Source: Alphaproteobacteria bacterium
GTDB lineage: Bacteria > Pseudomonadota > Alphaproteobacteria > Rs-D84
DNA: 64,000 bases
Direction of reading: 5' to 3'
NCBI GenBank assembly: GCA_017505705.1
Contig: JAFVOS010000011.1
Span: 109,449-173,448 of the forward strand
Each line of letters starts with the position of its first letter. Positions within the stretch are counted from its first letter, which is position 1. The notes under the pieces are model-generated. The model saw only the letters and a list, made by a program, of their open reading frames with translations. It was not told the DNA's origin and made no database searches. Made by a program: the position numbers and the translations under genes. This document shows, piece by piece, positions 1 through 64,000 of this stretch.

Positions 1-344
1 GCACGACGTGAAAACTCACCTGGTGTTGCCATACGCATATTTAACGACGACAAATATTCAAACACCGCATTAATAACCGCTGGCGCACCATGTGTGTGTA
101 ATTCAATTACATCTTCGCCGGTAAAACTGTGTGGGGCCGGAAAATAAATTGCCAAACATTGGTCAATTAAATCACCCCCATTATCACACAGGTTTGTAAA
201 ATATGCGTGGCGTGGTTTAATGTCCGTTTTATTCACAAATCGTGCAAACACATCCCCCAATTTTTCACCCGATATGCGTATAACCGCAACACCAGATTTC
301 CCATGCCCACTGGATAATGCAAAGATTGTATCACCGTTATTCAT
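1..344 (-). CDS. mnmE: tRNA uridine-5-carboxymethylaminomethyl modification GTPase MnmE, N-terminal part (runs off left edge)
   Basis: The gene starts at the ATG at 344 and continues past base 1, so only about 114 N-terminal residues are visible. They begin MNNGDTIFALSSGHGKSGVA and contain the MnmE tetrahydrofolate-binding N-domain signatures VIRISG, FTGEDVIELHTHG and ATPGEFSRRA. MnmE works with MnmG to modify the wobble uridine of several tRNAs. The start lies 4 bases after the ruvA stop codon, and a Shine-Dalgarno-like AAAGGA overlaps the ruvA end, so the two are probably co-transcribed. The GTPase domain is outside the window. Confidence 0.93.
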   Translation of the reverse strand, partial: MNNGDTIFALSSGHGKSGVAVIRISGEKLGDVFARFVNKTDIKPRHAYFTNLCDNGGDLIDQCLAIYFPAPHSFTGEDVIELHTHGAPAVINAVFEYLSSLNMRMATPGEFSRR

Positions 345-347
345 CAA

Positions 348-938
348 TCATTTTCCTTTGCTAATCTCTTTTAACGCCATAGGGACCAATGCCGACACAT
401 CTGCAGCTGGATTGGCGGCAACTAGATTTTGTGCCATTTCCAAGATGTCCAGACGGCGATACCCCAGTGCCTCAAGCGCCATCAATAAATCCGGCAATGC
501 AGCGCCTGCGCCCGCCGTATCCGCATCCGGCGCAAACAGGTTTGCCGACACACCTCCAACCTTATTCTTTAATTCAACAATAATTTTTTCGGCGACCTTT
601 TTGCCAACACCTGGGGCGGTGGCAATTGTTTTTGCGTCCCCCGTTGCGATGGCCGACATTAACATATCTGTATTGATTGTCCCCAGAATTGCCATTGCAA
701 CTTTAGGTCCGACGCCCGACACACCAGTCAGCATATTAAATAAATTTTGTGCAATTAATGTTGTAAAACCAAACAATCGAATTGAATCTTCACGCACAAC
801 TGTTTCAATCCACAATTCAACAGTCGATTTATGGCTTAGATATTCTGCCGTATACACCTTGTACCCGACGCCATGCGTCAATAAAATCACAAATCCATCA
901 CCAATATAGTCAACTATGCCTTGCAATTTGCCAATCAT
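348..938 (-). CDS. ruvA: Holliday junction DNA helicase subunit RuvA
   Basis: 196 residues, close to the usual RuvA length. RuvA binds Holliday junctions as a tetramer and loads the RuvB motor for branch migration. The N-terminal OB domain begins MIGKLQGIVDYIGDGFVIL. Two helix-hairpin-helix motifs follow: LTGVSGVGPKVAMAIL near residue 71 and IATAPGVGKKVAEKII near residue 106. The short C-terminal domain III, which contacts RuvB, ends LVPMALKEISKGK. It is followed closely by mnmE on the same strand. RuvB and RuvC are not in the window. Confidence 0.95.
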   Translation of the reverse strand: MIGKLQGIVDYIGDGFVILLTHGVGYKVYTAEYLSHKSTVELWIETVVREDSIRLFGFTTLIAQNLFNMLTGVSGVGPKVAMAILGTINTDMLMSAIATGDAKTIATAPGVGKKVAEKIIVELKNKVGGVSANLFAPDADTAGAGAALPDLLMALEALGYRRLDILEMAQNLVAANPAADVSALVPMALKEISKGK

Positions 939-989
939 CTGTTATCCTTTTGGGGTAATTTTAATCTAATTAAATAAAAAGGTCAAATT

Positions 990-1706
990 ATGAGTGGACA
1001 CAGTAAATGGCATAATATTCAACACAAGAAAGGCGCAGCCGACGCCGCACGCAGTGGATTGTTTACAAAATTGGCACGTGAAATCACAATGGCGGCGAAA
1101 CTGGGCGATAAAAACCCAGACAACAACCCACGTTTGCGCTTGGCTATTTTGACAGCCCGTAAAAATTCAATGCCAAACGACAACATAAAACGTGCAATCG
1201 ACAAGGCATCAGGTGCAAACACTGAAAATTACGAATCCGTTCGCTACGAAGGATACGGCCCAGGCGCAGTACCTGTTATTGTTGAAGCCTTGACCGACAA
1301 TCCACGCCGGACTGTTCCAGAAATCCGCAATATTTTTGCAAAAAATGGTGGCAACATGGGCGAAGAAGGCAGCGTCGTATTTATGTTCACACGTGCTGGT
1401 CAAATCATGTACCCTGCATCAATCGGCAAAACCGAAGATGAAATGATGGAAATCATCATGGATGCAAATGCCGACAACCTGGAAACAAGTGAAGAAGGTT
1501 TTATCATCACCACAAAACCAGAAGATTTTATCACTGCCCAGAAATTTTTAGCAGACAAACTTGGTGAACCGGAACAGGCTGAATTGACATGGATTCCAAA
1601 CATGCCAATGGATTTGGATGACGAAGCATATGCAAAAATCGAAAAACTGGTTGATGCGTTGGATGCGAATGACGACGTACAAAAGGTTTTCACCGCCGCC
1701 GCATAA
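990..1706 (+). CDS. yebC: YebC/PmpR family protein (TACO1 family)
   Basis: 238 residues. The N-terminus MSGHSKWHNIQHKKGAADA and the phrases GGNMGEEGSVVFMF and NADNLETSEEGF are typical of the YebC/TACO1 family, described as transcriptional regulators or ribosome-associated factors that help translate difficult motifs. AAAGG lies 9 bases before the ATG. The gene is divergent from ruvA, with about 50 bases between the two starts. A strong bidirectional hairpin terminator follows and is shared with the convergent nuclease gene. Confidence 0.94.
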   Translation: MSGHSKWHNIQHKKGAADAARSGLFTKLAREITMAAKLGDKNPDNNPRLRLAILTARKNSMPNDNIKRAIDKASGANTENYESVRYEGYGPGAVPVIVEALTDNPRRTVPEIRNIFAKNGGNMGEEGSVVFMFTRAGQIMYPASIGKTEDEMMEIIMDANADNLETSEEGFIITTKPEDFITAQKFLADKLGEPEQAELTWIPNMPMDLDDEAYAKIEKLVDALDANDDVQKVFTAAA

Positions 1707-1721
1707 CTAATAAAAGCAACA

Positions 1722-1746
1722 AAAAATCCCCACTTTGGGGATTTTT
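1722..1746. terminator. Bidirectional intrinsic terminator between yebC and the ExoIII-type gene
   Basis: Perfect stem AATCCCC-ACTTT-GGGGATT with an A-run on one side and a T-run on the other, between convergent genes, so it can act on both strands. Confidence 0.9.
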
Positions 1747-2515
1747 ATTTTAACGACAACACCAAACCACAATGATCTGTTGGCTTTTCTGCCAATCTTG
1801 GTTCCATATCTACTTCACAAAACTTTACCATTTCCATTGCTGTTTTATTGCACAAGAAATAATCCAAACGCAATCCCTGCCTATTACCAACTGTATCACG
1901 TCCACGATATCCATACCATGTATAATCTATTTCATCTGGGTGCAATGCACGCCATGCGTCCACCCACCCCATATCCAGCCAACGTTGCATTATCTCGCGC
2001 GCTTGTGGTGCTGCGATTGCAATCCCCTCATAGTTTTTAGGCTTCCAAATATCTCTATCTTCTATTGCGACATTAAAATCCCCACCGATAATAACAGCCT
2101 CTTGTGAATTTACATATTGCGATATATATTCTGTGAATGCATTCATCCATTCCAATTTATACGGAAACTTTGGCGACATAACCGTATCACCATTTGGCAT
2201 ATACACATTAATTATACGCACATGCCCATCAATCACACATTCAATAAAACGTGCATTAACATCTGGATAATTTGGCATACCGCAAACAACGTCTTCTATT
2301 GAATACCTAGAAAACACCGCAACCCCATTCCAAGACTTTTGTCCGAACACCTTGATATTATAACCAAATTCATCAAACAGATTATATGGGAATGCTGCAT
2401 TCTCAACCTTCAGTTCTTGAACCATAATAACATCATATTCCCCTGCCCTTAAAATATCGATAAAACTCTGCGCATGCGCACGAATACTGTTTATATTTAA
2501 TGTAAGTATTTTCAT
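1745..2515 (-). CDS. xth: Exodeoxyribonuclease III-type AP endonuclease/3'-5' exonuclease
   Basis: 256 residues from the ATG at 2515 (MKILTLNINSIRAH). This start is chosen because AAAGGTAGGA sits just upstream; the open frame continues another 121 codons, but those overlap the divergent acyl-CoA ligase and are not believable. Endonuclease/exonuclease/phosphatase fold motifs are present in order: LNINSIR, VQELKVE (metal-binding Glu), VYMPNGD, GGDFNVA, LRLDYFLC and TDHCGLV (catalytic Asp-His). The enzyme cuts DNA 5' of abasic sites in base excision repair. It is a general family member; the exact xthA orthology was not tested. Confidence 0.93.
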   Translation of the reverse strand: MKILTLNINSIRAHAQSFIDILRAGEYDVIMVQELKVENAAFPYNLFDEFGYNIKVFGQKSWNGVAVFSRYSIEDVVCGMPNYPDVNARFIECVIDGHVRIINVYMPNGDTVMSPKFPYKLEWMNAFTEYISQYVNSQEAVIIGGDFNVAIEDRDIWKPKNYEGIAIAAPQAREIMQRWLDMGWVDAWRALHPDEIDYTWYGYRGRDTVGNRQGLRLDYFLCNKTAMEMVKFCEVDMEPRLAEKPTDHCGLVLSLK

Positions 2516-2585
2516 ATTTGATTTCCTACCTTTCTTAGGTATAATAACGTCAGTCCAATATAAAAACAACAAGGAATTTTTTAAC

Positions 2586-4166
2586 ATGAATATGTATAAA
2601 TTACTGGAACAAACGGCATCTAAGTACCCAGACAATTTATATCTGGTACGTGAAAACGTTACATACAAAGACTTTATAAATTTGGTTAAGGCACGTGCTG
2701 CATCCCTGGACAAAGCGGGCATAAAAAAGGGCGATATTGTTGGTATCTTGTCACACAATATTCCTGAATTCCCAACAACAATGTTCGCATTGTGGTATCT
2801 GGGTGCAACCGTATTGTTGCTGGACACAAACCTGACACCATTTGAATATGACAACATGGCAGAAATCACAAAATGCAAAATGGTTTGTGCAGAAAAGTCT
2901 TTTGTTTATAAAACAGATAAATTTAAATTTTATGACATTACAAAAAAAGATGGCAAGGCAAATCCAGATTTAAAACCAGCTTCTGTTGAAACACTGGATG
3001 TTGCAACAATGTCATTTACATCTGGCTCAACCGGCACCCCAAAGGTTGTACCATTAACACACTTTAACCTGACAGAATGTGCCAATTCACTGGAAGACAT
3101 GGCAAATTGGTTCAAACCGGGTGATTATCTGTATGGATTTTTGCCAATGTACCACGTATTTGGTTTTGCTGTTGAAGTCTTGGCCACACTACATTTTGGT
3201 GCTGGCGTTATTTTACAACCAACTGTTAACCCAAAAGAAATCATGGCAGATTTCAAAAAATTCCGTCCCCAGGTTATTCCTGCGGTTCCACGTTTGTGGG
3301 AAGTATTCCGTAACAAAATCATTGATAATGTAAAAGCCCAGAAAAAATGGTGGCTGGTATCATTTATTTTGAAATACGGTAAAACAATGGAAAAAATTGG
3401 TTTGGGTGCCCTTGTGCGCAAGGTGCAAAAGCCAATACTGGATGTATTTGGTGGGCGTGCACGTCTGCTGGTTGCTGGTGGTGCCGCAACCAAGCCAGAG
3501 GTTGAAACATTCTATGAACGCCTTGGCTTAACATTCATCCAGGGTTATGGATTGACAGAAACAGTTGGTCCAATCTGTATTTCCAAACCAACCAAGAAAC
3601 GTTTTCCATTTGCATTTGGTGGTCCAACATCAAACAACGAATGTGAAATTCGTGACAAAAACGAAGAAGGCGTTGGCGTATTGTGGGTACGTGGCCACCA
3701 GGTTTTTGGTGGATACATGAACAACCCCGGTGTTAACGCCGAAGTTTTTGATGATCGTGGATTCTTTAATACAGGCGACATGGTATCAATGGATAAAAAC
3801 GGTGAATTGCACTTTGCTGGACGCAAGAAACAAGTCATTGTTTTAGACAGCGGTAAAAATGTTTATCCAGACGAACTGGAAGGAATGTTTATCACAATCC
3901 CAGGCGTCAAAAACGTTGCCGTCTTTGAACACAAGGTCAAAGATAAAACCGTCACATACGCTGTATTCAGTGTCGAACCAAATATGACAATGGAACAACT
4001 GGCTGCGGCTGTATCTGCTGCAAACAAAAAAGTTGCCAGCTATAAATGGGTGACCCATTTTGCAATGACAACCGAAGATTTACCATTAACCAGCACACAA
4101 AAGGTAAAACACCACGTTGTGCGTCAAAACTTGATTGATGGCAAATATCCAGATAGACATGAATAA
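2586..4166 (+). CDS. AMP-dependent acyl-CoA synthetase/ligase
   Basis: 526 residues of the ANL (adenylate-forming) superfamily. The P-loop-like motif MSFTSGSTGTPKVVPLTH is near residue 140, the acyl-adenylate motif QGYGLTETVGP near residue 320, and the hinge region FNTGDMVSMDKNGELHFAGRKK followed by VYPDELE near residues 395-430. It lacks the long-chain FadD insertions in part but has MYHVFGF, typical of long-chain fatty-acid CoA ligases. Predicted reaction: fatty acid + ATP + CoA to acyl-CoA + AMP + PPi. A GC-rich hairpin terminator follows immediately. Substrate chain length cannot be read from the sequence. Confidence 0.88.
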   Translation: MNMYKLLEQTASKYPDNLYLVRENVTYKDFINLVKARAASLDKAGIKKGDIVGILSHNIPEFPTTMFALWYLGATVLLLDTNLTPFEYDNMAEITKCKMVCAEKSFVYKTDKFKFYDITKKDGKANPDLKPASVETLDVATMSFTSGSTGTPKVVPLTHFNLTECANSLEDMANWFKPGDYLYGFLPMYHVFGFAVEVLATLHFGAGVILQPTVNPKEIMADFKKFRPQVIPAVPRLWEVFRNKIIDNVKAQKKWWLVSFILKYGKTMEKIGLGALVRKVQKPILDVFGGRARLLVAGGAATKPEVETFYERLGLTFIQGYGLTETVGPICISKPTKKRFPFAFGGPTSNNECEIRDKNEEGVGVLWVRGHQVFGGYMNNPGVNAEVFDDRGFFNTGDMVSMDKNGELHFAGRKKQVIVLDSGKNVYPDELEGMFITIPGVKNVAVFEHKVKDKTVTYAVFSVEPNMTMEQLAAAVSAANKKVASYKWVTHFAMTTEDLPLTSTQKVKHHVVRQNLIDGKYPDRHE

Positions 4167-4168
4167 AA

Positions 4169-4194
4169 AAAATCCCCCGGTTGGGGGATTTTTT
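4169..4194. terminator. Bidirectional intrinsic terminator after the acyl-CoA ligase and addB
   Basis: Stem AATCCCCC-GGTT-GGGGGATT flanked by A and T runs, between convergent genes. Confidence 0.9.
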
Positions 4195-6721
4195 AATCTT
4201 TCACACGTGCCAAATCATCATATTGTTTGTATTTATCATCACCTGTTTCACGATATTCATACGCAGCACCCCCAGCAGTATATATATTAAATAATTCTGT
4301 TATTTTTGAAATCGATGCATCTATCATCATCTGTGTTGTTTCTGCATCATACACAATATTTTGCACTGCTCCATTTTTCATCTGCAAGAAAGACATGATT
4401 GGGGTTTTGCTCACACTAACATCTGGTGGCAAATCAAATCCACCTGATTGTAATATAAATGCTTCCATTGGCAATTGCGGCATATTCCCCTGACTTAGTT
4501 GGGACTTATTTGGCGGTGTACCTGTTTTAAAATCCATAACGCCATCTGCCCAAACCATATCTGCACGTGCCCGAACAACACGTCCAGACTTTCCAATTGG
4601 AATTTTTATTCGACCATTGATTTCATGATATCTTTCTGGAATCTGTCCTAAAACATTTGCGACGACTGGCGCAATTTCCATAAAACGCTTGTGCCAAAAG
4701 TGGAACAATGCCCCACCTGTCCCCAATATTTCACGTGCCCGCATATCCATCTGTGCGACCAATACATCTGGCCGTAAATCAGTTGCTTTTTCTATTACAT
4801 CATGAACCAGATTTCCAAACGCCCTTGCGTCCACAGGCGCCCACCAATCATCTTTGACGCGCAATTTCAAAATATGCTTAACATAGAAAGAAAATGGGTT
4901 ATGTATCAAGTGTTCCAGTTCTGTGACATAAACATCGCTCCAATCTGGTCCCGCAACCGGCGCAGAATAATCCAAACCATTTGGTGCTAACTTATCCTGT
5001 TGTGCCACACTGTTATTTATAATTTTCCCCTGATCCACATCAAACTTTCCACGACGTGCAATCACACGTGATAAAAATCTAGATTCTGTTGTCTGCACAC
5101 CACCAGACACACCACTGCGTAACCAATACACTTCTTTACCACATGACAAATTCATAAAATCCAACGCCTGCAAAGACACTTTTCTGTTTGCAGACGGCAA
5201 TCCAATTTGCTGTGCTATTTTACGTGGCAACCATGCGTTTTCATATCCACGTGATGGAAACATTCCATCATTCAAGCCTGTTAAAATTACCACATCTGCT
5301 GTTTGCATACGAGACTCGATTGTACCAATCACAGAAACACACGCATCTGCACGTGGTATATTTCGCACAGACACACCACCCAAAACATCTGATATAAATG
5401 CACGTGCATCACGTAAATTTAATTCTATACCCACATTGTTTAAGACATTCGATAAATCTCTAATTGCCCCCCACACCTGGACAGCACTGTCATCTGTCGC
5501 ATCAAATTGTGGCGCAAAAACATCACGATATTTATTTACAATATCTGCAATTGTATCAAATAAATCTTTATTATTATTTGCATATATCTTATCAAAAGTA
5601 TCTGTCCCAGAATCTATCCATTCATCCATCAGGTTTAATATTGCCCGTCCCGCTGGTGTTAACGCCCCTGACATGCCACCTGAAAAATCTGCCACAATTG
5701 CACGCTTTGCCATTGCCACTGCGATACGTTGGTTTGCGGCTGCATCTGGTGTTATAACCAAAACTGACTTATTTTGCCCAATTGCATCCGCAGCAATTTC
5801 AGCAACCGCACAAGATTCGATTGCTTCTGTTTTACATTCAACCAGATGACAGTGGGATAAATCTTTATTACCACTATATTCATCTGTTTCATTTCCAAAA
5901 CAATAATTCAAAAAATCAATTGCACTGTTTCCTACATCAATCTTTTGAACATCAGATGCACTGCACCCAATACGTTTTAAAAATTTAAACTCAGAATTAT
6001 ATGGATTTGTGTCCAATTCAAAATCAGATTCTTGTCCATCTATTTTTCCAGACAAAATAATACGACCATTGTCTGCATTTGCAACAGCCACCATTAAATC
6101 CGCAGTTGGCGGCACACTGGCGGTTGAACCACAAACAATAACCAGTTTATATTTATCTAAAATCCCTGTCCACGCACGAATATCTGCGTTTCTTTTTTGT
6201 ACTGATGTGACACGTCCGCTTCCAATTTCACCCATAACAGACGCCATTATATTCAGCATTTTTGCCTTGTCCTGGAAATGCGTTGCATATTTTTCATCAA
6301 CCAAATTCATCCAGTCTATATCTGTAGGCTTTACACCTTCGTTTTCCATATAGTCACACATACGAACCAAATCATGTGCAATCGGCAGTGCCGTTGATAA
6401 ATTTTTGATATTTGCATCTGCTGTTAACAGTCGTGCCGCCACCACTACACGTTCCAGATTTGAGACAACATCATTATCTGTCCCGTCACTGTCAGCCTCT
6501 ATTTCATCCACCCCTTCGCCCAGCGCAACCAAGTGTGGCAAAATCAACGCACGTCCCACCCGATTAACTAATGCCATTTCAACACTGCGCACAGCACGAC
6601 GACTGGGTAAAAATATCAACATATCTTGCAAATCTACCCCAGACGAATCCATCAACCACATCAGTGCATCTGTCATTCTGGCTGGATTTGTTGCATAAAA
6701 AATATTTTTATTTAATGCCAA
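4193..6721 (-). CDS. addB: Double-strand break repair protein AddB (inactivated helicase plus PD-(D/E)XK nuclease)
   Basis: 842 residues, somewhat shorter than typical AddB. The N-terminus carries LIFLPSRRAVRSVEMALV; the C-terminal RecB-like nuclease is marked by AFGNLVHDVIEK and GVMDFKTGTP, with the catalytic Asp-x-Lys in DFK. AddB forms the AddAB helicase-nuclease that resects breaks for RecA. The only start that keeps the full N-terminus is TTG at 6721, with AAGG 8 bases upstream; the next ATG would remove 16 residues. It overlaps the end of engB by 14 bases. AddA is not in the window. Confidence 0.87.
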   Translation of the reverse strand: MALNKNIFYATNPARMTDALMWLMDSSGVDLQDMLIFLPSRRAVRSVEMALVNRVGRALILPHLVALGEGVDEIEADSDGTDNDVVSNLERVVVAARLLTADANIKNLSTALPIAHDLVRMCDYMENEGVKPTDIDWMNLVDEKYATHFQDKAKMLNIMASVMGEIGSGRVTSVQKRNADIRAWTGILDKYKLVIVCGSTASVPPTADLMVAVANADNGRIILSGKIDGQESDFELDTNPYNSEFKFLKRIGCSASDVQKIDVGNSAIDFLNYCFGNETDEYSGNKDLSHCHLVECKTEAIESCAVAEIAADAIGQNKSVLVITPDAAANQRIAVAMAKRAIVADFSGGMSGALTPAGRAILNLMDEWIDSGTDTFDKIYANNNKDLFDTIADIVNKYRDVFAPQFDATDDSAVQVWGAIRDLSNVLNNVGIELNLRDARAFISDVLGGVSVRNIPRADACVSVIGTIESRMQTADVVILTGLNDGMFPSRGYENAWLPRKIAQQIGLPSANRKVSLQALDFMNLSCGKEVYWLRSGVSGGVQTTESRFLSRVIARRGKFDVDQGKIINNSVAQQDKLAPNGLDYSAPVAGPDWSDVYVTELEHLIHNPFSFYVKHILKLRVKDDWWAPVDARAFGNLVHDVIEKATDLRPDVLVAQMDMRAREILGTGGALFHFWHKRFMEIAPVVANVLGQIPERYHEINGRIKIPIGKSGRVVRARADMVWADGVMDFKTGTPPNKSQLSQGNMPQLPMEAFILQSGGFDLPPDVSVSKTPIMSFLQMKNGAVQNIVYDAETTQMMIDASISKITELFNIYTAGGAAYEYRETGDDKYKQYDDLARVKD

Positions 6722-7262
6722 GTATTTGCCTTATAGGTTCCAGACCTGTTTTCTTTTCTGCGGACGTTTCCAGAATTTCAGGAACCATTGCCCCATGATC
6801 TGTATGAGTTAACTTAATTTGTTGTGTTTCACGAACTTTTTTATCTTTTTTTGTATAAACGATTTGATATCCAATTGCATTTGCGTCACAAAAATCCATC
6901 AAATCCAAATCAGAATCCCGCACCCCAACACGAGAATCAATCAATATAAACAGCCTTTTTAGTTGCCGACGTGTTAACAAATATTCTTCCAATCTTTGCA
7001 ACCAGCGCATTGCATCAGCCTTTGACACCTTGGCATATCCATATCCTGGCAAATCAACAACCATGATTCTGTCATCTATATTAAACAAATTCAGACTTTG
7101 TGTTCGACCAGGTGTATTTGACGTACGTGCAATTGGCATTCCAACAATTGCATTTATCAACGATGATTTACCAACATTACTGCGCCCAATAAACGCATAT
7201 TCTGCAAACTGTGTGCGTGGCAAAGATTTCACTGTTTCAAAACTGCCGACAAACTTAATCAT
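6708..7262 (-). CDS. engB: Ribosome biogenesis GTP-binding protein EngB (YihA/YsxC)
   Basis: 184 residues from the ATG at 7262 (MIKFVGSFETVKSL), which overlaps the rsmI stop codon as ATGATTAA, suggesting translational coupling. GTPase motifs: G1 GRSNVGKSSL, G2 region with the threonines of SNTPGRTQS, G3 DLPGYG, G4 TKKD and G5 TSA. EngB is needed for 50S subunit assembly. The open frame extends 36 codons further upstream into rsmI, but those residues do not belong to the family. Confidence 0.95.
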   Translation of the reverse strand: MIKFVGSFETVKSLPRTQFAEYAFIGRSNVGKSSLINAIVGMPIARTSNTPGRTQSLNLFNIDDRIMVVDLPGYGYAKVSKADAMRWLQRLEEYLLTRRQLKRLFILIDSRVGVRDSDLDLMDFCDANAIGYQIVYTKKDKKVRETQQIKLTHTDHGAMVPEILETSAEKKTGLEPIRQILGIK

Positions 7263-8055
7263 TTGCCCCTCCCTGTTCCAGCAAACGTTTATATGCTTCC
7301 TTCTTAGATATTCCACTGCGTGCCGCCAACTGTGCTGCTGCACTTTTTGTACGTCCGCCAACAATATCATTTACAATATCTGAAATTTCACTATCTGTCA
7401 TTTTTTTATCTGGTGCCGGCTCCACAACAATGACAATTTCACCACGTGGCGGATCGATACGCATCAAATCAGCCGGATATCCAATTATTGTTTCTTCATG
7501 AATTTTTGTAATTTCACGCACGATTGCAATTCGACGTTCTGGCATAACACGTGCAAAATCCGCAATTGTTTTCATGATACGATTTGGACTCTCATAATAA
7601 ACAATCGTATGACGAATTTTATTATCATCACGCAATTTTTTTTCATCAAAAAAGCCACAGAATGTAAATCTGTCTGTTGGGAATCCAGACAATACCAGCG
7701 CACTGATTACTGCTGTTGGTCCTGGCACAACGAACACATCGACACCAGCCTCTCTTGCTGCACGCACAGCCCTGAACCCTGGATCACTAACCCCTGGCAT
7801 CCCAGCATCACTGACAATCGCAACAGATTTACCACCTTGAATTTTTTCGATTAAATCATCTACAACATCACGTTCATTATGCTCATGACACGATATACGC
7901 TGTGTTTTTATATCGAAATGCGATGCCAGTTTACCAAACACACGTGTATCTTCTGCAGCGACAACATCAACATTACGCAAAACATCTATTGCCCGCTGTG
8001 ACATATCCCCCAGATTTCCGATTGGTGTACCAACAATATAAAGCCCTGATTGCAT
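7255..8055 (-). CDS. rsmI: 16S rRNA (cytidine1402-2'-O)-methyltransferase RsmI
   Basis: 266 residues, close to the family length. The tetrapyrrole-methylase-like fold is shown by LYIVGTPIGNLGDMSQRAID at the N-terminus, AAEDTRVFGKL, SDAGMPGVSDPGF and VPGPTAVISALVLSGFP. The methyltransferase modifies C1402 in the decoding centre. The C-terminus (KSAAAQLAARSGISKKEAYK) is the usual helical tail. AAAGGA precedes the ATG. It heads an overlapping rsmI-engB-addB run and is divergent from the LppC-like gene. Confidence 0.95.
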   Translation of the reverse strand: MQSGLYIVGTPIGNLGDMSQRAIDVLRNVDVVAAEDTRVFGKLASHFDIKTQRISCHEHNERDVVDDLIEKIQGGKSVAIVSDAGMPGVSDPGFRAVRAAREAGVDVFVVPGPTAVISALVLSGFPTDRFTFCGFFDEKKLRDDNKIRHTIVYYESPNRIMKTIADFARVMPERRIAIVREITKIHEETIIGYPADLMRIDPPRGEIVIVVEPAPDKKMTDSEISDIVNDIVGGRTKSAAAQLAARSGISKKEAYKRLLEQGGAND

Positions 8056-8109
8056 TCAAAATCCTTTTATAGTAAAATGATACAAAATAAAATGGATTTT
8101 TCAATGTAT

Positions 8110-9711
8110 ATGAACAGATTTTTAAAGATTTTTAGTTTGATTTTAATTTTATCTGGCTGTGCCCCAACGGTACCAGATTCCACAGATTGGTTTGATGGAT
8201 ACGACGCATCAAATGTGGGCACCCCCACAACAATGCAATACGGCACCCCAGATGACGGTTATGGCACAACAACTGTTGACAATGAAACGCAACATCGTAT
8301 TGCGGTATTGCTGCCAACAAACGGCAAGAATGCCACCATTGGCAAAATAATCAGAACATCTGTTGAAACAGCGGTATTACAACAAAATCGTCCTAATTTA
8401 TCGGTATCATTTTTTGACACATCGGACAATCCATCCGATGCAATTGAGCACGCCTTGGCCACATCCCCAGAAATAATTATAGGCCCCGTTTTTGCAGATA
8501 ACGCCCGCCTTTTGCGCGACACAAAACCGTCATCGATTCCTGCACTGTCATTTACATCCGATGCAGCAGCGGTTGGAAACGGCCTTATGACAATGGCCCT
8601 GATGCCAACCAACAGTGTTGAAACCATAATTAACCAGATATCTGCGGACGGAAAAAAATCAGTTATCATAATTGCCCCAGACACAAATTCTGGTAAATTA
8701 ATGGCCACAACTGCAAAAAACGCCCTAGACGATAAAGAAATCAATTTAAATGGTGTATTTTACTATCAGGAAAACAATCCTGAATCTATCAAGGACACAT
8801 CAAAACAAGCATCTATGAATAACGCACGTGTCGCCGCTAATACACGTGCACGTGAAATATTGTCGGACATTCTTACAAACGAGGCACTAAACATACTGGA
8901 AAAATCCGATTTAACCATGCAATTGGAACAAATTTCTCGCACAGACACATTGGGCAACATTCCGTATGACGCAATATTATTCTTGGGCAACGCAGATGAC
9001 ACAACCAAACTAGCATCATTTTTACGCTATTATGGGGTCAGCACACGTGATGCTTCATACTATGGCTCAGCTTTATGGGATGGCACAAACATATCTTCTG
9101 ACATAACAATGTCTGGTGCAAAATATGCGACATTGCCCGCAATAAACGAAAATTTTGCAACACTGTATTCACAAATTTCTGGCATGCCACCATCACGCCT
9201 GGCCACAATTGGATATGATGCAACAAACATGGCAATTGGCATGATATATTCTGACAAATCAGATGCAGCATACCTGTTAGACCCCAGTGGATACATCGGC
9301 ACAGACGGCTTGTTCAGATTAAAACCAACGGGTGACAACGAACGTGCATTGCGCATTGTTCGCATAAACGGTGACGGCACAACCCAAACGCTAAAGAACG
9401 CCCCATCCAGTTTTATCACCCCAATATATACAATATCCAAACACAGCAACAAACCTGTCGATGCCATGGAATTACAAACCCCTGGTATAAACCCGAATAA
9501 ATACATCCAAATCCCGGAACGTTTTTCTGAAAAGTACAAATCAAAAACATACGGAACAAACATAACCCAACCTGTCACTGTTCAGCATTCTGATACAATA
9601 ACAGTTCTGCCCGAAGATGATCGTGACCCAGTAACAGTATCTGAATTTACACCTGTAAAACTAGAAACTGTTAATCGCTCATACATTGACGAAATCGAAA
9701 TTGAAGAATAA
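8110..9711 (+). CDS. LppC/LpoA-like periplasmic lipoprotein (penicillin-binding protein activator family)
   Basis: About 533 residues. The start at 8110 gives MNRFLKIFSLILILSGCAPT, a lipoprotein signal peptide with lipobox LSGC. In-frame ATGs at 8050 and 8092 exist, but the first would overlap the rsmI start and none has a clear Shine-Dalgarno. The middle has the periplasmic-binding-protein-like pattern of the LppC family: RIAVLLPTNGKNATIGKII, ATSPEIIIGPVFADNARLL and IATIGYDATNMAIGM. These proteins stimulate peptidoglycan synthases or bind ligands at the outer membrane. In alphaproteobacteria it often sits next to rsmI, as here. The acidic C-terminal tail after residue 450 is poorly conserved. 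Confidence 0.82.
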   Translation: MNRFLKIFSLILILSGCAPTVPDSTDWFDGYDASNVGTPTTMQYGTPDDGYGTTTVDNETQHRIAVLLPTNGKNATIGKIIRTSVETAVLQQNRPNLSVSFFDTSDNPSDAIEHALATSPEIIIGPVFADNARLLRDTKPSSIPALSFTSDAAAVGNGLMTMALMPTNSVETIINQISADGKKSVIIIAPDTNSGKLMATTAKNALDDKEINLNGVFYYQENNPESIKDTSKQASMNNARVAANTRAREILSDILTNEALNILEKSDLTMQLEQISRTDTLGNIPYDAILFLGNADDTTKLASFLRYYGVSTRDASYYGSALWDGTNISSDITMSGAKYATLPAINENFATLYSQISGMPPSRLATIGYDATNMAIGMIYSDKSDAAYLLDPSGYIGTDGLFRLKPTGDNERALRIVRINGDGTTQTLKNAPSSFITPIYTISKHSNKPVDAMELQTPGINPNKYIQIPERFSEKYKSKTYGTNITQPVTVQHSDTITVLPEDDRDPVTVSEFTPVKLETVNRSYIDEIEIEE

Positions 9712-9776
9712 TTATACAAAATGCGATTTTGTTCCTTTTGCCATACAGCTACATTCTGTTTTAGAATAAAATTGGC

Positions 9777-10925
9777 ATGCAAAATCGCATTTTTATTATT
9801 TTTGCTATTATAATACTGTCACGTACAATATACGCTTCCGAAAGCATCACATCATATATTGATACGGTTCGCAAAAATCCATCCAATTGGGATGCACGAT
9901 ATGAATTAGCAAAACTATATTTCGACACAAATCAATATTCCGCAGCCCAGTACAATTTTGAATTTGCCACCGCCCAATGTGACGCACCCGCTGATATAAA
10001 TAAATACATATCGGATATTCGTCGATTAAAAAAATGGGATATTGAATTTGGCATCGGCACCATCCCCGACAGCAGTATTAATTTCGCCCCATCCAATCGC
10101 CATGAATGTACACAAACCCCATCTGGCCCCGCTTGTTCCGAACTAGAACAAGATTCATCTGGATTTGGCCTAAACATAAATGGCGCAGTAAACTATTACA
10201 CAAATATATATAAAAATTTTGGATTACGCACCACATTTGGTGGTGCAATTTTAAATACATCAAACGATATCCCAACTGATTATTCTGCTCGATTTGCTAT
10301 TGGTCCAAGATATATATTTTCCTATGGCGACATATTTATTCAACCATCTTTTGGCACACGCTTTTATAACAATCACCTTTACAATACAACGTATGGCACG
10401 CGCATTGGTGGCACATTGCAATTTCCATCCAGATTATTTACAAACATTGCCCTGGATATTCAAAGGAACCATTATCATAGCGAAAAAATAAATGATATTC
10501 TGTCTGGATTTGATTGGACGTTCTATGTACACCCAAAATATTACCTGAACAATCACAGTTTTATTTCATTTACCGCAGCCATATCACATAATGACACAGC
10601 CCTTTCCGCACTGGGATTTGACACAGGACGGCTGGCTATTGGATATTTTTACAAGATTCCATATGGATTTAATTTCTATATAAACGCCATGTATTCACAT
10701 AACACATACCACACGTCTGGCACATTTATCCTGGACAACACATTTCATCATGCCACCAGACGTGATAACACATACCAAATATACACCCGAATTTATAACA
10801 GTTACATAAACCTGTATAATTTTATTCCCGCATTCAGTTACACATACGCATATCAAGATTCCAACATCCCGACATACGACCGCCACACGCACCAAGCAAT
10901 GCTTGAAATCGTACGTATGTTTTAA
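9777..10925 (+). CDS. Slam-like outer-membrane beta-barrel (surface lipoprotein assembly modifier, DUF560-type)
   Basis: 382 residues with a signal peptide (MQNRIFIIFAIIILSRTIYA). Residues about 22-85 form a short TPR-like helical region (ARYELAKLYFDTNQYSAAQYNFEFA). The rest alternates aromatic and polar residues in beta strands and ends FSYTYAYQDSNIPTYDRHT...MLEIVRMF, the C-terminal pattern of the Slam/DUF560 family with a terminal Phe for Bam-dependent insertion. Slam proteins move selected lipoproteins to the cell surface. A promoter with TTGCCA and TAGAAT lies just upstream, so the 5' leader is very short. The family assignment is by motif only; another small barrel family is possible. 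Confidence 0.65.
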   Translation: MQNRIFIIFAIIILSRTIYASESITSYIDTVRKNPSNWDARYELAKLYFDTNQYSAAQYNFEFATAQCDAPADINKYISDIRRLKKWDIEFGIGTIPDSSINFAPSNRHECTQTPSGPACSELEQDSSGFGLNINGAVNYYTNIYKNFGLRTTFGGAILNTSNDIPTDYSARFAIGPRYIFSYGDIFIQPSFGTRFYNNHLYNTTYGTRIGGTLQFPSRLFTNIALDIQRNHYHSEKINDILSGFDWTFYVHPKYYLNNHSFISFTAAISHNDTALSALGFDTGRLAIGYFYKIPYGFNFYINAMYSHNTYHTSGTFILDNTFHHATRRDNTYQIYTRIYNSYINLYNFIPAFSYTYAYQDSNIPTYDRHTHQAMLEIVRMF

Positions 10926-10930
10926 TAAAA

Positions 10931-10954
10931 AACCCACACAAGGTGGGTTGTTTT
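10931..10954 (+). terminator. Intrinsic terminator of the Slam-like gene
   Basis: Stem AACCCACA-CAA-GGTGGGTT followed by GTTTT, 6 bases after the stop codon. Confidence 0.75.
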
Positions 10955-10956
10955 AA

Positions 10957-11074
10957 TGGTGGGAGTATGCTTGCATTAATCGAGCAGATAATAAACAACG
11001 GTTTGCTGATTTAATACAACAGGTAAAAGAGTTTAAAGATAAATTGCTAATTTCACCCGAAGGTGAAAATTGAA
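10957..11074 (+). pseudogene. Intergenic stretch with a possible C-terminal gene remnant and a 10-nt copy of a tRNA-Tyr 3' end
   Basis: From 10957 to 10966 the bases TGGTGGGAGT equal the complement of the tRNA-Tyr acceptor end. An open frame without a start codon then reads YACINRADNKQRFADLIQQV and ends at a stop near 11074. It looks like the tail of a lost gene, but no family was recognised. The 10-nt tRNA match alone could be chance; it gains weight only from the stronger copy at 12154. Confidence 0.3.
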
Positions 11075-11122
11075 TATTTGTTGAATTTATGATATTATTT
11101 TATAGAAAACAAAGGTTCTAAG

Positions 11123-12034
11123 ATGAGAACAAATTTGCAAGATAAAATTAAAACATTTATTGCATTAAAACTTCAGAGAAAACGAAATTTTTTAAAGAAA
11201 TCTAATCAGTACAGATGGAATTCTCCTGTTTATTTGTTTACTAATGAAAATATTCATGATTATTTAATACAACTTGATAATTTAAAGAATAAAAAGGTTT
11301 TATGCGTTGCTGGCGGTGGTGACCATGTATTTGAATCTATTCTGGCAGGTTCGAAATATATTGATTGTTTCGATATAAATTATTTGCAAAAACATATAAT
11401 TGAATTGAAATCAAAAATGATAATTGCCTTACCGTATAATGAATTTATGGCTTTTTTCTTTGATAAAAAAGAATTTATGAATAAAAAGATTATCGCTCCT
11501 ATTTTTCACACTTTTTCATCAGGCTTGCAACAATTTCTAAACATGTATTACAAAAGCAATAACTTAGATTATTTTGAATACCGTGGCCCAACAATACCAA
11601 GATACGATATAAAAAAAATTTCATATATAAGAAATGTACGACAATATAATAAATTGAAAAAATTGTTGCCAACCACACAAATCAATTTTATTAATTCTAA
11701 TTGCAAAAACATAATAAATAAAACAAACCAAACATACGATGTAGTGCTGTTATCAAATATATTCGACACTCGTTTTACGCGAAATAATATTAAATATAAA
11801 CTATTTGATTTTTATAATAAATTTGTTCAACCGATATTTATACAATGTTTGAATCCTAACGGCAAAATTTGTTTTGCCTATATTTACGATGACAAACTGT
11901 ATAATTCTTGTCTGAAACAGTCTATTAAAAATTTAATTTTACAAAAAAACACAAAAATATCTTCCATCATAGTAGACAGTATAAATAAGGGGAACGATTC
12001 AAATATAGTTCTTTATTGTAAAAAGAAGCTTTAG
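11123..12034 (+). CDS. AT-rich SAM-binding-fold protein resembling DUF3419/BtaA-type transferases
   Basis: 303 residues, rich in Lys, Asn, Ile and Tyr, with far more A+T than the neighbours. Near residue 60 the run KKVLCVAGGGDHVFESILAG then FDINYLQKHIIELK is a Rossmann SAM-binding loop of the type found in DUF3419 proteins (S-adenosylmethionine:diacylglycerol 3-amino-3-carboxypropyltransferase relatives). A second motif YDVVLLSNIFD sits near residue 210, where motif IV of a methyltransferase fold would be. AAAGG precedes the ATG. It lies between degenerate tRNA-Tyr 3' ends, which suggests acquisition by integration. The exact reaction is unknown. Confidence 0.6.
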   Translation: MRTNLQDKIKTFIALKLQRKRNFLKKSNQYRWNSPVYLFTNENIHDYLIQLDNLKNKKVLCVAGGGDHVFESILAGSKYIDCFDINYLQKHIIELKSKMIIALPYNEFMAFFFDKKEFMNKKIIAPIFHTFSSGLQQFLNMYYKSNNLDYFEYRGPTIPRYDIKKISYIRNVRQYNKLKKLLPTTQINFINSNCKNIINKTNQTYDVVLLSNIFDTRFTRNNIKYKLFDFYNKFVQPIFIQCLNPNGKICFAYIYDDKLYNSCLKQSIKNLILQKNTKISSIIVDSINKGNDSNIVLYCKKKL

Positions 12035-12121
12035 AATCGGCAATCTCTGTTCGAAGATTGGTAAAAATCAGTGTTTTTTGGATATGCTATTTTCGAACCA
12101 CCCGAATAATATAAAATCCAA

Positions 12122-12148
12122 AGAAAAACCGCACTTTAAAAGTGCGGT
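12122..12148 (-). terminator. Terminator following the tRNA-Tyr 3'-end copy (minus strand)
   Basis: On the minus strand the stem ACCGCACTTT-TAAAGTGCGGT is followed by TTTT, placed just after the copy of the tRNA-Tyr 3' end. Confidence 0.75.
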
Positions 12149-12153
12149 GTATC

Positions 12154-12175
12154 TTCTGGTGGGAGTGGCTGGATT
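12154..12175 (-). repeat. 22-nt exact copy of the tRNA-Tyr 3' end (att-like scar)
   Basis: The 22 bases match exactly 12312-12333, which covers the tRNA-Tyr acceptor end, CCA and the following GAA. There is no tRNA body upstream of the copy; instead a roughly 105-base spacer with AAAGGGGCCC and GGGAATTACAATC (minus strand) lies between. A terminator follows the copy, as after the real gene. Confidence 0.8.
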
Positions 12176-12280
12176 GTAATTCCCATATTCGCTGTCGCTC
12201 TATGGGCCCCTTTCGCCTGCGGCTCGAACCTGCAATCTTATGATTGCGTGTTTCAAATCCATAAACCACATTCACCAAAA

Positions 12281-12310
12281 ATAAAACCACCCCACACGGG
12301 GGTGATTTTA
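12281..12310 (-). terminator. Terminator of the tRNA-Gly/tRNA-Tyr transcript
   Basis: On the minus strand the stem ATCACCCCC-GTGT-GGGGTGGTTTT lies 5 bases after the tRNA-Tyr CCA and has a T-rich tail. Confidence 0.8.
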
Positions 12311-12314
12311 TTTC

Positions 12315-12401
12315 TGGTGGGAGTGGCTGGATTCGAACCAGCTCAGGCTTAAGCCAACAGATTTACAGTCTGCCCCGGCTCTCCAACTCCGGCGCACGCC
12401 C
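12315..12401 (-). tRNA. tRNA-Tyr (GTA anticodon)
   Basis: 87 nt including an encoded CCA. The anticodon loop CTGTAAA gives GTA, flanked by GCAGA and TCTGT. A long variable arm (about GGCTTAAGCC) is present, as expected for bacterial tRNA-Tyr, and the T-arm is GCTGG-TTCGAAT-CCAGC. The acceptor stem has one mismatch (position 4 C against T). It lies 53 bases after tRNA-Gly on the same strand. Confidence 0.93.
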
Positions 12402-12454
12402 AATCTTAATCGCCACTACTTTCGTGGCTTGCCACACAAAGCCTTGGCGAAGTG

Positions 12455-12529
12455 TGGTGCGGGCAGCGGGAATCGAACCCGCATTTCAAGCTTGGAAGGC
12501 TTGCATACTAGCCTTTGTACTATGCCCGC
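12455..12529 (-). tRNA. tRNA-Gly (TCC anticodon)
   Basis: 75 nt with encoded CCA. Acceptor GCGGGCA pairs with TGCCCGC; the anticodon stem CAAGC/GCTTG holds loop CTTCCAA, anticodon TCC; the T-arm is GCGGG-TTCGATT-CCCGC. It is upstream of tRNA-Tyr and probably co-transcribed with it. Confidence 0.95.
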
Positions 12530-12585
12530 AACAAATTGAAAGCTTTTCGATTATATATTATTTAGACACAAAATCAAGTGTTTAT

Positions 12586-14361
12586 TTATTCACGTTTTAA
12601 CAAACTTTGTACTGCCAATGGAAAATCAGTACTTTTTGCCAGATACGAACCACTGACCAACAAATCTGCCCCTGCCCCCCAGCATAATTGGGCTGTTTTG
12701 TCATTTATTCCGCCATCAACAGATATTAAAAATTTCAATCCATATTTTTTTCGTGTCGCCGCCAGCACAGAAATCTTGTGCAGACAAGCCGGTTGAAATT
12801 CTTGTGCGGCGGCCCCTGGTGCCACTGTCATAACCATAACTTCATCAATTTCACGCAAAACATCTTTTAAAATTCTTACCGAAGAATCTGGATTCAATGC
12901 AATTCCAACACGACGCCCTGCTGCATGAACTGTACGAATTGCTTCACGCACCCCCGATGTGTTTGTTGACAGTATAACTGTATCTGCCCCTGCTGCGACT
13001 GCATCCGTTGCCCAGACATTTGGGCTTTCTGTCATTAAATGAACATGTAAATGTGCATCTGTATGTGATTTTATAAACTTAATCAAATTAATACCACCGG
13101 CCACTTTATCTACATAAAAACCATCCATAACATCAACATGAATCATTGATATACCACCGGCTTTAAACATTGAATACGTTTCTGGTCGGCGCATATCAAA
13201 ACACAGCGTACTTGGCAATACTGGTACAAATTTTGATTTAACCTTTTTCTTTTTTGGTTTAAAGATACCTGTCACAGAATCAATAAAAGCATGTATTTTT
13301 TCACGACGTGCCAAATACGCATTGCGTTTATTTGCAAACATTGCCCAAACATGTGCCGACAACGCCCGCACTGTCGCATCACTGTGCATTGCATCTGTTG
13401 GTACGACGAACGTATTTTCAATCAGGTCACGTACGCCCCCCATTTCTGCGCCACCACCTGTTATAACTATCTTAGACGGTCTGTACTTTTCAATAACATT
13501 GTTCCCAGAATCTCGAATTTGCCCAATAACATCAACCATTATCGGCAAAACAATATCATTAATATCACCACGTGAAAATCCATACAATGTATCCGCTGGC
13601 GTAAATCGATCCATCTCTTTTGGAATCAAGTTTGCAACCGCCCGCTTAATCCGTTCAGCTTCATCAAAATCAATTGATAGTTTTTCAGAAATCTCCTGGG
13701 TTATTTTTGTTCCACCAACTGGTACTTTTACATGCCACACTGGCCCACGATCCGTCCAAACCGATGCAGATGTAAATTCAGCACCAAAATCTATAAACAT
13801 CGTATTTTGCTTTTTTGCACGAAATGCTGAATTTTGCAGATATTGTGGATCAAAAAATGCAATTGGCTGAATATACGTATGCCGCATCAAAGAATACACA
13901 TTATCCAGCATGTCATTTCTATAGAATATCGCCCCAAAAATAGCCGCTAATTGTCTATCAACACTGCCCACCGGGTTCATCATATCCCTGGCCCCAGGCC
14001 GACTGTATGCCAATGGTACAACATGAATTGGCTGATATTCTTCTGGTGAAACAATCTGGGCAATCAGGCTTTTAACATCAGCATTTACAATCTTGTGTTC
14101 ACCCGACCAAGTTATACTTTTCACCATAGCCATATATTTTGATGGACCAAAATTACCTGTAATATATGCAGAATCTAAATTACGCCCAATTTGATGTTCC
14201 AGTTCATTTATAACTGACTTTATCGCAAATACAGTATCAAAACTGTCCACTGAAAAAATAGCAGATTTTGCAATACGCCCTGATTTTACATGATGCGCAA
14301 TCCCACGTACCCCCGACGTGCCAATATCCAGACATAAAAAACAAGAATCCAGCATATTCAT
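12586..14361 (-). CDS. FtsA cell-division protein fused in frame to ribulose-phosphate 3-epimerase
   Basis: 591 residues from the ATG at 14361 (ACAGG 10 bases upstream; a TTG two codons earlier is possible). Residues about 1-375 are FtsA: LDIGTSGVRGIA, NPVGSVDRQL, MFIDFGAEFTSASV, VPVGGTKITQEISEKL, EAERIK and VITGGGAEMGGVRDL. FtsA links FtsZ to the membrane; an amphipathic-looking segment (IHAFIDSVTGIFK) plus a lysine run closes this part. Residues about 386-591 are Rpe: LPSTLCFDM, IHVDVMDGFYVD, LHVHLMTE, GIALNPDSSV, VMTVAPGAAAQEF, ISVDGGIN and LLVSGSYL. The metal ligands His/Asp of HVDVMDG, His of VHLM and Asp of VDGG are kept. The frame is continuous, with no good internal start. ftsQ lies directly upstream. 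Confidence 0.88.
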   Translation of the reverse strand: MNMLDSCFLCLDIGTSGVRGIAHHVKSGRIAKSAIFSVDSFDTVFAIKSVINELEHQIGRNLDSAYITGNFGPSKYMAMVKSITWSGEHKIVNADVKSLIAQIVSPEEYQPIHVVPLAYSRPGARDMMNPVGSVDRQLAAIFGAIFYRNDMLDNVYSLMRHTYIQPIAFFDPQYLQNSAFRAKKQNTMFIDFGAEFTSASVWTDRGPVWHVKVPVGGTKITQEISEKLSIDFDEAERIKRAVANLIPKEMDRFTPADTLYGFSRGDINDIVLPIMVDVIGQIRDSGNNVIEKYRPSKIVITGGGAEMGGVRDLIENTFVVPTDAMHSDATVRALSAHVWAMFANKRNAYLARREKIHAFIDSVTGIFKPKKKKVKSKFVPVLPSTLCFDMRRPETYSMFKAGGISMIHVDVMDGFYVDKVAGGINLIKFIKSHTDAHLHVHLMTESPNVWATDAVAAGADTVILSTNTSGVREAIRTVHAAGRRVGIALNPDSSVRILKDVLREIDEVMVMTVAPGAAAQEFQPACLHKISVLAATRKKYGLKFLISVDGGINDKTAQLCWGAGADLLVSGSYLAKSTDFPLAVQSLLKRE

Positions 14362-14381
14362 GTTCAATCAACCTGTCAGAT

Positions 14382-15059
14382 TTATTTTACCAATATACGT
14401 GCATCATCACGCATATCAATAACAGAAATCTTTTTTTCTAAAATATTATGTGTCTTATCCAAAGAAATCAATGTACTTACCGCAGCGATTGGATTTTGTT
14501 CTGGCAACATAACTGTTATTCCACCATTTGTCACCATATTCCAGCGACGGTTTTCAATCCACTCCATATACGCTACATCTTCTACCATATTTCGTGCAGC
14601 AGCTGTTATATCAGAAATATCACTTGGAATCGGCCCAACAAAAACAACCGCCCCAGGATCCCTGGCATCACTTGGTTGATTTACCACCGTACCATCTGCA
14701 GACAATGGGAAAAAGCTTTCGCCATCAGACCATTGGGCAACTGCCTTGTACATATCTGCCTGAACGGCCAGATTTCCATTTGGCAACCGCCGTACAGCCG
14801 ATTTTTTCACACCCGGCACCGCCCCGATACGTTCATTTAACGCTGTTAAATCCACTTCATATGTATTTCTGACCAATCCACCCGCCGCTGCACGCATTGC
14901 ATCCATATCTGCATCTTTAGAATCTGTGACAATTGATATATTATTAACCAGCGCAAGATTACCCTGTCCCATTGCCACCATAATCGTACGCACAGCAAAA
15001 TACACCGCCATAACAATAGCAACAACAAAACACAGCCAAAACCAGATGGAACGTTTCAT
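14382..15059 (-). CDS. ftsQ: Cell division protein FtsQ (DivIB family)
   Basis: About 225 residues from ATG 15059 (MKRSIWFWLCFVV); a GTG two codons upstream is also possible. One N-terminal membrane helix (residues about 5-27) is followed by a POTRA-like domain (YEVDLTALNERIGAVPGVKK, RRLPNGNLAVQA) and the FtsQ beta domain (NRRWNMV, NGGITVMLPE, VIDMRDDARILVK). FtsQ is the periplasmic scaffold of the divisome. TATAAT lies only a few bases before the start, so the message may be nearly leaderless. It is followed by ftsA-rpe after 20 bases. Confidence 0.88.
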   Translation of the reverse strand: MKRSIWFWLCFVVAIVMAVYFAVRTIMVAMGQGNLALVNNISIVTDSKDADMDAMRAAAGGLVRNTYEVDLTALNERIGAVPGVKKSAVRRLPNGNLAVQADMYKAVAQWSDGESFFPLSADGTVVNQPSDARDPGAVVFVGPIPSDISDITAAARNMVEDVAYMEWIENRRWNMVTNGGITVMLPEQNPIAAVSTLISLDKTHNILEKKISVIDMRDDARILVK

Positions 15060-15082
15060 AGGCACAATTATATCATAAAAAC

Positions 15083-15114
15083 AAAAGACATGAAACTTAA
15101 ATCATGTCTTTTTT
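15083..15114. terminator. Intrinsic terminator after the 15.1-15.5 kb lipoprotein gene
   Basis: Stem AAGACATGA with TCATGTCTT, with A and T runs on the two sides; it ends the small lipoprotein transcript on the minus strand, and the ftsQ promoter lies beside it. Confidence 0.75.
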
Positions 15115-15115
15115 A

Positions 15116-15505
15116 TTACATTGCACGCAATAAATACCCACGCCTGAACATACATCTGCGATACGCCCCGATTGTCCTTGACGTTTTATTTCTTGGTACA
15201 GACAGCAATGACCGCTGTCCGACATCCTTGTATTCATTTGATTGAAATGTCACCCACAGCCCATCCCAATCTGGCATATTTGCGCTTTGATTTGGGGACA
15301 ACAGCTTTGAAATACGTGATCGTGGCAAATAAGACGGCTTATCAATTCCCAAACAAGACCTATGATCCCGGACAAATTGTTCCATCGTCACTGCTTCGTT
15401 TTCCCAGTTTAAAATCGTTGCATCATCAATACTGCCCTGATTAGGTGACGCACACCCAACCAGTATAAAAAGCATAAAAAAAGCCCCCAGGAATTTTATT
15501 CTCAT
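15116..15505 (-). CDS. Small lipoprotein of unknown function
   Basis: 129 residues. MRIKFLGAFFMLFILVGCAS is a lipoprotein signal peptide with lipobox LVGC. The mature part has four further regions rich in Arg and Ser (RDHRSCLGIDKPSYLPRSR and RRCMFRRGYLLRAM) but no family was recognised. A promoter reading TTGCCC, 17 bases, TATAAT ends only 6 bases before the ATG, so the transcript probably begins at or next to the start codon. It is divergent from the 15.6 kb gene. Confidence 0.7.
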   Translation of the reverse strand: MRIKFLGAFFMLFILVGCASPNQGSIDDATILNWENEAVTMEQFVRDHRSCLGIDKPSYLPRSRISKLLSPNQSANMPDWDGLWVTFQSNEYKDVGQRSLLSVPRNKTSRTIGAYRRCMFRRGYLLRAM

Positions 15506-15581
15506 GATTCTATTATAATTTATTTGCGTTTGTGGGGCAATAGTTTTTATAATAGCACAAAAGGGACAAAGGAATCTTCAC

Positions 15582-15905
15582 ATGGCAATAACGGTTCAGA
15601 ACTTTATTAAGCTGGCCAATTACTATAACCAAACGACAATGTTGATGTCTGCAATCTGCGTACAAAAGGGTGGCATTGCAATGGAAAACTATGTTGGCCG
15701 TTTTTATGCAGCCGATATTCTTGAATATGTTTCAGAATATGGTCGCCGTTTATTACAATCTGGTGCACCACTGTCGCCTGAGATAAAATCACTAATAGAC
15801 AGATTTACCAAACAGTTCGAACGTGTACGTGGTCTTGCGACCCCAACACAAAAACCAATTCACGAAATGACATTGTCAGAATTCGAAAAACTTATGAATA
15901 TTTAG
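15582..15905 (+). CDS. Conserved-looking 107-residue protein of unknown function
   Basis: 107 residues, helical in appearance, no signal peptide or membrane segment (MAITVQNFIKLANYYNQTTM ... LSEFEKLMNI). AAAGGAATC lies about 11 bases before the ATG, and a promoter TTGCGT, 18 bases, TATAAT is found upstream in the divergent region. It is followed after 25 bases by the secretin-like lipoprotein gene and may be co-transcribed with it, which would hint at a role in pilus assembly; that is only inference. Confidence 0.7.
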   Translation: MAITVQNFIKLANYYNQTTMLMSAICVQKGGIAMENYVGRFYAADILEYVSEYGRRLLQSGAPLSPEIKSLIDRFTKQFERVRGLATPTQKPIHEMTLSEFEKLMNI

Positions 15906-15930
15906 TTCACACCCCCAGGGAGATACAGAT

Positions 15931-17286
15931 ATGAGAAATATTAGCAATAAAATAAAAAAAATAACACTGTACCTGTTATGCATAACACTAATATTTGGTT
16001 GCAGTAAAAAGAACGAAACCCCTGTCGACCAACAACAACCATTATATGACAATATAACTGTTGTTGACACAATGGTTATTAACGAGAATTCTGTTCCTAT
16101 TTTTCCTAAAAAGGCCGCACTAACAACAGATACTGCACGCCGTTTTTCTATCGACCTCCCCAAACGTTGCAGTGTCAATTGGGACAGCCAAAACATCGTA
16201 TCCATTGTCCCCGAAGAAAAAATTGAAATTATACGACTGGAAACTGGCGACAAATTACCTGATTTAAAGGTATCAGATTATGAATTTAAAAAACTAAGCG
16301 TGAAACAAGCACTGGACAAATTGCTGAACGGCACAGATATTTCTGTCGTTGAAGATGGCGAAATGATAGAACGCATAACTGGCACAATATCTTCTGGCAG
16401 CCTGTCAGACGCCGTTGAATTAATGGCAAAAATGGGCCACGCATATTATTCATATGATTCTGCATCCGGTGAAATCCACCTGACCCATCGTGGAAAATGG
16501 TTAATCAACATGCCTAAAAACGAAAGTATTATCATGGCATTACTGGACGCCATGCATGGGGCAGATATGCGAAATCTGTTGGTTAACTGGGATGACAAAA
16601 CCGTCGTATTCGAAGGCAACTATCAAACTGAACGCGAAGTTGCCCGAATAATATCTGACATCGCATCCAAGAAATACATGATTGGATGGGACATCGATAT
16701 TTATCGTGTATACCCACGCACAGACAACCCAATTATATGGATGAATTTATTGCCTGCATTTGGCGATAAAAACATAAAAATGTCTATCCCTGGTGTTGTT
16801 GGTCGTGCCCTGGTCACCAGTTCTGAAATCAACACAAAAACATTACAGGAATTTTTATCACAACAGGCAAACGTTGTTTTAATTTCCCAGGGACAATTTG
16901 TAATTCCAAATGGCTGGCAGTCACGCTTTGACATTGGCCAGTGCAGCAAAGAAGAACGCCTTGAAACAGACCTTGTTATTGGCGCAACTGCAACATACGG
17001 TGACTATGCAGGCCGCAAAAAAATCGATGCAAAAATAGTACTGCGCACCAGTAATGGCGAACTGTCGTCATTTGACATTCCATCCAGTGTTGGTGACAAC
17101 TATGTAATCGTCGGCATACCAACACATTCATTTGTGACGACCCCAGAAACATTGATAAGTCCTTTTGCAGAACTGGTTGTATTTATGTCACCACGCTTGA
17201 TATCTATTGTTGACGCTGCGACAATTCCAGATAACGCATTAACACCATTGGCTGGCGATGCATTGCGTGCGTTTCTAAGTGAATAA
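15931..17286 (+). CDS. Secretin-like outer-membrane lipoprotein (PilN family, type IVb pilus)
   Basis: 451 residues. A lipoprotein signal (LLCITLIFGCSKK, lipobox IFGC) is followed by a secretin N-terminal domain (KLSVKQALDKLLNGTDISVV), an N1-like domain around YQTEREVARIISDIASKKYM and a secretin barrel region (VLISQGQFVIPN, ATATYGDYAGRKKI, LVVFMSPRLISIVD). This matches lipoprotein secretins such as PilN of R64, BfpB or TcpC. It is short for a secretin. It would provide the outer-membrane channel for the PilO2-PilP-PilQ-PilR machinery encoded about 22 kb away. AGGGAG precedes the start. Confidence 0.72.
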   Translation: MRNISNKIKKITLYLLCITLIFGCSKKNETPVDQQQPLYDNITVVDTMVINENSVPIFPKKAALTTDTARRFSIDLPKRCSVNWDSQNIVSIVPEEKIEIIRLETGDKLPDLKVSDYEFKKLSVKQALDKLLNGTDISVVEDGEMIERITGTISSGSLSDAVELMAKMGHAYYSYDSASGEIHLTHRGKWLINMPKNESIIMALLDAMHGADMRNLLVNWDDKTVVFEGNYQTEREVARIISDIASKKYMIGWDIDIYRVYPRTDNPIIWMNLLPAFGDKNIKMSIPGVVGRALVTSSEINTKTLQEFLSQQANVVLISQGQFVIPNGWQSRFDIGQCSKEERLETDLVIGATATYGDYAGRKKIDAKIVLRTSNGELSSFDIPSSVGDNYVIVGIPTHSFVTTPETLISPFAELVVFMSPRLISIVDAATIPDNALTPLAGDALRAFLSE

Positions 17287-17306
17287 TGATAAAGGTACAG
17301 GTAAAA

Positions 17307-18560
17307 ATGTTTTCAAAATTGGAACGAAAAATAGCATTCAGATACCTTGGCGCAAAGCGTCGTGGTTTTGGTTCTGTAATATCATGGGTATCATTGATTG
17401 GTATAATGCTGGGTGTTGCAACACTGATTGTTGTAATGTCTGTTATGGGCGGATTTCACGACACATTACTGGGGCGCATAATCGGAATGAATGGCCACGT
17501 TGTCGTATATCACCAAGACGGCGCCATATCAGACTTTGACTTTTTAATAGATAAAATGAATCAAAACAAGGTTGTCGCCACACATACAACATCAATTGTC
17601 CCCATCGCCGAAGGCCAGGTTATGGCCACCGCTGGCGGTAATAATACAGGCGCAATGATACGTGGAATCCGTATGTCTGATTTACAGAAAAAAACAAATA
17701 CTGGCACACGCATTTATGGAAAACCACTGGACGCAATTCGTGATGGCGAATTAGTCGCTGGCGCATCACTAACCAGAAATCTGCGTGTGACAATGGGTGA
17801 CAATATTTCATTGGTATCGGCAAACGCAGCGACACCAACACCTTTTGGTTCAATGCCACGCATTATGTCATATCCAGTTATGTCATCATTCTTTATGGGG
17901 ATGTATGAATATGATTCTGGCTATATATTCATGCCATTGGAAACAGCACAAAAATACCTTAACATTGGCAATGCTGTCACACACATTGATTTATTCTTAA
18001 AAGATCCCGAAGACACAACCGCTGTACAAGAATCACTGCTTGAATTATTACCAGATGGATTTGTTGTACGTGATTGGCGTGAATTAAATCGTGGTTTTGT
18101 TGGCGCACTCCAGGTTGAATCCAATGTAATGTTTTTAATTTTAATGCTGATTGTGATTGTTGCGGCATTTAATATTATCTCGTCCCTGGTTATGCTGGTC
18201 AAAGATAAAAACAAAGACATTGCTGTTTTGCGCACATTTGGTGTTTCACGCAAATCAATGATGCGGATATTTATCCTGTCGGGAACATCGATTGGTGTAA
18301 TTGGAACATTTTTTGGAACGATATTTGGCGTACTGATTGCAATCTATATTGAACCCATCCGCCAGTTTATACAAATGTTGACTGGTCGTGATTTGTTCCC
18401 AGCAGAATTATATTATCTTTCAGAATTACCATCGAAACTTGAACTTTCAAGTGTTGCCGGCATTGCGATTTTGGCAATTGCATTATCATTTTTAGCAACG
18501 CTTTACCCTGCATGGAAAGCCGCCAACACCGACCCAGTCGAGGTATTAAGGAATGAATAA
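17307..18560 (+). CDS. lolC: LolC/LolE-type lipoprotein-releasing ABC permease
   Basis: 417 residues from the ATG at 17307 (MFSKLERKIAFRYLGAKRR), which fits the family N-terminus and has ACAGG upstream; an earlier ATG at 17286 overlaps the previous stop codon. Four membrane segments: one near residue 25-50 (SWVSLIGIMLGVATLIVVMS) and three in the C-terminal FtsX domain (residues about 265-400). The long periplasmic domain lies between. With LolD it extracts lipoproteins from the inner membrane and passes them to LolA. A single LolC/E-like subunit is typical for alphaproteobacteria. Confidence 0.9.
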   Translation: MFSKLERKIAFRYLGAKRRGFGSVISWVSLIGIMLGVATLIVVMSVMGGFHDTLLGRIIGMNGHVVVYHQDGAISDFDFLIDKMNQNKVVATHTTSIVPIAEGQVMATAGGNNTGAMIRGIRMSDLQKKTNTGTRIYGKPLDAIRDGELVAGASLTRNLRVTMGDNISLVSANAATPTPFGSMPRIMSYPVMSSFFMGMYEYDSGYIFMPLETAQKYLNIGNAVTHIDLFLKDPEDTTAVQESLLELLPDGFVVRDWRELNRGFVGALQVESNVMFLILMLIVIVAAFNIISSLVMLVKDKNKDIAVLRTFGVSRKSMMRIFILSGTSIGVIGTFFGTIFGVLIAIYIEPIRQFIQMLTGRDLFPAELYYLSELPSKLELSSVAGIAILAIALSFLATLYPAWKAANTDPVEVLRNE

Positions 18561-19271
18561 ATGAGCAGTATATTAAATTCTTTATCGAAAATAAAAACCG
18601 GCGACATTGTTATGTCGGTACGTGATATTAAAAAAACTTTTATAGAAGGTGGCCAACCCCTGCACATTTTGCGTGGGGGTGGATTTGATTTGCATCGTGG
18701 CGAAATTATCGCATTGGTTGGCGCATCGGGTTCTGGTAAATCAACATTGCTGCAATGTGTGGGATTACTGGATCGTCCCACATCTGGCAGTATTATGATA
18801 TCTGGCGCATCGGTCCAGAAAATGGATGAAGACATGCGCACACAAATTCGTCGTAAAAAACTTGGGTTCGTATATCAAAAACACAACCTGCTGTCTGATT
18901 TTACAGCACTGGAAAATGTAATATTGCCGATGTTGGCCAATGATATTTCTGAAACAGACGCACGCACACGTGCAATGAAATTACTGCGTTCTGCAAACGT
19001 TGCGCATCGTGCATCCCACCTGCCTGGCCAGATGTCTGGTGGTGAACAACAGCGTACCGCCGTCGCACGTGCATTGGCAAACAATCCAGATATTTTACTG
19101 GCTGATGAACCAACAGGAAACTTGGATCCAAATCATGCAATGGCTGTATTTGACCTGTTGCTGGATTTGGTTCGTAAAAACAAGATGGCTATGCTGTTTG
19201 TGACACACGATATGACATTGGCCCAGCGTGCCGATAAAATCATTACAATCCAAGATGGAATTGTGGCATAA
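18561..19271 (+). CDS. lolD: Lipoprotein-releasing ABC ATPase LolD
   Basis: 236 residues. Walker [10 protein letters not shown] near residue 55, Q-loop [10 protein letters not shown], signature MSGGEQQR and Walker [13 protein letters not shown], then the H-loop FVTHD. The start directly follows the permease stop codon, with AAGGA 10 bases upstream. It powers release of lipoproteins by the permease encoded upstream. The chromosome encodes many lipoproteins in this window (for example at 8.1, 15.2, 16 and 44 kb) that depend on this system. Confidence 0.93.
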
Positions 19272-19299
19272 TATAGATAATAAATACATGGAGAGAGAT

Positions 19300-19866
19300 A
19301 TGAAAAAACAGACCAAACAAACCAGAAACAAATCAGTAAAACAATATCAAATTGTGCACACACCTGCCCAGCGTTTTTGGGGCACAATGGCATTTATTGC
19401 GTTATTTATATGTGGCATAATGGTTGGAATCAGCATCAGCAGCAACACACCTGTACCACAATCACCACAGACATCAACAGAACCGGTCACACAAGAATCC
19501 GTAAATCTGACACAAAAAACATGCACATTGATTGAAGAATCATTATTAATCCGTTTGCCCGACGCTGACGCAACAACAGGTTCCTATGACCGAATTGAAC
19601 GTGCAAAAATCTATGCCAATTTATCAGAACGTGGTTGTCCTGAAAACCAGCAACAATACCAAGCCATGGCAACCCAGGAATTAGAAATCGCACGTGCTTT
19701 ACAAGACGATGAATTTGCCCCAGATGCGACAATCGATGTTGTTGAAACATACAAACGCCTGAACATGCAGGCCGCAGCCGAAGAAATTTTTGAAACTGCA
19801 AAAAAATTAACCAACCCAGCCATTGATTTTATCCTGGAAGTAGAAAGAATAATAAACGAGCAATAA
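19300..19866 (+). CDS. Single-pass membrane protein with helical periplasmic domain, unknown function
   Basis: 188 residues from the ATG at 19300, chosen for its GGAGAG ribosome binding site. A basic N-terminus (KKQTKQTRNKSVKQ) precedes one membrane helix at residues about 30-50 (GTMAFIALFICGIMVGISIS). The rest is a Gln/Glu-rich helical domain with repeats of YANLSERG, YQAMATQELEIA and YKRLNMQAAAEEIFETA resembling TPR or Sel1 helices. The next gene begins 1 base after its stop codon, so the two are an operon. Confidence 0.7.
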   Translation: MKKQTKQTRNKSVKQYQIVHTPAQRFWGTMAFIALFICGIMVGISISSNTPVPQSPQTSTEPVTQESVNLTQKTCTLIEESLLIRLPDADATTGSYDRIERAKIYANLSERGCPENQQQYQAMATQELEIARALQDDEFAPDATIDVVETYKRLNMQAAAEEIFETAKKLTNPAIDFILEVERIINEQ

Positions 19867-20658
19867 ATGAAAAACATATACAAAATTGCTATCATATCAT
19901 TGCTTTTTGGATTTGCAACCGGGGCACTTGCCACCCCAGAATCTGATACAGACGTTATTGAAACACAAACATCAGAAACAATATCTGCAACTGTATCAGA
20001 ACGCAAATCGTGTGATGACATCGCTGCTGAAATTGCTGAATTATCCGCAATCGAAGACCCAGACACAGAAACACTGAACACACTGGAAAAATTAAAAACC
20101 AAGCAACGCAGCATATGCAACAAAGACGCCGGTGCACGTTCTGGGCGCAGTGCAACAAAAATGCGCTCTCGCAGTCCAAAATCACCATCCAGAATCAGAC
20201 CAACAGAACAAGATTCCGCATCACAAACAACTGATTCAGAAACTAAAACCAATCAAACATGTGATACACCCGACCAAAATGGCTGTTGCCCTGGGGAAAA
20301 ATACACAGACATGGGTGAACTGGGATTTAATTGCTGTCCAGAAACGGGTGGCGATTGCTTTCCACCGATAACCACCCCAGAAGAAACAACCCCTGAACAA
20401 GAAACAATTTCAGATACCCAACCAACACCAGATGTTGTCACAGAAACAGAATCAGAACCCATGTTATCTGAACAGCCACCTGCCCCAGAATCTGAAACAG
20501 ACGAAATTGCAAAAAATATTGAACAGGGCCTGTGTGCAGACGGATCAACGCCAAACAAGTTTGGATGCTGCAACGACGAAGTATTCAAAGAAGTTGAAAA
20601 TCTGACATTTGCATGCTGTCCACCTGATGGTGGTGATTGCTTTCCACCGATAAAATAA
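19867..20658 (+). CDS. Exported Cys-rich protein with duplicated C-terminal module
   Basis: 263 residues with signal peptide (IAIISLLFGFATGALA). The middle is acidic and Thr/Glu/Pro-rich (low complexity). Two similar Cys-rich modules follow: residues about 135-175 (NGCCPGEKYTDMGELGFNCC, then GGDCFPPI) and about 222-263 (FGCCNDEVFKEVENLTFACC, then GGDCFPPI). Each has six Cys counting the residue just before, which could form disulphides or bind metal. It shares an operon with the 19.3 kb membrane protein. Function unknown; a surface or stalk protein is a guess. Confidence 0.7.
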   Translation: MKNIYKIAIISLLFGFATGALATPESDTDVIETQTSETISATVSERKSCDDIAAEIAELSAIEDPDTETLNTLEKLKTKQRSICNKDAGARSGRSATKMRSRSPKSPSRIRPTEQDSASQTTDSETKTNQTCDTPDQNGCCPGEKYTDMGELGFNCCPETGGDCFPPITTPEETTPEQETISDTQPTPDVVTETESEPMLSEQPPAPESETDEIAKNIEQGLCADGSTPNKFGCCNDEVFKEVENLTFACCPPDGGDCFPPIK

Positions 20659-20684
20659 AAATCCCGCAAATGCGGGATTTTTTT
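20659..20684 (+). terminator. Intrinsic terminator after the Cys-rich protein gene
   Basis: Stem AATCCCGCA with TGCGGGATT followed by a T-run, directly after the stop codon. Confidence 0.88.
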
Positions 20685-20778
20685 AGGGATGTGGGTTCGG
20701 AAACATAAAAATCATTTATTCGTATCCGCCACACACATTATTCACCACGCATGACAAATACACCACAGGCACGTTTTC

Positions 20779-21177
20779 TTATTTCAAAACAACCTTACGT
20801 CCACTCTCATATTGAGTTATAAAAATATGAATTGTATTTTCTGGCAAAAAATCTTTTGCAATTTCCGGCCATTCAATTAATGTAATATCGTTTTCAATTG
20901 CATGTGACAATCCCACTTCTACCAATTCAGATTCATCTTCAATACGATACAAATCAAAATGAGAAATCCCATCATACGATTGCACAATTGTAAATGTCGG
21001 ACTGGGGACAACGGTATCTGTCCCACGCAAGGTTTGAATAATCGTACGTGCTATTTCAGATTTTCCCATACCTAAATCACCATGCAACGCAACAACACAT
21101 GGCGCAGACAAAGTTTTTGCAAAATTGCCTGCCCACTGACGCATCTGTTCAACATTTTCCAGTATATATTCTTTCAT
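20779..21177 (-). CDS. tsaE: tRNA threonylcarbamoyladenosine biosynthesis ATPase TsaE
   Basis: 132 residues, near the family length. Walker A HGDLGMGKSEIARTII near residue 33 and the TsaE phrases PSPTFTIVQSY and HFDLYRIEDESELVEVGL. TsaE is the ATPase of the TsaBDE complex that makes t6A37 in ANN-decoding tRNAs. It starts 4 bases after the uvrB stop codon and is probably co-transcribed with it. Confidence 0.94.
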   Translation of the reverse strand: MKEYILENVEQMRQWAGNFAKTLSAPCVVALHGDLGMGKSEIARTIIQTLRGTDTVVPSPTFTIVQSYDGISHFDLYRIEDESELVEVGLSHAIENDITLIEWPEIAKDFLPENTIHIFITQYESGRKVVLK

Positions 21178-21180
21178 ATT

Positions 21181-23172
21181 CTACTCCACCAGCAACAAAT
21201 CATCTTCCAGTTTATGAATTTGGTCACGAATTTCCGCCGCCAATTCAAATTCCAGATCTTCTGCCGCACTGCGCATTTTCTTGGTCAGTTTTGTAATTTC
21301 ACGACGAATTGATTCTGCATCCATAACCCCACCAGATTTATCATACACGAAACGGCGTGCTTTATCTGTTTTTTCTTGTTTTTCACCAACCTCTGCAAAT
21401 ACTGCTTTTACCACTGTCTGTGGTGTAATATTGTTTGCTTGGTTATATGCCATTTGCTTTTCACGACGTCGCATTGTTTCATCCAGCGCATATTGCATAG
21501 AATCAGTAATTTTATCTGCATACAATATAACCCGTCCATTTGCATTACGTGCCGCACGCCCAATTGTCTGAATCAAAGACCGCCCAGAACGCAAGAACCC
21601 TTCTTTGTCGGCATCCATAATTGCGACCAATTCACATTCTGGCACATCCAACCCTTCACGCAGCAAGTTAATACCAACCAACACATCAAATTTTCCCAAT
21701 CTCAAATCACGCAGCAATTCGATACGTTCCAGCGTTTCAATATCGCTGTGCAGATATTTTGCTTGCACCCCATTTTCATTTAAATAATCCGTCAGCTGTT
21801 CTGCCATACGTTTGGTCAACGTCGTCACCAACACACGTCCAGATGTATTTTTTATCTGTTCCAGCAAATCATCAACTTGATGCTGTGTCGGACGCACATC
21901 ACATATCGGATCCAATAACCCTGTTGGTCTTATAACCTGTTCAGATACAATTCCACCCGATTGTTCCAATTCCCACATTGCAGGGGTCGCAGACACAAAA
22001 ATCGTTTGCGGGCGCAAATTATCCCATTCATCAAATGTCAATGGTCTGTTATCGATACATGCAGGCAACCTGAATCCATATTGCGACAAAGTTTCTTTAC
22101 GTGCCCGGTCACCACGACTCATTGCGCCAATCTGCGGGACGGTCACATGACTTTCATCAATAAACAACACCGCATCTTTTGGCAAATATTCAAACAACGT
22201 TGGTGGTGGCATTCCTGGTGCCCGCCCAGACAAATATCGTGAATAATTTTCCACCCCACGACACGTACCTGTACTTTCCATCATTTCTATATCAAAGTTC
22301 ACACGCTCTCTTAAACGTTGTTCTTCGATATACTTCATATTTTCGTGAAAATATTCTAAACGCTCTTTCAAATCTTTTTTTATCTCTCCGATTGCTTGCA
22401 GAACACTGGGCATTGGCGTTGCATAGTGTGTATTTGGATAAATTGCAATCCTGTCCAGTTTTTGCAATTTTCCACCTGTCAGCGTATCAAATTCCCAGAT
22501 TTCTTCGATTTCATCACCAAAGAAAGATAACTTCCACGCCCTGTCTTGGGCATGCGATGGAAATATATCCAACGTATCACCACGCACACGAAATTCGCCA
22601 CGTTCAAAAGACATATCATTGCGCTTATATTGAATATCAACCAACGCATGCATAACATCCCGCATTGATATATTATCACCAGAACGCAAAACCAATTTCA
22701 TACCTGCATATTGTTCTGGTGACCCCATACCATAGATAGACGACACACTTGATACAACGATAACATCACGTTCTTCCAACATTGCACGTGTTGCACTGTG
22801 CCGCATACGATCCAATTGCTCGTTAATTGATGCGTCTTTGTCAATATATGTGTCTGTTGTTGGCATATATGCTTCTGGCTGATAATAATCATAGTACGAC
22901 ACAAAATATTCAACATGATTGTTTGGAAAAAAAGACTTCATTTCCGTATATAACTGCGCTGCCAGAATCTTATTTGGTGCCATAATCAGTGCTGGCCGGC
23001 CCAGTTCTGCAATAACATTTGCCATTGTAAATGTTTTACCAGATCCTGTCACCCCCAGCAACACCTGGGATCGACGACCAGAATTAACCCCAGCCACCAA
23101 TTCAGATATGGCTGTGGGCTGATCCCCCATTGGCTTGTAATTACTTTCAAGATTAAATATTTTTTTGTTCAC
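21181..23172 (-). CDS. uvrB: Excinuclease ABC subunit UvrB
   Basis: 663 residues. Walker [17 protein letters not shown] near residue 38, the beta-hairpin sequence [20 protein letters not shown], helicase motifs [13 protein letters not shown] and [11 protein letters not shown], motif [17 protein letters not shown] and QTIGRAARN, and a C-terminal UVR motif [20 protein letters not shown] that recruits UvrC. UvrB verifies damage in nucleotide excision repair. Divergent from the AsmA-like gene. Confidence 0.97.
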
Positions 23173-23229
23173 AATGAATAGTATAATTCATTATAATCAA
23201 AATACAAGGGAACCGGAGAGATTTAGATA

Positions 23230-25704
23230 ATGGCATTAAAACCCAGATACAAACGCAGAATCACATGGTCAATTGTGTCCGTCATTGCAGCATTAATCTT
23301 GGCAATTATTATTTTGCCATCTGTAATAACATTGAATAAATTCAAGCCAATGATTGAAAACGCAATTGCGACCCAAACAAATGTTCCTGCGAAATTAAAT
23401 GGCGATTTAAATTTCAGTTTACTGTCTGGTGCAACGATTGTTGCCCATGATGTTCATGTACCCACCGCCAAAATTGGTGCAGTAATGCTGTCTATTCCAT
23501 TCAGCAGTTTGTTTAACCTTAGCAATCCTACCTTGGAAAACACAGTTGTAATATATGACGCTGATATAAGTATTGATAAACTAGAACCTGCAGTATTTAA
23601 TCATAATATTGAAATATATGATTCTGACATTCACTTTATGGGTCGTGATTTCCACATCATCAGCGCCCAGATGGTCAACAATAAATTCTCAGGCATCATA
23701 CGTACCCAAAATCATAAATACGAAGTCGAATTTTCCGGTGACACATTTCATATCACAAACAAAAACAATAAACTAGATATCATCGGTCAATTTTTTGATA
23801 ACGGTTCAATACGTGGTCACATGTCCCTGGAAACAAACGATATAAATGGCTGGCTTAATATTCCAGAACCCAAGATAACAGAAACCGTAAACATAACCAT
23901 GAATTTTGAATGGGACGGTGGTAATGGCTTTAAATATACAAATATCGAAGCTGGTAAATTTTCAGGAAACATAGAAATAAAACCAAATGGCGATAAAATA
24001 ATTCAATTAAAAGCCAATAATTTAACATATGATTTCTCATTTATTTTAAACCCAGGACACATTCCAACCCATACACAATACAACTTGGATTTTTCTGGTG
24101 ATTTAAAATTTATGGAATTACACTTTAAGCATATAAAAATAAATGCAATATCTGCCAACAACCAGGTTCAGATTACAAATATTGTTGCAGATAACATTGC
24201 ATTTACTGGCGGCTATATAAACTCTAATGGTGCACATAACATAATGATAAACATGCCGTTCAAGGGAACAGAATCCACATGTATGTTTTCTGGCACACCA
24301 GAAAACTGGCGATGCACCCCATATTCATACGGCGACATCAGCGGTAATTTGTCTGTAAACAATCAATCATTTGACATGACAATAAAATCAGAAAACAAAA
24401 TGCCCAAAGATGGCATTTTAAGCGAGCAAATAAAAAAACTGGGTTCGCATGGGAAAATCAAATTTCAATTCAGTGATGTCGCTGGCACATACCATATTAA
24501 TGGTGACAAAACAGATGCCTCATTTACATATGCACACGACAAACAATTACACTGGGCCAATATAAACCTGCCATTTTTACCAAGTTTTATGAACAACGAC
24601 ATTGGTGATTTTGTATGGCGTGGTAACATGATGGATTTCACACCACACAACAACAAATGGCGTCTTCAAATAACGGATAAAGAATTTATTTTATCTGGTT
24701 CTTCTGCCCACACATGGTTGCCTGGCATTGATTTACGTGCAATAAACGATATGCCATATACAATATCTGGAACATACGACAACGGAAAAATATCAAACCT
24801 AACAATTGATATCGCCGACACCAAATTCCATGGTTCTTATAACGATAAAACCCTTACCCTGCATACAGACAAACTTGATATAAACAAATTTATATCACGT
24901 GACTTTTTATCCAGATATGCAGAACTTGAATTTTTAACAAATTCCCCAATATTAATCCCATTTGGCATAAACCTGAACATATCACTGTCTGCAGACAAAC
25001 TGGTTTACGACAACAATGAATTTGCAAACTTTGTGTACTCGTTAAAGAATAATGCACAGATATTTTCTATAACAGATAATTCACGTGGAAATTTATTATC
25101 TACGATTGAAAAAGACAAAAACAACTATGAAATATTCATCCAGTTAAACAAGTTCTTAATAAATGGATATTTGTTAAACAAATCTATGCCGTTAAACGTT
25201 CGTGACACAATGATAACCGCCGAAATTCATATGAATACAAACGGTCAAATTGCGCATGACATATGGTATAACCTGGTGGGTGACATGGATATATCATTTG
25301 ACGGCGGATATATATCTGGGTTGTCATTTGATGAATTCTATGCATCTGCAGATAAAATCAACACATTAAATCTTGAATTTGCATTATCCAATGCCATGGG
25401 CAGTGGCGAAACCAGATTAAAAAACATGCGCATTGTTGGTAAATATAATAATGGTAATTTTAAAACAACCCAGCCATTATCTATATCCATGTATCACGTT
25501 GATGGCACTGGCACCGTCGAGATAGAAAACAACGAAATGTACACCACCCTTGATTTAACAATGCGTGGCACATCACCTGCACCATCTGTAATACAGCTAA
25601 ACGTATTACCAAATGGCGTTCGTCAATATTCATTATCAGAAATAATGATAAACTTTGACAGTGGATATTTATCAGAATTTATAAGAACACACGATAAATT
25701 CTAG
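23230..25704 (+). CDS. AsmA-family inner-membrane protein
   Basis: 824 residues. One N-terminal membrane helix at about residues 10-32 (ITWSIVSVIAALILAIIILP) and then a long beta-rich periplasmic domain. The AsmA N-domain is visible as KFKPMIENAIATQTNVPAKLNGDLNFSLL and the C-terminal AsmA_2-like domain as GDMDISFDGGYISGLSFDEF and GTGTVEIENNEMYTTLDLTM. AsmA-like proteins are bridge-like proteins implicated in lipid transfer between membranes. CCGGAGAG precedes the ATG. It converges with and overlaps by 4 bases the next gene. Confidence 0.8.
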   Translation: MALKPRYKRRITWSIVSVIAALILAIIILPSVITLNKFKPMIENAIATQTNVPAKLNGDLNFSLLSGATIVAHDVHVPTAKIGAVMLSIPFSSLFNLSNPTLENTVVIYDADISIDKLEPAVFNHNIEIYDSDIHFMGRDFHIISAQMVNNKFSGIIRTQNHKYEVEFSGDTFHITNKNNKLDIIGQFFDNGSIRGHMSLETNDINGWLNIPEPKITETVNITMNFEWDGGNGFKYTNIEAGKFSGNIEIKPNGDKIIQLKANNLTYDFSFILNPGHIPTHTQYNLDFSGDLKFMELHFKHIKINAISANNQVQITNIVADNIAFTGGYINSNGAHNIMINMPFKGTESTCMFSGTPENWRCTPYSYGDISGNLSVNNQSFDMTIKSENKMPKDGILSEQIKKLGSHGKIKFQFSDVAGTYHINGDKTDASFTYAHDKQLHWANINLPFLPSFMNNDIGDFVWRGNMMDFTPHNNKWRLQITDKEFILSGSSAHTWLPGIDLRAINDMPYTISGTYDNGKISNLTIDIADTKFHGSYNDKTLTLHTDKLDINKFISRDFLSRYAELEFLTNSPILIPFGINLNISLSADKLVYDNNEFANFVYSLKNNAQIFSITDNSRGNLLSTIEKDKNNYEIFIQLNKFLINGYLLNKSMPLNVRDTMITAEIHMNTNGQIAHDIWYNLVGDMDISFDGGYISGLSFDEFYASADKINTLNLEFALSNAMGSGETRLKNMRIVGKYNNGNFKTTQPLSISMYHVDGTGTVEIENNEMYTTLDLTMRGTSPAPSVIQLNVLPNGVRQYSLSEIMINFDSGYLSEFIRTHDKF

Positions 25705-26051
25705 CGTTCTGTTTTGCGCAAAAATTGTTCACGTGAAATATTATGCCCCATTGCATCGGCATAGTATTTATATCGTCCAACCTGAACACAATGATATCCA
25801 TCATTGCAAAATTTCACATTGCGTACATTTTTTACCAACATCTTATTTTGCCCGATTAAATCAGCCGGCACACCACGCAATATCTTTAAAAAATACGAAA
25901 GCACACCCTGCGGCATATACGGCACATAAACCACACCGCCACGTTTTTCCAGTCTGCCGATATTATACTTATCTGCATTATTTTTCAGGATTTCTGCCTG
26001 ATATGGCGTTAAACGCAATGACAATGTCAGTTTATCAATATAATCGTGCAT
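25701..26051 (-). CDS. Small protein of unknown function
   Basis: 116 residues from the ATG at 26051, selected because AGGAG lies 8 bases upstream (MHDYIDKLTLSLRLTPYQAE). Contains FCNDGYHCVQVGRYKYYADAMGH with two Cys. No signal peptide, no membrane helix and no family recognised. It ends inside the tail of the convergent AsmA-like gene. Confidence 0.65.
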   Translation of the reverse strand: MHDYIDKLTLSLRLTPYQAEILKNNADKYNIGRLEKRGGVVYVPYMPQGVLSYFLKILRGVPADLIGQNKMLVKNVRNVKFCNDGYHCVQVGRYKYYADAMGHNISREQFLRKTER

Positions 26052-26129
26052 AATAAAATCTCCTGACACGAATTATATTGATAATTATGTTTTTTCCCAC
26101 AGGTATGAAATCATAATAACATTGATAAA

Positions 26130-26169
26130 AAAATCGGGCATCTAATTCCAGACACCCGATTTATTTTTT
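26130..26169 (-). terminator. Intrinsic terminator of aspS
   Basis: Stem AAATCGGGTGTCT with a pairing arm GATGCCCGATTT (one interruption) and T-run, overlapping the aspS stop region on the minus strand. Confidence 0.75.
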
Positions 26170-27938
26170 TAGTTTTTCTTGCGAACTTGAATATGAACAT
26201 CACGCAATTGCTGTTCTGTCACCTCGTTCGGGCTGCCCATCAACAAATCCTGTCCACGTTGATTGGCTGGGAACGCAACCACTTCACGCACACTGTCGCC
26301 GAATCCGGTAATTTCAGATACCAATCGATCAATACCGAATGCACAACCACCATGTGGTGGGGCGCCATATTGGAACGCAGTATACAGACCACTAAAATTC
26401 TTTTCAACTGCTTCGATTGGATAACCTGCAATTTCAAAACATTTTTTCATAATGTCTGGATTATAGTTACGCAATCCCCCACTGCAGATTTCTAAACCAT
26501 TCAACACCATATCAAACTGGGCCGCCTTTATATCAAATGGATTTTTTGTATCCAATTCTTCCAATGTTGCCATCGGGAACGAGAACGGATTATGTGTAAA
26601 CTTTGGTGCACCTGCTCTGTCTTCGTCTGGTTCAAAGAACGGGAATGATTCAACCCAACAGAACGCAAAGTCACGTGGGTTTACCAAACCTAAATCTGCC
26701 CCCAACTTATTACGCAGTTTTCCTGCTGCCTTGGACGCTGGTTCGGCCATATCACAAACAAAGAACAGCGACGAATTATCGCCTGCGATTTCACGCAATT
26801 TTTCGATACGTGCTGCGTCTAATTTCTTGGCAACAGGTCCCTTGGCTTCATCGGCAAATACAATATATCCCAATCCGCCCAGTCCCAATTCTTTGACTGC
26901 ATATTCACCCAGTTTATCAAACCAAGAACGTGGTTTATCTGATGAATTTGGTGCTGGGATTGCACGAACGACACTGCCATTTTCAACAGCATTTGCAAAT
27001 ATGCCAAAATCAGATCCACGAAATACTTCTGTCACATCATGGATAATGATTGGGTTGCGCAAATCCGGTTTATCAGAACCATATTTCAACATTGCTTCAT
27101 CAAATGTGATATGTGGAATTTCTGGATAAACATTTGCATCCTTTGCAAATTCACGAACCAGGTTTGGCATAATTTCATCACCAACGGCCTGAATATCTGC
27201 CAAATCCACAAACGACATTTCCATATCTAATTGATAGAATTCCAGCAATCTGTCTGAACGCAAATCTTCATCACGAAAACATGGTGCAATTTGGAAATAA
27301 CGATCAAACCCAGAAACCTGCAACAACTGTTTAAACATCTGTGGTGCCTGTGGCAACGCATAGAATTTTCCATGATGCAAACGAGATGGCACAATAAAAT
27401 CACGTGCGCCTTCTGGACTGGATGCTGTCAAAACCGGCGTCTGGAATTCTGAGAATCCCAAATCCCACATTTTATCACGCAACCACTTCATCATCTTATT
27501 ACGTGTCAAAATAGTATTGTGTAATTTTTCACGACGCAAATCCAAGAAACGATATTTATATCGTAATTCTTCACCTACTTCATCTTCGCCGAATACCTGG
27601 AATGGCAGCACTTCTGAATTTGTCAGTACTTCGAATGATTGCGCCTGAATTTCGATACCCCCTGTTGGGATTTTATCATTAACCGCTGCTGCATCACGTG
27701 CAACCACCTGGCCTGTTATTTTAATAACAGATTCCGGACGCACTTTTTCCAGTGTTTCATCACCACCATCAAAAACAATCTGCGTCACCCCGTAATTATC
27801 ACGCAAATCAACGAATAACAATGCGCCATGGTCACGTTTACGATGAACCCAACCAGACAAAGTGACAACTTCGCCAACATTTTTTGTGGTCAATTCTCCA
27901 CACGTATGCGTTCTAAACTTTGATTTCAAAGATAACAT
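26169..27938 (-). CDS. aspS: Aspartyl-tRNA synthetase, probably non-discriminating (Asp/Asn)
   Basis: 589 residues, the bacterial AspRS length. The anticodon-binding OB fold has GWVHRKRDHGALLFVDLRD; class II motif 2 is FQIAPCFRDEDLRSDR, the bacterial insertion is present, and motif 3 is PHGGCAFGIDRLV. The His in RKRDHG is the residue seen in non-discriminating enzymes, where discriminating E. coli AspRS has Leu; this suggests it also charges tRNA-Asn for GatCAB, but this is inferred from one position. AGGGA precedes the ATG. The approximately 180-base leader looks like a T-box riboswitch (separate entry). Confidence 0.96.
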   Translation of the reverse strand: MLSLKSKFRTHTCGELTTKNVGEVVTLSGWVHRKRDHGALLFVDLRDNYGVTQIVFDGGDETLEKVRPESVIKITGQVVARDAAAVNDKIPTGGIEIQAQSFEVLTNSEVLPFQVFGEDEVGEELRYKYRFLDLRREKLHNTILTRNKMMKWLRDKMWDLGFSEFQTPVLTASSPEGARDFIVPSRLHHGKFYALPQAPQMFKQLLQVSGFDRYFQIAPCFRDEDLRSDRLLEFYQLDMEMSFVDLADIQAVGDEIMPNLVREFAKDANVYPEIPHITFDEAMLKYGSDKPDLRNPIIIHDVTEVFRGSDFGIFANAVENGSVVRAIPAPNSSDKPRSWFDKLGEYAVKELGLGGLGYIVFADEAKGPVAKKLDAARIEKLREIAGDNSSLFFVCDMAEPASKAAGKLRNKLGADLGLVNPRDFAFCWVESFPFFEPDEDRAGAPKFTHNPFSFPMATLEELDTKNPFDIKAAQFDMVLNGLEICSGGLRNYNPDIMKKCFEIAGYPIEAVEKNFSGLYTAFQYGAPPHGGCAFGIDRLVSEITGFGDSVREVVAFPANQRGQDLLMGSPNEVTEQQLRDVHIQVRKKN

Positions 27939-28122
27939 TTTGGTCCCTTTTTTATTTCGGGCATCGAAAAAGATTTGGATTTTCCGGCACCCAATTTATT
28001 GTTAAAACATCAGGGGCGCTGGATATTTCCGGCGCGGTGCCACCCTGGCTTATAACTTATCAATCAGACATGCCCACTCTGTGTTTGTCAGGCACTTCAT
28101 CGTGCAACACATCTAAATTTCC
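27939..28122 (-). promoter_or_regulatory. T-box-like tRNA-Asp-sensing leader of aspS with ultrashort stem I
   Basis: On the minus strand 28046-28033 reads AGGGTGGCACCGCG, identical to the T-box consensus AGGGUGGNACCGCG. It folds as a canonical antiterminator/antisequestrator: helix CAGGG (28047-28043) with CCCTG (28015-28011), 7-nt bulge TGGCACC (28042-28036), helix GCGC (28035-28032) with GCGC (28019-28016). The variable base C suits the G73 of tRNA-Asp. A 5' stem GTGTT/AACAC (28110-28106, 28085-28081) with inner GCAC/GTGC leaves a 3' bulge holding GAC, an Asp codon, at 28089-28087, followed by A. GGGTGCC at 27992-27986 can pair with GGCACC in the bulge as an alternative. CCCT of the helix is also complementary to the AGGG of the ribosome binding site, which suggests translational control. 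Confidence 0.72.
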
Positions 28123-28128
28123 AGACAA

Positions 28129-28156
28129 ATTATAAATTTATTATTATATATTTCAA
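28129..28156 (-). promoter_or_regulatory. Sigma-70 promoter of the aspS leader
   Basis: On the minus strand TTGAAA and TATAAT (28134-28129) are separated by 16 bases. The predicted start is near 28122, just before the T-box-like stem I. Confidence 0.7.
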
Positions 28157-28165
28157 GGAATTTAT

Positions 28166-28729
28166 TTAAAAACTGTACGTTATTCCCATTCCATAAAACG
28201 CATAAGAATTATTTTCATCTGCGGTATTACCGTTCGAGAAATGCTGCATAAACAATTCTACTGCTGTACATTCAGTCAACCGATACCCCGCCCCAAGTTT
28301 AAACCCAAACACCAGCTTTGATCCAATACGTTCATTTTGTTGCGCCTGCATACCGACCCCCAGACCGGCAAACGTGTACCAATCGCAACCATACCAAAAA
28401 CTAATATCTTCGCTTAACACTGCCATTGGTATTGTATATTTATCCCAATGCCATCCATATTTTGATCCATGACCCAACGTTTGAACAATATTTAAAGATT
28501 GCCTTGCAGGCATCCTAAAGAATGTTGTTGGCTGTGAATATTGCACATGCATCATATTAAAAGGCACAAATTGCGTTGGTGGCGGCAACAAGAACCCACT
28601 GTTCACCCCGAAACCGAAATTAAAAGCGACCTGATTTTCATATCCATCAAAGAACGGATTAAACCCATTGGCCGCCAGATTCCCTGTTGCCAACATGAAC
28701 ACAGACAAAGCACATATGATTTTTTTCAT
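28166..28729 (-). CDS. PagL-like lipid A 3-O-deacylase / acyloxyacyl hydrolase family outer-membrane protein
   Basis: About 187 residues from ATG 28729 (MKKIICALSVFMLATGNLAA, signal peptide); other starts at 28738 and 28747 exist, none with a strong ribosome binding site. The C-terminal half has the PagL pattern: GAGYRLTECTAVELFMQHFSNGN, where His and Ser of H-x-S-N are the catalytic pair in PagL, with a nearby acidic residue, and ends in the barrel motif MGITYSF. It would remove an acyl chain from lipid A in the outer membrane. The N-terminal half is more divergent, so confidence is moderate. Confidence 0.65.
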   Translation of the reverse strand: MKKIICALSVFMLATGNLAANGFNPFFDGYENQVAFNFGFGVNSGFLLPPPTQFVPFNMMHVQYSQPTTFFRMPARQSLNIVQTLGHGSKYGWHWDKYTIPMAVLSEDISFWYGCDWYTFAGLGVGMQAQQNERIGSKLVFGFKLGAGYRLTECTAVELFMQHFSNGNTADENNSYAFYGMGITYSF

Positions 28730-28865
28730 ACCGCGCATAATAACCAAATTAAAAAATTAATTCAAGACAATTTATTAAAATTTTTAATATTTTAAAACAA
28801 GAATGAATTCTTATAATTTTTGTTGCTTGCAATCCTAAAAAAGTCTGTTATAATGCTGTTCGCTT

Positions 28866-28940
28866 GGCAGCGTAGCTCAGTGGTAGAGCAGAGGAATCAT
28901 AATCCTTTGGTCGGGGGTCCGAATCCCTCCGCTGCTACCA
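28866..28940 (+). tRNA. Elongator tRNA-Met (CAT anticodon)
   Basis: 75 nt with encoded CCA. Acceptor GGCAGCG pairs with CGCTGCT (first pair G-U); the anticodon stem GAGGA/TCCTT has loop ATCATAA with anticodon CAT; T-arm GGGGG-TCCGAAT-CCCTC. The first base pair is formed, unlike an initiator. A promoter TTGCAA, 16 bases, TATAAT lies just upstream. tRNA-Ile2 with a modified CAT cannot be fully excluded, but the anticodon arm resembles elongator Met. Confidence 0.93.
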
Positions 28941-28947
28941 AAATTCA

Positions 28948-28973
28948 AACCGGGTTTATCCCGGTTTTAATTT
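28948..28973 (+). terminator. Terminator of tRNA-Met
   Basis: Stem AACCGGG-TTTA-TCCCGGTT followed by TTAATTTT, 8 bases after the CCA. Confidence 0.8.
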
Positions 28974-29100
28974 TGGTTAGTAAAGGACGATAAGGACCCC
29001 AAGGTCCGACAAAAAAGCAGGTTTTGCAAGTGCAACGCAGCGAAACCGTTGCGATTTGGAAAGGGGCCCGCACACGAAGTGTGTGGGAATACACAATCGA

Positions 29101-29148
29101 CTCCGCTGCTACCAGAATAAACAAACGACCCGATGGGTCGTTTTTTTA
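29101..29148 (+). repeat. First degenerate copy of the tRNA-Met 3' end, with its own terminator
   Basis: 29101-29114 repeats the last 14 bases of tRNA-Met exactly (CTCCGCTGCTACCA). No tRNA body precedes it. A terminator follows at 29124-29148 (AACGACCCGATGGGTCGTT plus T-run). The spacer before it contains AAAGGGGCCC (29060-29069) and GGGAATACACAATC (29085-29098), nearly the same words seen before the tRNA-Tyr copy. Confidence 0.75.
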
Positions 29149-29283
29149 TTCTGTGCGTCGGGGTGGTGATGGACACCCAGAAGGGGGGTCCGACCCGCAG
29201 GCAAAAGGCAGACGGGCGTATGCCGGTCCCCCGAAGTTTTAACGAAGGGGGATTTGCCCAGGGGAATGAAGCGCAGCGGAATC

Positions 29284-29330
29284 AATCCCTCGGGCAGCTA
29301 CCAAAATTCAAACCGCCCAGGTGGGGCGGT
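29284..29330 (+). repeat. Second degenerate copy of the tRNA-Met 3' end and flank
   Basis: 29297-29315 repeats 28934-28952 exactly over 19 bases (end of the tRNA, CCA and the following AAATTCAAACCG), and 29284-29291 repeats AATCCCTC of the tRNA T-arm. A hairpin ACCGCCC/GGGCGGT follows, in the terminator position. The preceding 165 bases are GC-rich and contain no supported gene. Confidence 0.75.
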
Positions 29331-29334
29331 ATGA

Positions 29335-29628
29335 TTATTTTTCACGTGCTTTTACGACATCACGAATTTGTTGTTTGAATTTCTGCTGATATGCCGTTGG
29401 AAAAGTCAGGCATTCGTGTGTTTTGCCGTCTGGGAATCGTTTGCGTGCGGTTTGTAATAAAACACCCACACGTGCCGCACCATCAATCAGGGCCTGTTTT
29501 TTGCCCCGCTTGGGCAGGACGGCCATGTATTCAACCGCCTGTGATGCACGACCTGCGGGCGCACCGTCGGGAAACGCATCAAAATAACCATAGTCTTCCA
29601 CTAAATTTTCTAAATCATTTTTGTTCAT
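29335..29628 (-). CDS. Small protein of unknown function
   Basis: 97 residues (MNKNDLENLVEDYGYFDAFP). GGAG lies 7 bases before the ATG, supporting translation. It is basic at the C-terminus (QQKFKQQIRDVVKAREK) and has the phrase VGVLLQTARKRFPDGKTHEC. No family recognised. It lies directly beside the tRNA-Met 3'-end copies and downstream of two secreted-protein genes on the same strand. Confidence 0.65.
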   Translation of the reverse strand: MNKNDLENLVEDYGYFDAFPDGAPAGRASQAVEYMAVLPKRGKKQALIDGAARVGVLLQTARKRFPDGKTHECLTFPTAYQQKFKQQIRDVVKAREK

Positions 29629-29690
29629 TGTATGACTCCATGTTTAACCTGGTATTTTCCTTTTTCTTGTTTTTTCTTTTTTCAATAAAG

Positions 29691-31046
29691 TTAAAAGTCT
29701 GAAAAGAATTCCTCTACTTTACTTTGGCAAATGTCATCAAAAACAACACTATATGTTATATCGCCAATCGCACAGGTTACGGTATCGTCTTTTCCAATAC
29801 TGCTAATTCCACTTTTACAATCACCACTACATTTAATCTTAGAAGAATCAACAAAATTATAACAAAATCCAATAAGTCTGTCTTTTGCTTTTTCATATGC
29901 TTCTGTCGGTGTTTCTGTGTAAAGGTGTGTCAAATCGTCTGTCTTACCATTAAATCCTTTAATTTGGTTGATACACCTAACTGCTTTATCTAACTGTTGT
30001 TTGTTGTATTCCAAGTTACTGGTGTTTTTATCTTTATATTCGAGTAGCTTATCTGTAAGGGCAGCTATCTCCTCTAGTTCTTCATATCTTTCCCAGGAAG
30101 TTTCTGTAAGATTAGTTGTTTCCCATTTTTTTACTGCATTTTCTGCATTAGCTACTATTTGGGTAAGGCTGTCTATCCTATCTCTCTGCAGGTATTTCTC
30201 TACATCATTAGGTGAGATATGGGGAACGGTGTTCAATATACTTTTTATTTTTGAAATTCTAGTTTGTACAGAATCTAAGACATCGATGTAATTATCTACT
30301 ATATTGTAGAATTCCCATGATTCACCAGCCCCCGTACCGCAATCACTATGGTGCCATATTTCAAAGCTTCCTTGCAAAGCATATTTACCTATAGCACACA
30401 ATTGATTCGTCCAGCCCGCACAACCCTCACCTTCTATGTATAATAAAGCAACCGGTTTATTATTTTGCGCTTCATAAACAACGACGGCGCCATAAGCATA
30501 ATCAGGTTCTTCAAATGTGCATATATGAGAATATTTTGATGTTATTGTTGGACCTGTTTCTTTGTCATATTGGGTATGATCAATTACTGCATAAAACTGT
30601 TTGTCAGATGAAAATACTTTAGTTGTACCATCTTTCTGTACAAAAACTAATCCGTTATCGCTTAATGATATTGCACCTGTTTTGGTATATTCATTATTCA
30701 CACTAACCAATGTATCGGCAAAGCCACTGCACAATTCTGGGCATTTTTTGCCCGATGCGCCACGACCATTTTTCAGAAAGTCCGACATATTACATTTGTC
30801 CAAACACACACGTGTCGCATCACGAACGGAAAAAGATTCCATTTTTAATAATTCCGCCAATATGCGTTCATGGGTCACGCGCACATCCCAGTGTGCATCA
30901 GATGACCCCAGGAATCCAGATTTATTTAATGCCCGTTCCACAACATTTGAATTCCATTTTATTGACGTATCAAAGTCAATTGTTTTCGCAATTGCGATAC
31001 CGGACGTTAAAAATATTGCACCTGCAAATAATAAACTTTTCTTCAT
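29691..31046 (-). CDS. Exported protein of unknown function with Cys-rich ends and a helical centre
   Basis: 451 residues with signal peptide (KSLLFAGAIFLTSGIAIA). Residues about 75-110 hold several Cys (VCLDKCNMSDF, KKCPELCSGF). The middle resembles a globular beta domain (VFSSDKQFYAVIDHTQYDKE), residues about 240-380 look helical or coiled, and the C-terminus has CSGDCKSG and further Cys. No family recognised. It starts 1 base after the stop of the 309-residue gene upstream (TAAAATG), so both are expressed from the structured leader at 32.0-32.2 kb. Confidence 0.7.
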   Translation of the reverse strand: MKKSLLFAGAIFLTSGIAIAKTIDFDTSIKWNSNVVERALNKSGFLGSSDAHWDVRVTHERILAELLKMESFSVRDATRVCLDKCNMSDFLKNGRGASGKKCPELCSGFADTLVSVNNEYTKTGAISLSDNGLVFVQKDGTTKVFSSDKQFYAVIDHTQYDKETGPTITSKYSHICTFEEPDYAYGAVVVYEAQNNKPVALLYIEGEGCAGWTNQLCAIGKYALQGSFEIWHHSDCGTGAGESWEFYNIVDNYIDVLDSVQTRISKIKSILNTVPHISPNDVEKYLQRDRIDSLTQIVANAENAVKKWETTNLTETSWERYEELEEIAALTDKLLEYKDKNTSNLEYNKQQLDKAVRCINQIKGFNGKTDDLTHLYTETPTEAYEKAKDRLIGFCYNFVDSSKIKCSGDCKSGISSIGKDDTVTCAIGDITYSVVFDDICQSKVEEFFSDF

Positions 31047-31047
31047 T

Positions 31048-31977
31048 TTATTTCAGCGCCCCCTCGCATTCATCGGCAACGGTTGCCGCACGTTTAATTG
31101 CACTTATTTGTGTTGCGTTAAATATTGTTGCGGACAAACTTGCCGCCGTTGTGCCACCCGCCAGTACATTTGCCGCGGTATTCAGGTTCTGTTCTTTTTG
31201 TTTATCATCACCATTGCGAACACCATCTGAATTTGCAGATGCAGATGTTATTGTGCCGGCCAGACCCAACCCCGCACCAATACCCGATGACACGGTTGCG
31301 CCCTTGGAACGATTGTTGATTGGCGTAATATCAACCGTGGACCATGCGTCGCATGCACGAATTATATTTTCCACACGTGCCAAATCGGTGTCATTTGCAC
31401 TGCCGTCTATGCGTGCCTGCATGCGGACATTTGATAATGTTTTAACCGATGTCAAGCATTCGTCAATTTGTTGTTTCAAATCGCCCTTTACCCGATTTGT
31501 GCCAGACATAACCGCACCTGCGATATTTGTTGCTGTGGCCGCCGCCATTGTTCCCGTACGAACATTGCCCAGTTGTTTTGATTTCTTTTCTGCGGCGGAT
31601 AATTCTTGCGCTTTTGTCTGATAAGACTCAATAAACTCAGCCACCTGGTGTTCGAACAAGGCTTCATCTTCTATTTGCAAATGTTCAACCGGCACATCAC
31701 CGCGTTCCGCCTTTAAACGTGCGATTTGGGCTTCTAATTCTTCTATTTCTTTATCGACATTTGCCTTGGCCAAACCGGTTCCAAGTGCTATACCACCGGC
31801 GACTGTGCCACCCCCCGTTACCGCAGTGGTAATACCCGCCATTTTTTTCATGTCTGATAATTCTGCACTGATGTTTCCGCATGTGGTACGGACATTTTCA
31901 ATCGCCGCGGTCAGGTCGGTGTTTGCATGTGCCGCCCCCACCATCAGCGATATTAAAATCCCAAATGTTAATCGCAT
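31048..31977 (-). CDS. Exported Ala/Gly-rich helical protein with GxxxA membrane-like segments
   Basis: 309 residues with signal peptide (FGILISLMVGAAHA). Three Gly/Ala-rich hydrophobic stretches (TTAVTGGGTVAGGIALGTGLA, ATATNIAGAVMSG and VSSGIGAGLGLAGTITSA) alternate with charged coiled-coil parts (DKEIEELEAQIARLKAERGD). Such composition is seen in surface or pore-forming proteins, but no family is recognised. It is the first gene after the two-segment antisense-type RNA leader, whose terminator ends about 25 bases before the ATG. AAGGGAATAC is the ribosome binding site. Confidence 0.7.
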   Translation of the reverse strand: MRLTFGILISLMVGAAHANTDLTAAIENVRTTCGNISAELSDMKKMAGITTAVTGGGTVAGGIALGTGLAKANVDKEIEELEAQIARLKAERGDVPVEHLQIEDEALFEHQVAEFIESYQTKAQELSAAEKKSKQLGNVRTGTMAAATATNIAGAVMSGTNRVKGDLKQQIDECLTSVKTLSNVRMQARIDGSANDTDLARVENIIRACDAWSTVDITPINNRSKGATVSSGIGAGLGLAGTITSASANSDGVRNGDDKQKEQNLNTAANVLAGGTTAASLSATIFNATQISAIKRAATVADECEGALK

Positions 31978-32002
31978 ATTTGTATTCCCTTGTGTTAAAA
32001 AT

Positions 32003-32181
32003 AACCGTCACATAAGCGGACGGTTGGAGGTTCATAACTATCATTTTCGGAAAATAGCGTGCTTATTCAATATATTCGCAACCCTCCAACCAAAATAAAG
32101 TTGGAGGTATTTTTTGTCCCCACAGACACCGAAAATAACGAGGTTATGACGCCCCAACACAGTCGCCTGTGTCATGGGGAT
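32003..32181 (-). ncRNA. Phage-immunity-type antisense RNA/attenuator leader (P4 CI / P1 C4-like), chromosomal copy
   Basis: On the minus strand, a segment TCATAAC + ATTTTCGG (32149-32143, 32136-32129) and a segment GGTTGGAGG (32091-32083) are complementary to one contiguous downstream target: CCGAAAAT + GTTATGA (32050-32043, 32038-32032) followed by CCTCCAACC (32030-32022). The target runs into a terminator stem AACCGTC/GACGGTT (32025-32003) with ATTTTT. A second copy of the target, CCTCCAAC at 32107-32100, lies upstream of the antisense segment, giving the A-B-C order of phage P4 immunity. A promoter TTAAAC, 17 bases, TATAAT ends at 32180. The target block matches the copy at 51.1 kb (GAAC, pyrimidine run, ACCGTC). 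Confidence 0.62.
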
Positions 32182-32208
32182 TATACCATATTTATATAAT
32201 TTGTTTAA
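32180..32208 (-). promoter_or_regulatory. Promoter of the 32.0-32.2 kb RNA leader
   Basis: TTAAAC (32208-32203), 17-base spacer, TATAAT (32185-32180) on the minus strand. Confidence 0.65.
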
Positions 32209-32291
32209 GTAGTTTTTGTGTATTCTTGCACTGTTGACTTTTTTTTAGATATTCTCTAATATGTACACGATATAGACGAAAGGGGAAATTT

Positions 32292-32789
32292 ATGCGAAAA
32301 TTGATTGCATTTTTATGTGCAACACTGCCGTTAAAAGCATTTGCAAATCCGGCATGTCCAATCTGTACGGTTGCGATTGGGGCCGGTCTTGATATTGCAC
32401 GTCGCCTGGGCGTTCCAGACAGTGTTGTCGGTTTGTGGGCTGGTGCCTTGCTGACACTGGTTGGATATTGGACATTAAAATTTATGGATAAAAAGAACTG
32501 GCATTTTCGTGGTCGTGACACAATTGTGATACTGTTATCTGTTGCGATGGTGGGGTTTGCATACCTGGGGCCTGTTAAATATAATCCAACATCTATTTGT
32601 GGCATGTTTACCATCGACCCTGTTTTGTTTGGCACAATCTGTGGCGCATTAATATTTATTGGCACTGGCAAACTGTACCAATGGATGAAAAACAAGAACA
32701 ACGGCCATGCACACTTTCCATTTGAAAAGGTTGTATTACCAATCGCTGCATTGGCATTGGCCAGCTGGGCAATGATGATCTGTTTTTAA
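32292..32789 (+). CDS. Multi-pass membrane protein with CPxC motif, unknown function
   Basis: 165 residues. An N-terminal signal-like helix is followed by NPACPICTVAIGAGLDIARR, a conserved-looking Cys-x-x-Cys motif, and then about four membrane segments (WAGALLTLVGYWTLKF, TIVILLSVAMVGFAYLG, GTICGALIFIGTGKLY, VVLPIAALALASWAMM). A redox or metal role of the Cys pair is possible but unproven. AAGGGGAAATTT precedes the ATG. It is followed by the 186-residue gene after 17 bases on the same strand. Confidence 0.72.
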   Translation: MRKLIAFLCATLPLKAFANPACPICTVAIGAGLDIARRLGVPDSVVGLWAGALLTLVGYWTLKFMDKKNWHFRGRDTIVILLSVAMVGFAYLGPVKYNPTSICGMFTIDPVLFGTICGALIFIGTGKLYQWMKNKNNGHAHFPFEKVVLPIAALALASWAMMICF

Positions 32790-32806
32790 TACAAGGGGTG
32801 ATATAA

Positions 32807-33367
32807 ATGAAAAAAATAGAATCAGTTCAAGAATTTGTTGAAAAATTAGACGCTGCCAAAAAAGTAAATCCAAAAGATTTATCATCTGACCAGGATTTAA
32901 CAATTGGCATTATGAATCTGATTTCAATTGAAGAACACCTGATGTTTTCTGGCGCAAAAACTGGCAAACATCAATTCTATGATATGATTAACGAAATACG
33001 TGAAATGCGTAAAAATGCGATGTTAAAAATCATCCCATCATACGAAGGCGAAGTATGGTGCATATCAAAGCATTTGCTGGCCGCATCCATGCGTGTATTT
33101 GAGGTTGGAACCAAGGCCCTGGCCGCTGGCGACAAAAAAACAGCATACGAATTATTTGACCAGTCTTATGAACTGTATTGTATATTCTGGGGCTTAAACA
33201 TGGGAATTATAAACAGCGAAGAATCAGATTCAAAACAAACAAAATCTGTAAAAAAAACCGCTGCACCACAACCTGTTGCCGCCACCACAGCCAAAGATGA
33301 AAAATCTGGCAAAATGTCAAAATTAAAAAGCTGGGTTCGTAATGCAGTTAACTGTTGCATTGAATAA
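32807..33367 (+). CDS. Soluble helical protein of unknown function
   Basis: 186 residues, no signal peptide. The N-terminal 140 residues are helical (SIEEHLMFSGAKTGKHQFYD, KHLLAASMRVFEVGTKALA), then a low-complexity Lys/Ala linker and a basic amphipathic C-terminal helix ending CCIE. The EEHL and His-rich helix could bind metal, but this is speculation. It is paired with the CPxC membrane protein in one operon with a terminator after it. Confidence 0.68.
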   Translation: MKKIESVQEFVEKLDAAKKVNPKDLSSDQDLTIGIMNLISIEEHLMFSGAKTGKHQFYDMINEIREMRKNAMLKIIPSYEGEVWCISKHLLAASMRVFEVGTKALAAGDKKTAYELFDQSYELYCIFWGLNMGIINSEESDSKQTKSVKKTAAPQPVAATTAKDEKSGKMSKLKSWVRNAVNCCIE

Positions 33368-33385
33368 AAAAAACACAATCAAAAG

Positions 33386-33417
33386 CAGACCCTAACAATT
33401 TTGGGTCTGTTTTTTTA
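33386..33417 (+). terminator. Terminator of the 32.3-33.4 kb operon
   Basis: Stem CAGACCC-TAACAATTTT-GGGTCTG plus T-run. Confidence 0.85.
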
Positions 33418-33463
33418 TCCTTGATTTTTATATATATGCCCGTATAATAAGACCAGTTTTATC

Positions 33464-33537
33464 GCCCTAATAGTCTAGTGGTAAAACACGTCCTTGGTAA
33501 GGACGAGTCGCAAGTCCGATTCTTGCTTAGGGCACCA
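33464..33537 (+). tRNA. tRNA-Thr (GGT anticodon)
   Basis: 74 nt with encoded CCA. Acceptor GCCCTAA/TTAGGGC; anticodon stem CGTCC/GGACG with loop TTGGTAA, anticodon GGT; T-arm GCAAG-TCCGATT-CTTGC. TATAAT lies about 18 bases upstream. Confidence 0.93.
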
Positions 33538-33652
33538 TCCGCTTTCGCTTACGCTACAGCGAGATTGGTTTCGCAGAAAGCAAGCGAAGATGTAGAGTTA
33601 GAGAAACGGATGTCACGCTGTAATGAACGTAGTGAATGAAAGCGGACTTCTG

Positions 33653-33892
33653 ATGTTTTATGTGTATATTCTACAAAGTATAAATTTTCCAGAACATTTT
33701 TATGTTGGTTGCACTAATGATTTAAAAAGACGCTTAAAAGAACATAATAACGGTAATTCTGTTCATACAAACAAATTTAAACCTTGGGATTTACGTGGAT
33801 ATATTGCTTTTGACAGTGAGGAAAAAGCACAAATTTTTGAAAAATTTCTTAAGACTGGTAATGGCAGAATTTTTCAGAAAAAATATTTTTGA
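33653..33892 (+). CDS. Small GIY-YIG domain endonuclease-like protein
   Basis: 79 residues from ATG 33653; the open frame begins ten codons earlier but that part is not conserved. The GIY-YIG core reads FYVYILQS ... FYVGCTNDLKRRLKEHNNG, with the usual Tyr, Arg and a downstream Glu (FDSEEKAQIFEKFLKTGNGR). Proteins of this size form the YhbQ/UPF0213 group with possible roles in DNA repair; close relatives occur next to tRNA genes and structural RNAs. The gene follows tRNA-Thr by 115 bases and is AT-rich. Confidence 0.82.
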   Translation: MFYVYILQSINFPEHFYVGCTNDLKRRLKEHNNGNSVHTNKFKPWDLRGYIAFDSEEKAQIFEKFLKTGNGRIFQKKYF

Positions 33893-33937
33893 TGATTGTT
33901 CCTGTTCTGATAATTTCTTCACAAAATTCTTGCCATT

Positions 33938-34010
33938 CGGATAAAAGGGCTATAAAATCTTCAACAGTTGCTTTGGAGTCCGTTGAGTTTTGGCTCTGGG
34001 GCTCCAGAAA
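33938..34010 (+). repeat. Possible strongly degenerate tRNA-Thr 3' end
   Basis: Around 33978-34006 the sequence GTCCG ... TTTTGGCTCTGGGGCTCCA resembles the tRNA-Thr end GTCCGATTCTTGCTTAGGGCACCA with gaps and mismatches, and is followed by AGAAATAAA and a terminator, as after the tRNA-Tyr end. The match is weak and may be chance. Confidence 0.3.
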
Positions 34011-34011
34011 T

Positions 34012-34039
34012 AAATCCCGCTGATTTGCGGGATTTTTTT
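34012..34039. terminator. Terminator between the GIY-YIG gene and ung
   Basis: Stem AAATCCCGC-TGATTT-GCGGGATTT with T-run on the plus strand and A-run on the other; also usable for ung on the minus strand. Confidence 0.85.
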
Positions 34040-34701
34040 TACCATTCTATTGGATTTTTTCCATTATCTGCCAAATACTTGTTTGCTTGACTAAAATGTT
34101 TACAACCAAAAAATCCACGATACGCAGACAAAGGCGACGGGTGCACACTTTTTAAAATCAGGTTTTTATTTGAATTAACAAATGCTGCCTTTTTTTGCGC
34201 ATACGATCCCCACAGCATATAAACAATATTATCACGCTGTGCAACCGCCCGAATAACCGCATCTGTAAATTCTTCCCATCCACGCCCTGCATGCGATGCA
34301 GCGGCATGTGCCCGAACCGTCAGTGTTGAATTCAATAATAAAACACCTTGGTTTGCCCAGTGCGTTAAATCACCATTTGTGACAGATTTATGTCCCAAAT
34401 CAGATTCTATTTCTTTATAAATATTCACCAATGATGGTGGGATTATTGTCGGAGGCAAAACAGAAAAACACAATCCATGTGCCTGCCCTGGTTCGTGATA
34501 CGGATCCTGGCCGATAATTACAACCTTAACATTATCGATTGGACACAAATTAAATGCATTAAAAATATTTTTAGGTTCTGGATATACTGTTTTTCCAGAC
34601 AAATATTCCCCACGCACAAAATCAGTTAACTTAATAAAATAATCTTTATCAAATTCTGCGCTTAATACATCTTTCCAAGATTGTTCTATTTTCACATTCA
34701 T
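34039..34701 (-). CDS. ung: Uracil-DNA glycosylase
   Basis: 220 residues from ATG 34701, which overlaps the previous stop as ATGA. Family 1 UDG motifs: GQDPYHEPGQAHGLCFS (catalytic Asp and uracil pocket), LLLNSTLTVRAHAAASHAGRGWEEF, and HPSPLSAYRGFFGCKHFS with the catalytic His. Removes uracil from DNA. It is translationally coupled to an HhH-GPD glycosylase-like gene, so the operon is a small base excision repair unit. Confidence 0.96.
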   Translation of the reverse strand: MNVKIEQSWKDVLSAEFDKDYFIKLTDFVRGEYLSGKTVYPEPKNIFNAFNLCPIDNVKVVIIGQDPYHEPGQAHGLCFSVLPPTIIPPSLVNIYKEIESDLGHKSVTNGDLTHWANQGVLLLNSTLTVRAHAAASHAGRGWEEFTDAVIRAVAQRDNIVYMLWGSYAQKKAAFVNSNKNLILKSVHPSPLSAYRGFFGCKHFSQANKYLADNGKNPIEW

Positions 34702-35339
34702 AATTTTATCAACCCCTGTTGCAAAGCCTTCCACAACACCACATCTATATACCCACGTGGTAAATTTGTTTCACGAACCAAATGTGCAAACATTTCATCA
34801 CACGCTTTTTTTATTTCCGGTGATAATTTTGAATTATCAATTGGTAAATTTTTTCCCACAAACACACGCCCCAGACGTTGAATCCATATATCATATTTAA
34901 CCAAATCTTCCCCCAGATTTCGTGCCAAATGATGCGCTGTTATTTTTCCAATATGTGGCAAAGTTTCTAAATATTTTATACGTGAATCTGTATCCTTACA
35001 CACATAATACGCTTCACACATCGCACCACGATTTTCCCAGATTTTACACACCGCATTAATTTTGTTTTTATTATTAAATGATTTTATAAGCACATCAAAA
35101 TCCGCCCCACACTGGGACAAAATTTCCATAATTTTCGCATGAATTTTTTTTGCTGTCTTTTGTGAGAAACCACCTGCCAGAATAACATACACTGCATGCC
35201 ATGCAAATTCATCCGGCGAACAAATTTTTTTTGATTCTAGATTTCTTAGTATTTCATCAAAACTTTGCGCATCACTGTCCAATCCTTGTTCACGCAATTG
35301 TTTATCCAATGCAAAAAACCAGTCTTTTGAAAAATCCAT
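34698..35339 (-). CDS. HhH-GPD superfamily DNA glycosylase-like protein
   Basis: 213 residues. The helix-hairpin-helix LPHIGKITAHHLARNLG near residue 127 is followed by the GPD-type loop EDLVKYDIWIQRLGRVF, where Asp fits the catalytic position (Lys before it, as in bifunctional enzymes). No iron-sulphur Cys cluster is seen at the C-terminus. It resembles the distant HhH glycosylases for oxidised or alkylated bases. Overlaps ung by 4 bases and the preceding gene by 1 base, a tight operon. Confidence 0.75.
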   Translation of the reverse strand: MDFSKDWFFALDKQLREQGLDSDAQSFDEILRNLESKKICSPDEFAWHAVYVILAGGFSQKTAKKIHAKIMEILSQCGADFDVLIKSFNNKNKINAVCKIWENRGAMCEAYYVCKDTDSRIKYLETLPHIGKITAHHLARNLGEDLVKYDIWIQRLGRVFVGKNLPIDNSKLSPEIKKACDEMFAHLVRETNLPRGYIDVVLWKALQQGLIKL

Positions 35340-35605
35340 TATTCCCTGTCACCTGACATTTGTGTCATCATTGCATTATTCATATTAGCTGTATTAACAA
35401 CATTTTGCTTACCCATCGCAAAAGAATTCTTTTTATCTTTTCTTTTTGCGATAACCTCTTCCAGTTGTTTTTTTTGTGATTGTTTGAATGCAAATTCAGA
35501 TGACGAATAACGTTCTGGATATTTTAATTCTTCGTTCAGTTGATTCAATTGCCGCTGCCAAACAGCCAATTCAGAATTGTCAAACACCCTGTCATTATCC
35601 GCCAT
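35339..35605 (-). CDS. Small coiled-coil protein of unknown function
   Basis: 88 residues, charged and Gln/Asn/Met-rich (WQRQLNQLNEELKYPERYSS, QSQKKQLEEVIAKRKDKK). It sits 17 bases after gyrB and overlaps the glycosylase-like gene by one base (TAATG). No family recognised. The operon order is gyrB, this gene, glycosylase, ung. Confidence 0.68.
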   Translation of the reverse strand: MADNDRVFDNSELAVWQRQLNQLNEELKYPERYSSSEFAFKQSQKKQLEEVIAKRKDKKNSFAMGKQNVVNTANMNNAMMTQMSGDRE

Positions 35606-35621
35606 CTGTTATTTCCTTTGA

Positions 35622-38066
<2,445 letters not shown>

Positions 38067-38097
38067 CTATAATTATCAAGAAAAAAGGACAAAAAAC

Positions 38098-38367
38098 ATG
38101 GCAAATACATCATCAAATTTTACAAAAGAAGATTTCCTTAACGCAACTGATTTGGTCAAAATATTAAATGAACAATACGGCAAAGAATACGACCTAGACA
38201 CTGTAAAAAAAACAATGGAATCTGAATTTCGTAAAAAAACACTAATAAAAACAAAACACAACAAAACTCAATTAATTTATGACGCAAAATGGAACCACCG
38301 CAAAGCGTTACGTCTACACCCATTAGGTTTAGATACATTCAAAGAAATTTTAGAAAAAGGTAAATAA
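38098..38367 (+). CDS. Small protein of unknown function upstream of a RusA-like gene
   Basis: 89 residues, basic (MANTSSNFTKEDFLNATDLV ... KALRLHPLGLDTFKEILEKGK). AAAAAGGAC lies about 9 bases before the ATG, and TATAAT is 31 bases upstream. No motif recognised; a DNA-binding winged-helix-like shape is possible. The next gene starts 1 base after its stop codon. Confidence 0.7.
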   Translation: MANTSSNFTKEDFLNATDLVKILNEQYGKEYDLDTVKKTMESEFRKKTLIKTKHNKTQLIYDAKWNHRKALRLHPLGLDTFKEILEKGK

Positions 38368-38368
38368 T

Positions 38369-38938
38369 ATGAAGTTTAAATTACTTTATTTTGGTGATAT
38401 TTTAATAAACCCAAAAAAACGTGCACAACACATTGCAGACATCCGTATGCAATTTCATCCACAGCTAAAAAAACTGGTTGAACACAGTCCATGGAATAAT
38501 CTGACCCAATACATGGTACCAAACCCAACCAAAAGTCCAATTACCACACGACATATTGGCGGTATCGACTGGAATCCAATTATCACACCAAATCTAAAGT
38601 TAATTGCAGAACTGGATATACAATTATTACATCCTGAAATTGTTGGTGTACCACGTTCAGATATTGATAATCGTGTCAAAACAATTATGGACGGTCTGCG
38701 GTGTCCACAAAACGAACATGAAATTGGTTCAAACACACCACGTGATATCGGCCCAATATATACATTACTGGACGACGATCACTTGATAACAAAATTATCA
38801 GTAAACACCAGTCACTTACTGGATTCTGATATATTCTCTGAAAAAATCCAACGTTCACCAGATTCTATATTTATGTTAATCGACGTAAATGTCAGGGTCG
38901 CAGAAGGCACACTTGAAAACCTGCCATTTATGGTATAG
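38369..38938 (+). CDS. RusA-like Holliday junction resolvase-fold protein
   Basis: 189 residues. The segment PRSDIDNRVKTIMDGLRCPQ followed about 30 residues later by LLDDDHLITKLSV fits the RusA active-site layout (Asp-x-Asp-Asn, Lys, then Asp-Asp). The N-terminus KLLYFGDILINPKK also resembles RusA. RusA enzymes cut four-way junctions and are often phage-derived. Length is greater than RusA (about 120 residues) because of insertions. It forms a two-gene operon with the 89-residue protein. Confidence 0.6.
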   Translation: MKFKLLYFGDILINPKKRAQHIADIRMQFHPQLKKLVEHSPWNNLTQYMVPNPTKSPITTRHIGGIDWNPIITPNLKLIAELDIQLLHPEIVGVPRSDIDNRVKTIMDGLRCPQNEHEIGSNTPRDIGPIYTLLDDDHLITKLSVNTSHLLDSDIFSEKIQRSPDSIFMLIDVNVRVAEGTLENLPFMV

Positions 38939-38967
38939 TCCCCCTTTTTTCACAACGGTTTAAAAAC

Positions 38968-39014
38968 AAATCGGGAATCGTAGTGTACAGACACTACATA
39001 AGGTTCCCGATTTG
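38968..39014 (+). terminator. Long hairpin terminator between the RusA-like operon and the pilus operon
   Basis: Outer stem AAATCGGGAA/TTCCCGATTT enclosing an inner stem GTAGTGT/ACACTAC, followed by GCTTTTTAT. A strong RNA hairpin, usable in either direction. Confidence 0.75.
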
Positions 39015-39031
39015 CTTTTTATATTAAACTT

Positions 39032-40102
39032 TTAAGATAACGCCATTGTGATTTGATCCTGCATTTGGAACGTACCCAACACGACCCACGCAACAATTGC
39101 AGATACTAATAAAATCCCCACACTGTTCATCACATTAGACACAGATTCCATTTTGCGCACAGATTCTGCCAGATAATCATTTGCGACACGTCCCATATTC
39201 TCATCAAAACCATTCATATCTGCGTAAATTGTCAAATCTCCAATAATATCTGAATCTGGGAAATCTGCCCCTGTATTATTCATCGCCACCCCTAAATTAT
39301 CACCATTTGCGATATAATGCAGCGCACTTTCCAATATATTTTTCAAATACCTGTTTGCATTATCAGCCAACATACGCATTGCATCTGGAATCGTGACCCC
39401 TGATCCAACCATTGCAGATAACGCCATCATCCAACCAACCCCAACATGAATTTTATAAACGCTCCATGGTGGTAATTTATCGAATATTGCACGCATACGC
39501 CCAGACCAATTTGCAAAACTTATCCAAATCAAACAAACAATCGTTGTAAATCCCCCTATAATCCATGGCCAATATTTAATTGAAAAATCAGACAAGGCTA
39601 TCAAAGAACGTGCCATACCACGCCAAACAATATTATCACCTGCAACATCTGCCAATGGTGGCACTAAATATATTCCCACCATCAAGATAATACCAAATGT
39701 CAACGCCAACAAAAACAACGGATACATAATTGCACCACGCATTGCACGTGAAATACGCTGTGTACCGTCAACAACACGTCCAACATTCTCCAGTGCCAAC
39801 ACCAGATTAGATATATTACCACTGGTCACCAGCAACGTTTCATTTGGTGGCACCCACCCACGTGTTGCATCTGAAAAACTCATACCACGTTCCAGGTTTT
39901 TCTGCCACTGGCGCATAACGATTGCGAATGGTTCATTTGGTTTCTTACCATTCTTTGATTCAATCATTTCCAATCGCCCCAGCGCATCCATCAATGTAAA
40001 ATCATTACGCAACAACGACGCCAGTTTACGACAAATCGCCATACGTTTTTCCGTATTAAGTCTGAACACCAGTTTTGCATACAGCATTTCCAGTTTATTC
40101 AT
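39032..40102 (-). CDS. Type IVb pilus inner-membrane platform protein (PilR/T2SF family)
   Basis: 356 residues of the type II secretion F (GspF/PilC) family. Two soluble helical T2SF domains (residues about 20-130 and 215-330) are separated by membrane segments: IMYPLFLLALTFGIILMVGIYLVPP near 130-155, YWPWIIGGFTTIVCLIWIS near 180-200, and SVGILLVSAIVAWVVLGTF near the C-terminus. Overlapping order with PilQ-like, PilP-like and PilO2-like genes matches the R64 thin-pilus operon. Confidence 0.85.
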   Translation of the reverse strand: MNKLEMLYAKLVFRLNTEKRMAICRKLASLLRNDFTLMDALGRLEMIESKNGKKPNEPFAIVMRQWQKNLERGMSFSDATRGWVPPNETLLVTSGNISNLVLALENVGRVVDGTQRISRAMRGAIMYPLFLLALTFGIILMVGIYLVPPLADVAGDNIVWRGMARSLIALSDFSIKYWPWIIGGFTTIVCLIWISFANWSGRMRAIFDKLPPWSVYKIHVGVGWMMALSAMVGSGVTIPDAMRMLADNANRYLKNILESALHYIANGDNLGVAMNNTGADFPDSDIIGDLTIYADMNGFDENMGRVANDYLAESVRKMESVSNVMNSVGILLVSAIVAWVVLGTFQMQDQITMALS

Positions 40103-40103
40103 A

Positions 40104-41741
40104 TTAATATACCCCCGGCTGATCCAATTGTCCGACCCATCGTTCTAATTCATCAACACCGATTATTCCCTGCAACATTAATGAAACAGCTGCTTCTTTC
40201 AGTGTACGTCCATCCATTTCTTCCAGCCAATAACGCACTGCACCATCTGTATTTCCAGATAAAGCCAAACGCAAAAATTCACTGTTTGTAATAATTATCT
40301 CGCCGGCCTTGATACGTCCCAACGTACCAGTTCCCTTACAGTGTTCACACCCCACCCCACGTGTATACACCTGATTCAAACCGATTTCACCAAACGCATC
40401 ACGCACACGATGATACGAAGATTTATTTGGATTATCTGCTAATTTTTGTCGACAATGCGGGCACAGTTTTTTAAACAATCGCATTGACACCAACCCACGC
40501 ATCAACGTTTCTTCTTTTAATTTAAAAGATTCTATCCCTAAATCCAACAGTCGTGTCAACGCCGCCAGTGCAGAATTTGCGTGTAAAGTCGTCCAAACAT
40601 TATGACCAGACAATGCACCACGCACCGTCAGTTCCGCCGCCGCCAACGTACGAATTTCCCCAACCATTAGCGTATCTGGGTCACTACGCAACGCCGCCGC
40701 CAATGCTTCTACATACTTTTCATCACGCTGTTCTTCGTTTGTCGTATTCACCACAGGCATTTGACGTGCGCCAAAAATTTTTTGTTCAACAGGATTTTCC
40801 ACTGTAATCATATTTATTTCATAATTACGTTCCTTTAACATCATTGACATATTTCTTACTAATGTTGTTGATTTACCGGAACTGGTTGGTCCTGCAACAA
40901 TCACCAATCCAGTTGGAAAAGAACGCAATCTTGACAACAGTCTTTGTTCATACGGTCCAAATTCTTGTTCTGTTTTTATACCTTCGGACGGATTATCATA
41001 CAACAATCGCATAACCACATAGCGTGATCCAAATGCGATTGGATTAAATTGCATACGAACACCCAACACGCCCGATGGCAAATATAAATCTTTTGTGCCA
41101 CGCAGTGGTGTACGCCCGTCTTTTTGTGCTGATTGATATTCATTCTGGGCATAGTTCGCATTTGACATATCCGCCGACGCAAATGCCGCACGAACAAAAG
41201 ATTCGCCCCACCCTGAATTATATTCCAAGACCGGCTGCATACTGCCATCAATACGAAAATAGATTGTTGTCTGATCTGCAACTTCGATATGAACATCAGA
41301 TACTTTCTGTGCTGCTGCACGTGCAATAATATCAACAAAATCCTTTTGCATCTGGTTATCATAATCATGTCGAGAACGTATTCCACCCCCCAGTTGCATT
41401 TCATAAGTCTTATATATCGCAGATATCAGTCCCATATCTGAATAAAATGGTTCACGTATAACACGCCCACGTCTTTTCAACAATTCAATAAAAGACAACA
41501 CACGCCCATCATATTGATGTGTTCGTGAAACAATTAATTCACCACCTGAAAAATATGCAATAATTCCCTGTGTATCACGTGGTAATTCAAATTCAGCCCC
41601 TGTTGCGGTCAATAATTTATTATTATTTTCGAACAGATAATCGATAATATCTTTTGGTTCTGAATTTTCCAGTCCCATTGGCACAGATAATTGTATTACC
41701 TGACTGTTTTTATCCACGATATTATTATTTTCTGTCGCCAT
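40104..41741 (-). CDS. Type IVb pilus assembly ATPase (PilQ/GspE family)
   Basis: 545 residues. Walker A VIVAGPTSSGKSTTLVRNMS near residue 275, Asp box VENPVEQKI, Walker B LRSDPDTLMVGEIRT, His box HNVWTTLHANSA, and a Zn-binding tetracysteine made of LCPHCRQ and CEHCKGTGT near residues 425-465. The ATPase drives pilin polymerisation from the cytoplasm. The stop codon lies 1 base before the platform gene. Short N-terminal domain fits PilQ-type ATPases of conjugative thin pili. Confidence 0.88.
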   Translation of the reverse strand: MATENNNIVDKNSQVIQLSVPMGLENSEPKDIIDYLFENNNKLLTATGAEFELPRDTQGIIAYFSGGELIVSRTHQYDGRVLSFIELLKRRGRVIREPFYSDMGLISAIYKTYEMQLGGGIRSRHDYDNQMQKDFVDIIARAAAQKVSDVHIEVADQTTIYFRIDGSMQPVLEYNSGWGESFVRAAFASADMSNANYAQNEYQSAQKDGRTPLRGTKDLYLPSGVLGVRMQFNPIAFGSRYVVMRLLYDNPSEGIKTEQEFGPYEQRLLSRLRSFPTGLVIVAGPTSSGKSTTLVRNMSMMLKERNYEINMITVENPVEQKIFGARQMPVVNTTNEEQRDEKYVEALAAALRSDPDTLMVGEIRTLAAAELTVRGALSGHNVWTTLHANSALAALTRLLDLGIESFKLKEETLMRGLVSMRLFKKLCPHCRQKLADNPNKSSYHRVRDAFGEIGLNQVYTRGVGCEHCKGTGTLGRIKAGEIIITNSEFLRLALSGNTDGAVRYWLEEMDGRTLKEAAVSLMLQGIIGVDELERWVGQLDQPGVY

Positions 41742-41761
41742 TTTTTTAGCCCGATTTTTTG

Positions 41762-42421
41762 TTATTTCGACGCCCCAACGTTCAAAGTTTGCGTTTTTCC
41801 ATCTTTAACAAACACAACCCCTTCGTCCAACGATATAGATTTTACCACAAACCCATCCAATGATTTTCCAACCCCTATACGTTTTGTCTGACCACTTTTT
41901 AAATCAGATATCGTTGCCTGCAATTGATCCCCAGCCCCAATAACATTTACCAATTTGTATTTATCAGCTAAATCCGTTGCCTCGTCGCTTTCTTCTGTCA
42001 AAACAGATGCTGTATATCCACCACTTTTCTGTACAGGTTCTGCTTCTGCGGCCAAGATTCTTTCTTTTTCACGTTCCAGACGTGCCGCCTCAGCTTCCAG
42101 TTTTGCTTTTTCTGTTTCTATTTGTTGTTGCTGCTGTTCTGCCCGACCGGACAAAGTATCTATTTCCATATGCAGTTTTATTTTTTCTGCAGCCAATCTG
42201 TCTAATTCCAAATCCAGCTGTGCACGCTCTTTTTCCAACTGCATCAAAACTTTTTCCTGTTCCAAATCAGTAATCTGTTGAAACAAAGAACCTTCTACCT
42301 GATAATCTGCAACCGCTGCTGCTGACAAATCTTCTTCTGTATTAACATCAACATCAACTGCCTTGGCACTGCACACAAACATTACCATCAACAATACAAA
42401 TAATTTATTTTTATTTTGCAT
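41762..42421 (-). CDS. PilP-like periplasmic pilus protein with coiled coil
   Basis: 219 residues. Signal peptide (KLFVLLMVMFVCSAKA), a long Gln/Glu-rich coiled coil at residues about 50-125 (EKERAQLDLELDRLAAEKIK), and a C-terminal PilP-type beta domain (VIGAGDQLQATISDLKSGQT, GDKSLDGFVVKSI-type repeats). PilP proteins connect the inner-membrane pilus parts with the secretin. It overlaps the PilO2-like gene by 11 bases. Confidence 0.75.
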   Translation of the reverse strand: MQNKNKLFVLLMVMFVCSAKAVDVDVNTEEDLSAAAVADYQVEGSLFQQITDLEQEKVLMQLEKERAQLDLELDRLAAEKIKLHMEIDTLSGRAEQQQQQIETEKAKLEAEAARLEREKERILAAEAEPVQKSGGYTASVLTEESDEATDLADKYKLVNVIGAGDQLQATISDLKSGQTKRIGVGKSLDGFVVKSISLDEGVVFVKDGKTQTLNVGASK

Positions 42422-43673
42422 AGATTATCACCTCATAGTTCCATATACGTCGCATTGCATCCCACGTACACCCCGTCATATAAACACCACCAAAATCTTC
42501 AAATATTTTCATAAATTGCATTGGAATTAATTTTGATGATGCAGCAATTTCCACCACATTAACTGTTGCAATATCCACCCCATTGGTAAGCGTATCAACA
42601 ACAATACCTGTCTCTAAGTTTGTATCTATTGATTGAAATAACGTTGTCACATCACGAACAATCGTATCTGGATCACGTTCATCCTGTGACGCAGACAATT
42701 CAACCTGTGGCAACTTAGCCTGAACCACCAACATATCTTCTGATTGCTCCTGAACCAAAACCCCAGGCATTATTTCAGACGCAATATTATAAAATTCACC
42801 CAATGTCCCAAAACTGCGCTGTAATTGCGCATCTACATATTCCTGCCCACATGTTGCACTGACCTGATTCCAACCAACAACAGGCTGCATAACAAAACCG
42901 ATTGCTTGATAACAAATTTTGGCCCGTTCAATTGGATTTGGCAGACTTTCATACGGCAAAACAATTGGTTCCGGCGGCAACGGTTTTTCTATTTCAAATT
43001 GCGCATCCAGTTCTTTATTTTTTTCTTCTAACTGCCTTTTATATTCTGCAATTAATTCTGGATTAACATCTGCGATTTGTGGTCGTGGCGCAATCATTTT
43101 TGCAATTGGCTCTTTAAACAAATACAGCAACACAACAAAGAAAGCCATCAACATCAACCCAGCGGTCATACGTGACCCCATACGACTGATTGTATGTAAA
43201 ACAGCATGCGAACCATGCGACACCACATCAACCAAACTACGTTCAACCGCACGTGGCATTCCCCACGCCCCCGGCGCAATTAATGCCCCCCAATCTGGTA
43301 TTTCGGATAATTTTACATATTCTTCACGTGCCTCTGCTTCGGTATCAAAAACCTTATCTTCCAGAATAACACCATTACGAACGGCAACAACAATATAACG
43401 TTTATCAGTGGCAAACGCCCCTAAGAAAGACGTATATTCTGCCAGCGATTCCATAACCTCAGCTGCAACAGATGGCATACCTGCCCGATGTCCAACACGT
43501 CTTGTTCCCAATCCAACCATACCACGAAATTCTGTAAACAAATTCAGTTTTTTATCCACTGATTTTGCAAGATTTCTGGCATAATTACGTGCAACAAACC
43601 CCGCCCCGATTGGTTGCCAAAACAAACCCGTTGCGTATTTTTTACGATTAATATAAACAATTTGATTTGCCAA
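42411..43673 (-). CDS. PilO2-like type IVb pilin accessory protein
   Basis: 420 residues. A cytoplasmic N-domain begins MANQIVYINRKKYATGLFWQ; one membrane helix near residues 170-192 (TAGLMLMAFFVVLLYLF) leads to a periplasmic part with a short coiled coil (EYKRQLEEKNKELDAQFEIE) and alpha/beta repeats (YNIASEIMPGVLVQ). Layout fits PilO2/TcpD-like accessory proteins that bind the assembly ATPase. First gene of the pilus operon (PilO2-P-Q-R). The prepilin and prepilin peptidase are not in the window. Confidence 0.72.
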   Translation of the reverse strand: MANQIVYINRKKYATGLFWQPIGAGFVARNYARNLAKSVDKKLNLFTEFRGMVGLGTRRVGHRAGMPSVAAEVMESLAEYTSFLGAFATDKRYIVVAVRNGVILEDKVFDTEAEAREEYVKLSEIPDWGALIAPGAWGMPRAVERSLVDVVSHGSHAVLHTISRMGSRMTAGLMLMAFFVVLLYLFKEPIAKMIAPRPQIADVNPELIAEYKRQLEEKNKELDAQFEIEKPLPPEPIVLPYESLPNPIERAKICYQAIGFVMQPVVGWNQVSATCGQEYVDAQLQRSFGTLGEFYNIASEIMPGVLVQEQSEDMLVVQAKLPQVELSASQDERDPDTIVRDVTTLFQSIDTNLETGIVVDTLTNGVDIATVNVVEIAASSKLIPMQFMKIFEDFGGVYMTGCTWDAMRRIWNYEVIIYAK

Positions 43674-43758
43674 TTTCTCTCTCTGACTAGTCCTGTTATA
43701 AAATTATAACACAAAAATCCCCACCACCGCCACAGTAAAATTAAACACTTATTACATT

Positions 43759-43785
43759 AAAAAATCCCCAAACGGGGATTTTTTA
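43759..43785. terminator. Terminator of the 43.8-44.2 kb lipoprotein gene
   Basis: Stem AAATCCCC-AAAC-GGGGATTT with A/T runs. Confidence 0.85.
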
Positions 43786-44157
43786 ATAAGAAACAGTCAT
43801 CGACCCACCATCTTTTGCCGTACGCACACGCTGTGGATTTGGACAATCATAAACATTTGCTGTTAATACAAATGCACGTTCTGGCCCAAAAATAACCCAT
43901 TCATTTGGTTTTGTACGCTGACTTACAATCCAATACGCATTACCAGGTCTTGCCTGATCAACTATACGATTTTCAAGATATCTGCGGGCGTCATCTGCAT
44001 CATATACAGACACCTCTGATTCCAGTTTATATAAATATGTACACCCAATTGGCTCTGCATCCAGTTGTACTAAATATTGGCTTCCATTTTCATTTTTCAC
44101 CAATCCACTGCACGCACATAAACCCAAAAACAAGAAACTTAAAAATATTTTTTTCAT
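43783..44157 (-). CDS. Small lipoprotein (DUF4156-like)
   Basis: 124 residues. MKKIFLSFLFLGLCACSGLV is a lipoprotein signal with lipobox LCAC. The mature part (QLDAEPIGCTYLYKLESEVS, RYLENRIVDQARPGNAYWIV, ANVYDCPN) resembles the DUF4156 family of envelope lipoproteins, which often have a conserved Cys pair as here. Function unknown. It lies just downstream of lpxC on the same strand and may share the transcript. Confidence 0.65.
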   Translation of the reverse strand: MKKIFLSFLFLGLCACSGLVKNENGSQYLVQLDAEPIGCTYLYKLESEVSVYDADDARRYLENRIVDQARPGNAYWIVSQRTKPNEWVIFGPERAFVLTANVYDCPNPQRVRTAKDGGSMTVSY

Positions 44158-44168
44158 TTTTCCCTTCC

Positions 44169-45107
44169 TTACCCATCAATTATATCATAATTATCTGGAT
44201 TACTGAATAATTTTCTAAGCACAATATTATTTAACGCATGACTTCCTTTATAACTTTCTAAATTCCCACAAATCATCCCACCGGATGTATACATATCACC
44301 AATTGCATCTATTATTTTATGACGAACAAATTCATCACCCCACTTTAAATCATTCAACGTACCATCACCAGAATCATTCAGTGCAATCACATTTGTTTCA
44401 TCTGCACCACGCCCCATTCCATGCGCCTTCAGATATTCCCATTCAGAATATTTACCAAATGTACGTGCCGCTGCTATATTTTTAATAAAATTATCAAGTG
44501 ACTTTTTAGTTCCATCAAAAACATATTCAAATGTTTGTCTGCCGATTATTTTTTCTGGATAAATCAATGTTGCCACAACCTTTAATTCTTTACCAGAATT
44601 TGGCATCAACTTAACAAAACCATCTGCCTTTCTGCCAGAAATCTTATTAAACAACCATATTTTCAAGCGCACAAATAACGGTAATTGTTTTGTCACTTCT
44701 TTTGCGTATGCCACCACCGGTCTGCGAACAATAATCTTTTTTATTTTGTTTTTGTTTGCCGTTGCTTCTTTTATTTTTTTATAAAACAGCTCTGCACTGC
44801 CATCCAGAATCGGTGTTTCTTTACCATCTATTTCAATTACTGCAGAATCAATACCACACAAAAACAGCGCAGCCATTAAATGCTCAATCGTTTGCACATG
44901 CGCACCATTAATATTTCCAACCGTTGTATTACGCATTTTTGTTTCCCCAACATTATCATACATTGCAGGAATCAAATCACTGTCTGGCATATCAACACGT
45001 TTAAAAAATATTCCACGCACATCAGACGGTTTTATCACCATACGAACCGGCAACCCAGAATGAATTCCTTTACCTTCAAAAACAACATTATTTAAAACTG
45101 TATTCAT
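44169..45107 (-). CDS. lpxC: UDP-3-O-acyl-N-acetylglucosamine deacetylase LpxC
   Basis: 312 residues. Zn ligand His in HVQTIEHLMAAL near residue 75 and the second site HKIIDAIGDMY near residue 235; active-site phrase ARTFGKYSEWEYLKAHGMGRGADETN. The start motif LNNVVFEGKGIHSG is typical. LpxC performs the first committed step of lipid A synthesis. Overlaps the lpxK stop by 4 bases (ATGA). Placement of lpxC beside lpxK rather than after ftsZ is unusual among proteobacteria. Confidence 0.95.
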   Translation of the reverse strand: MNTVLNNVVFEGKGIHSGLPVRMVIKPSDVRGIFFKRVDMPDSDLIPAMYDNVGETKMRNTTVGNINGAHVQTIEHLMAALFLCGIDSAVIEIDGKETPILDGSAELFYKKIKEATANKNKIKKIIVRRPVVAYAKEVTKQLPLFVRLKIWLFNKISGRKADGFVKLMPNSGKELKVVATLIYPEKIIGRQTFEYVFDGTKKSLDNFIKNIAAARTFGKYSEWEYLKAHGMGRGADETNVIALNDSGDGTLNDLKWGDEFVRHKIIDAIGDMYTSGGMICGNLESYKGSHALNNIVLRKLFSNPDNYDIIDG

Positions 45108-46006
45108 TGTATTTTACCTTTTATCCATTCAAAAAAGCTTTCATCTATAACTGTTTCCAGTTCAGCATACTTTATCTTTTTTTGCATATCTTTTGGTAAA
45201 CGCACCCAGTCTTTTTCTGTTGTAATTAATTTAGCCTTATTTTTTTTTGCTAAATCCAATAACTTTTTTAAGTCTTCATCTGTATATTGCCAGTGATCTG
45301 CAAACGCACGTTTTGCTACTACATTTTTTAAAGCCGCAAAAAATTTATTTGGATACCCAATTCCTGCAAACGCAACCAATTTTTCATCATCAGGATATGG
45401 TGACACTGTTTTATTATTCGCATAAAACACAGGTATTCCAACCGGCAAAGAAAATCTTTTTTTAAAGTTGTTATTTTTTATAACAATAATTGCATCCGCC
45501 CTGTTTATTGCCCATTTTGGTTCACGCAATGGTCCTGCTGGCAATAATAATCCATTACCAAATCCTAATCCTTCATCAAACACCAATACTGAAATATCTT
45601 TTTTAATAGAAGAATTTTGAAACCCATCATCCATAACAATCGGCGTATTGTCTGTTTGTTTATTTAACAAAATAATATTACTTTTTCTGTCACCAACATG
45701 TACTGCCAACCCGTGTTTAGACAACATATACGCTTCATCCCCGGCCCCATTTGTACTTTCTGTTTTTTTATAGCCACGCATAACAACCGGTGCATCCAGT
45801 CTTTGTGCAATTTCACGTACAATTGGTGTTTTTCCAACCCCACCAGCCAATATATTACCCACACATATAATTTTTCTTTTTGATTTAAGCGGGTTTAACG
45901 CACGTATTTTATACACAATAAAACCAACAAAATAATACACCCACGACACAGGTATTAAAATCAAAGAAATTAGTTTTTTCTTTAAGAACCAACTTGGTGT
46001 TTTCAT
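45104..46006 (-). CDS. lpxK: Tetraacyldisaccharide 4'-kinase LpxK
   Basis: 300 residues from ATG 46006 (MKTPSWFLKKKLISLILIPV); the longer frame starts inside the previous gene. Membrane-anchored N-terminus with a helix at about residues 12-32, Walker A GNILAGGVGKTPIV near residue 54, and VMDDGFQNSSIKKDI and TEKDWVRLP motifs of the family. Phosphorylates the 4' position of the lipid A precursor. Sits between the DUF374 acyltransferase and lpxC in one operon. Confidence 0.94.
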   Translation of the reverse strand: MKTPSWFLKKKLISLILIPVSWVYYFVGFIVYKIRALNPLKSKRKIICVGNILAGGVGKTPIVREIAQRLDAPVVMRGYKKTESTNGAGDEAYMLSKHGLAVHVGDRKSNIILLNKQTDNTPIVMDDGFQNSSIKKDISVLVFDEGLGFGNGLLLPAGPLREPKWAINRADAIIVIKNNNFKKRFSLPVGIPVFYANNKTVSPYPDDEKLVAFAGIGYPNKFFAALKNVVAKRAFADHWQYTDEDLKKLLDLAKKNKAKLITTEKDWVRLPKDMQKKIKYAELETVIDESFFEWIKGKIQ

Positions 46007-46007
46007 A

Positions 46008-46793
46008 TTATCTATCCGACTTTTTTTCTTTTTTTGCACGCATTTCTTTTTTGAATTTATCGGCTGTCATATCTTGCTCTACCTTAAACAAGCCAAATTC
46101 TTTATCTAAATCACGCAATTGTTTAACCATAGTACTTTCTATATTTTTACGTATTTTTTCAAAATCATCTGCAGAAATTTTTGAATCCACAAACACAGGC
46201 TGTCCAATTTTACAATGTATTCTAGAAAAAGATAATGCGACAAGATACCTATCCCATCTTTTTTGAATCCACGCACGTGAAGACGAATAACACACTGGTA
46301 TAATTGGTGCACCGGTCATTTTTGCAAAATACAACGCCCCATCTTGAACACGCATTGACGGCCCACTTGGCCCATCTGGTGACAAACATAAGGCATATCT
46401 GCCATCACGCAAAACACGCACCCCCTGGCGCAGCACAGAAATACCACCTTCACTTGTTGACCCATATATGGCCTTTAATCCAAACAAACGTTGCAGTTTA
46501 GCCATTAATCGTCCATCTTTATGCCGACTTGCAATTGCATATGCACGCATACCACGCATGCGAATAATTGGACTTAACATCATTGAACGTCCATGCCAAA
46601 AAACAAAAATTGCTGGTTTTTTTCGATATTTTTTAAAAATTTCTAATCCTTCATACTTTTTTACAGATGTAAAATAAACCGTCCACATTGGAACAGATAA
46701 AATAATCGCAATAATCCATTGAATCAAAGCACACCCCAGTATTGGATTCCAAAATTTTTTCCATGCTTTTCTAAATTTTTTATTATGTATCAC
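46008..46793 (-). CDS. Lysophospholipid acyltransferase-family protein (DUF374 type)
   Basis: 261 residues with an N-terminal membrane helix (LIQWIIAIILSVPMWTVYF). DUF374 motifs: FVFWHGRSMMLSPI (His in place of the HxxxxD type), SRHKDGRLMAKL, YGSTSEGGISVLRQ, LSPDGPSGPSM and APIIPVCYSSSRAW. In alphaproteobacteria these proteins are found with lpxK or waaA and probably acylate lipid A or an intermediate. The C-terminal 45 residues are charged. Ends 1 base before the lpxK start. Confidence 0.85.
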   Translation of the reverse strand: MIHNKKFRKAWKKFWNPILGCALIQWIIAIILSVPMWTVYFTSVKKYEGLEIFKKYRKKPAIFVFWHGRSMMLSPIIRMRGMRAYAIASRHKDGRLMAKLQRLFGLKAIYGSTSEGGISVLRQGVRVLRDGRYALCLSPDGPSGPSMRVQDGALYFAKMTGAPIIPVCYSSSRAWIQKRWDRYLVALSFSRIHCKIGQPVFVDSKISADDFEKIRKNIESTMVKQLRDLDKEFGLFKVEQDMTADKFKKEMRAKKEKKSDR

Positions 46794-46950
46794 TATAAAA
46801 CCTCGTCTTATTTTCCCAGTTTATCAATAAAAAACACATAATTCAAGATATGTCTGGGATTTAAATCATTTAACAAAAATTTTATCACTATATTTTTTTA
46901 TTTGACTATTACATAAAATAATATATAATAGACAGGCTTTTTATCAGTGA

Positions 46951-47027
<77 letters not shown>

Positions 47028-47033
47028 AGATTC

Positions 47034-47057
47034 CGCCCAGTTTTCTGGGCTTTTTTA
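47034..47057 (+). terminator. Terminator after tRNA-fMet
   Basis: Stem GCCCAG-TTTT-CTGGGC followed by a T-run. By position it was supplied by the element. Confidence 0.85.
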
Positions 47058-47096
47058 ATGCTTTTTTATACCCTAAAAACCACCACTTTTTCACCC

Positions 47097-47117
47097 TTTT
47101 GCTACCTATTTGCTACC
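47097..47117 (+). repeat. Left arm-type repeat of the element
   Basis: 20 bases TTTTGCTACCTATTTGCTAC identical to 54851-54870, containing two GCTAC words 11 bases apart, 70 bases inside attL; likely integrase arm-binding site. Confidence 0.8.
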
Positions 47118-47281
47118 AAGCACAACAATTAACGATAAACAAAATCATACATTATTAAGAATTGACATCTGATTTGAACATACTAGAATTCAAGCACAAT
47201 CAAAAGAATTCTTATTTTTCTAACAATACCTAACCCAACTTCAAATACACACAGGGGACGGGGGGTAGCGGGGTATAAGCT

Positions 47282-47935
47282 ATGAAAAACACAAAACATC
47301 TTGATACATGCAACTTAATTCAAGCTTGCGAATATATCGCTTTTAAGTGGCTACCCCTTTCAACCATAAACGCCTACAAGGAAAAACGTTATCAAACACG
47401 CAACACTTCTGAATACCATACAGAAATCACAAATGCAGCAAACACATTACTAAAGTCACTACAAGAAAAACAAATTACCGCCACTGGCAAACCATATTTT
47501 ACAGAACTATTCTACCTAGATACAAATTCTGCCTTCATCCCCTGCGACAAACACGCAAAACAAGAATACGATAACAACATAAAAAAACTACGACAAGAAT
47601 CACAATCTCATACAACAATTCCTGTTATTCATAGCCTAGACTTACAGCACAATAAAATACTTGCCTTAAACAATGAAATTCACGAATACACAGATATACA
47701 AATTCAATTAAAAGATTTACAATCATTGTTTGATACTGTCTCAAAGCGTGGAAGGAAACCTGTTTTATCATTAGAAGACCAAGACAAATTAAAAGAATTT
47801 ATAAAATCACATAAATACACAGTAGATAAAGAATTATACATAGACGCACAAAATTATGTAAAAAATACCCTAGGAATAAACATCTCATACGAAGGCGTAA
47901 GAAAATACATAAACAATCTAAAATCAACACATTAA
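47282..47935 (+). CDS. Element-encoded protein of unknown function with C-terminal HTH-like region
   Basis: 217 residues, AT-rich. The N-terminus (NLIQACEYIAFKWLPLSTIN) resembles small regulatory proteins at the start of phage-like islands. The C-terminal 65 residues (KRGRKPVLSLEDQDKLKEFI, LYIDAQNYVKNTLGINISYE) look like the winged helix-turn-helix part of transposase-type DNA-binding proteins. GGGGTATA precedes the start. First gene inside attL; a replication or control role is a guess. Confidence 0.6.
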   Translation: MKNTKHLDTCNLIQACEYIAFKWLPLSTINAYKEKRYQTRNTSEYHTEITNAANTLLKSLQEKQITATGKPYFTELFYLDTNSAFIPCDKHAKQEYDNNIKKLRQESQSHTTIPVIHSLDLQHNKILALNNEIHEYTDIQIQLKDLQSLFDTVSKRGRKPVLSLEDQDKLKEFIKSHKYTVDKELYIDAQNYVKNTLGINISYEGVRKYINNLKSTH

Positions 47936-48067
47936 AATTATTATAATAATTTATACAAATTTATACAATTAATACATTCGACTTTCTCATTAATCCATCA
48001 CATATTTTTCTCAACAAACATGCATGACGCACGTTTACAAGAAAAGACTAACAAAAAGGAGAAAAAT

Positions 48068-48286
48068 ATGTGTTCAATCAACACACCTGTGCTTCTCTCA
48101 CAAAAAGAAGCTGCCGAATATCTTGGTACAACCGTTGGCACATTAAACACCTGGCGACATTATGGCAAAGACACAATCCCATATTTGCGCTGGGGTAACC
48201 GCATCAAATATCAAAAAGAGGATTTAGATGCTTGGATTAAAGCTAACAAGAAAAACACAATCACCACAGGAGACCGAAATGAGTAA
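48068..48286 (+). CDS. Excisionase-like helix-turn-helix protein
   Basis: 72 residues from ATG 48068, supported by AAAAGGAG 6 bases upstream; the earlier in-frame ATG at 48020 lacks a site. LLSQKEAAEYLGTTVGTLNTWRHYGKDTIPYLRWGNRIKYQKEDLDAW is the HTH_17/MerR-like pattern of excisionases and small element regulators. It overlaps the recombinase start by 8 bases, so the pair is probably co-translated and acts together in excision. Confidence 0.82.
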   Translation: MCSINTPVLLSQKEAAEYLGTTVGTLNTWRHYGKDTIPYLRWGNRIKYQKEDLDAWIKANKKNTITTGDRNE

Positions 48287-49808
48287 ACAAAAATATGACA
48301 CACGTCCAATTTCACCTGTAACAAGTTACACTATCAGCGAAATATGCACATTATTAAAACCACAAAAACTACACGAACAAACCGTTCGCTCATGGATAAA
48401 AGAAGGACTGCCTATATGTTATGATGGCAAACCTGTACTTATCAATGGCGCAGCACTAATTGTATTTTTACAAAATAAAAAAACAAAACTCAAACAAGCA
48501 CGAAAATTAAAAACAAACGAGTTCCTTTGCCTAAAATGTAACCAACCTGTAACACCACAAGACAACAACATTACAACAGAACAACAAGGCAACGTAATTA
48601 TCGCACACGCAACATGCCCACACTGTCAAAAAACAATATTAAGAAACTATAGTATATCTACACTTGACACACTTTATCGCATATTTAACGTGAACGGCAT
48701 ACCAAGATTATGTGTTTCTGAAACCCCTAGCGATAACACTAACATTGTACCACAAAACACAACATCGCAAAATAACAATAGAATTTCACCAGATTTTCTT
48801 AAAACAAATCCGTTAAACGAATATCTGAAATACAAATTCAGAATATATCTAACCAATCACAAAGGATTTGACCACAAAACATCTGTCACCCACATGCAAC
48901 TTCTAAGACAATATGAAAAATATTGCAACTTTACAGACCTGCATAAACCAAAACAAAAAACTGTTTGCGAATATATAAACCATACAACAAGCACACATAG
49001 TGTTTCTTTCTGCGAAGGATGCACCAGCACTTTACGAGAATTCTTTAAATGGCTACAAACCCAACCAAAATACAAAAACGCTTCAAACACTGCAATTATA
49101 GCTTTTTGTAACCTTACAAACAACCAGCGCAAAACAGCACGCTCAAAAGCCTATCAAGAAAGCTATACACTGGAAGAAATACGTACCGCCATCAGCAAAA
49201 TGCCACGAACCACAGATAAAGAACAACGCAATTTAGCAATCGTATCCTTGATGGCATTATGTGGCTTAAGAAATTCTGAAATCCGCACTGTAAAAATTCA
49301 GAATTTGAAACAAGACCCTATTTCTGGCCGCTGGTTTATAGACATAAACCCCAAAATGATGGATGTAAAATTCGCCAAACATCGTATCGCATACTTTATG
49401 CCGTTTGATAAAGAATGGGTAGAAAATGTAATAAATTGGCGAAATAAATTGATTTCTATAGGATATAAAAACACAGACCCTTTATTTCCTACCACAGAAA
49501 GTAAATATATCGCATTAAATACCAGTGTCAGCAAGCTAACCAAAACGAGTATAAGCAACAACAAAACAATCAGAAACATATTCAAAGAATCTTTTACCAA
49601 TGCCGGATTAAGATATATAAACCCGCACTCTTTCCGCCACACTATTGCACGATGGGCCGCAATGCATTCCCAAGCCGCTTTTACATCCGTCAGTCAATCA
49701 TTGGGACATTCAGATGTTTATACCACAGCCGAATACTACGGCAAAATACCAACATCACAAATCGGTCTTGAACTAAACAAAATAGAACAAGAACTAAACC
49801 AAACATAA
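48279..49808 (+). CDS. Tyrosine recombinase with N-terminal HTH and zinc-ribbon insert
   Basis: 509 residues from ATG 48279 (ACAGGAG 8 bases upstream). Residues about 10-60 form an HTH-like region (YTISEICTLLKPQKLHEQTV), then a zinc ribbon FLCLKCNQPVT ... CPHCQKTI near residues 85-125, a SAM-like core-binding domain near 185-285, and the catalytic domain with Arg in LCGLRNSEI, Lys in the beta-hairpin, HSFRHT, LGHSDVYTTAEYYG. All catalytic residues (R, K, H-x-x-R, H, Y) are present. It is unlike the P4-type integrase in the same element. Confidence 0.85.
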   Translation: MSKQKYDTRPISPVTSYTISEICTLLKPQKLHEQTVRSWIKEGLPICYDGKPVLINGAALIVFLQNKKTKLKQARKLKTNEFLCLKCNQPVTPQDNNITTEQQGNVIIAHATCPHCQKTILRNYSISTLDTLYRIFNVNGIPRLCVSETPSDNTNIVPQNTTSQNNNRISPDFLKTNPLNEYLKYKFRIYLTNHKGFDHKTSVTHMQLLRQYEKYCNFTDLHKPKQKTVCEYINHTTSTHSVSFCEGCTSTLREFFKWLQTQPKYKNASNTAIIAFCNLTNNQRKTARSKAYQESYTLEEIRTAISKMPRTTDKEQRNLAIVSLMALCGLRNSEIRTVKIQNLKQDPISGRWFIDINPKMMDVKFAKHRIAYFMPFDKEWVENVINWRNKLISIGYKNTDPLFPTTESKYIALNTSVSKLTKTSISNNKTIRNIFKESFTNAGLRYINPHSFRHTIARWAAMHSQAAFTSVSQSLGHSDVYTTAEYYGKIPTSQIGLELNKIEQELNQT

Positions 49809-49832
49809 AAATCCCCAAATGGGGATTTTTTT
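49807..49832. terminator. Terminator after the recombinase
   Basis: Stem AAATCCCC-AAAT-GGGGATTT with A/T runs, between convergent genes. Confidence 0.85.
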
Positions 49833-50742
49833 ATAAATATGCACCGGCTTTCCTTAAATCAGACTTCCAATCACCAATATCACACCCATATTCTTCTGCG
49901 TAATCGTTTAATAATTGATGCGCTGTCTCTACAGCGTATTTCCATACTTGTTCAGACGTATAGCTTTTTTCTCTTATATGGTCTGCGTATTCATAAACAA
50001 CAAATTTATTTTTAAATATTGATGTATCAAACTTTTGATATGAATCCAAGGGAAAATGTGTAGCCCAATAAAAAAATTGTGTCACTTCTTTCAAGTAATT
50101 ATTATAATCTACCTTTTCTTCTAAAAATGGTTCTGTCCAACTCATATATTCATATTTAGAAACCGCCCAATCATCACTCATAACATACAAATCTTTACAC
50201 TTTAGTTTTTTAACAGCCATTGTACGTGTATTCTTTTCAATCAAATCCTTACACTGTTGTTTTTCTTTTGTTGTTTTTTCTTCTAATTTATCACACAAAT
50301 CACTTAAACTATAATAATTAACCATGGCTAAAAAATCATCTTCTGTCTTTATAGCTGTATCTTCTGGTAAAAATCTTTTATAATCAAAATAATTTATCTT
50401 GGATTCCTTCATGGTTCTACGATACACAATACATTCATCTGAATTACTACCATCAATACAATCAAACCTGGTTCCTGGAATAGATAAATTTTCAACATCA
50501 TAAGAAAAACAATGGTATGGTACACCTGGAAGTGCTAACCCAAAAGTAACAATCGACAAAAATATTGAAGCCGGACATTCTGCTTCTCTATTATCAACTT
50601 CTAACTTAGAATTATATTTATTAAATAAATTTATAGTTTCTATAGGGTCTTTATTAAATTCCATCTGTTCCACTTCTGTTTTTGACAGAGAAACACACCC
50701 CGTCAACACACACAAAATTAATACAGTTAAATTCTTTTTCAT
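49831..50742 (-). CDS. Element-encoded lipoprotein of unknown function
   Basis: 303 residues. MKKNLTVLILCVLTGCVSLS is a lipoprotein signal (lipobox LTGC). A short hydrophobic stretch near residue 60 (PASIFLSIVTFGLALPGV) could be a second membrane contact. The rest is charged with several Cys (DCIDGSNSDECIVY, LSDLCDKLEEKTTKEKQQCK). No family recognised. Ends the minus-strand operon that begins with the RNA leader at 51.1-51.35 kb; starts 10 bases after the zinc-ribbon membrane gene. Confidence 0.68.
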   Translation of the reverse strand: MKKNLTVLILCVLTGCVSLSKTEVEQMEFNKDPIETINLFNKYNSKLEVDNREAECPASIFLSIVTFGLALPGVPYHCFSYDVENLSIPGTRFDCIDGSNSDECIVYRRTMKESKINYFDYKRFLPEDTAIKTEDDFLAMVNYYSLSDLCDKLEEKTTKEKQQCKDLIEKNTRTMAVKKLKCKDLYVMSDDWAVSKYEYMSWTEPFLEEKVDYNNYLKEVTQFFYWATHFPLDSYQKFDTSIFKNKFVVYEYADHIREKSYTSEQVWKYAVETAHQLLNDYAEEYGCDIGDWKSDLRKAGAYL

Positions 50743-50752
50743 AACAAACTCC

Positions 50753-51088
50753 TTATTTATTATTTGATAAACGTTTTGCTACAGGTGAATTTGCTGGAAT
50801 ACATTTTTTTGTACGACATTCAGGACAGTTAAAACCACGTTTATTATCTACTACAACAACACAAGGCCAACAAAAACATACATATAAACACAAAGCAAAA
50901 ATAAAAGAACCTAATTTTAACTTTTCAAGAGAAAATAATATCCATTGACTAAAAATTACCGTTAACAATATCATAAAAAAATAACATAAATAAAATGCAA
51001 CATTTTGCCCACCAGACAGCTTACGCTTTTTACCCCATACAAACCCTGTTCCACAATTTTTACATACAACCCTATCACCTATTTTCAT
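50753..51088 (-). CDS. Zinc-ribbon membrane protein
   Basis: 111 residues. VVCKNCGTGFVWG at the N-terminus and FNCPECRTKKC near the C-terminus supply Cys-x-x-Cys pairs for a split zinc ribbon, with two membrane segments between (AFYLCYFFMILLTVIFSQWI and FIFALCLYVCFCWPCVVVV). AAAGGGGTG precedes the ATG. It is the first conventional gene after the two-segment antisense-type leader. Function unknown. Confidence 0.7.
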   Translation of the reverse strand: MKIGDRVVCKNCGTGFVWGKKRKLSGGQNVAFYLCYFFMILLTVIFSQWILFSLEKLKLGSFIFALCLYVCFCWPCVVVVDNKRGFNCPECRTKKCIPANSPVAKRLSNNK

Positions 51089-51099
51089 TTTACACCCCT

Positions 51100-51261
51100 T
51101 TATTTTATCAAAATACCGCCAATTGGAATATTGACGGTCGGGGAGTTCGTAAATCTGATAAAATCAAAAGATTCTGTTGGTCTTTCGGTTTCCCGTATTT
51201 TATACACCACCAGCTCCCCGACCATACGACCAGGGTTAAACATCGGTGCAGTCCACACCAT
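51100..51261 (-). CDS. Possible 53-residue Icd/Ash-like ORF spanning the RNA leader
   Basis: An open frame from ATG 51261 to TAA 51102 encodes MVWTAPMFNPGRMVGELVVY and 33 more residues, and ends just before the ribosome binding site of the next gene. Translations across this kind of leader are often annotated Icd-like or Ash-like in phage islands. No ribosome binding site is seen, and the sequence constraint is fully explained by RNA pairing, so translation is doubtful. Confidence 0.3.
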   Translation of the reverse strand: MVWTAPMFNPGRMVGELVVYKIRETERPTESFDFIRFTNSPTVNIPIGGILIK

Positions 51262-51336
51262 GTCGAAAACGATGCAAACTGCACCGGATTTTATCAGAGC
51301 TTACGACAGCCCAAACCCAACTTCATATTGGATTCA
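51115..51336 (-). ncRNA. Phage-immunity-type antisense RNA leader (P1 C4 / P4 CI-like) in the tRNA-fMet element
   Basis: On the minus strand: segment TCGTAA-gc-TCTGATAAAATC (51306-51287), hairpin CGGTGCAGT/ACTGCACCG (51286-51278, 51252-51244), segment GGTCGGGGAG (51223-51214), then a contiguous target GATTTTATCAGA-t-TTACGA (51165-51147) and CTCCCCGACC (51145-51136). The two antisense segments pair with the target across 18 and 10 bases, crossing each other as a pseudoknot if they pair within one molecule. The target ends in a hairpin ACCGCCAAT/ATTGACGGT (51115-51138), 27 bases before the 111-residue gene. This is the layout of C4 RNA (a', b' against a2, b2). Confidence 0.65.
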
Positions 51337-51342
51337 CTACCT

Positions 51343-51371
51343 ATAATAACAACAAATACCAATAATTGCAA
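51343..51371 (-). promoter_or_regulatory. Promoter of the 51.1-51.34 kb RNA leader
   Basis: TTGCAA (51371-51366), 17-base spacer, TATTAT (51348-51343) on the minus strand; predicted start near 51336. A ten-codon ORF (ATG 51326) begins at once. Confidence 0.65.
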
Positions 51372-51381
51372 AAATTAAATA

Positions 51382-52143
51382 TCAATCATCCATCGGTTTT
51401 AATCCGTATCGCTGTAAATATAAAACCACAGCCGCCATAATTTCTATCGCCCAATCAACAACATCTTCTTCCATCGTCTCGGATGTAACACCGTACGACA
51501 TCATATTAACGTGTTTAAAATCACAATATTTGTCATACATGTGTTCAAAATTCCCATTATCCAGTCCGTCAAAAGTTTTAGAAAACGCTCTAACATACCC
51601 CTGTGGGTCTGGTCGCACATAATTAGAATATATCAACGATTTTTTATCGGCATTGCTACCATCACGATATTTTAATTTCTCTAAAATTTCTTGATGATTT
51701 TCTTTGTCTGTTTTGTCGTTTTTTAATTTTTTGATTATACAATCACCAATCGGTGCAAATATTTTTAATTCCGCAAAATATGCATTCCATGCAGAATCCT
51801 TATGAAAATCATCATCCCATGACAATATTTTAAGCATTTGACCAGCTGACGAACGTGCCAGATATTTATTCAGATTTTTTAAACGTTCTTTTTCGGTTTG
51901 TTTATCCTTGATATAACTAAGCACAGCACACGTTTCCAACACATTACCCGCAACCAGAAATGCATCATAAAATCGTCTGTTATCACACAATAAATCAAAC
52001 GACTTCAGCCCATTTGCAATTCTGTCATACAGATTCCATACAACAAAATCAAACATTGATTCTGTTCCGACAAAATTTGGAATTTTTTCTGGCACAAACG
52101 CTTTAATTATCACCAAATCTTTCAGTGTTTTCATTTCCCACAT
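51382..52143 (-). CDS. Element-encoded protein of unknown function (cargo)
   Basis: 253 residues (MWEMKTLKDLVIIKAFVPEK); ATG 52134 is an alternative start. Helical, with the pattern FYDAFLVAGNVLETCAVLSYIKD near residue 58 and a C-terminal FEHMYDKYCDFKHVNMMSYG then VDWAIEIMAAVVLYLQRYGL. This resembles DUF5677-type proteins (HEPN-like helical bundles with a central Tyr/His), but the match is not certain. No signal peptide. In such islands, cargo of this kind is often defence-related; nothing more can be said. Confidence 0.6.
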   Translation of the reverse strand: MWEMKTLKDLVIIKAFVPEKIPNFVGTESMFDFVVWNLYDRIANGLKSFDLLCDNRRFYDAFLVAGNVLETCAVLSYIKDKQTEKERLKNLNKYLARSSAGQMLKILSWDDDFHKDSAWNAYFAELKIFAPIGDCIIKKLKNDKTDKENHQEILEKLKYRDGSNADKKSLIYSNYVRPDPQGYVRAFSKTFDGLDNGNFEHMYDKYCDFKHVNMMSYGVTSETMEEDVVDWAIEIMAAVVLYLQRYGLKPMDD

Positions 52144-52200
52144 AACACACCGCCATTCAAAGAAACACCAACTGGCCTTACGACCAGTTGGATTCGTTTA

Positions 52201-52431
52201 TTACAAACAACATGTACCCTTAGTGCATTCACAACGATGAGCAGCACGCTTTAATGCTTTGTCTTTCGTTTCCTGAGTGAAAGCAGGTGGACTCTTGTGA
52301 TTTGGGTCGCAATACGTACTTGTGTTCTGATGGCATTTTTTACACAAAACACGTGCGTTATCTAAACCATTACCACCGTCGATACGGATATGATGAACTT
52401 CTAAGTCCCATGTTCTTGTACACCTTGACAT
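52201..52431 (-). CDS. Small HNH-type protein
   Basis: 76 residues. An ideal AAAGGAG lies 7 bases before the ATG. The core WDLEVHHIRIDGGNGLDNARVLCKKCHQNT has the HNH His-His, Asn and Cys-x-x-Cys parts. Only one Cys precedes the core, so the first half of the usual zinc knuckle is missing, and the protein ends ECTKGTCCL with an extra Cys cluster. It could be a nuclease or a zinc-bound relic. Confidence 0.75.
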   Translation of the reverse strand: MSRCTRTWDLEVHHIRIDGGNGLDNARVLCKKCHQNTSTYCDPNHKSPPAFTQETKDKALKRAAHRCECTKGTCCL

Positions 52432-52483
52432 GATAAGCTCCTTTGGTTATGTCAAGTTGGCAACCATACCTAGCACAAAGTGA

Positions 52484-52512
52484 TTGCCTTCGATTCGGGA
52501 CTCTGTTATAAT
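52484..52512 (+). promoter_or_regulatory. Strong sigma-70 promoter of a short RNA
   Basis: TTGCCT (52484-52489), exactly 17 bases, TATAAT (52507-52512) on the plus strand, pointing away from the genes on either side. Confidence 0.7.
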
Positions 52513-52518
52513 ATGCAA

Positions 52519-52583
52519 TGGAAGGGGCATATCATTAGGTATCCCAGTGATTAAGATTGTTGCTATATGCAGCAGTCTTTTTC
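52519..52583 (+). ncRNA. Candidate 65-nt small RNA of the element
   Basis: The predicted transcript starts near 52519 and ends at a hairpin GATTGTTGC-TATAT-GCAGCAGTC (two G-U pairs) followed by TTTTT. It contains GGGG...TATCCC, able to form a first stem. A six-codon ORF (ATG 52518) is included but has no ribosome binding site. It lies between the HNH gene and the integrase, antisense to nothing known. Confidence 0.5.
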
Positions 52584-52803
52584 ACAATATATAGTCAACA
52601 TTTTAACCACATAACCACAATATATAGTTTTCAACAAAACATAACAATACATAAAAATTAAATTTTGTTTACTTTTCGCTTTACTTTTAAAAACGCTGAT
52701 ATTCTGCATATTTGACAAGGAAAACAGAATCGGTATTCTGATACAAAACCGATATTTGTATATTTTTCAACTATGTTTAACACGCTTAACTGATTCGGAT
52801 TAC
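52584..52803. other. AT-rich intergenic region between the sRNA candidate and the integrase 3' end
   Basis: No gene supported. It contains two copies of ACAATATATAGT (near 52585 and 52618) and a repeated ATATTCTG/GTATTCTG word near 52700-52740. They could be binding sites of an element regulator. Confidence 0.4.
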
Positions 52804-53988
52804 TTAATTTTTCCCCGATTCGACAACAAACCCCAGCATTTTATCTGTGGCGGTTTGCATTGAATCACGAATTGGGTCAACCGTCAGGCGGCTATAAACC
52901 TGTGTTGCGCTGGTGGATTTATGGCCAAGTGATTTGCCAATAACCGGCAAACTGGCACCTGATATCGCCTGCCACGAACCCATTGTGCGCCGCAGGTCAT
53001 GAATCCGCATATCTGTGATGTTTGCCACCCGCAACAACGATTGCCACGGACGTTTTGGGTCTTCCAGATGCCCACTGGCACTTTTATTACTTGGCAACAC
53101 CCAACCGTTTTTCTTGCCTTGGTTGATTTTTAACAATAATTCACGCAATTGATTCACTATTGGAATCTGCAACGGTTGCCCACCCTTGGAATCAGGCACA
53201 TATATCAACCCCGACGTAAAATCCACATGTTCCCAGCGCATAGTCAACACATTATTCCGTCGCATCCCAGTCATCAGCGATATCATCACATAGTTCCTGA
53301 ACACATCATTTTTGCATTCCGACAAGGCAGTCCAAAACCGTTTTAATTCATCGCCGTTCAAGAATCTGTCCCGACTTTTTTCTGTAAATTTACGGATTCC
53401 GCCGGCCGGATTGCCCCGCACCCCCATCAGGCCTTTTTTCACCGCAATCACATACATATGCTTAATCAGCGACAACACCCGATTGGACGTATATGGACTG
53501 TGTGTTTTACAAGTTTCCGCATGCAGGCGTTCAATCTCGTCCGCCTTGATACTTAATAATTTGCGATTATGGAATTGATTTAACCTGTGCTTGAATACAC
53601 TGTCATCATTTAGAACAGAATGTTGTTTTTTATAGATTGTAGAATATTCGGGTTTATAGATATTTTCATAAAACTGGCGCAACGTCATGTCATTCAGATT
53701 TTCCCGTCTTTGAACACTGGGGTCTGTGCCATTGGTCGCCATTTCTTTTAAGCTATGTGCCTGCCGACGTGCATCACACAGCTTAATCTGCCCAACACGA
53801 CCGATTTTTACACGCTTTGGTGTGCCTTGGAATTTCATATATGCATAATATGTCTTTGCCCCACCATAGGTCACAATAACACATAGGCCATCATGGCTGC
53901 CGGTATCATAATAAACATCCTGACCCGATGCAGGAACGGCCAAGTTTTCCAACGCACGTTCTGTAAAATTTATACGATTAGAAGACAT
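52804..53988 (-). CDS. int: P4-type tyrosine integrase
   Basis: 394 residues. The N-terminal arm-binding domain (DUF4102 type) reads YYDTGSHDGLCVIVTYGGAKTYYAYMKFQG, KRVKIGRVGQIKLCDARRQA. The core-binding domain lies near residues 110-200. Catalytic residues: Arg in MTGMRRNNVL, Lys in VPDSKGGQP, HDLRRT, LGHKST and the Tyr in TQVYSRL. Integrases of this family insert at tRNA 3' ends, so this is the likely enzyme for the tRNA-fMet site. Start directly follows the BRO-N stop codon (TAA then ATG). Confidence 0.92.
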   Translation of the reverse strand: MSSNRINFTERALENLAVPASGQDVYYDTGSHDGLCVIVTYGGAKTYYAYMKFQGTPKRVKIGRVGQIKLCDARRQAHSLKEMATNGTDPSVQRRENLNDMTLRQFYENIYKPEYSTIYKKQHSVLNDDSVFKHRLNQFHNRKLLSIKADEIERLHAETCKTHSPYTSNRVLSLIKHMYVIAVKKGLMGVRGNPAGGIRKFTEKSRDRFLNGDELKRFWTALSECKNDVFRNYVMISLMTGMRRNNVLTMRWEHVDFTSGLIYVPDSKGGQPLQIPIVNQLRELLLKINQGKKNGWVLPSNKSASGHLEDPKRPWQSLLRVANITDMRIHDLRRTMGSWQAISGASLPVIGKSLGHKSTSATQVYSRLTVDPIRDSMQTATDKMLGFVVESGKN

Positions 53989-54813
53989 TTATTCTTTATC
54001 CACACGCTTTAACAGTTTTGAATTTGCACCCGACACAACCTTTTTACCGGTTTCTTGTTCCAACTGTAATCGTGCCTGACGGGCGACATTGCCACCACGC
54101 TTGGCCACCGCCATATTTTCATCCAATCCCATTGGATTTTCATTTTTTGCAATTTCGGTTGCAGACAATTCCGCCAACATATTTAAAACCAGTTCGGCAT
54201 TAGTCATATTATCACGCAGGGATTCTTTCTTTAACCCCTTGTGCTGTTTATATTCTTTGGTCTTCATCCCCGACCAAGAACGTGTAATTTCATCGGTCAG
54301 CAAGGCATATTCCAACCCCTGTTTAATTCCACCCCTGTCCCATTGATTAGTCAGGTCTTTACGAATTTCAATAGAACGCAACCGCTGGGCAATCCATTCA
54401 TCCGAATATCCCAACCGCTGGTAATAATTCAATGCACGTTGTATTGCGATTTCAGGGTCTGATATTTCATCAATTCTTTCACTGCCAACACTGGCCAACC
54501 ACAACTTAAATGGCTCAGCCTTTTTAGACGGCACAGATTGAATCAAACGCAACAACTGTTCTGTATCCGCCACATCGGTCATACGCAACTTGCCATCCGG
54601 CGCAACCAATTTCAACCCGTGACAATTTGTCACAGTTTCATTTCCTTCTTCTTTTAATCGTTGTTTTAATTTACGCCAATATGCAGATGGGTCTGCACTT
54701 TCCGTCAATGCCGCAATAACATCAACAATGGAAAAATACCACTTTTCAGCATCCGCATCCCATTGGGTTCTGATATTTGTATCTTGGAACAGTTTCAGTG
54801 TCGTATCTGTCAT
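53989..54813 (-). CDS. BRO-N domain protein (phage antirepressor family)
   Basis: 274 residues. Begins with a BRO-N domain: IRTQWDADAEKWYFSIVDVI, SADPSAYWRKLKQRLKEEGN, TNCHGLKLVAPDGKLRMTDV, AEPFKLWLASVGSERIDEI. The C-terminal half (GLKKESLRDNMTNAELVLNM, QARLQLEQETGKKVVSGANS) is the usual DinD-like tail. BRO-N proteins bind DNA and act as antirepressors in phages and satellites; in this position it may control integrase, with which it shares a transcript. AGGGG precedes the ATG. Confidence 0.88.
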   Translation of the reverse strand: MTDTTLKLFQDTNIRTQWDADAEKWYFSIVDVIAALTESADPSAYWRKLKQRLKEEGNETVTNCHGLKLVAPDGKLRMTDVADTEQLLRLIQSVPSKKAEPFKLWLASVGSERIDEISDPEIAIQRALNYYQRLGYSDEWIAQRLRSIEIRKDLTNQWDRGGIKQGLEYALLTDEITRSWSGMKTKEYKQHKGLKKESLRDNMTNAELVLNMLAELSATEIAKNENPMGLDENMAVAKRGGNVARQARLQLEQETGKKVVSGANSKLLKRVDKE

Positions 54814-54850
54814 TTTTTACCCCTGTAAATTTGACCCGTTATCTTTTTCG

Positions 54851-54900
54851 TTTTGCTACCTATTTGCTACTGATATCACAAATTTTCACATTTTGCTACC
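54851..54900 (+). repeat. Right arm-type repeats of the element
   Basis: 54851-54870 equals the left arm repeat TTTTGCTACCTATTTGCTAC; a further TTTTGCTACC is at 54891-54900. Three GCTAC words, 100-150 bases from attR. Confidence 0.8.
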
Positions 54901-55001
54901 AATTTTTATTAAATCTTGTTAAAGTTATTATGCGACATAACACGCAGAAAATCAAGAAAAATTAAACAACATTAAACATTATTAAACACTTGACCTATTA
55001 A

Positions 55002-55038
55002 CTGAAGGTCAGTGGTTCAAATCCATTCCCCGCAACCA
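55002..55038 (+). repeat. Right attachment repeat (attR core)
   Basis: 37-bp perfect copy of the tRNA-fMet 3' end (46991-47027), followed by the original terminator of the tRNA. Confidence 0.95.
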
Positions 55039-55044
55039 TGATTC

Positions 55045-55073
55045 AAAAAAATCCCCAAATTGGGGATTTTTTT
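55045..55073. terminator. Terminator after attR, also ending rmlD
   Basis: Stem AAATCCCC-AAA-TTGGGGATTT with T-run; presumably the native tRNA-fMet terminator before insertion. Confidence 0.85.
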
Positions 55074-55896
55074 ATAGTTGTTTTAAACATCTATCCAGCG
55101 CCTGTTTCCAATGTGTTATTTTTATATCATTGAATGTTTTTTGTATTTTTGATTTATCCAACACACTATAATATGGGCGTTTTGCGCATGTTGGATAATC
55201 CTCTGACTTTATTGGATTTACAACACATTTTAATCTAGATTTTTCCATAATCTCAACTGCAAAATCATACCATGAACACACACCTGTATTTGTAAAATGA
55301 TATATTCCAGAATTTTTTTCATTTATCTGTGGTATAATTTTAACAATCACATCTGCCAAATCCCCAGCATACGTTGGTGTACCAATCTGGTCAGAAACAA
55401 CATTTATATATTCTTTTTCGCTTCCCAATCTGCGCATTGTTTTAACAAAATTATTACCATACGGGCTATACAGCCATGCGGTACGAACAATTATAGCCAC
55501 TTTTGCGTTTTCTAAAACAGCAATTTCACCTTCCCTTTTTGTTTTTCCATACACAGACAGTGGATTTGTTTTATCTTCTGGTGTATATGGTTTAAAACCA
55601 TAACCATCGAACACATAATCTGTTGAAATATGGATTATTTTTGCACCAGTTTGCGCCAAATTACGTGGACCGTCTATATTTACTTTTATAGCCTGTAAAA
55701 CATCTTCTTCTGCTTTATCAACTGCGGTATACGCTGCACAGTTTATAATTAAATCTATATTATTTTCTTTAACAAAATTCTGTACTGCATTTGCATTTGT
55801 TATATCTAATACAGATTTATCAGCAAACACCGCCCCTGTTAAACGTTTTTTTAGTTCATTCCCCAGCTGACCATTTGCCCCAGTTACCAAATACAT
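55072..55896 (-). CDS. rmlD: dTDP-4-dehydrorhamnose reductase RmlD
   Basis: 274 residues from ATG 55896, preceded by AAAAGGA. Rossmann start MYLVTGANGQLGNELKKRLT, then STDYVFDGYGFKPYTPED and the SDR catalytic YGKTKREGE with Tyr and Lys. NADPH-dependent last step of dTDP-rhamnose synthesis for O-antigen or capsule. The other rml genes are not in the window. Confidence 0.93.
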   Translation of the reverse strand: MYLVTGANGQLGNELKKRLTGAVFADKSVLDITNANAVQNFVKENNIDLIINCAAYTAVDKAEEDVLQAIKVNIDGPRNLAQTGAKIIHISTDYVFDGYGFKPYTPEDKTNPLSVYGKTKREGEIAVLENAKVAIIVRTAWLYSPYGNNFVKTMRRLGSEKEYINVVSDQIGTPTYAGDLADVIVKIIPQINEKNSGIYHFTNTGVCSWYDFAVEIMEKSRLKCVVNPIKSEDYPTCAKRPYYSVLDKSKIQKTFNDIKITHWKQALDRCLKQL

Positions 55897-55968
55897 TTTT
55901 TTCCTTTTATTATTATTATAATTATCAGCCAAGATATTGAAAAATCAATATTTTTATATAAAAAAGTA

Positions 55969-56595
55969 TTAAAAAGACTTTTCTATACACTTTTTAAGTG
56001 CGTCACCAGTATCATTTTGATCAATTTTTTTATTACGAATTTCTTCTGCGGCTTTAATTTTTTGTTTAATTAAAATCAATTCAGGATGTGATTGCATTTT
56101 TTTATTCAATTGCTCTATTGCGTTTTCAATATCTTCACTGTCACTAACAAAAATCGGCATAACAGAATTTGCTGACACATATAAAGCATCATGTAAATCG
56201 GTCCTAAAATCATCAACAACTGATAAATACTCACGAATATGTTGATCTTCATGCCCCAAAACCGCATCATATGAACACGTCCCAGGCTTATGTCTGATAT
56301 CAACCTGAACCAAAAATTCTGAATACCCTATTTCTGCATCAACCTGTTTTATACCGACACAAAACCCATCTTCTATTGATGTAATATCTGCCAATATTTC
56401 ATAATTATCCACCATTGTTGCAATAACATTACCATGCCACAAATCCATTTCTTCCAGTGGTTGAACAACTTCTTTTACCCAAGATGGATTATTTACTGTT
56501 ATTTTCGGTGTAATTTTATAAGAAACACAATCATCTGCCAACACAGAACACACTGTAAACAAGCAACAAAGACAGTATAAAACCTTCGCAAACAC
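55969..56595 (-). CDS. Exported HExxH putative zinc protease linked to virB4
   Basis: 208 residues from a GTG start that overlaps the virB4 stop codon (TAGTG). Signal peptide (VLYCLCCLFTVCSVLA). The motif AVLGHEDQHIREYL near residue 115 has the HExxH zincin signature, and a C-terminal helical part follows. Its tight coupling to virB3-virB4 suggests a role in the secretion system, perhaps opening peptidoglycan, but it does not look like the usual lytic transglycosylase VirB1. Confidence 0.65.
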   Translation of the reverse strand: MFAKVLYCLCCLFTVCSVLADDCVSYKITPKITVNNPSWVKEVVQPLEEMDLWHGNVIATMVDNYEILADITSIEDGFCVGIKQVDAEIGYSEFLVQVDIRHKPGTCSYDAVLGHEDQHIREYLSVVDDFRTDLHDALYVSANSVMPIFVSDSEDIENAIEQLNKKMQSHPELILIKQKIKAAEEIRNKKIDQNDTGDALKKCIEKSF

Positions 56596-59015
56596 TATTC
56601 TACTGCCCCTTGTTTCTTAAGGTATTCATTAACAAAATTACTGCCATACATTTTGTATAATTCTTCTGCCAACAACACCGACGAGCGTCCTGATTCAAAC
56701 AAACGCAGCATATTACCCAACCCACCCAGTTCGGTATTCAATACCACTGATTCACCTGTCACTGGACGTGATAACAAAACTGCTCTCTTTAAATTAGGAT
56801 ATGCTTTTCCTTGGATAAATGCCATTTCCAGCGGATTTAAATTCCAGTGTTCATAATCACGCGCATCCGCCGCTGGATTACGGAAAAACAACACTGTCTG
56901 CGCCTGTCCACGAACAACATCTCCAATCCCCAGTTTATCCAAAACATTTGCACGTTGAAAAGCCGCCATATACGCCTGACGATTTTTACGTCCTTCTTGC
57001 AATCCGGCTACAAAATTTTCACGAAACATTTTATTTTCCAACATTGGTGCTGTTTCATCAATCATAATTAACGAAGGATTCCCCCCAGCCACAGTTGTTG
57101 TATTTATACGATGCAAAATATAAGAAATAACAGCTGGCGCCAAGATTTCATCTTGTAAAATTTCTGTAAAATCGAACGTTGTCAATCTTGACTGTAAATC
57201 CAAAGTATCTTCTTTTTCATTAAACATGAACCCATATTGCAATGGATCAACCCACTTTTTAAGCGCAGGTCTCATATTTCCAGACGAAGAAAAACAACTT
57301 TCCCATAAATTATTCAGCATCCGGTCTTTATCAGATAAATAATCAAAATTCACAGAAACAGCCCTTGCAATTTCATCCATTGACATCGCATCGTTTTGCC
57401 CTGTTATAATAGAAAACCAGCGGCGCAAAAACGCACGATTTGCAGCACTGTCTGGCATTTTTAACGGATTTAGATGCGTTTGAAAAGAATGCGCCATTGG
57501 ATCTGTATTTTTATCTTTTCCCTGCATTGTGATATATTTACCACCTGTGGCCAGTGTAAATATCTCGGCCCCTTTGTTTCTGTCAAAAAAGAATGCTTTC
57601 AGTTTCGGGAAACGTAAACTCTGCGCTATCAAGAACGAGAACAAGGTTGTCTTACCACCACCTGTTGGCCCAATTGTTAATGTATGTGCCACTGCGGCCG
57701 GCGCAGACGACACATGGAATTGGAATTGATATGGTGTCCCCTGGGCAGTCGGGAATACAACCAACGGTCCTGGCCCCCAATCAGAATTTTCGACACCACT
57801 TGGTGTGCTGGACATTGGAATACTTATTGCGGCTGTTTTTGATAATAATTTAAAACTGCGTGGAAAAACATTAAATCCAGGCACCAATGAAAACCATGCA
57901 ACCTTGCTTGCAAACGTTTCAACAACCGGCGAAATTCCAAAAGACGCTGCAATCTTTTTAAATTCTGCGATATATTTTTGCAACTCCTCAATTGTTGCAC
58001 CAAAAATCAAGAACATAGGATAATAATTAACCAGTGTTTGATTTCCTGAAATATTTTCATCCATTGCAGATTCAACTGCATAAATTTGTTCTTCTGTTGT
58101 TTTTTGTGCTTTTTCTTCTGTTGTTGACCGCCGTTGACGAATAACAGATTCAACATCAGCCGCCCCCATAATACCAAACCCATTCATTGTAATCATTTCG
58201 GTCTGAATGGTCGATACCGTATCATAAAATTCTTCATCCAGATAGTCTGGCGCAACCTTAAAAGACAACGCCGCCGCAAATGTCTGGGCACCACCACTGA
58301 TATATCGAATAATACCATCACGCAAAAATTCAACATCATCAACTGTCACTAAATTTGCGATACTATTATTACATGTCTTTGGCTGTGGTTTTGTTATTGG
58401 CGACAAAATACGCCCAAAGAAACGTGCCATATTATCATGTGAATTATTTTTCAACACCGTTGGTTTATACGCTGCCAATATAGATTCTATATAATTACCA
58501 TATTGATTTAATTTTGCACGTGCATCCCCACCAGCAACCGATATAACCACATAATAACTGTTCAAGAATATGCGCAACCCCTGGCTTTTCCACTTATTAT
58601 ATATACGCTGTAATGTAGGCTGATCAAATTCATAATTTGTATTTTCATCCATTGCATCACGAACCATATAAAACCGCAATGTCACATTTGGATCACGAAT
58701 TTGATTAAATAACTGTGTACGCAAATCCAAGAATTTTTCTTTTGTTTTATCATCTTGCATACTGGTCTGCACACCTTGGACCCGATATGCCCGAATAAGC
58801 GATCCATCTGTTAATTCAATTGAATTATCTGTAAAAACAGTTTTAAACGGCAAATAATTAGCATACTTTGCATATCCAAACTTTGGAAAAATACGTTTAG
58901 TCAACGCTGGCACATAAATCATCATAACAATGAACACAGCCAATACAACCATAACCAAAACAGTCGTAGTTATTGTAAAATTTCCACCTGCAAAATATTC
59001 AAAAAAATTATTCAT
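56595..59015 (-). CDS. virB4: Type IV secretion system ATPase VirB4
   Basis: 806 residues. An N-terminal membrane helix (TTTVLVMVVLAVFIVMMIYV) precedes the VirB4 N-domain; the ATPase has Walker A LTIGPTGGGKTTLFSFLIA near residue 438, FDRNKGAEIF, and Walker B SLIMIDETAPMLENKMF near residue 655, plus the RNHGQ-like region GLQEGRKNRQAYMAAFQ. Energises a P-type T4SS, as in the Rickettsiales rvh system. The N-terminal helix beside a separate VirB3 gene is worth noting. Confidence 0.92.
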   Translation of the reverse strand: MNNFFEYFAGGNFTITTTVLVMVVLAVFIVMMIYVPALTKRIFPKFGYAKYANYLPFKTVFTDNSIELTDGSLIRAYRVQGVQTSMQDDKTKEKFLDLRTQLFNQIRDPNVTLRFYMVRDAMDENTNYEFDQPTLQRIYNKWKSQGLRIFLNSYYVVISVAGGDARAKLNQYGNYIESILAAYKPTVLKNNSHDNMARFFGRILSPITKPQPKTCNNSIANLVTVDDVEFLRDGIIRYISGGAQTFAAALSFKVAPDYLDEEFYDTVSTIQTEMITMNGFGIMGAADVESVIRQRRSTTEEKAQKTTEEQIYAVESAMDENISGNQTLVNYYPMFLIFGATIEELQKYIAEFKKIAASFGISPVVETFASKVAWFSLVPGFNVFPRSFKLLSKTAAISIPMSSTPSGVENSDWGPGPLVVFPTAQGTPYQFQFHVSSAPAAVAHTLTIGPTGGGKTTLFSFLIAQSLRFPKLKAFFFDRNKGAEIFTLATGGKYITMQGKDKNTDPMAHSFQTHLNPLKMPDSAANRAFLRRWFSIITGQNDAMSMDEIARAVSVNFDYLSDKDRMLNNLWESCFSSSGNMRPALKKWVDPLQYGFMFNEKEDTLDLQSRLTTFDFTEILQDEILAPAVISYILHRINTTTVAGGNPSLIMIDETAPMLENKMFRENFVAGLQEGRKNRQAYMAAFQRANVLDKLGIGDVVRGQAQTVLFFRNPAADARDYEHWNLNPLEMAFIQGKAYPNLKRAVLLSRPVTGESVVLNTELGGLGNMLRLFESGRSSVLLAEELYKMYGSNFVNEYLKKQGAVE

Positions 59016-59017
59016 TT

Positions 59018-59314
59018 CTATGCCGCCAACCTATTAGGAATCTTTTTTTTCATTAATTGTATTCTTGCTGTGATAATCTGACCGATTTGTGGATCACGCT
59101 TGGAATATACTGCTAAAATAGAGTGCACTATTATTACAGAAATCAGAAAAAACAAAGGACTAACCTGTGAATCTGTGCCATGAATTATCAAATCAGCAAC
59201 AAAAATTATGATAAAGATAATGAATTGAACAGCAAAATTAATCACCGCCAAAGAATATGGCACATAAAATATGCGTGACGGATTTGCCAAAGCCTTAAAA
59301 ACTTGCTGTTTCAT
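59018..59314 (-). CDS. virB3: VirB3-like inner-membrane T4SS protein
   Basis: 98 residues. Two hydrophobic segments, at about 20-45 (LAVINFAVQFIIFIIIFVADLI) and 52-70 (SPLFFLISVIIVHSILAVY). The phrases FKALANPSRIFYVPYSLA and YSKRDPQIGQIITARIQ are typical VirB3 signatures. Lies 2 bases before virB4. VirB6 and other components are not adjacent. Confidence 0.85.
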   Translation of the reverse strand: MKQQVFKALANPSRIFYVPYSLAVINFAVQFIIFIIIFVADLIIHGTDSQVSPLFFLISVIIVHSILAVYSKRDPQIGQIITARIQLMKKKIPNRLAA

Positions 59315-59577
59315 CTCTCTTTTACCCCGGGTACTTGAATTATAACAATTTCAACAATTTTCAACAAGCATAAAAACAATCTGATAAAAATTGTTAATTT
59401 TGTTAAAAAAAAGATATTTCTTAACTGTTAATTTAACATATATATTTTTCAACAAAAAACCATCAACCCCACAGAACACTTGAAAAAAATTGTTAAAAAC
59501 TTGTTAACAAAAATTCGATAATAATTTTCAACAATTTCAACGGCCCCTACAAAAACAACAAAAAATAATATTAATAT
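59315..59577. other. AT-rich intergenic region with TTTTCAACA and TTGTTAA repeats
   Basis: No gene supported. The stretch between divergent virB3 and rpmJ is extremely AT-rich and carries several TTTTCAACA words (near 59353, 59447 and 59525), two inverted copies of the type TTGTTAACAA, and ACAATTTCAAC at both ends. They resemble weak DnaA boxes, but no perfect TTATCCACA is seen, so this is recorded only as a repeat-rich region. Confidence 0.4.
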
Positions 59578-59605
59578 TTGATTTTTCACAAAAAGCGTTT
59601 ATAAT
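59578..59605 (+). promoter_or_regulatory. Promoter of rpmJ
   Basis: TTGATT (59578-59583), 16 bases, TATAAT (59600-59605); start of translation 25 bases later. Confidence 0.65.
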
Positions 59606-59629
59606 ACCCCCGTACCAAAGGATTAAGAC

Positions 59630-59764
59630 ATGAAATTTTTAAGTTCATTAAAAGCTTGGAAGAAACGTGGAAATGTAAAACAGATCCGTCGTGGCAAGCA
59701 GGTAATCTTAATCGATCCTGATAATCCTAAGTTCAAAGCGAAACAGGGTTTCAAAAGAAAATAA
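59630..59764 (+). CDS. rpmJ: 50S ribosomal protein L36 (divergent, zinc-free type)
   Basis: 44 residues, MKFLSSLKAWKKRGNVKQIR through a Lys/Arg-rich end with DPDNPKFKAKQGFKRK. The LKAWKKR and FKAKQG phrases match the alphaproteobacterial L36, which normally reads SLKSLKKR and RFKARQG; the Cys residues of the zinc form are absent. AAAGGA lies 7 bases before the ATG. Its own promoter and terminator flank it. L34 is less likely since the KRTYQPS start is absent. Confidence 0.8.
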   Translation: MKFLSSLKAWKKRGNVKQIRRGKQVILIDPDNPKFKAKQGFKRK

Positions 59765-59788
59765 GATTAAGTTCGAATTAAGACCTAA

Positions 59789-59817
59789 TAAAAAATCCCC
59801 GATTGGGGTTTTTTTAT
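59789..59817 (+). terminator. Terminator of rpmJ
   Basis: Stem AATCCCC-GA-TTGGGGTTT with a T-run, 25 bases after the stop codon. Confidence 0.8.
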
Positions 59818-59847
59818 TATTTTATAATATTTACCAAGAAATCATAT

Positions 59848-59985
59848 ATAAAAAAAAGAACCTAAAAAGGTTCTAAAAAAAAACAGGATGTAGCCTCTTG
59901 CAATAAACTTGCATTGTAGGCGTCCCCAAAAAAATATTTTTTTTATAAACGCCTCGTTATTTGCTACAGTTTCCGTCTAAATTAT
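59848..59985 (-). ncRNA. Candidate structured small RNA with tandem terminators
   Basis: On the minus strand, TGTAGC (59968-59963) pairs with GCTACA (59894-59889), enclosing a hairpin AGGCGT/ACGCCT (59954-59949, 59923-59918) and a second hairpin TGCAA-GTTTA-TTGCA (59913-59899). The outer stem is followed by TCCTG and nine T residues, then by a second hairpin GAACC/GGTTC with T-run. A TTGCAT box and an AATAAT box (17-base spacer) lie upstream near 60006-59978. No protein frame fits. The three-way junction shape is not one I recognise. Confidence 0.5.
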
Positions 59986-60010
59986 TACACTATATAAACA
60001 TAAATGCAAC

Positions 60011-60037
60011 AAAAAAAACGGCTTTTGCCGTTTTTTT
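60011..60037 (-). terminator. Terminator of ychF
   Basis: Stem AAACGGC-AAAA-GCCGTTT with T-run on the minus strand, overlapping the end of the gene. Confidence 0.85.
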
Positions 60038-61116
60038 TAATTATTAAACAAGAAATGGCAAATATCGCCGTTTTGCATGACATAATCACGCCCCACCAGG
60101 CGCATTTTACCCGCTTCTTTAACGGCAACTTCGCCACCCAGTGCGATATAATCTGCGGGCGATATAACCTCGGCCCGGATAAAGCCTTTTTCAAAATCGG
60201 TATGGATTTTACCAGCCGCCTGTGGGGCGGTCATACCAACGGTGATGGTCCATGCGTGTGCTTCCTTGGGGCCGATTGTGTAAAATGTTTGCAGGCCCAA
60301 TGTTTTATACCCGGTCTTAATAACCTGGTCCAGGCCAGATTCGGCCAATCCCAAATCATCCAGGAACATTTTTCTTTCGTCCACATCAACAATTTGTGAA
60401 ATTTCCATTTCGATTTTTGATGAAATAACCAAAACATCGGCAATTGTCCCGAATTTTTCACGCACCATATCAGAATATTTGTTGCCTGTGGCTGCGGCGG
60501 CTTCTTCGACATTACAAACATAGATAACCGGTTTGGCGGTTAATAAATTAAACGGCGCCGCATCGATATCACCATCACGTGCTGGAATTGATTTTTCCAA
60601 ATTAGATTTAATTGCATTTGCGTCCGCCAACAATTTTGCTGCGTCTTTGTCCAGACCACGTGCTTTTTTTTCCAGGTTTTTAATCTGTTTTTCCAGACTT
60701 TCCATATCTGCCAGCATTAATTCTGTTTCAATTGTTTCAATATCCCCCAGTGGGTCTATTTTTCCATGAACATGCACAATATCATCGTTTTCAAAGCAAC
60801 GAACAACATGGATAATCGCATCTGTTGATAAAATATTGCCCAAGAATTTATTACCCAATCCTTCACCAGCCGACGCACCCTTAACCAGGCCTGCAATATC
60901 AACAATTTCCAATTGTGTTGGAATGATTTTTTGTGAACCTGCGACACGTGCTAATTCATGCAAGGTTGCATCTGGCACAACAACACGACCTGTGTTTGGT
61001 TCGATGGTGCAAAACGGATAGTTTTGTGCATCTGCTGCTGCACTTTGTGTTAATGCATTAAACAGTGTAGATTTACCAACATTTGGCAGACCGACAATTC
61101 CACAATTGAATCCCAT
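60037..61116 (-). CDS. ychF: Redox-regulated P-loop ATPase YchF (OLA1 family)
   Basis: 359 residues. G1 IVGLPNVGKSTLFNALT, the YPFCTIEPN switch region, G3 DIAGLVKGASAGEGLGNKFL, the unusual NxxE-type G4 (VCNVEE), and a C-terminal TGS domain (WTITVGMTAPQAAGKIHTDF, DGDICHFLFNN). Binds ATP and ribosomes; regulates translation under oxidative stress. Divergent from the SufD-like gene with only about 27 bases between starts. Confidence 0.95.
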   Translation of the reverse strand: MGFNCGIVGLPNVGKSTLFNALTQSAAADAQNYPFCTIEPNTGRVVVPDATLHELARVAGSQKIIPTQLEIVDIAGLVKGASAGEGLGNKFLGNILSTDAIIHVVRCFENDDIVHVHGKIDPLGDIETIETELMLADMESLEKQIKNLEKKARGLDKDAAKLLADANAIKSNLEKSIPARDGDIDAAPFNLLTAKPVIYVCNVEEAAAATGNKYSDMVREKFGTIADVLVISSKIEMEISQIVDVDERKMFLDDLGLAESGLDQVIKTGYKTLGLQTFYTIGPKEAHAWTITVGMTAPQAAGKIHTDFEKGFIRAEVISPADYIALGGEVAVKEAGKMRLVGRDYVMQNGDICHFLFNN

Positions 61117-61143
61117 ATCTAAATCCTTTATAATGTGGATAAT

Positions 61144-61824
61144 ATGTCATACATGTGGAATGAATTCAATATAAAAACCTTTCCAGCGGAAACAATTGTT
61201 TACCGCAATGGCGAATATTGTCCGGATATTTCAACATTAAAACCCAATCAAATTGATAAACAATATGATTTACCAGTACATATAATTTATATTGGTGAAA
61301 TTGTTGATAAAAACGATTTATGTATTGACATTAATGTTGAAAATCAGCCTGTGTTTTTATCGGTTGATATAAAAAATAAAAAGCCGGCCTTTTTGAATAT
61401 TTTTATCAAAAACACCGGGAAAAATTCTGAATTACGTGGTCATGTTTTTGTTGAAAACTTTTCTGACCTAGAATTATTAATAAATGCCGATCATTTATGC
61501 AAAAACACCGGTATTTTAATACATACCAAATTGATTGCACATCAAGATACGTATTCAAAACTGACAGGAAATGCAAAAATAGCCGGTAATTGCCGGGAAT
61601 GTATATCTGATATCAGTTTTTCTGCCATTGCAGAAGATACTGCAAAAATAGAGTTTTTGCCGGCACAATATATAAAATCAGAACCGACATCAGCAGACCA
61701 TTCTGCATCAATTTACCGGCAAAAGCCGGCCCAAATTCAATTTTTACGTAATGCAGGCTTGTCCTCCAGTGAGATAAAAGAATTGGCATCAGAAGCGTTT
61801 AAAAATGACTTTTCTTTATTTTGA
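61144..61824 (+). CDS. SufD-like (SufBD family) short protein
   Basis: About 226 residues from ATG 61144; GTG 61135 and ATG 61153 are alternatives, all without a clear ribosome binding site. The centre has repeated short beta strands as in SufBD (LNIFIKNTGKNSELRGHVFV) and the end FLRNAGLSSSEIKELASEAF resembles the SufD terminus (LRSRGI then helix). SufB-type His ligand is replaced by DHSASIYRQ. SufD normally has about 430 residues, so this is a half-length version. Possibly the partner of SufBC in iron-sulphur assembly; orthology not certain. Confidence 0.6.
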   Translation: MSYMWNEFNIKTFPAETIVYRNGEYCPDISTLKPNQIDKQYDLPVHIIYIGEIVDKNDLCIDINVENQPVFLSVDIKNKKPAFLNIFIKNTGKNSELRGHVFVENFSDLELLINADHLCKNTGILIHTKLIAHQDTYSKLTGNAKIAGNCRECISDISFSAIAEDTAKIEFLPAQYIKSEPTSADHSASIYRQKPAQIQFLRNAGLSSSEIKELASEAFKNDFSLF

Positions 61825-62172
61825 TTTTGTTAATAAATCACCGGCTTTTTTGTTAAAAATGTTAAAAAAAGCCGGTGAAATAACCACGTCATTTTCTGTA
61901 AAAATATAACTTTTACCGTCTAAATTATAAATCTTATTATTATAAACTGTTCCTATAGTATATATTTTTTTATGCCAAATTATTTTAGATTTACCATTTT
62001 TTATAATATTTATTCCAACCTGAAATCGATATGGTTTTGCAATTGACATTTTATTGCGCATTAATTTGAATAATTCATCAATTGACATTGCGGTTGCATG
62101 CTGTGCCACAACATATCTTATAATATGTTTTGTTTCAGGATTTCTTAGTAAATAAACATATCGTATATCCAC
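61816..62172 (-). CDS. Small protein of unknown function downstream of dnaG
   Basis: 118 residues from a GTG start (MDIRYVYLLRNPETKHIIRY). It is beta-rich and basic, with no signal peptide or family recognised. It lies 41 bases after dnaG and overlaps the SufD-like gene tail to tail by 9 bases. A weak ribosome binding site makes the exact start unsure. Confidence 0.6.
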   Translation of the reverse strand: MDIRYVYLLRNPETKHIIRYVVAQHATAMSIDELFKLMRNKMSIAKPYRFQVGINIIKNGKSKIIWHKKIYTIGTVYNNKIYNLDGKSYIFTENDVVISPAFFNIFNKKAGDLLTKSK

Positions 62173-62213
62173 ACAAAAATTATTTCATGAAAAAATATAT
62201 TATCAAGGTATTT

Positions 62214-63830
62214 TTATAATGATATTAGTTGTTCTAATTTTTCTTGTGTACGCATGATTTCCGAATCATTTTTCTGTATCTCTTCACGTACTGAATCATC
62301 GCCAGATAATAATTTTGCGGTCAATTCTTTTTTTTGAATATTCAATCTGTCCATATATCTTTGCAACTTCAAAGAAACAATATACTTTTCTGCGTCTTTT
62401 AAATCTAAATCCAAATCAGCCGCATTGCCATCAAAATCAATATTTAACGTGGCAAGGAATTGGCCATATCTTTCAACAGTTTCTGGATATTTATTAACGA
62501 TATAAACCAATGTACTCTTTGTTATATTATCTATATCAGGTAACTTAATTTTTATATCATTTTTATCACGCCGCCATTTGCGCCAATTTTCAAACTTTCT
62601 TTTTTCGTATTCTTTATTAATTTCATTTTTAAGATCGTTATCAGTTATTTTATCTAATTCTGCTTTCAAGAACTTTTCAGCCTGAACCCGTCCACCTGGT
62701 GTTGAAACAACGAAATTAACATTTGCCATATTCCACAGAAAATCAACCAATGGTACAGCATCATCAATAATTTTCTTCATTGCATCAACACCACCGGTTT
62801 TTAATATTTCATCTGGATCTTTTCCACCAGAAACAAATGCAAATTTAACATCAGAATTATCACGCAAAAATGGCATTATGATACCGCACGCACGCTCTGC
62901 TGCTTTTTTACCTGCGCCATCTCCATCAAAACAAAAAGTTATATTTCTGTTTGATTTACATAAAATTGCAATATGATCTTCTGTTAACGCTGTTCCCAAT
63001 GGTGCAACTGTTTCTGGGAATCCATTTTCCTGCATTTTTATTGCATCAATTTGTCCTTCTACGATGATACTGCGATTATTACGATAGATTGCATCACGTG
63101 CAAAATTAAGGCCAAATACAGTTTTTCTTTTATGAAAAATCTCTGTATCTGATGTGTTTATATATTTTGGTTCAGAACCATCTAACGAACGTCCTGAAAA
63201 AGCAACAATTTGTCCACGTGGATTAAATATAGGAAACATTAATTTATCACGAAAGAAATCATATAAACCATAATCTCCACGACGACACAGTCCTGTTGCG
63301 ATTAAGTTTTCTTGTTTTTCATTAACAAATTTGTTTGCGATAAAATTTTTCTTTGGCGCATATCCAATACGATATTTTTTTATCATATCATCACTAAAAC
63401 CACGTCTGCGCACATATTCCAGGGCTTGCGCCCCATCGTCGGTAAATAATTTTTCATGATATGCGTTTGCAGCCATTTCGCAAATTTGAAAATAAGATTT
63501 TTCACGATTAACAACGTCTGCAGGTCTTGGATTTCGTTCTGGTATTTTTACCCCTGCCATTTTTGCAAGATCTTCCATTGCTTGCATAAAATTCATATGT
63601 TGGGTTTCCATAACAAAAGAAAATATATCGCCATGTTTACCGCATCCAAAACAATGATAGAAACCTTTGTTTTCATTAACAGAAAAACTTGGTGTTTTTT
63701 CATTATGAAACGGGCAGCATCCCCAATAATTTTCACCTTTTTTTGTAAGTGGCACAGTACGTCCAACAACATCCACCACCGACAGGCGTTCACGAATTTC
63801 ATCGGTTAAATTGCGGTTAAATTCAGCCAT
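62214..63830 (-). CDS. dnaG: DNA primase DnaG
   Basis: 538 residues from ATG 63830, overlapping the topA stop codon by one base (TGATG). CHC2 zinc finger CCPFHNEKTPSFSVNENK then YHCFGCGKHGDIF near residues 38-70. Catalytic core with VEGQIDAIKMQENG, TOPRIM FDGDGAGKKAAERA and GGKDPDEIL. The C-terminal helicase-binding part is short, so the protein is on the small side. Makes primers for replication. Follows topA on the same strand. Confidence 0.94.
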   Translation of the reverse strand: MAEFNRNLTDEIRERLSVVDVVGRTVPLTKKGENYWGCCPFHNEKTPSFSVNENKGFYHCFGCGKHGDIFSFVMETQHMNFMQAMEDLAKMAGVKIPERNPRPADVVNREKSYFQICEMAANAYHEKLFTDDGAQALEYVRRRGFSDDMIKKYRIGYAPKKNFIANKFVNEKQENLIATGLCRRGDYGLYDFFRDKLMFPIFNPRGQIVAFSGRSLDGSEPKYINTSDTEIFHKRKTVFGLNFARDAIYRNNRSIIVEGQIDAIKMQENGFPETVAPLGTALTEDHIAILCKSNRNITFCFDGDGAGKKAAERACGIIMPFLRDNSDVKFAFVSGGKDPDEILKTGGVDAMKKIIDDAVPLVDFLWNMANVNFVVSTPGGRVQAEKFLKAELDKITDNDLKNEINKEYEKRKFENWRKWRRDKNDIKIKLPDIDNITKSTLVYIVNKYPETVERYGQFLATLNIDFDGNAADLDLDLKDAEKYIVSLKLQRYMDRLNIQKKELTAKLLSGDDSVREEIQKNDSEIMRTQEKLEQLISL

Positions 63831-64000
63831 CACTTCTTTTTAGATTTATTATTAATCATCTTAATTGCAGTATCTAAATCAGGCATTTCTTTTACAGAAA
63901 CATTAACCCGATTAGAAGAAATATATGGTCCATACCGGCCAGTCGGATAAAAGAATATCATCTTTTTTGTGTCTGGGTTTTCGCCAATTTTAACAGGTTC
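63830..64000 (-). CDS. topA: DNA topoisomerase I, C-terminal tail (runs off right edge)
   Basis: Only the last 56 codons are visible, from the window edge to the TGA at 63830. They read EPVKIGENPDTKKMIFFYPT then GRYGPYISSNRVNVSVKEMP, the C-terminal repeat of bacterial TopA (GRYGPYI, then a DLDTAIKMI helix), ending in a Lys run. The catalytic part lies outside the window. The order topA-dnaG with a one-base overlap suggests co-transcription. Confidence 0.82.
   Translation of the reverse strand, partial: EPVKIGENPDTKKMIFFYPTGRYGPYISSNRVNVSVKEMPDLDTAIKMINNKSKKK

Follow-up and report, generated by a model that had tools for sequence, protein, structure and literature searches.

The window, as we call the whole 64,000-nt stretch of DNA analysed, contains a promoter followed by a structured leader with an intrinsic terminator (32185-31997, minus strand) ahead of the gene for a 309-residue secreted protein. 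Two mutually exclusive folds of this leader are conserved among its relatives, both with strong covariation. The leader is probably a self-addressed RNA attenuator, kin of the sRNA-Xcc1 (RF02221) RNAs that precede prophage antirepressor genes.

Organization of the leader

All elements lie on the minus strand and are given in the order of transcription. The leader promoter has the -10 box TATAAT (32180-32185) and is followed by a predicted 5' hairpin, H1 (GACACAG gcga CTGTGTT; 32156-32173), whose counterpart in other copies is a variable 5' hairpin. Hairpin H2 (32140-32155), supported by covariation, has the arms GGGG and CCTC around CGTCATAA and presents in its loop antisense segment A (TCATAAC; 32143-32149). 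A second antisense segment, B (ATTTTCGG; 32129-32136), is hypervariable, and next to it is a covarying hairpin, H3 (TGTCT gtgg GGACA; 32115-32128), which is optional and is missing in short-form copies. Segment C (CTCCAAC; 32100-32106) is an upstream competitor that forms helix P4 with the 5' strand of the antiterminator, or AT (GGTTGGAGG; 32083-32091).

The 3' half of the leader holds the targets. Hairpin H5 (TGC GAATATATTGAATAA GCA; 32060-32080) covaries in its stem and has a conserved loop, a putative binding site. The covarying hairpin H6 (CTAT ... ATAG; 32038-32057) presents in its loop B' (CCGAAAAT; 32043-32050), the target of B, and is followed by A' (GTTATGA; 32032-32038), the target of A. 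The last bases of the AT 3' strand (CCTCCAACC; 32022-32030) double as the 5' arm of the terminator (AACCGTC...GACGGTT, then ATTTTT; 31997-32025).

The initial annotation had described two antisense segments (its A and B'), one contiguous target and a terminator stem, and all of them were found where it had placed them on this strand. The extra upstream copy of the target that it had reported corresponds to CTCCAAC (32106-32100), which competes for GGTTGGAGG (32091-32083). The TATAAT box, the covarying H2 and H6 and the conserved H5 go beyond that description.

These elements can be arranged in two ways. In the OFF fold, A pairs with A', B with B' and C with the AT 5' strand (P4), and H3 and the terminator are formed. 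In the ON fold, H2 holds A in its loop, and AT (GGTTGGAGG/CCTCCAACC) encloses H5 and H6, the latter with B' in its loop. GGTTGGAGG thus has two alternative partners, one upstream (in P4) and one downstream (in AT). The window leader folds far better than its shuffles, with an energy of -68.9 kcal/mol compared with -48.0 kcal/mol for 200 dinucleotide shuffles (z -5.15). The folding energy of the full leader was -64.3 for OFF vs -46.8 for forced ON, and the 3' half folded in isolation adopted the ON structure. An Rfam search of the window leader gave no true match, including none to a riboswitch or T-box model; matches to URE2_IRES and mir-2320 were dismissed as chance.

Covariation supports two mutually exclusive folds

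We examined covariation in two alignments, of 117 and 67 distinct copies. The OFF pairs, to whose P2/P3/P4 model the OFF alignment was fitted, were formed in 96.9% (117 copies) and 96.4% (67 copies) of cells. Double changes occurred at 29/30 and 30/30 of these pairs (810 and 578 double-change cells); none of 500 shuffles reached this level, and versions of the pairing slid out of register were 30-45% paired. The ON fold, whose elements H2, AT and H6 lie outside the model used for alignment, was paired in 96.2% and 91.8% of cells, with 185 and 214 double-change cells. The persistence of the pairing in related genomes, on which the initial annotation had staked its proposal, is borne out by compensatory changes, with 96-97% of pairs kept in the 117 and 67 copies.

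Individual helices behaved alike. Double changes were found in all seven pairs of A/A' (99.5% and 98.3% of cells paired) and in all eight pairs of B/B' (97% and 96%). The inner stem of H2 was paired in 94% and 90% of cells, H3 covaried in both alignments, and the H5 stem covaried at 99.7% and 96% paired, with the loop GAATATATTGAATAA nearly invariant. The H6 stem changes from CTAT/ATAG to CAAT/ATTG. In the closest orthologue, whose protein is 89% identical, TCGAAAC/GTTTCGA replaces the TCATAAC/GTTATGA of the window.

The most telling sign of two exclusive folds is covariation of three strands, linking 32106-32100, 32091-32083 and 32030-32022 (for example CTCCTGAC/GTCAGGAG/CCTCCTGAC). Whole subclasses swap CTCCAAC/GTTGGAG/CTCCAAC for CTCCTGAC/GTCAGGAG/CTCCTGAC.

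The signals at either end of the element are conserved as well. A TAnnnT box (at least 5/6) is present upstream in 83% of 181 distinct copies (control, 25%), with a sharp peak in position 31-32 nt ahead of the element. A terminator-like site was found in 166/179 copies, compared with 56/179 at random positions, and in 154/179 the 5' arm of the terminator begins within the AT 3' strand.

Distribution of the family and the genes downstream

Searches of related genomes with blastn found copies in nearly all genomes of the same genus. A covariance model built from 29 copies (R1, whose E-values are rough) placed the element in 55/59 genomes of that genus (Candidatus Enterousia, order Rs-D84) and in 127/142 genomes and 15/20 genera of the order. 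Copy counts per genome are lower bounds: two genomes of ~1 Mb have at least 54 and at least 50 copies, and the genome of the window has at least three strong ones. The named matches are metagenome-assembled genomes (MAGs) of Candidatus Enterousia and its relatives, and isolate names that point to gut or rumen are common among them. Rs-D84 has been described as an order of bacteria with reduced genomes that probably live as symbionts or parasites (PMC12306168). Diverged copies are present in other Alphaproteobacteria.

An amplified family with at least 54 copies in a genome takes the place of the satellite relic that the initial annotation had offered as one possibility, and its many copies rule out a lone chromosomal oddity. 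No match to the window leader was found by blastn among plasmid and phage records. The Rs-D84 form is also present on three IMG/VR contigs (L233, L234, L235), but these were dropped as proof of phage carriage; the gene on L234 looks chromosomal and is common to MAG loci, and L235 has a homologue of the 309-residue protein gene.

The collection includes a G+C-richer subtype (TGCGAG...CTCGC, with H3 GCCTGCACAGGC; L254, L282, L285, L296, L297, L302 and L307), often the upstream member of a tandem pair, which may be a separate class. Some RF02221 matches in Rs-D84 (G020:C7:80229, G063:C2:17408 and others) fall outside the listed R1 matches; copy numbers are therefore perhaps underestimated, and further subtypes are possible.

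In the window, the leader precedes a putative operon on the minus strand. Its first gene (31048-31977) encodes the 309-residue protein and its second (29691-31046) a 451-residue protein; both proteins have an N-terminal signal-like segment and belong to no Pfam family. Downstream of the operon region is a gene for a PagL-like lipid A 3-O-deacylase (28166-28747, minus strand; PF09411, E 3e-10).

An open reading frame starts 20-100 nt downstream of 83% of copies (control, 29%). The 121 downstream proteins form 42 unrelated clusters, the largest being small HTH-type proteins, and 59/121 have a signal-like N-terminus. The leader occurs at just 3/20 loci of homologues of the 309-residue protein, a loose association that does not tie it to that protein family; in G032, an orthologous leader stands at the same gene as in the window. 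A metabolite riboswitch was rejected, as the downstream genes share no pathway. At two loci (L200, L078) the gene behind the leader encodes a UvrD/Rep-type helicase, unexpected beside the majority of secreted-protein and HTH genes.

Copy-specific segments and tandem copies

Between copies that are 80-90% identical elsewhere, identity was 0.37-0.38 in B and 0.70-0.73 in A, so that B appears to behave like a private address. Near-identical copies in one subclass of G063 change B and B' together and reuse A, and copies with a shared B have a different A. For 38/56 copies in G063, the copy's own target ranked best of 56. Tandem pairs in G063 had common codes in 6/12 cases, and non-tandem pairs in 112/1528 (p 1e-4).

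Tandem copies each have their own promoter and usually their own terminator, and some lack a gene. At L263, A and B of the tandem copies are identical and the remainder has diverged to 0.69. At L166, the gene-proximal copy is without A and B, and B of the upstream copy matches the proximal target perfectly, scoring -18.5 on it vs -14.7 on its own target, with which it has a mismatch. Together with the codes shared by tandem copies, L166 points to pairing between RNAs, short of proof. At a further locus, L136, two truncated copies without the A/B half lie ahead of a small gene; in that genome, matching antisense segments were found in 0/4 copies.

A simple rule by which the upstream copy regulates the downstream copy was dropped, because about half of the tandem pairs have different codes and the codes in arrays are mixed. 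One array has five near-identical units with five different code combinations. Near-identical units with different A/B combinations were seen in arrays L327 (five units), L328 (three units) and L329, where each unit has a promoter and terminator; A' of the second unit of L329 fits the A of another unit, as if recombined.

Tandem arrays with mosaic units, a high and variable copy number and many unrelated neighbouring genes would also suit a DNA-level element, such as a mobile repeat or a site of recombination, in which the hairpins would have their role in the DNA itself. We regard this as scarcely credible: most copies are flanked by promoter and terminator signals in a consistent orientation, the position before start codons is conserved, and G032 has an orthologous leader at the corresponding gene. 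Exclusive alternative pairings and a conserved loop, moreover, are easiest to understand if the strand is transcribed.

Relationship to sRNA-Xcc1

The window RNA is best read as an antirepressor-control RNA of prophages, of the sRNA-Xcc1 kind, that has been domesticated and amplified into self-addressed attenuators. A search of the window leader with RF02221 gave no match at E ≤ 10, and the second copy in the same genome scored 33.6 bits, where the gathering score is 53 bits; being below the cut-off, the window leader is therefore filed as a remote relative and not as a formal member. RF02221 matches occurred in 74/114 Rs-D84 genomes, above the cut-off in three. A diverged copy ahead of a KilA-N gene (L351) scored 66.2 bits, above the cut-off, and in the reverse search R1 recovered L351 and L360.

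The consensus structure of RF02221 is the ON fold, that is, the 3' half only. Its closing helix around an AATA-loop hairpin and a second hairpin is present in the window leader, as judged by the ON covariation and the fold of the 3' half. The shared features are thus the closing helix (AT), H5 with its AATA.../...GAATA loop, H6, and the position before genes. The Rs-D84 RNAs differ in that the antisense half is joined to the leader without a terminator of its own, and in reaching at least 54 copies.

The window leader carries upstream A and B segments complementary to the H6 loop and its 3' flank, a feature that we propose for RF02221 too. At bona fide RF02221 loci in other Pseudomonadota, H2, A and B are likewise found upstream in most cases. 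At 13/30 of these loci the locus's own upstream segment paired best of all 30 (p 4e-12), and most of the remaining 17 were visibly paired. Upstream of the core, 23/30 loci have a terminator-like site (random windows, 14%). An internal terminator-like site between the halves was present in 13/188 Rs-D84 copies, and the halves are therefore taken to be fused there. At RF02221 loci (L352-L381, L382-L501), a conserved hairpin, CCGCACCCGACAG...GCGGTTTTT, often lies between the halves.

RF02221 matched above the cut-off in 36/397 sampled Pseudomonadota genomes. Viral contigs with a core of this type number at least 120, and 48 phage records contain similar sequences. All ten sampled proteins behind the viral cores were of antirepressor type (AntA, KilA-N, Bro-N, P22_AR_N or pRha). 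In phage Aaphi23 an RF02221-like sequence lies ahead of ant, and in Smp131 one overlaps a gene annotated as anti-repressor. On the opposing side, the upstream region of a viral core outdid all 30 random others in just 36/100 cases. The initial annotation had suggested that an immunity system was co-opted as a switch for surface proteins. An origin of such a switch in prophage control gains independent support because the nearest family, sRNA-Xcc1, precedes prophage antirepressor genes.

sRNA-Xcc1 is known as an 88-nt RNA on Northern blots in Xanthomonas (PMC2996969). In integron cassettes it precedes symE, its mechanism being given as unknown (PMC12444791), and a five-copy cluster in Xylella was treated as sRNAs with predicted targets (PMC12189769). 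The literature searched, to which the main 2011 paper does not belong, holds no description of an antisense half. On such a view the window RNA would be an independent trans-acting sRNA gene and the gene downstream incidental. The 88-nt species and the tandem copies with a promoter and terminator and no gene agree with this. We nevertheless consider it very improbable: an open reading frame follows within 20-100 nt far more often than in the control (83% and 29%), and the overlap of AT strand and terminator arm in 154/179 copies would be needless in a stand-alone RNA.

Proposed mechanism and alternatives

From the conserved signals and pairings we infer that the RNA is made, that the pairing causes termination and that the RNA can act in trans. 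In the self-addressed attenuator that we favour, the 3' half, with AT around H5 and H6, would be the default antiterminator, holding the 5' arm of the terminator so that the downstream genes are read. The 5' half would supply A (in the H2 loop), B and C to pair with A', B' (in the H6 loop) and the AT 5' strand. Such pairing, within one transcript or from the terminated RNA of another copy, would open AT and free the terminator, so that transcription would yield no more than a short RNA, about 180 nt long. The terminated RNA, which carries A, B and C, could then repress the next round of transcription, giving a self-reinforcing state. Because A and B differ between copies, each locus would mainly address itself or its tandem neighbour, and copy-specific codes would give many independent switches per genome. 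A factor that binds H5/AT perhaps tips the switch.

The strong fold in cis could, on the other hand, make pairing in trans unnecessary. The leader would then be a purely cis-acting, riboswitch-like attenuator in which a metabolite or protein stabilises ON through H5/AT, and A/A' and B/B' are nothing but the helices of OFF. The near-invariant H5 loop, the OFF fold of the whole leader in cis and the rarity of internal terminators in Rs-D84 (13/188) are in line with this. However, 42 unrelated downstream clusters would be unusual for a metabolite sensor, and B diversifies far faster than the remainder and yet is common to half of the tandem pairs. The target copy at L166 is without A and B of its own, and in the RF02221 relatives the antisense half usually has a terminator-like site of its own behind it. 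A cis-only attenuator therefore seems unlikely to us.

On a broader proposal that extends the self-addressed attenuator, our judgement is evenly balanced. Prophage antirepressors would be controlled by an antisense attenuation system in two parts that has so far escaped notice, with sRNA-Xcc1 as its target half. In the Rs-D84 symbionts the two halves would have been fused and amplified, so that each genome holds tens of self-reinforcing on/off switches, every one with a private address; these would vary secreted proteins and small HTH regulators while the DNA stays the same. If true, this would supply a mechanism for RF02221, a widespread orphan RNA family whose members figure in the literature searched as sRNAs that act in trans and have numerous predicted targets, and would predict switches of prophage induction. 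A lineage with genomes of ~1 Mb would have built, from a phage-control RNA, a large repertoire of addressed switches that serve surface proteins, and orthogonal transcription attenuators could naturally be drawn from the fast-changing, self-complementary B.

Comparison with C4 and P4 CI RNAs

The C4 RNA of P1/P7 (RF01695; c4-2, RF02944) sets antisense segments against a contiguous target and controls an antirepressor. With it the window RNA has in common two short antisense segments facing one contiguous target, and the sRNA-Xcc1 relatives also stand ahead of antirepressor genes; the window differs in having genes without a Pfam family and no phage antirepressor gene at that place. RF01695 gave no match at the window leader (E ≤ 10), none above the cut-off in 30 relatives, and none at E ≤ 5 when the antisense halves from 20 RF02221 loci were searched. 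The lack of an RF01695 match at the element rules out membership in C4. The phage-immunity-type logic of the initial annotation thus stands for the antisense segments, the target and the competing terminator, and falls for C4 itself.

The P4 CI RNA arises by processing of a leader, and its pairing with seqA and seqC brings about transcription termination (PMC4825925). The layout of the window leader would be compatible with termination through antisense pairing. Unlike P4 CI, the window RNA matched no CI sequence family, is chromosomal and multi-copy, and lies ahead of secreted-protein and HTH genes. By analogy, C4 and P4 CI appear alike in logic to the window RNA. At one sRNA-Xcc1 locus (L362:2890-2958, minus strand), we observed a c4-2 match of 34.8 bits, below the cut-off, and two antirepressor-control RNAs may coexist there.
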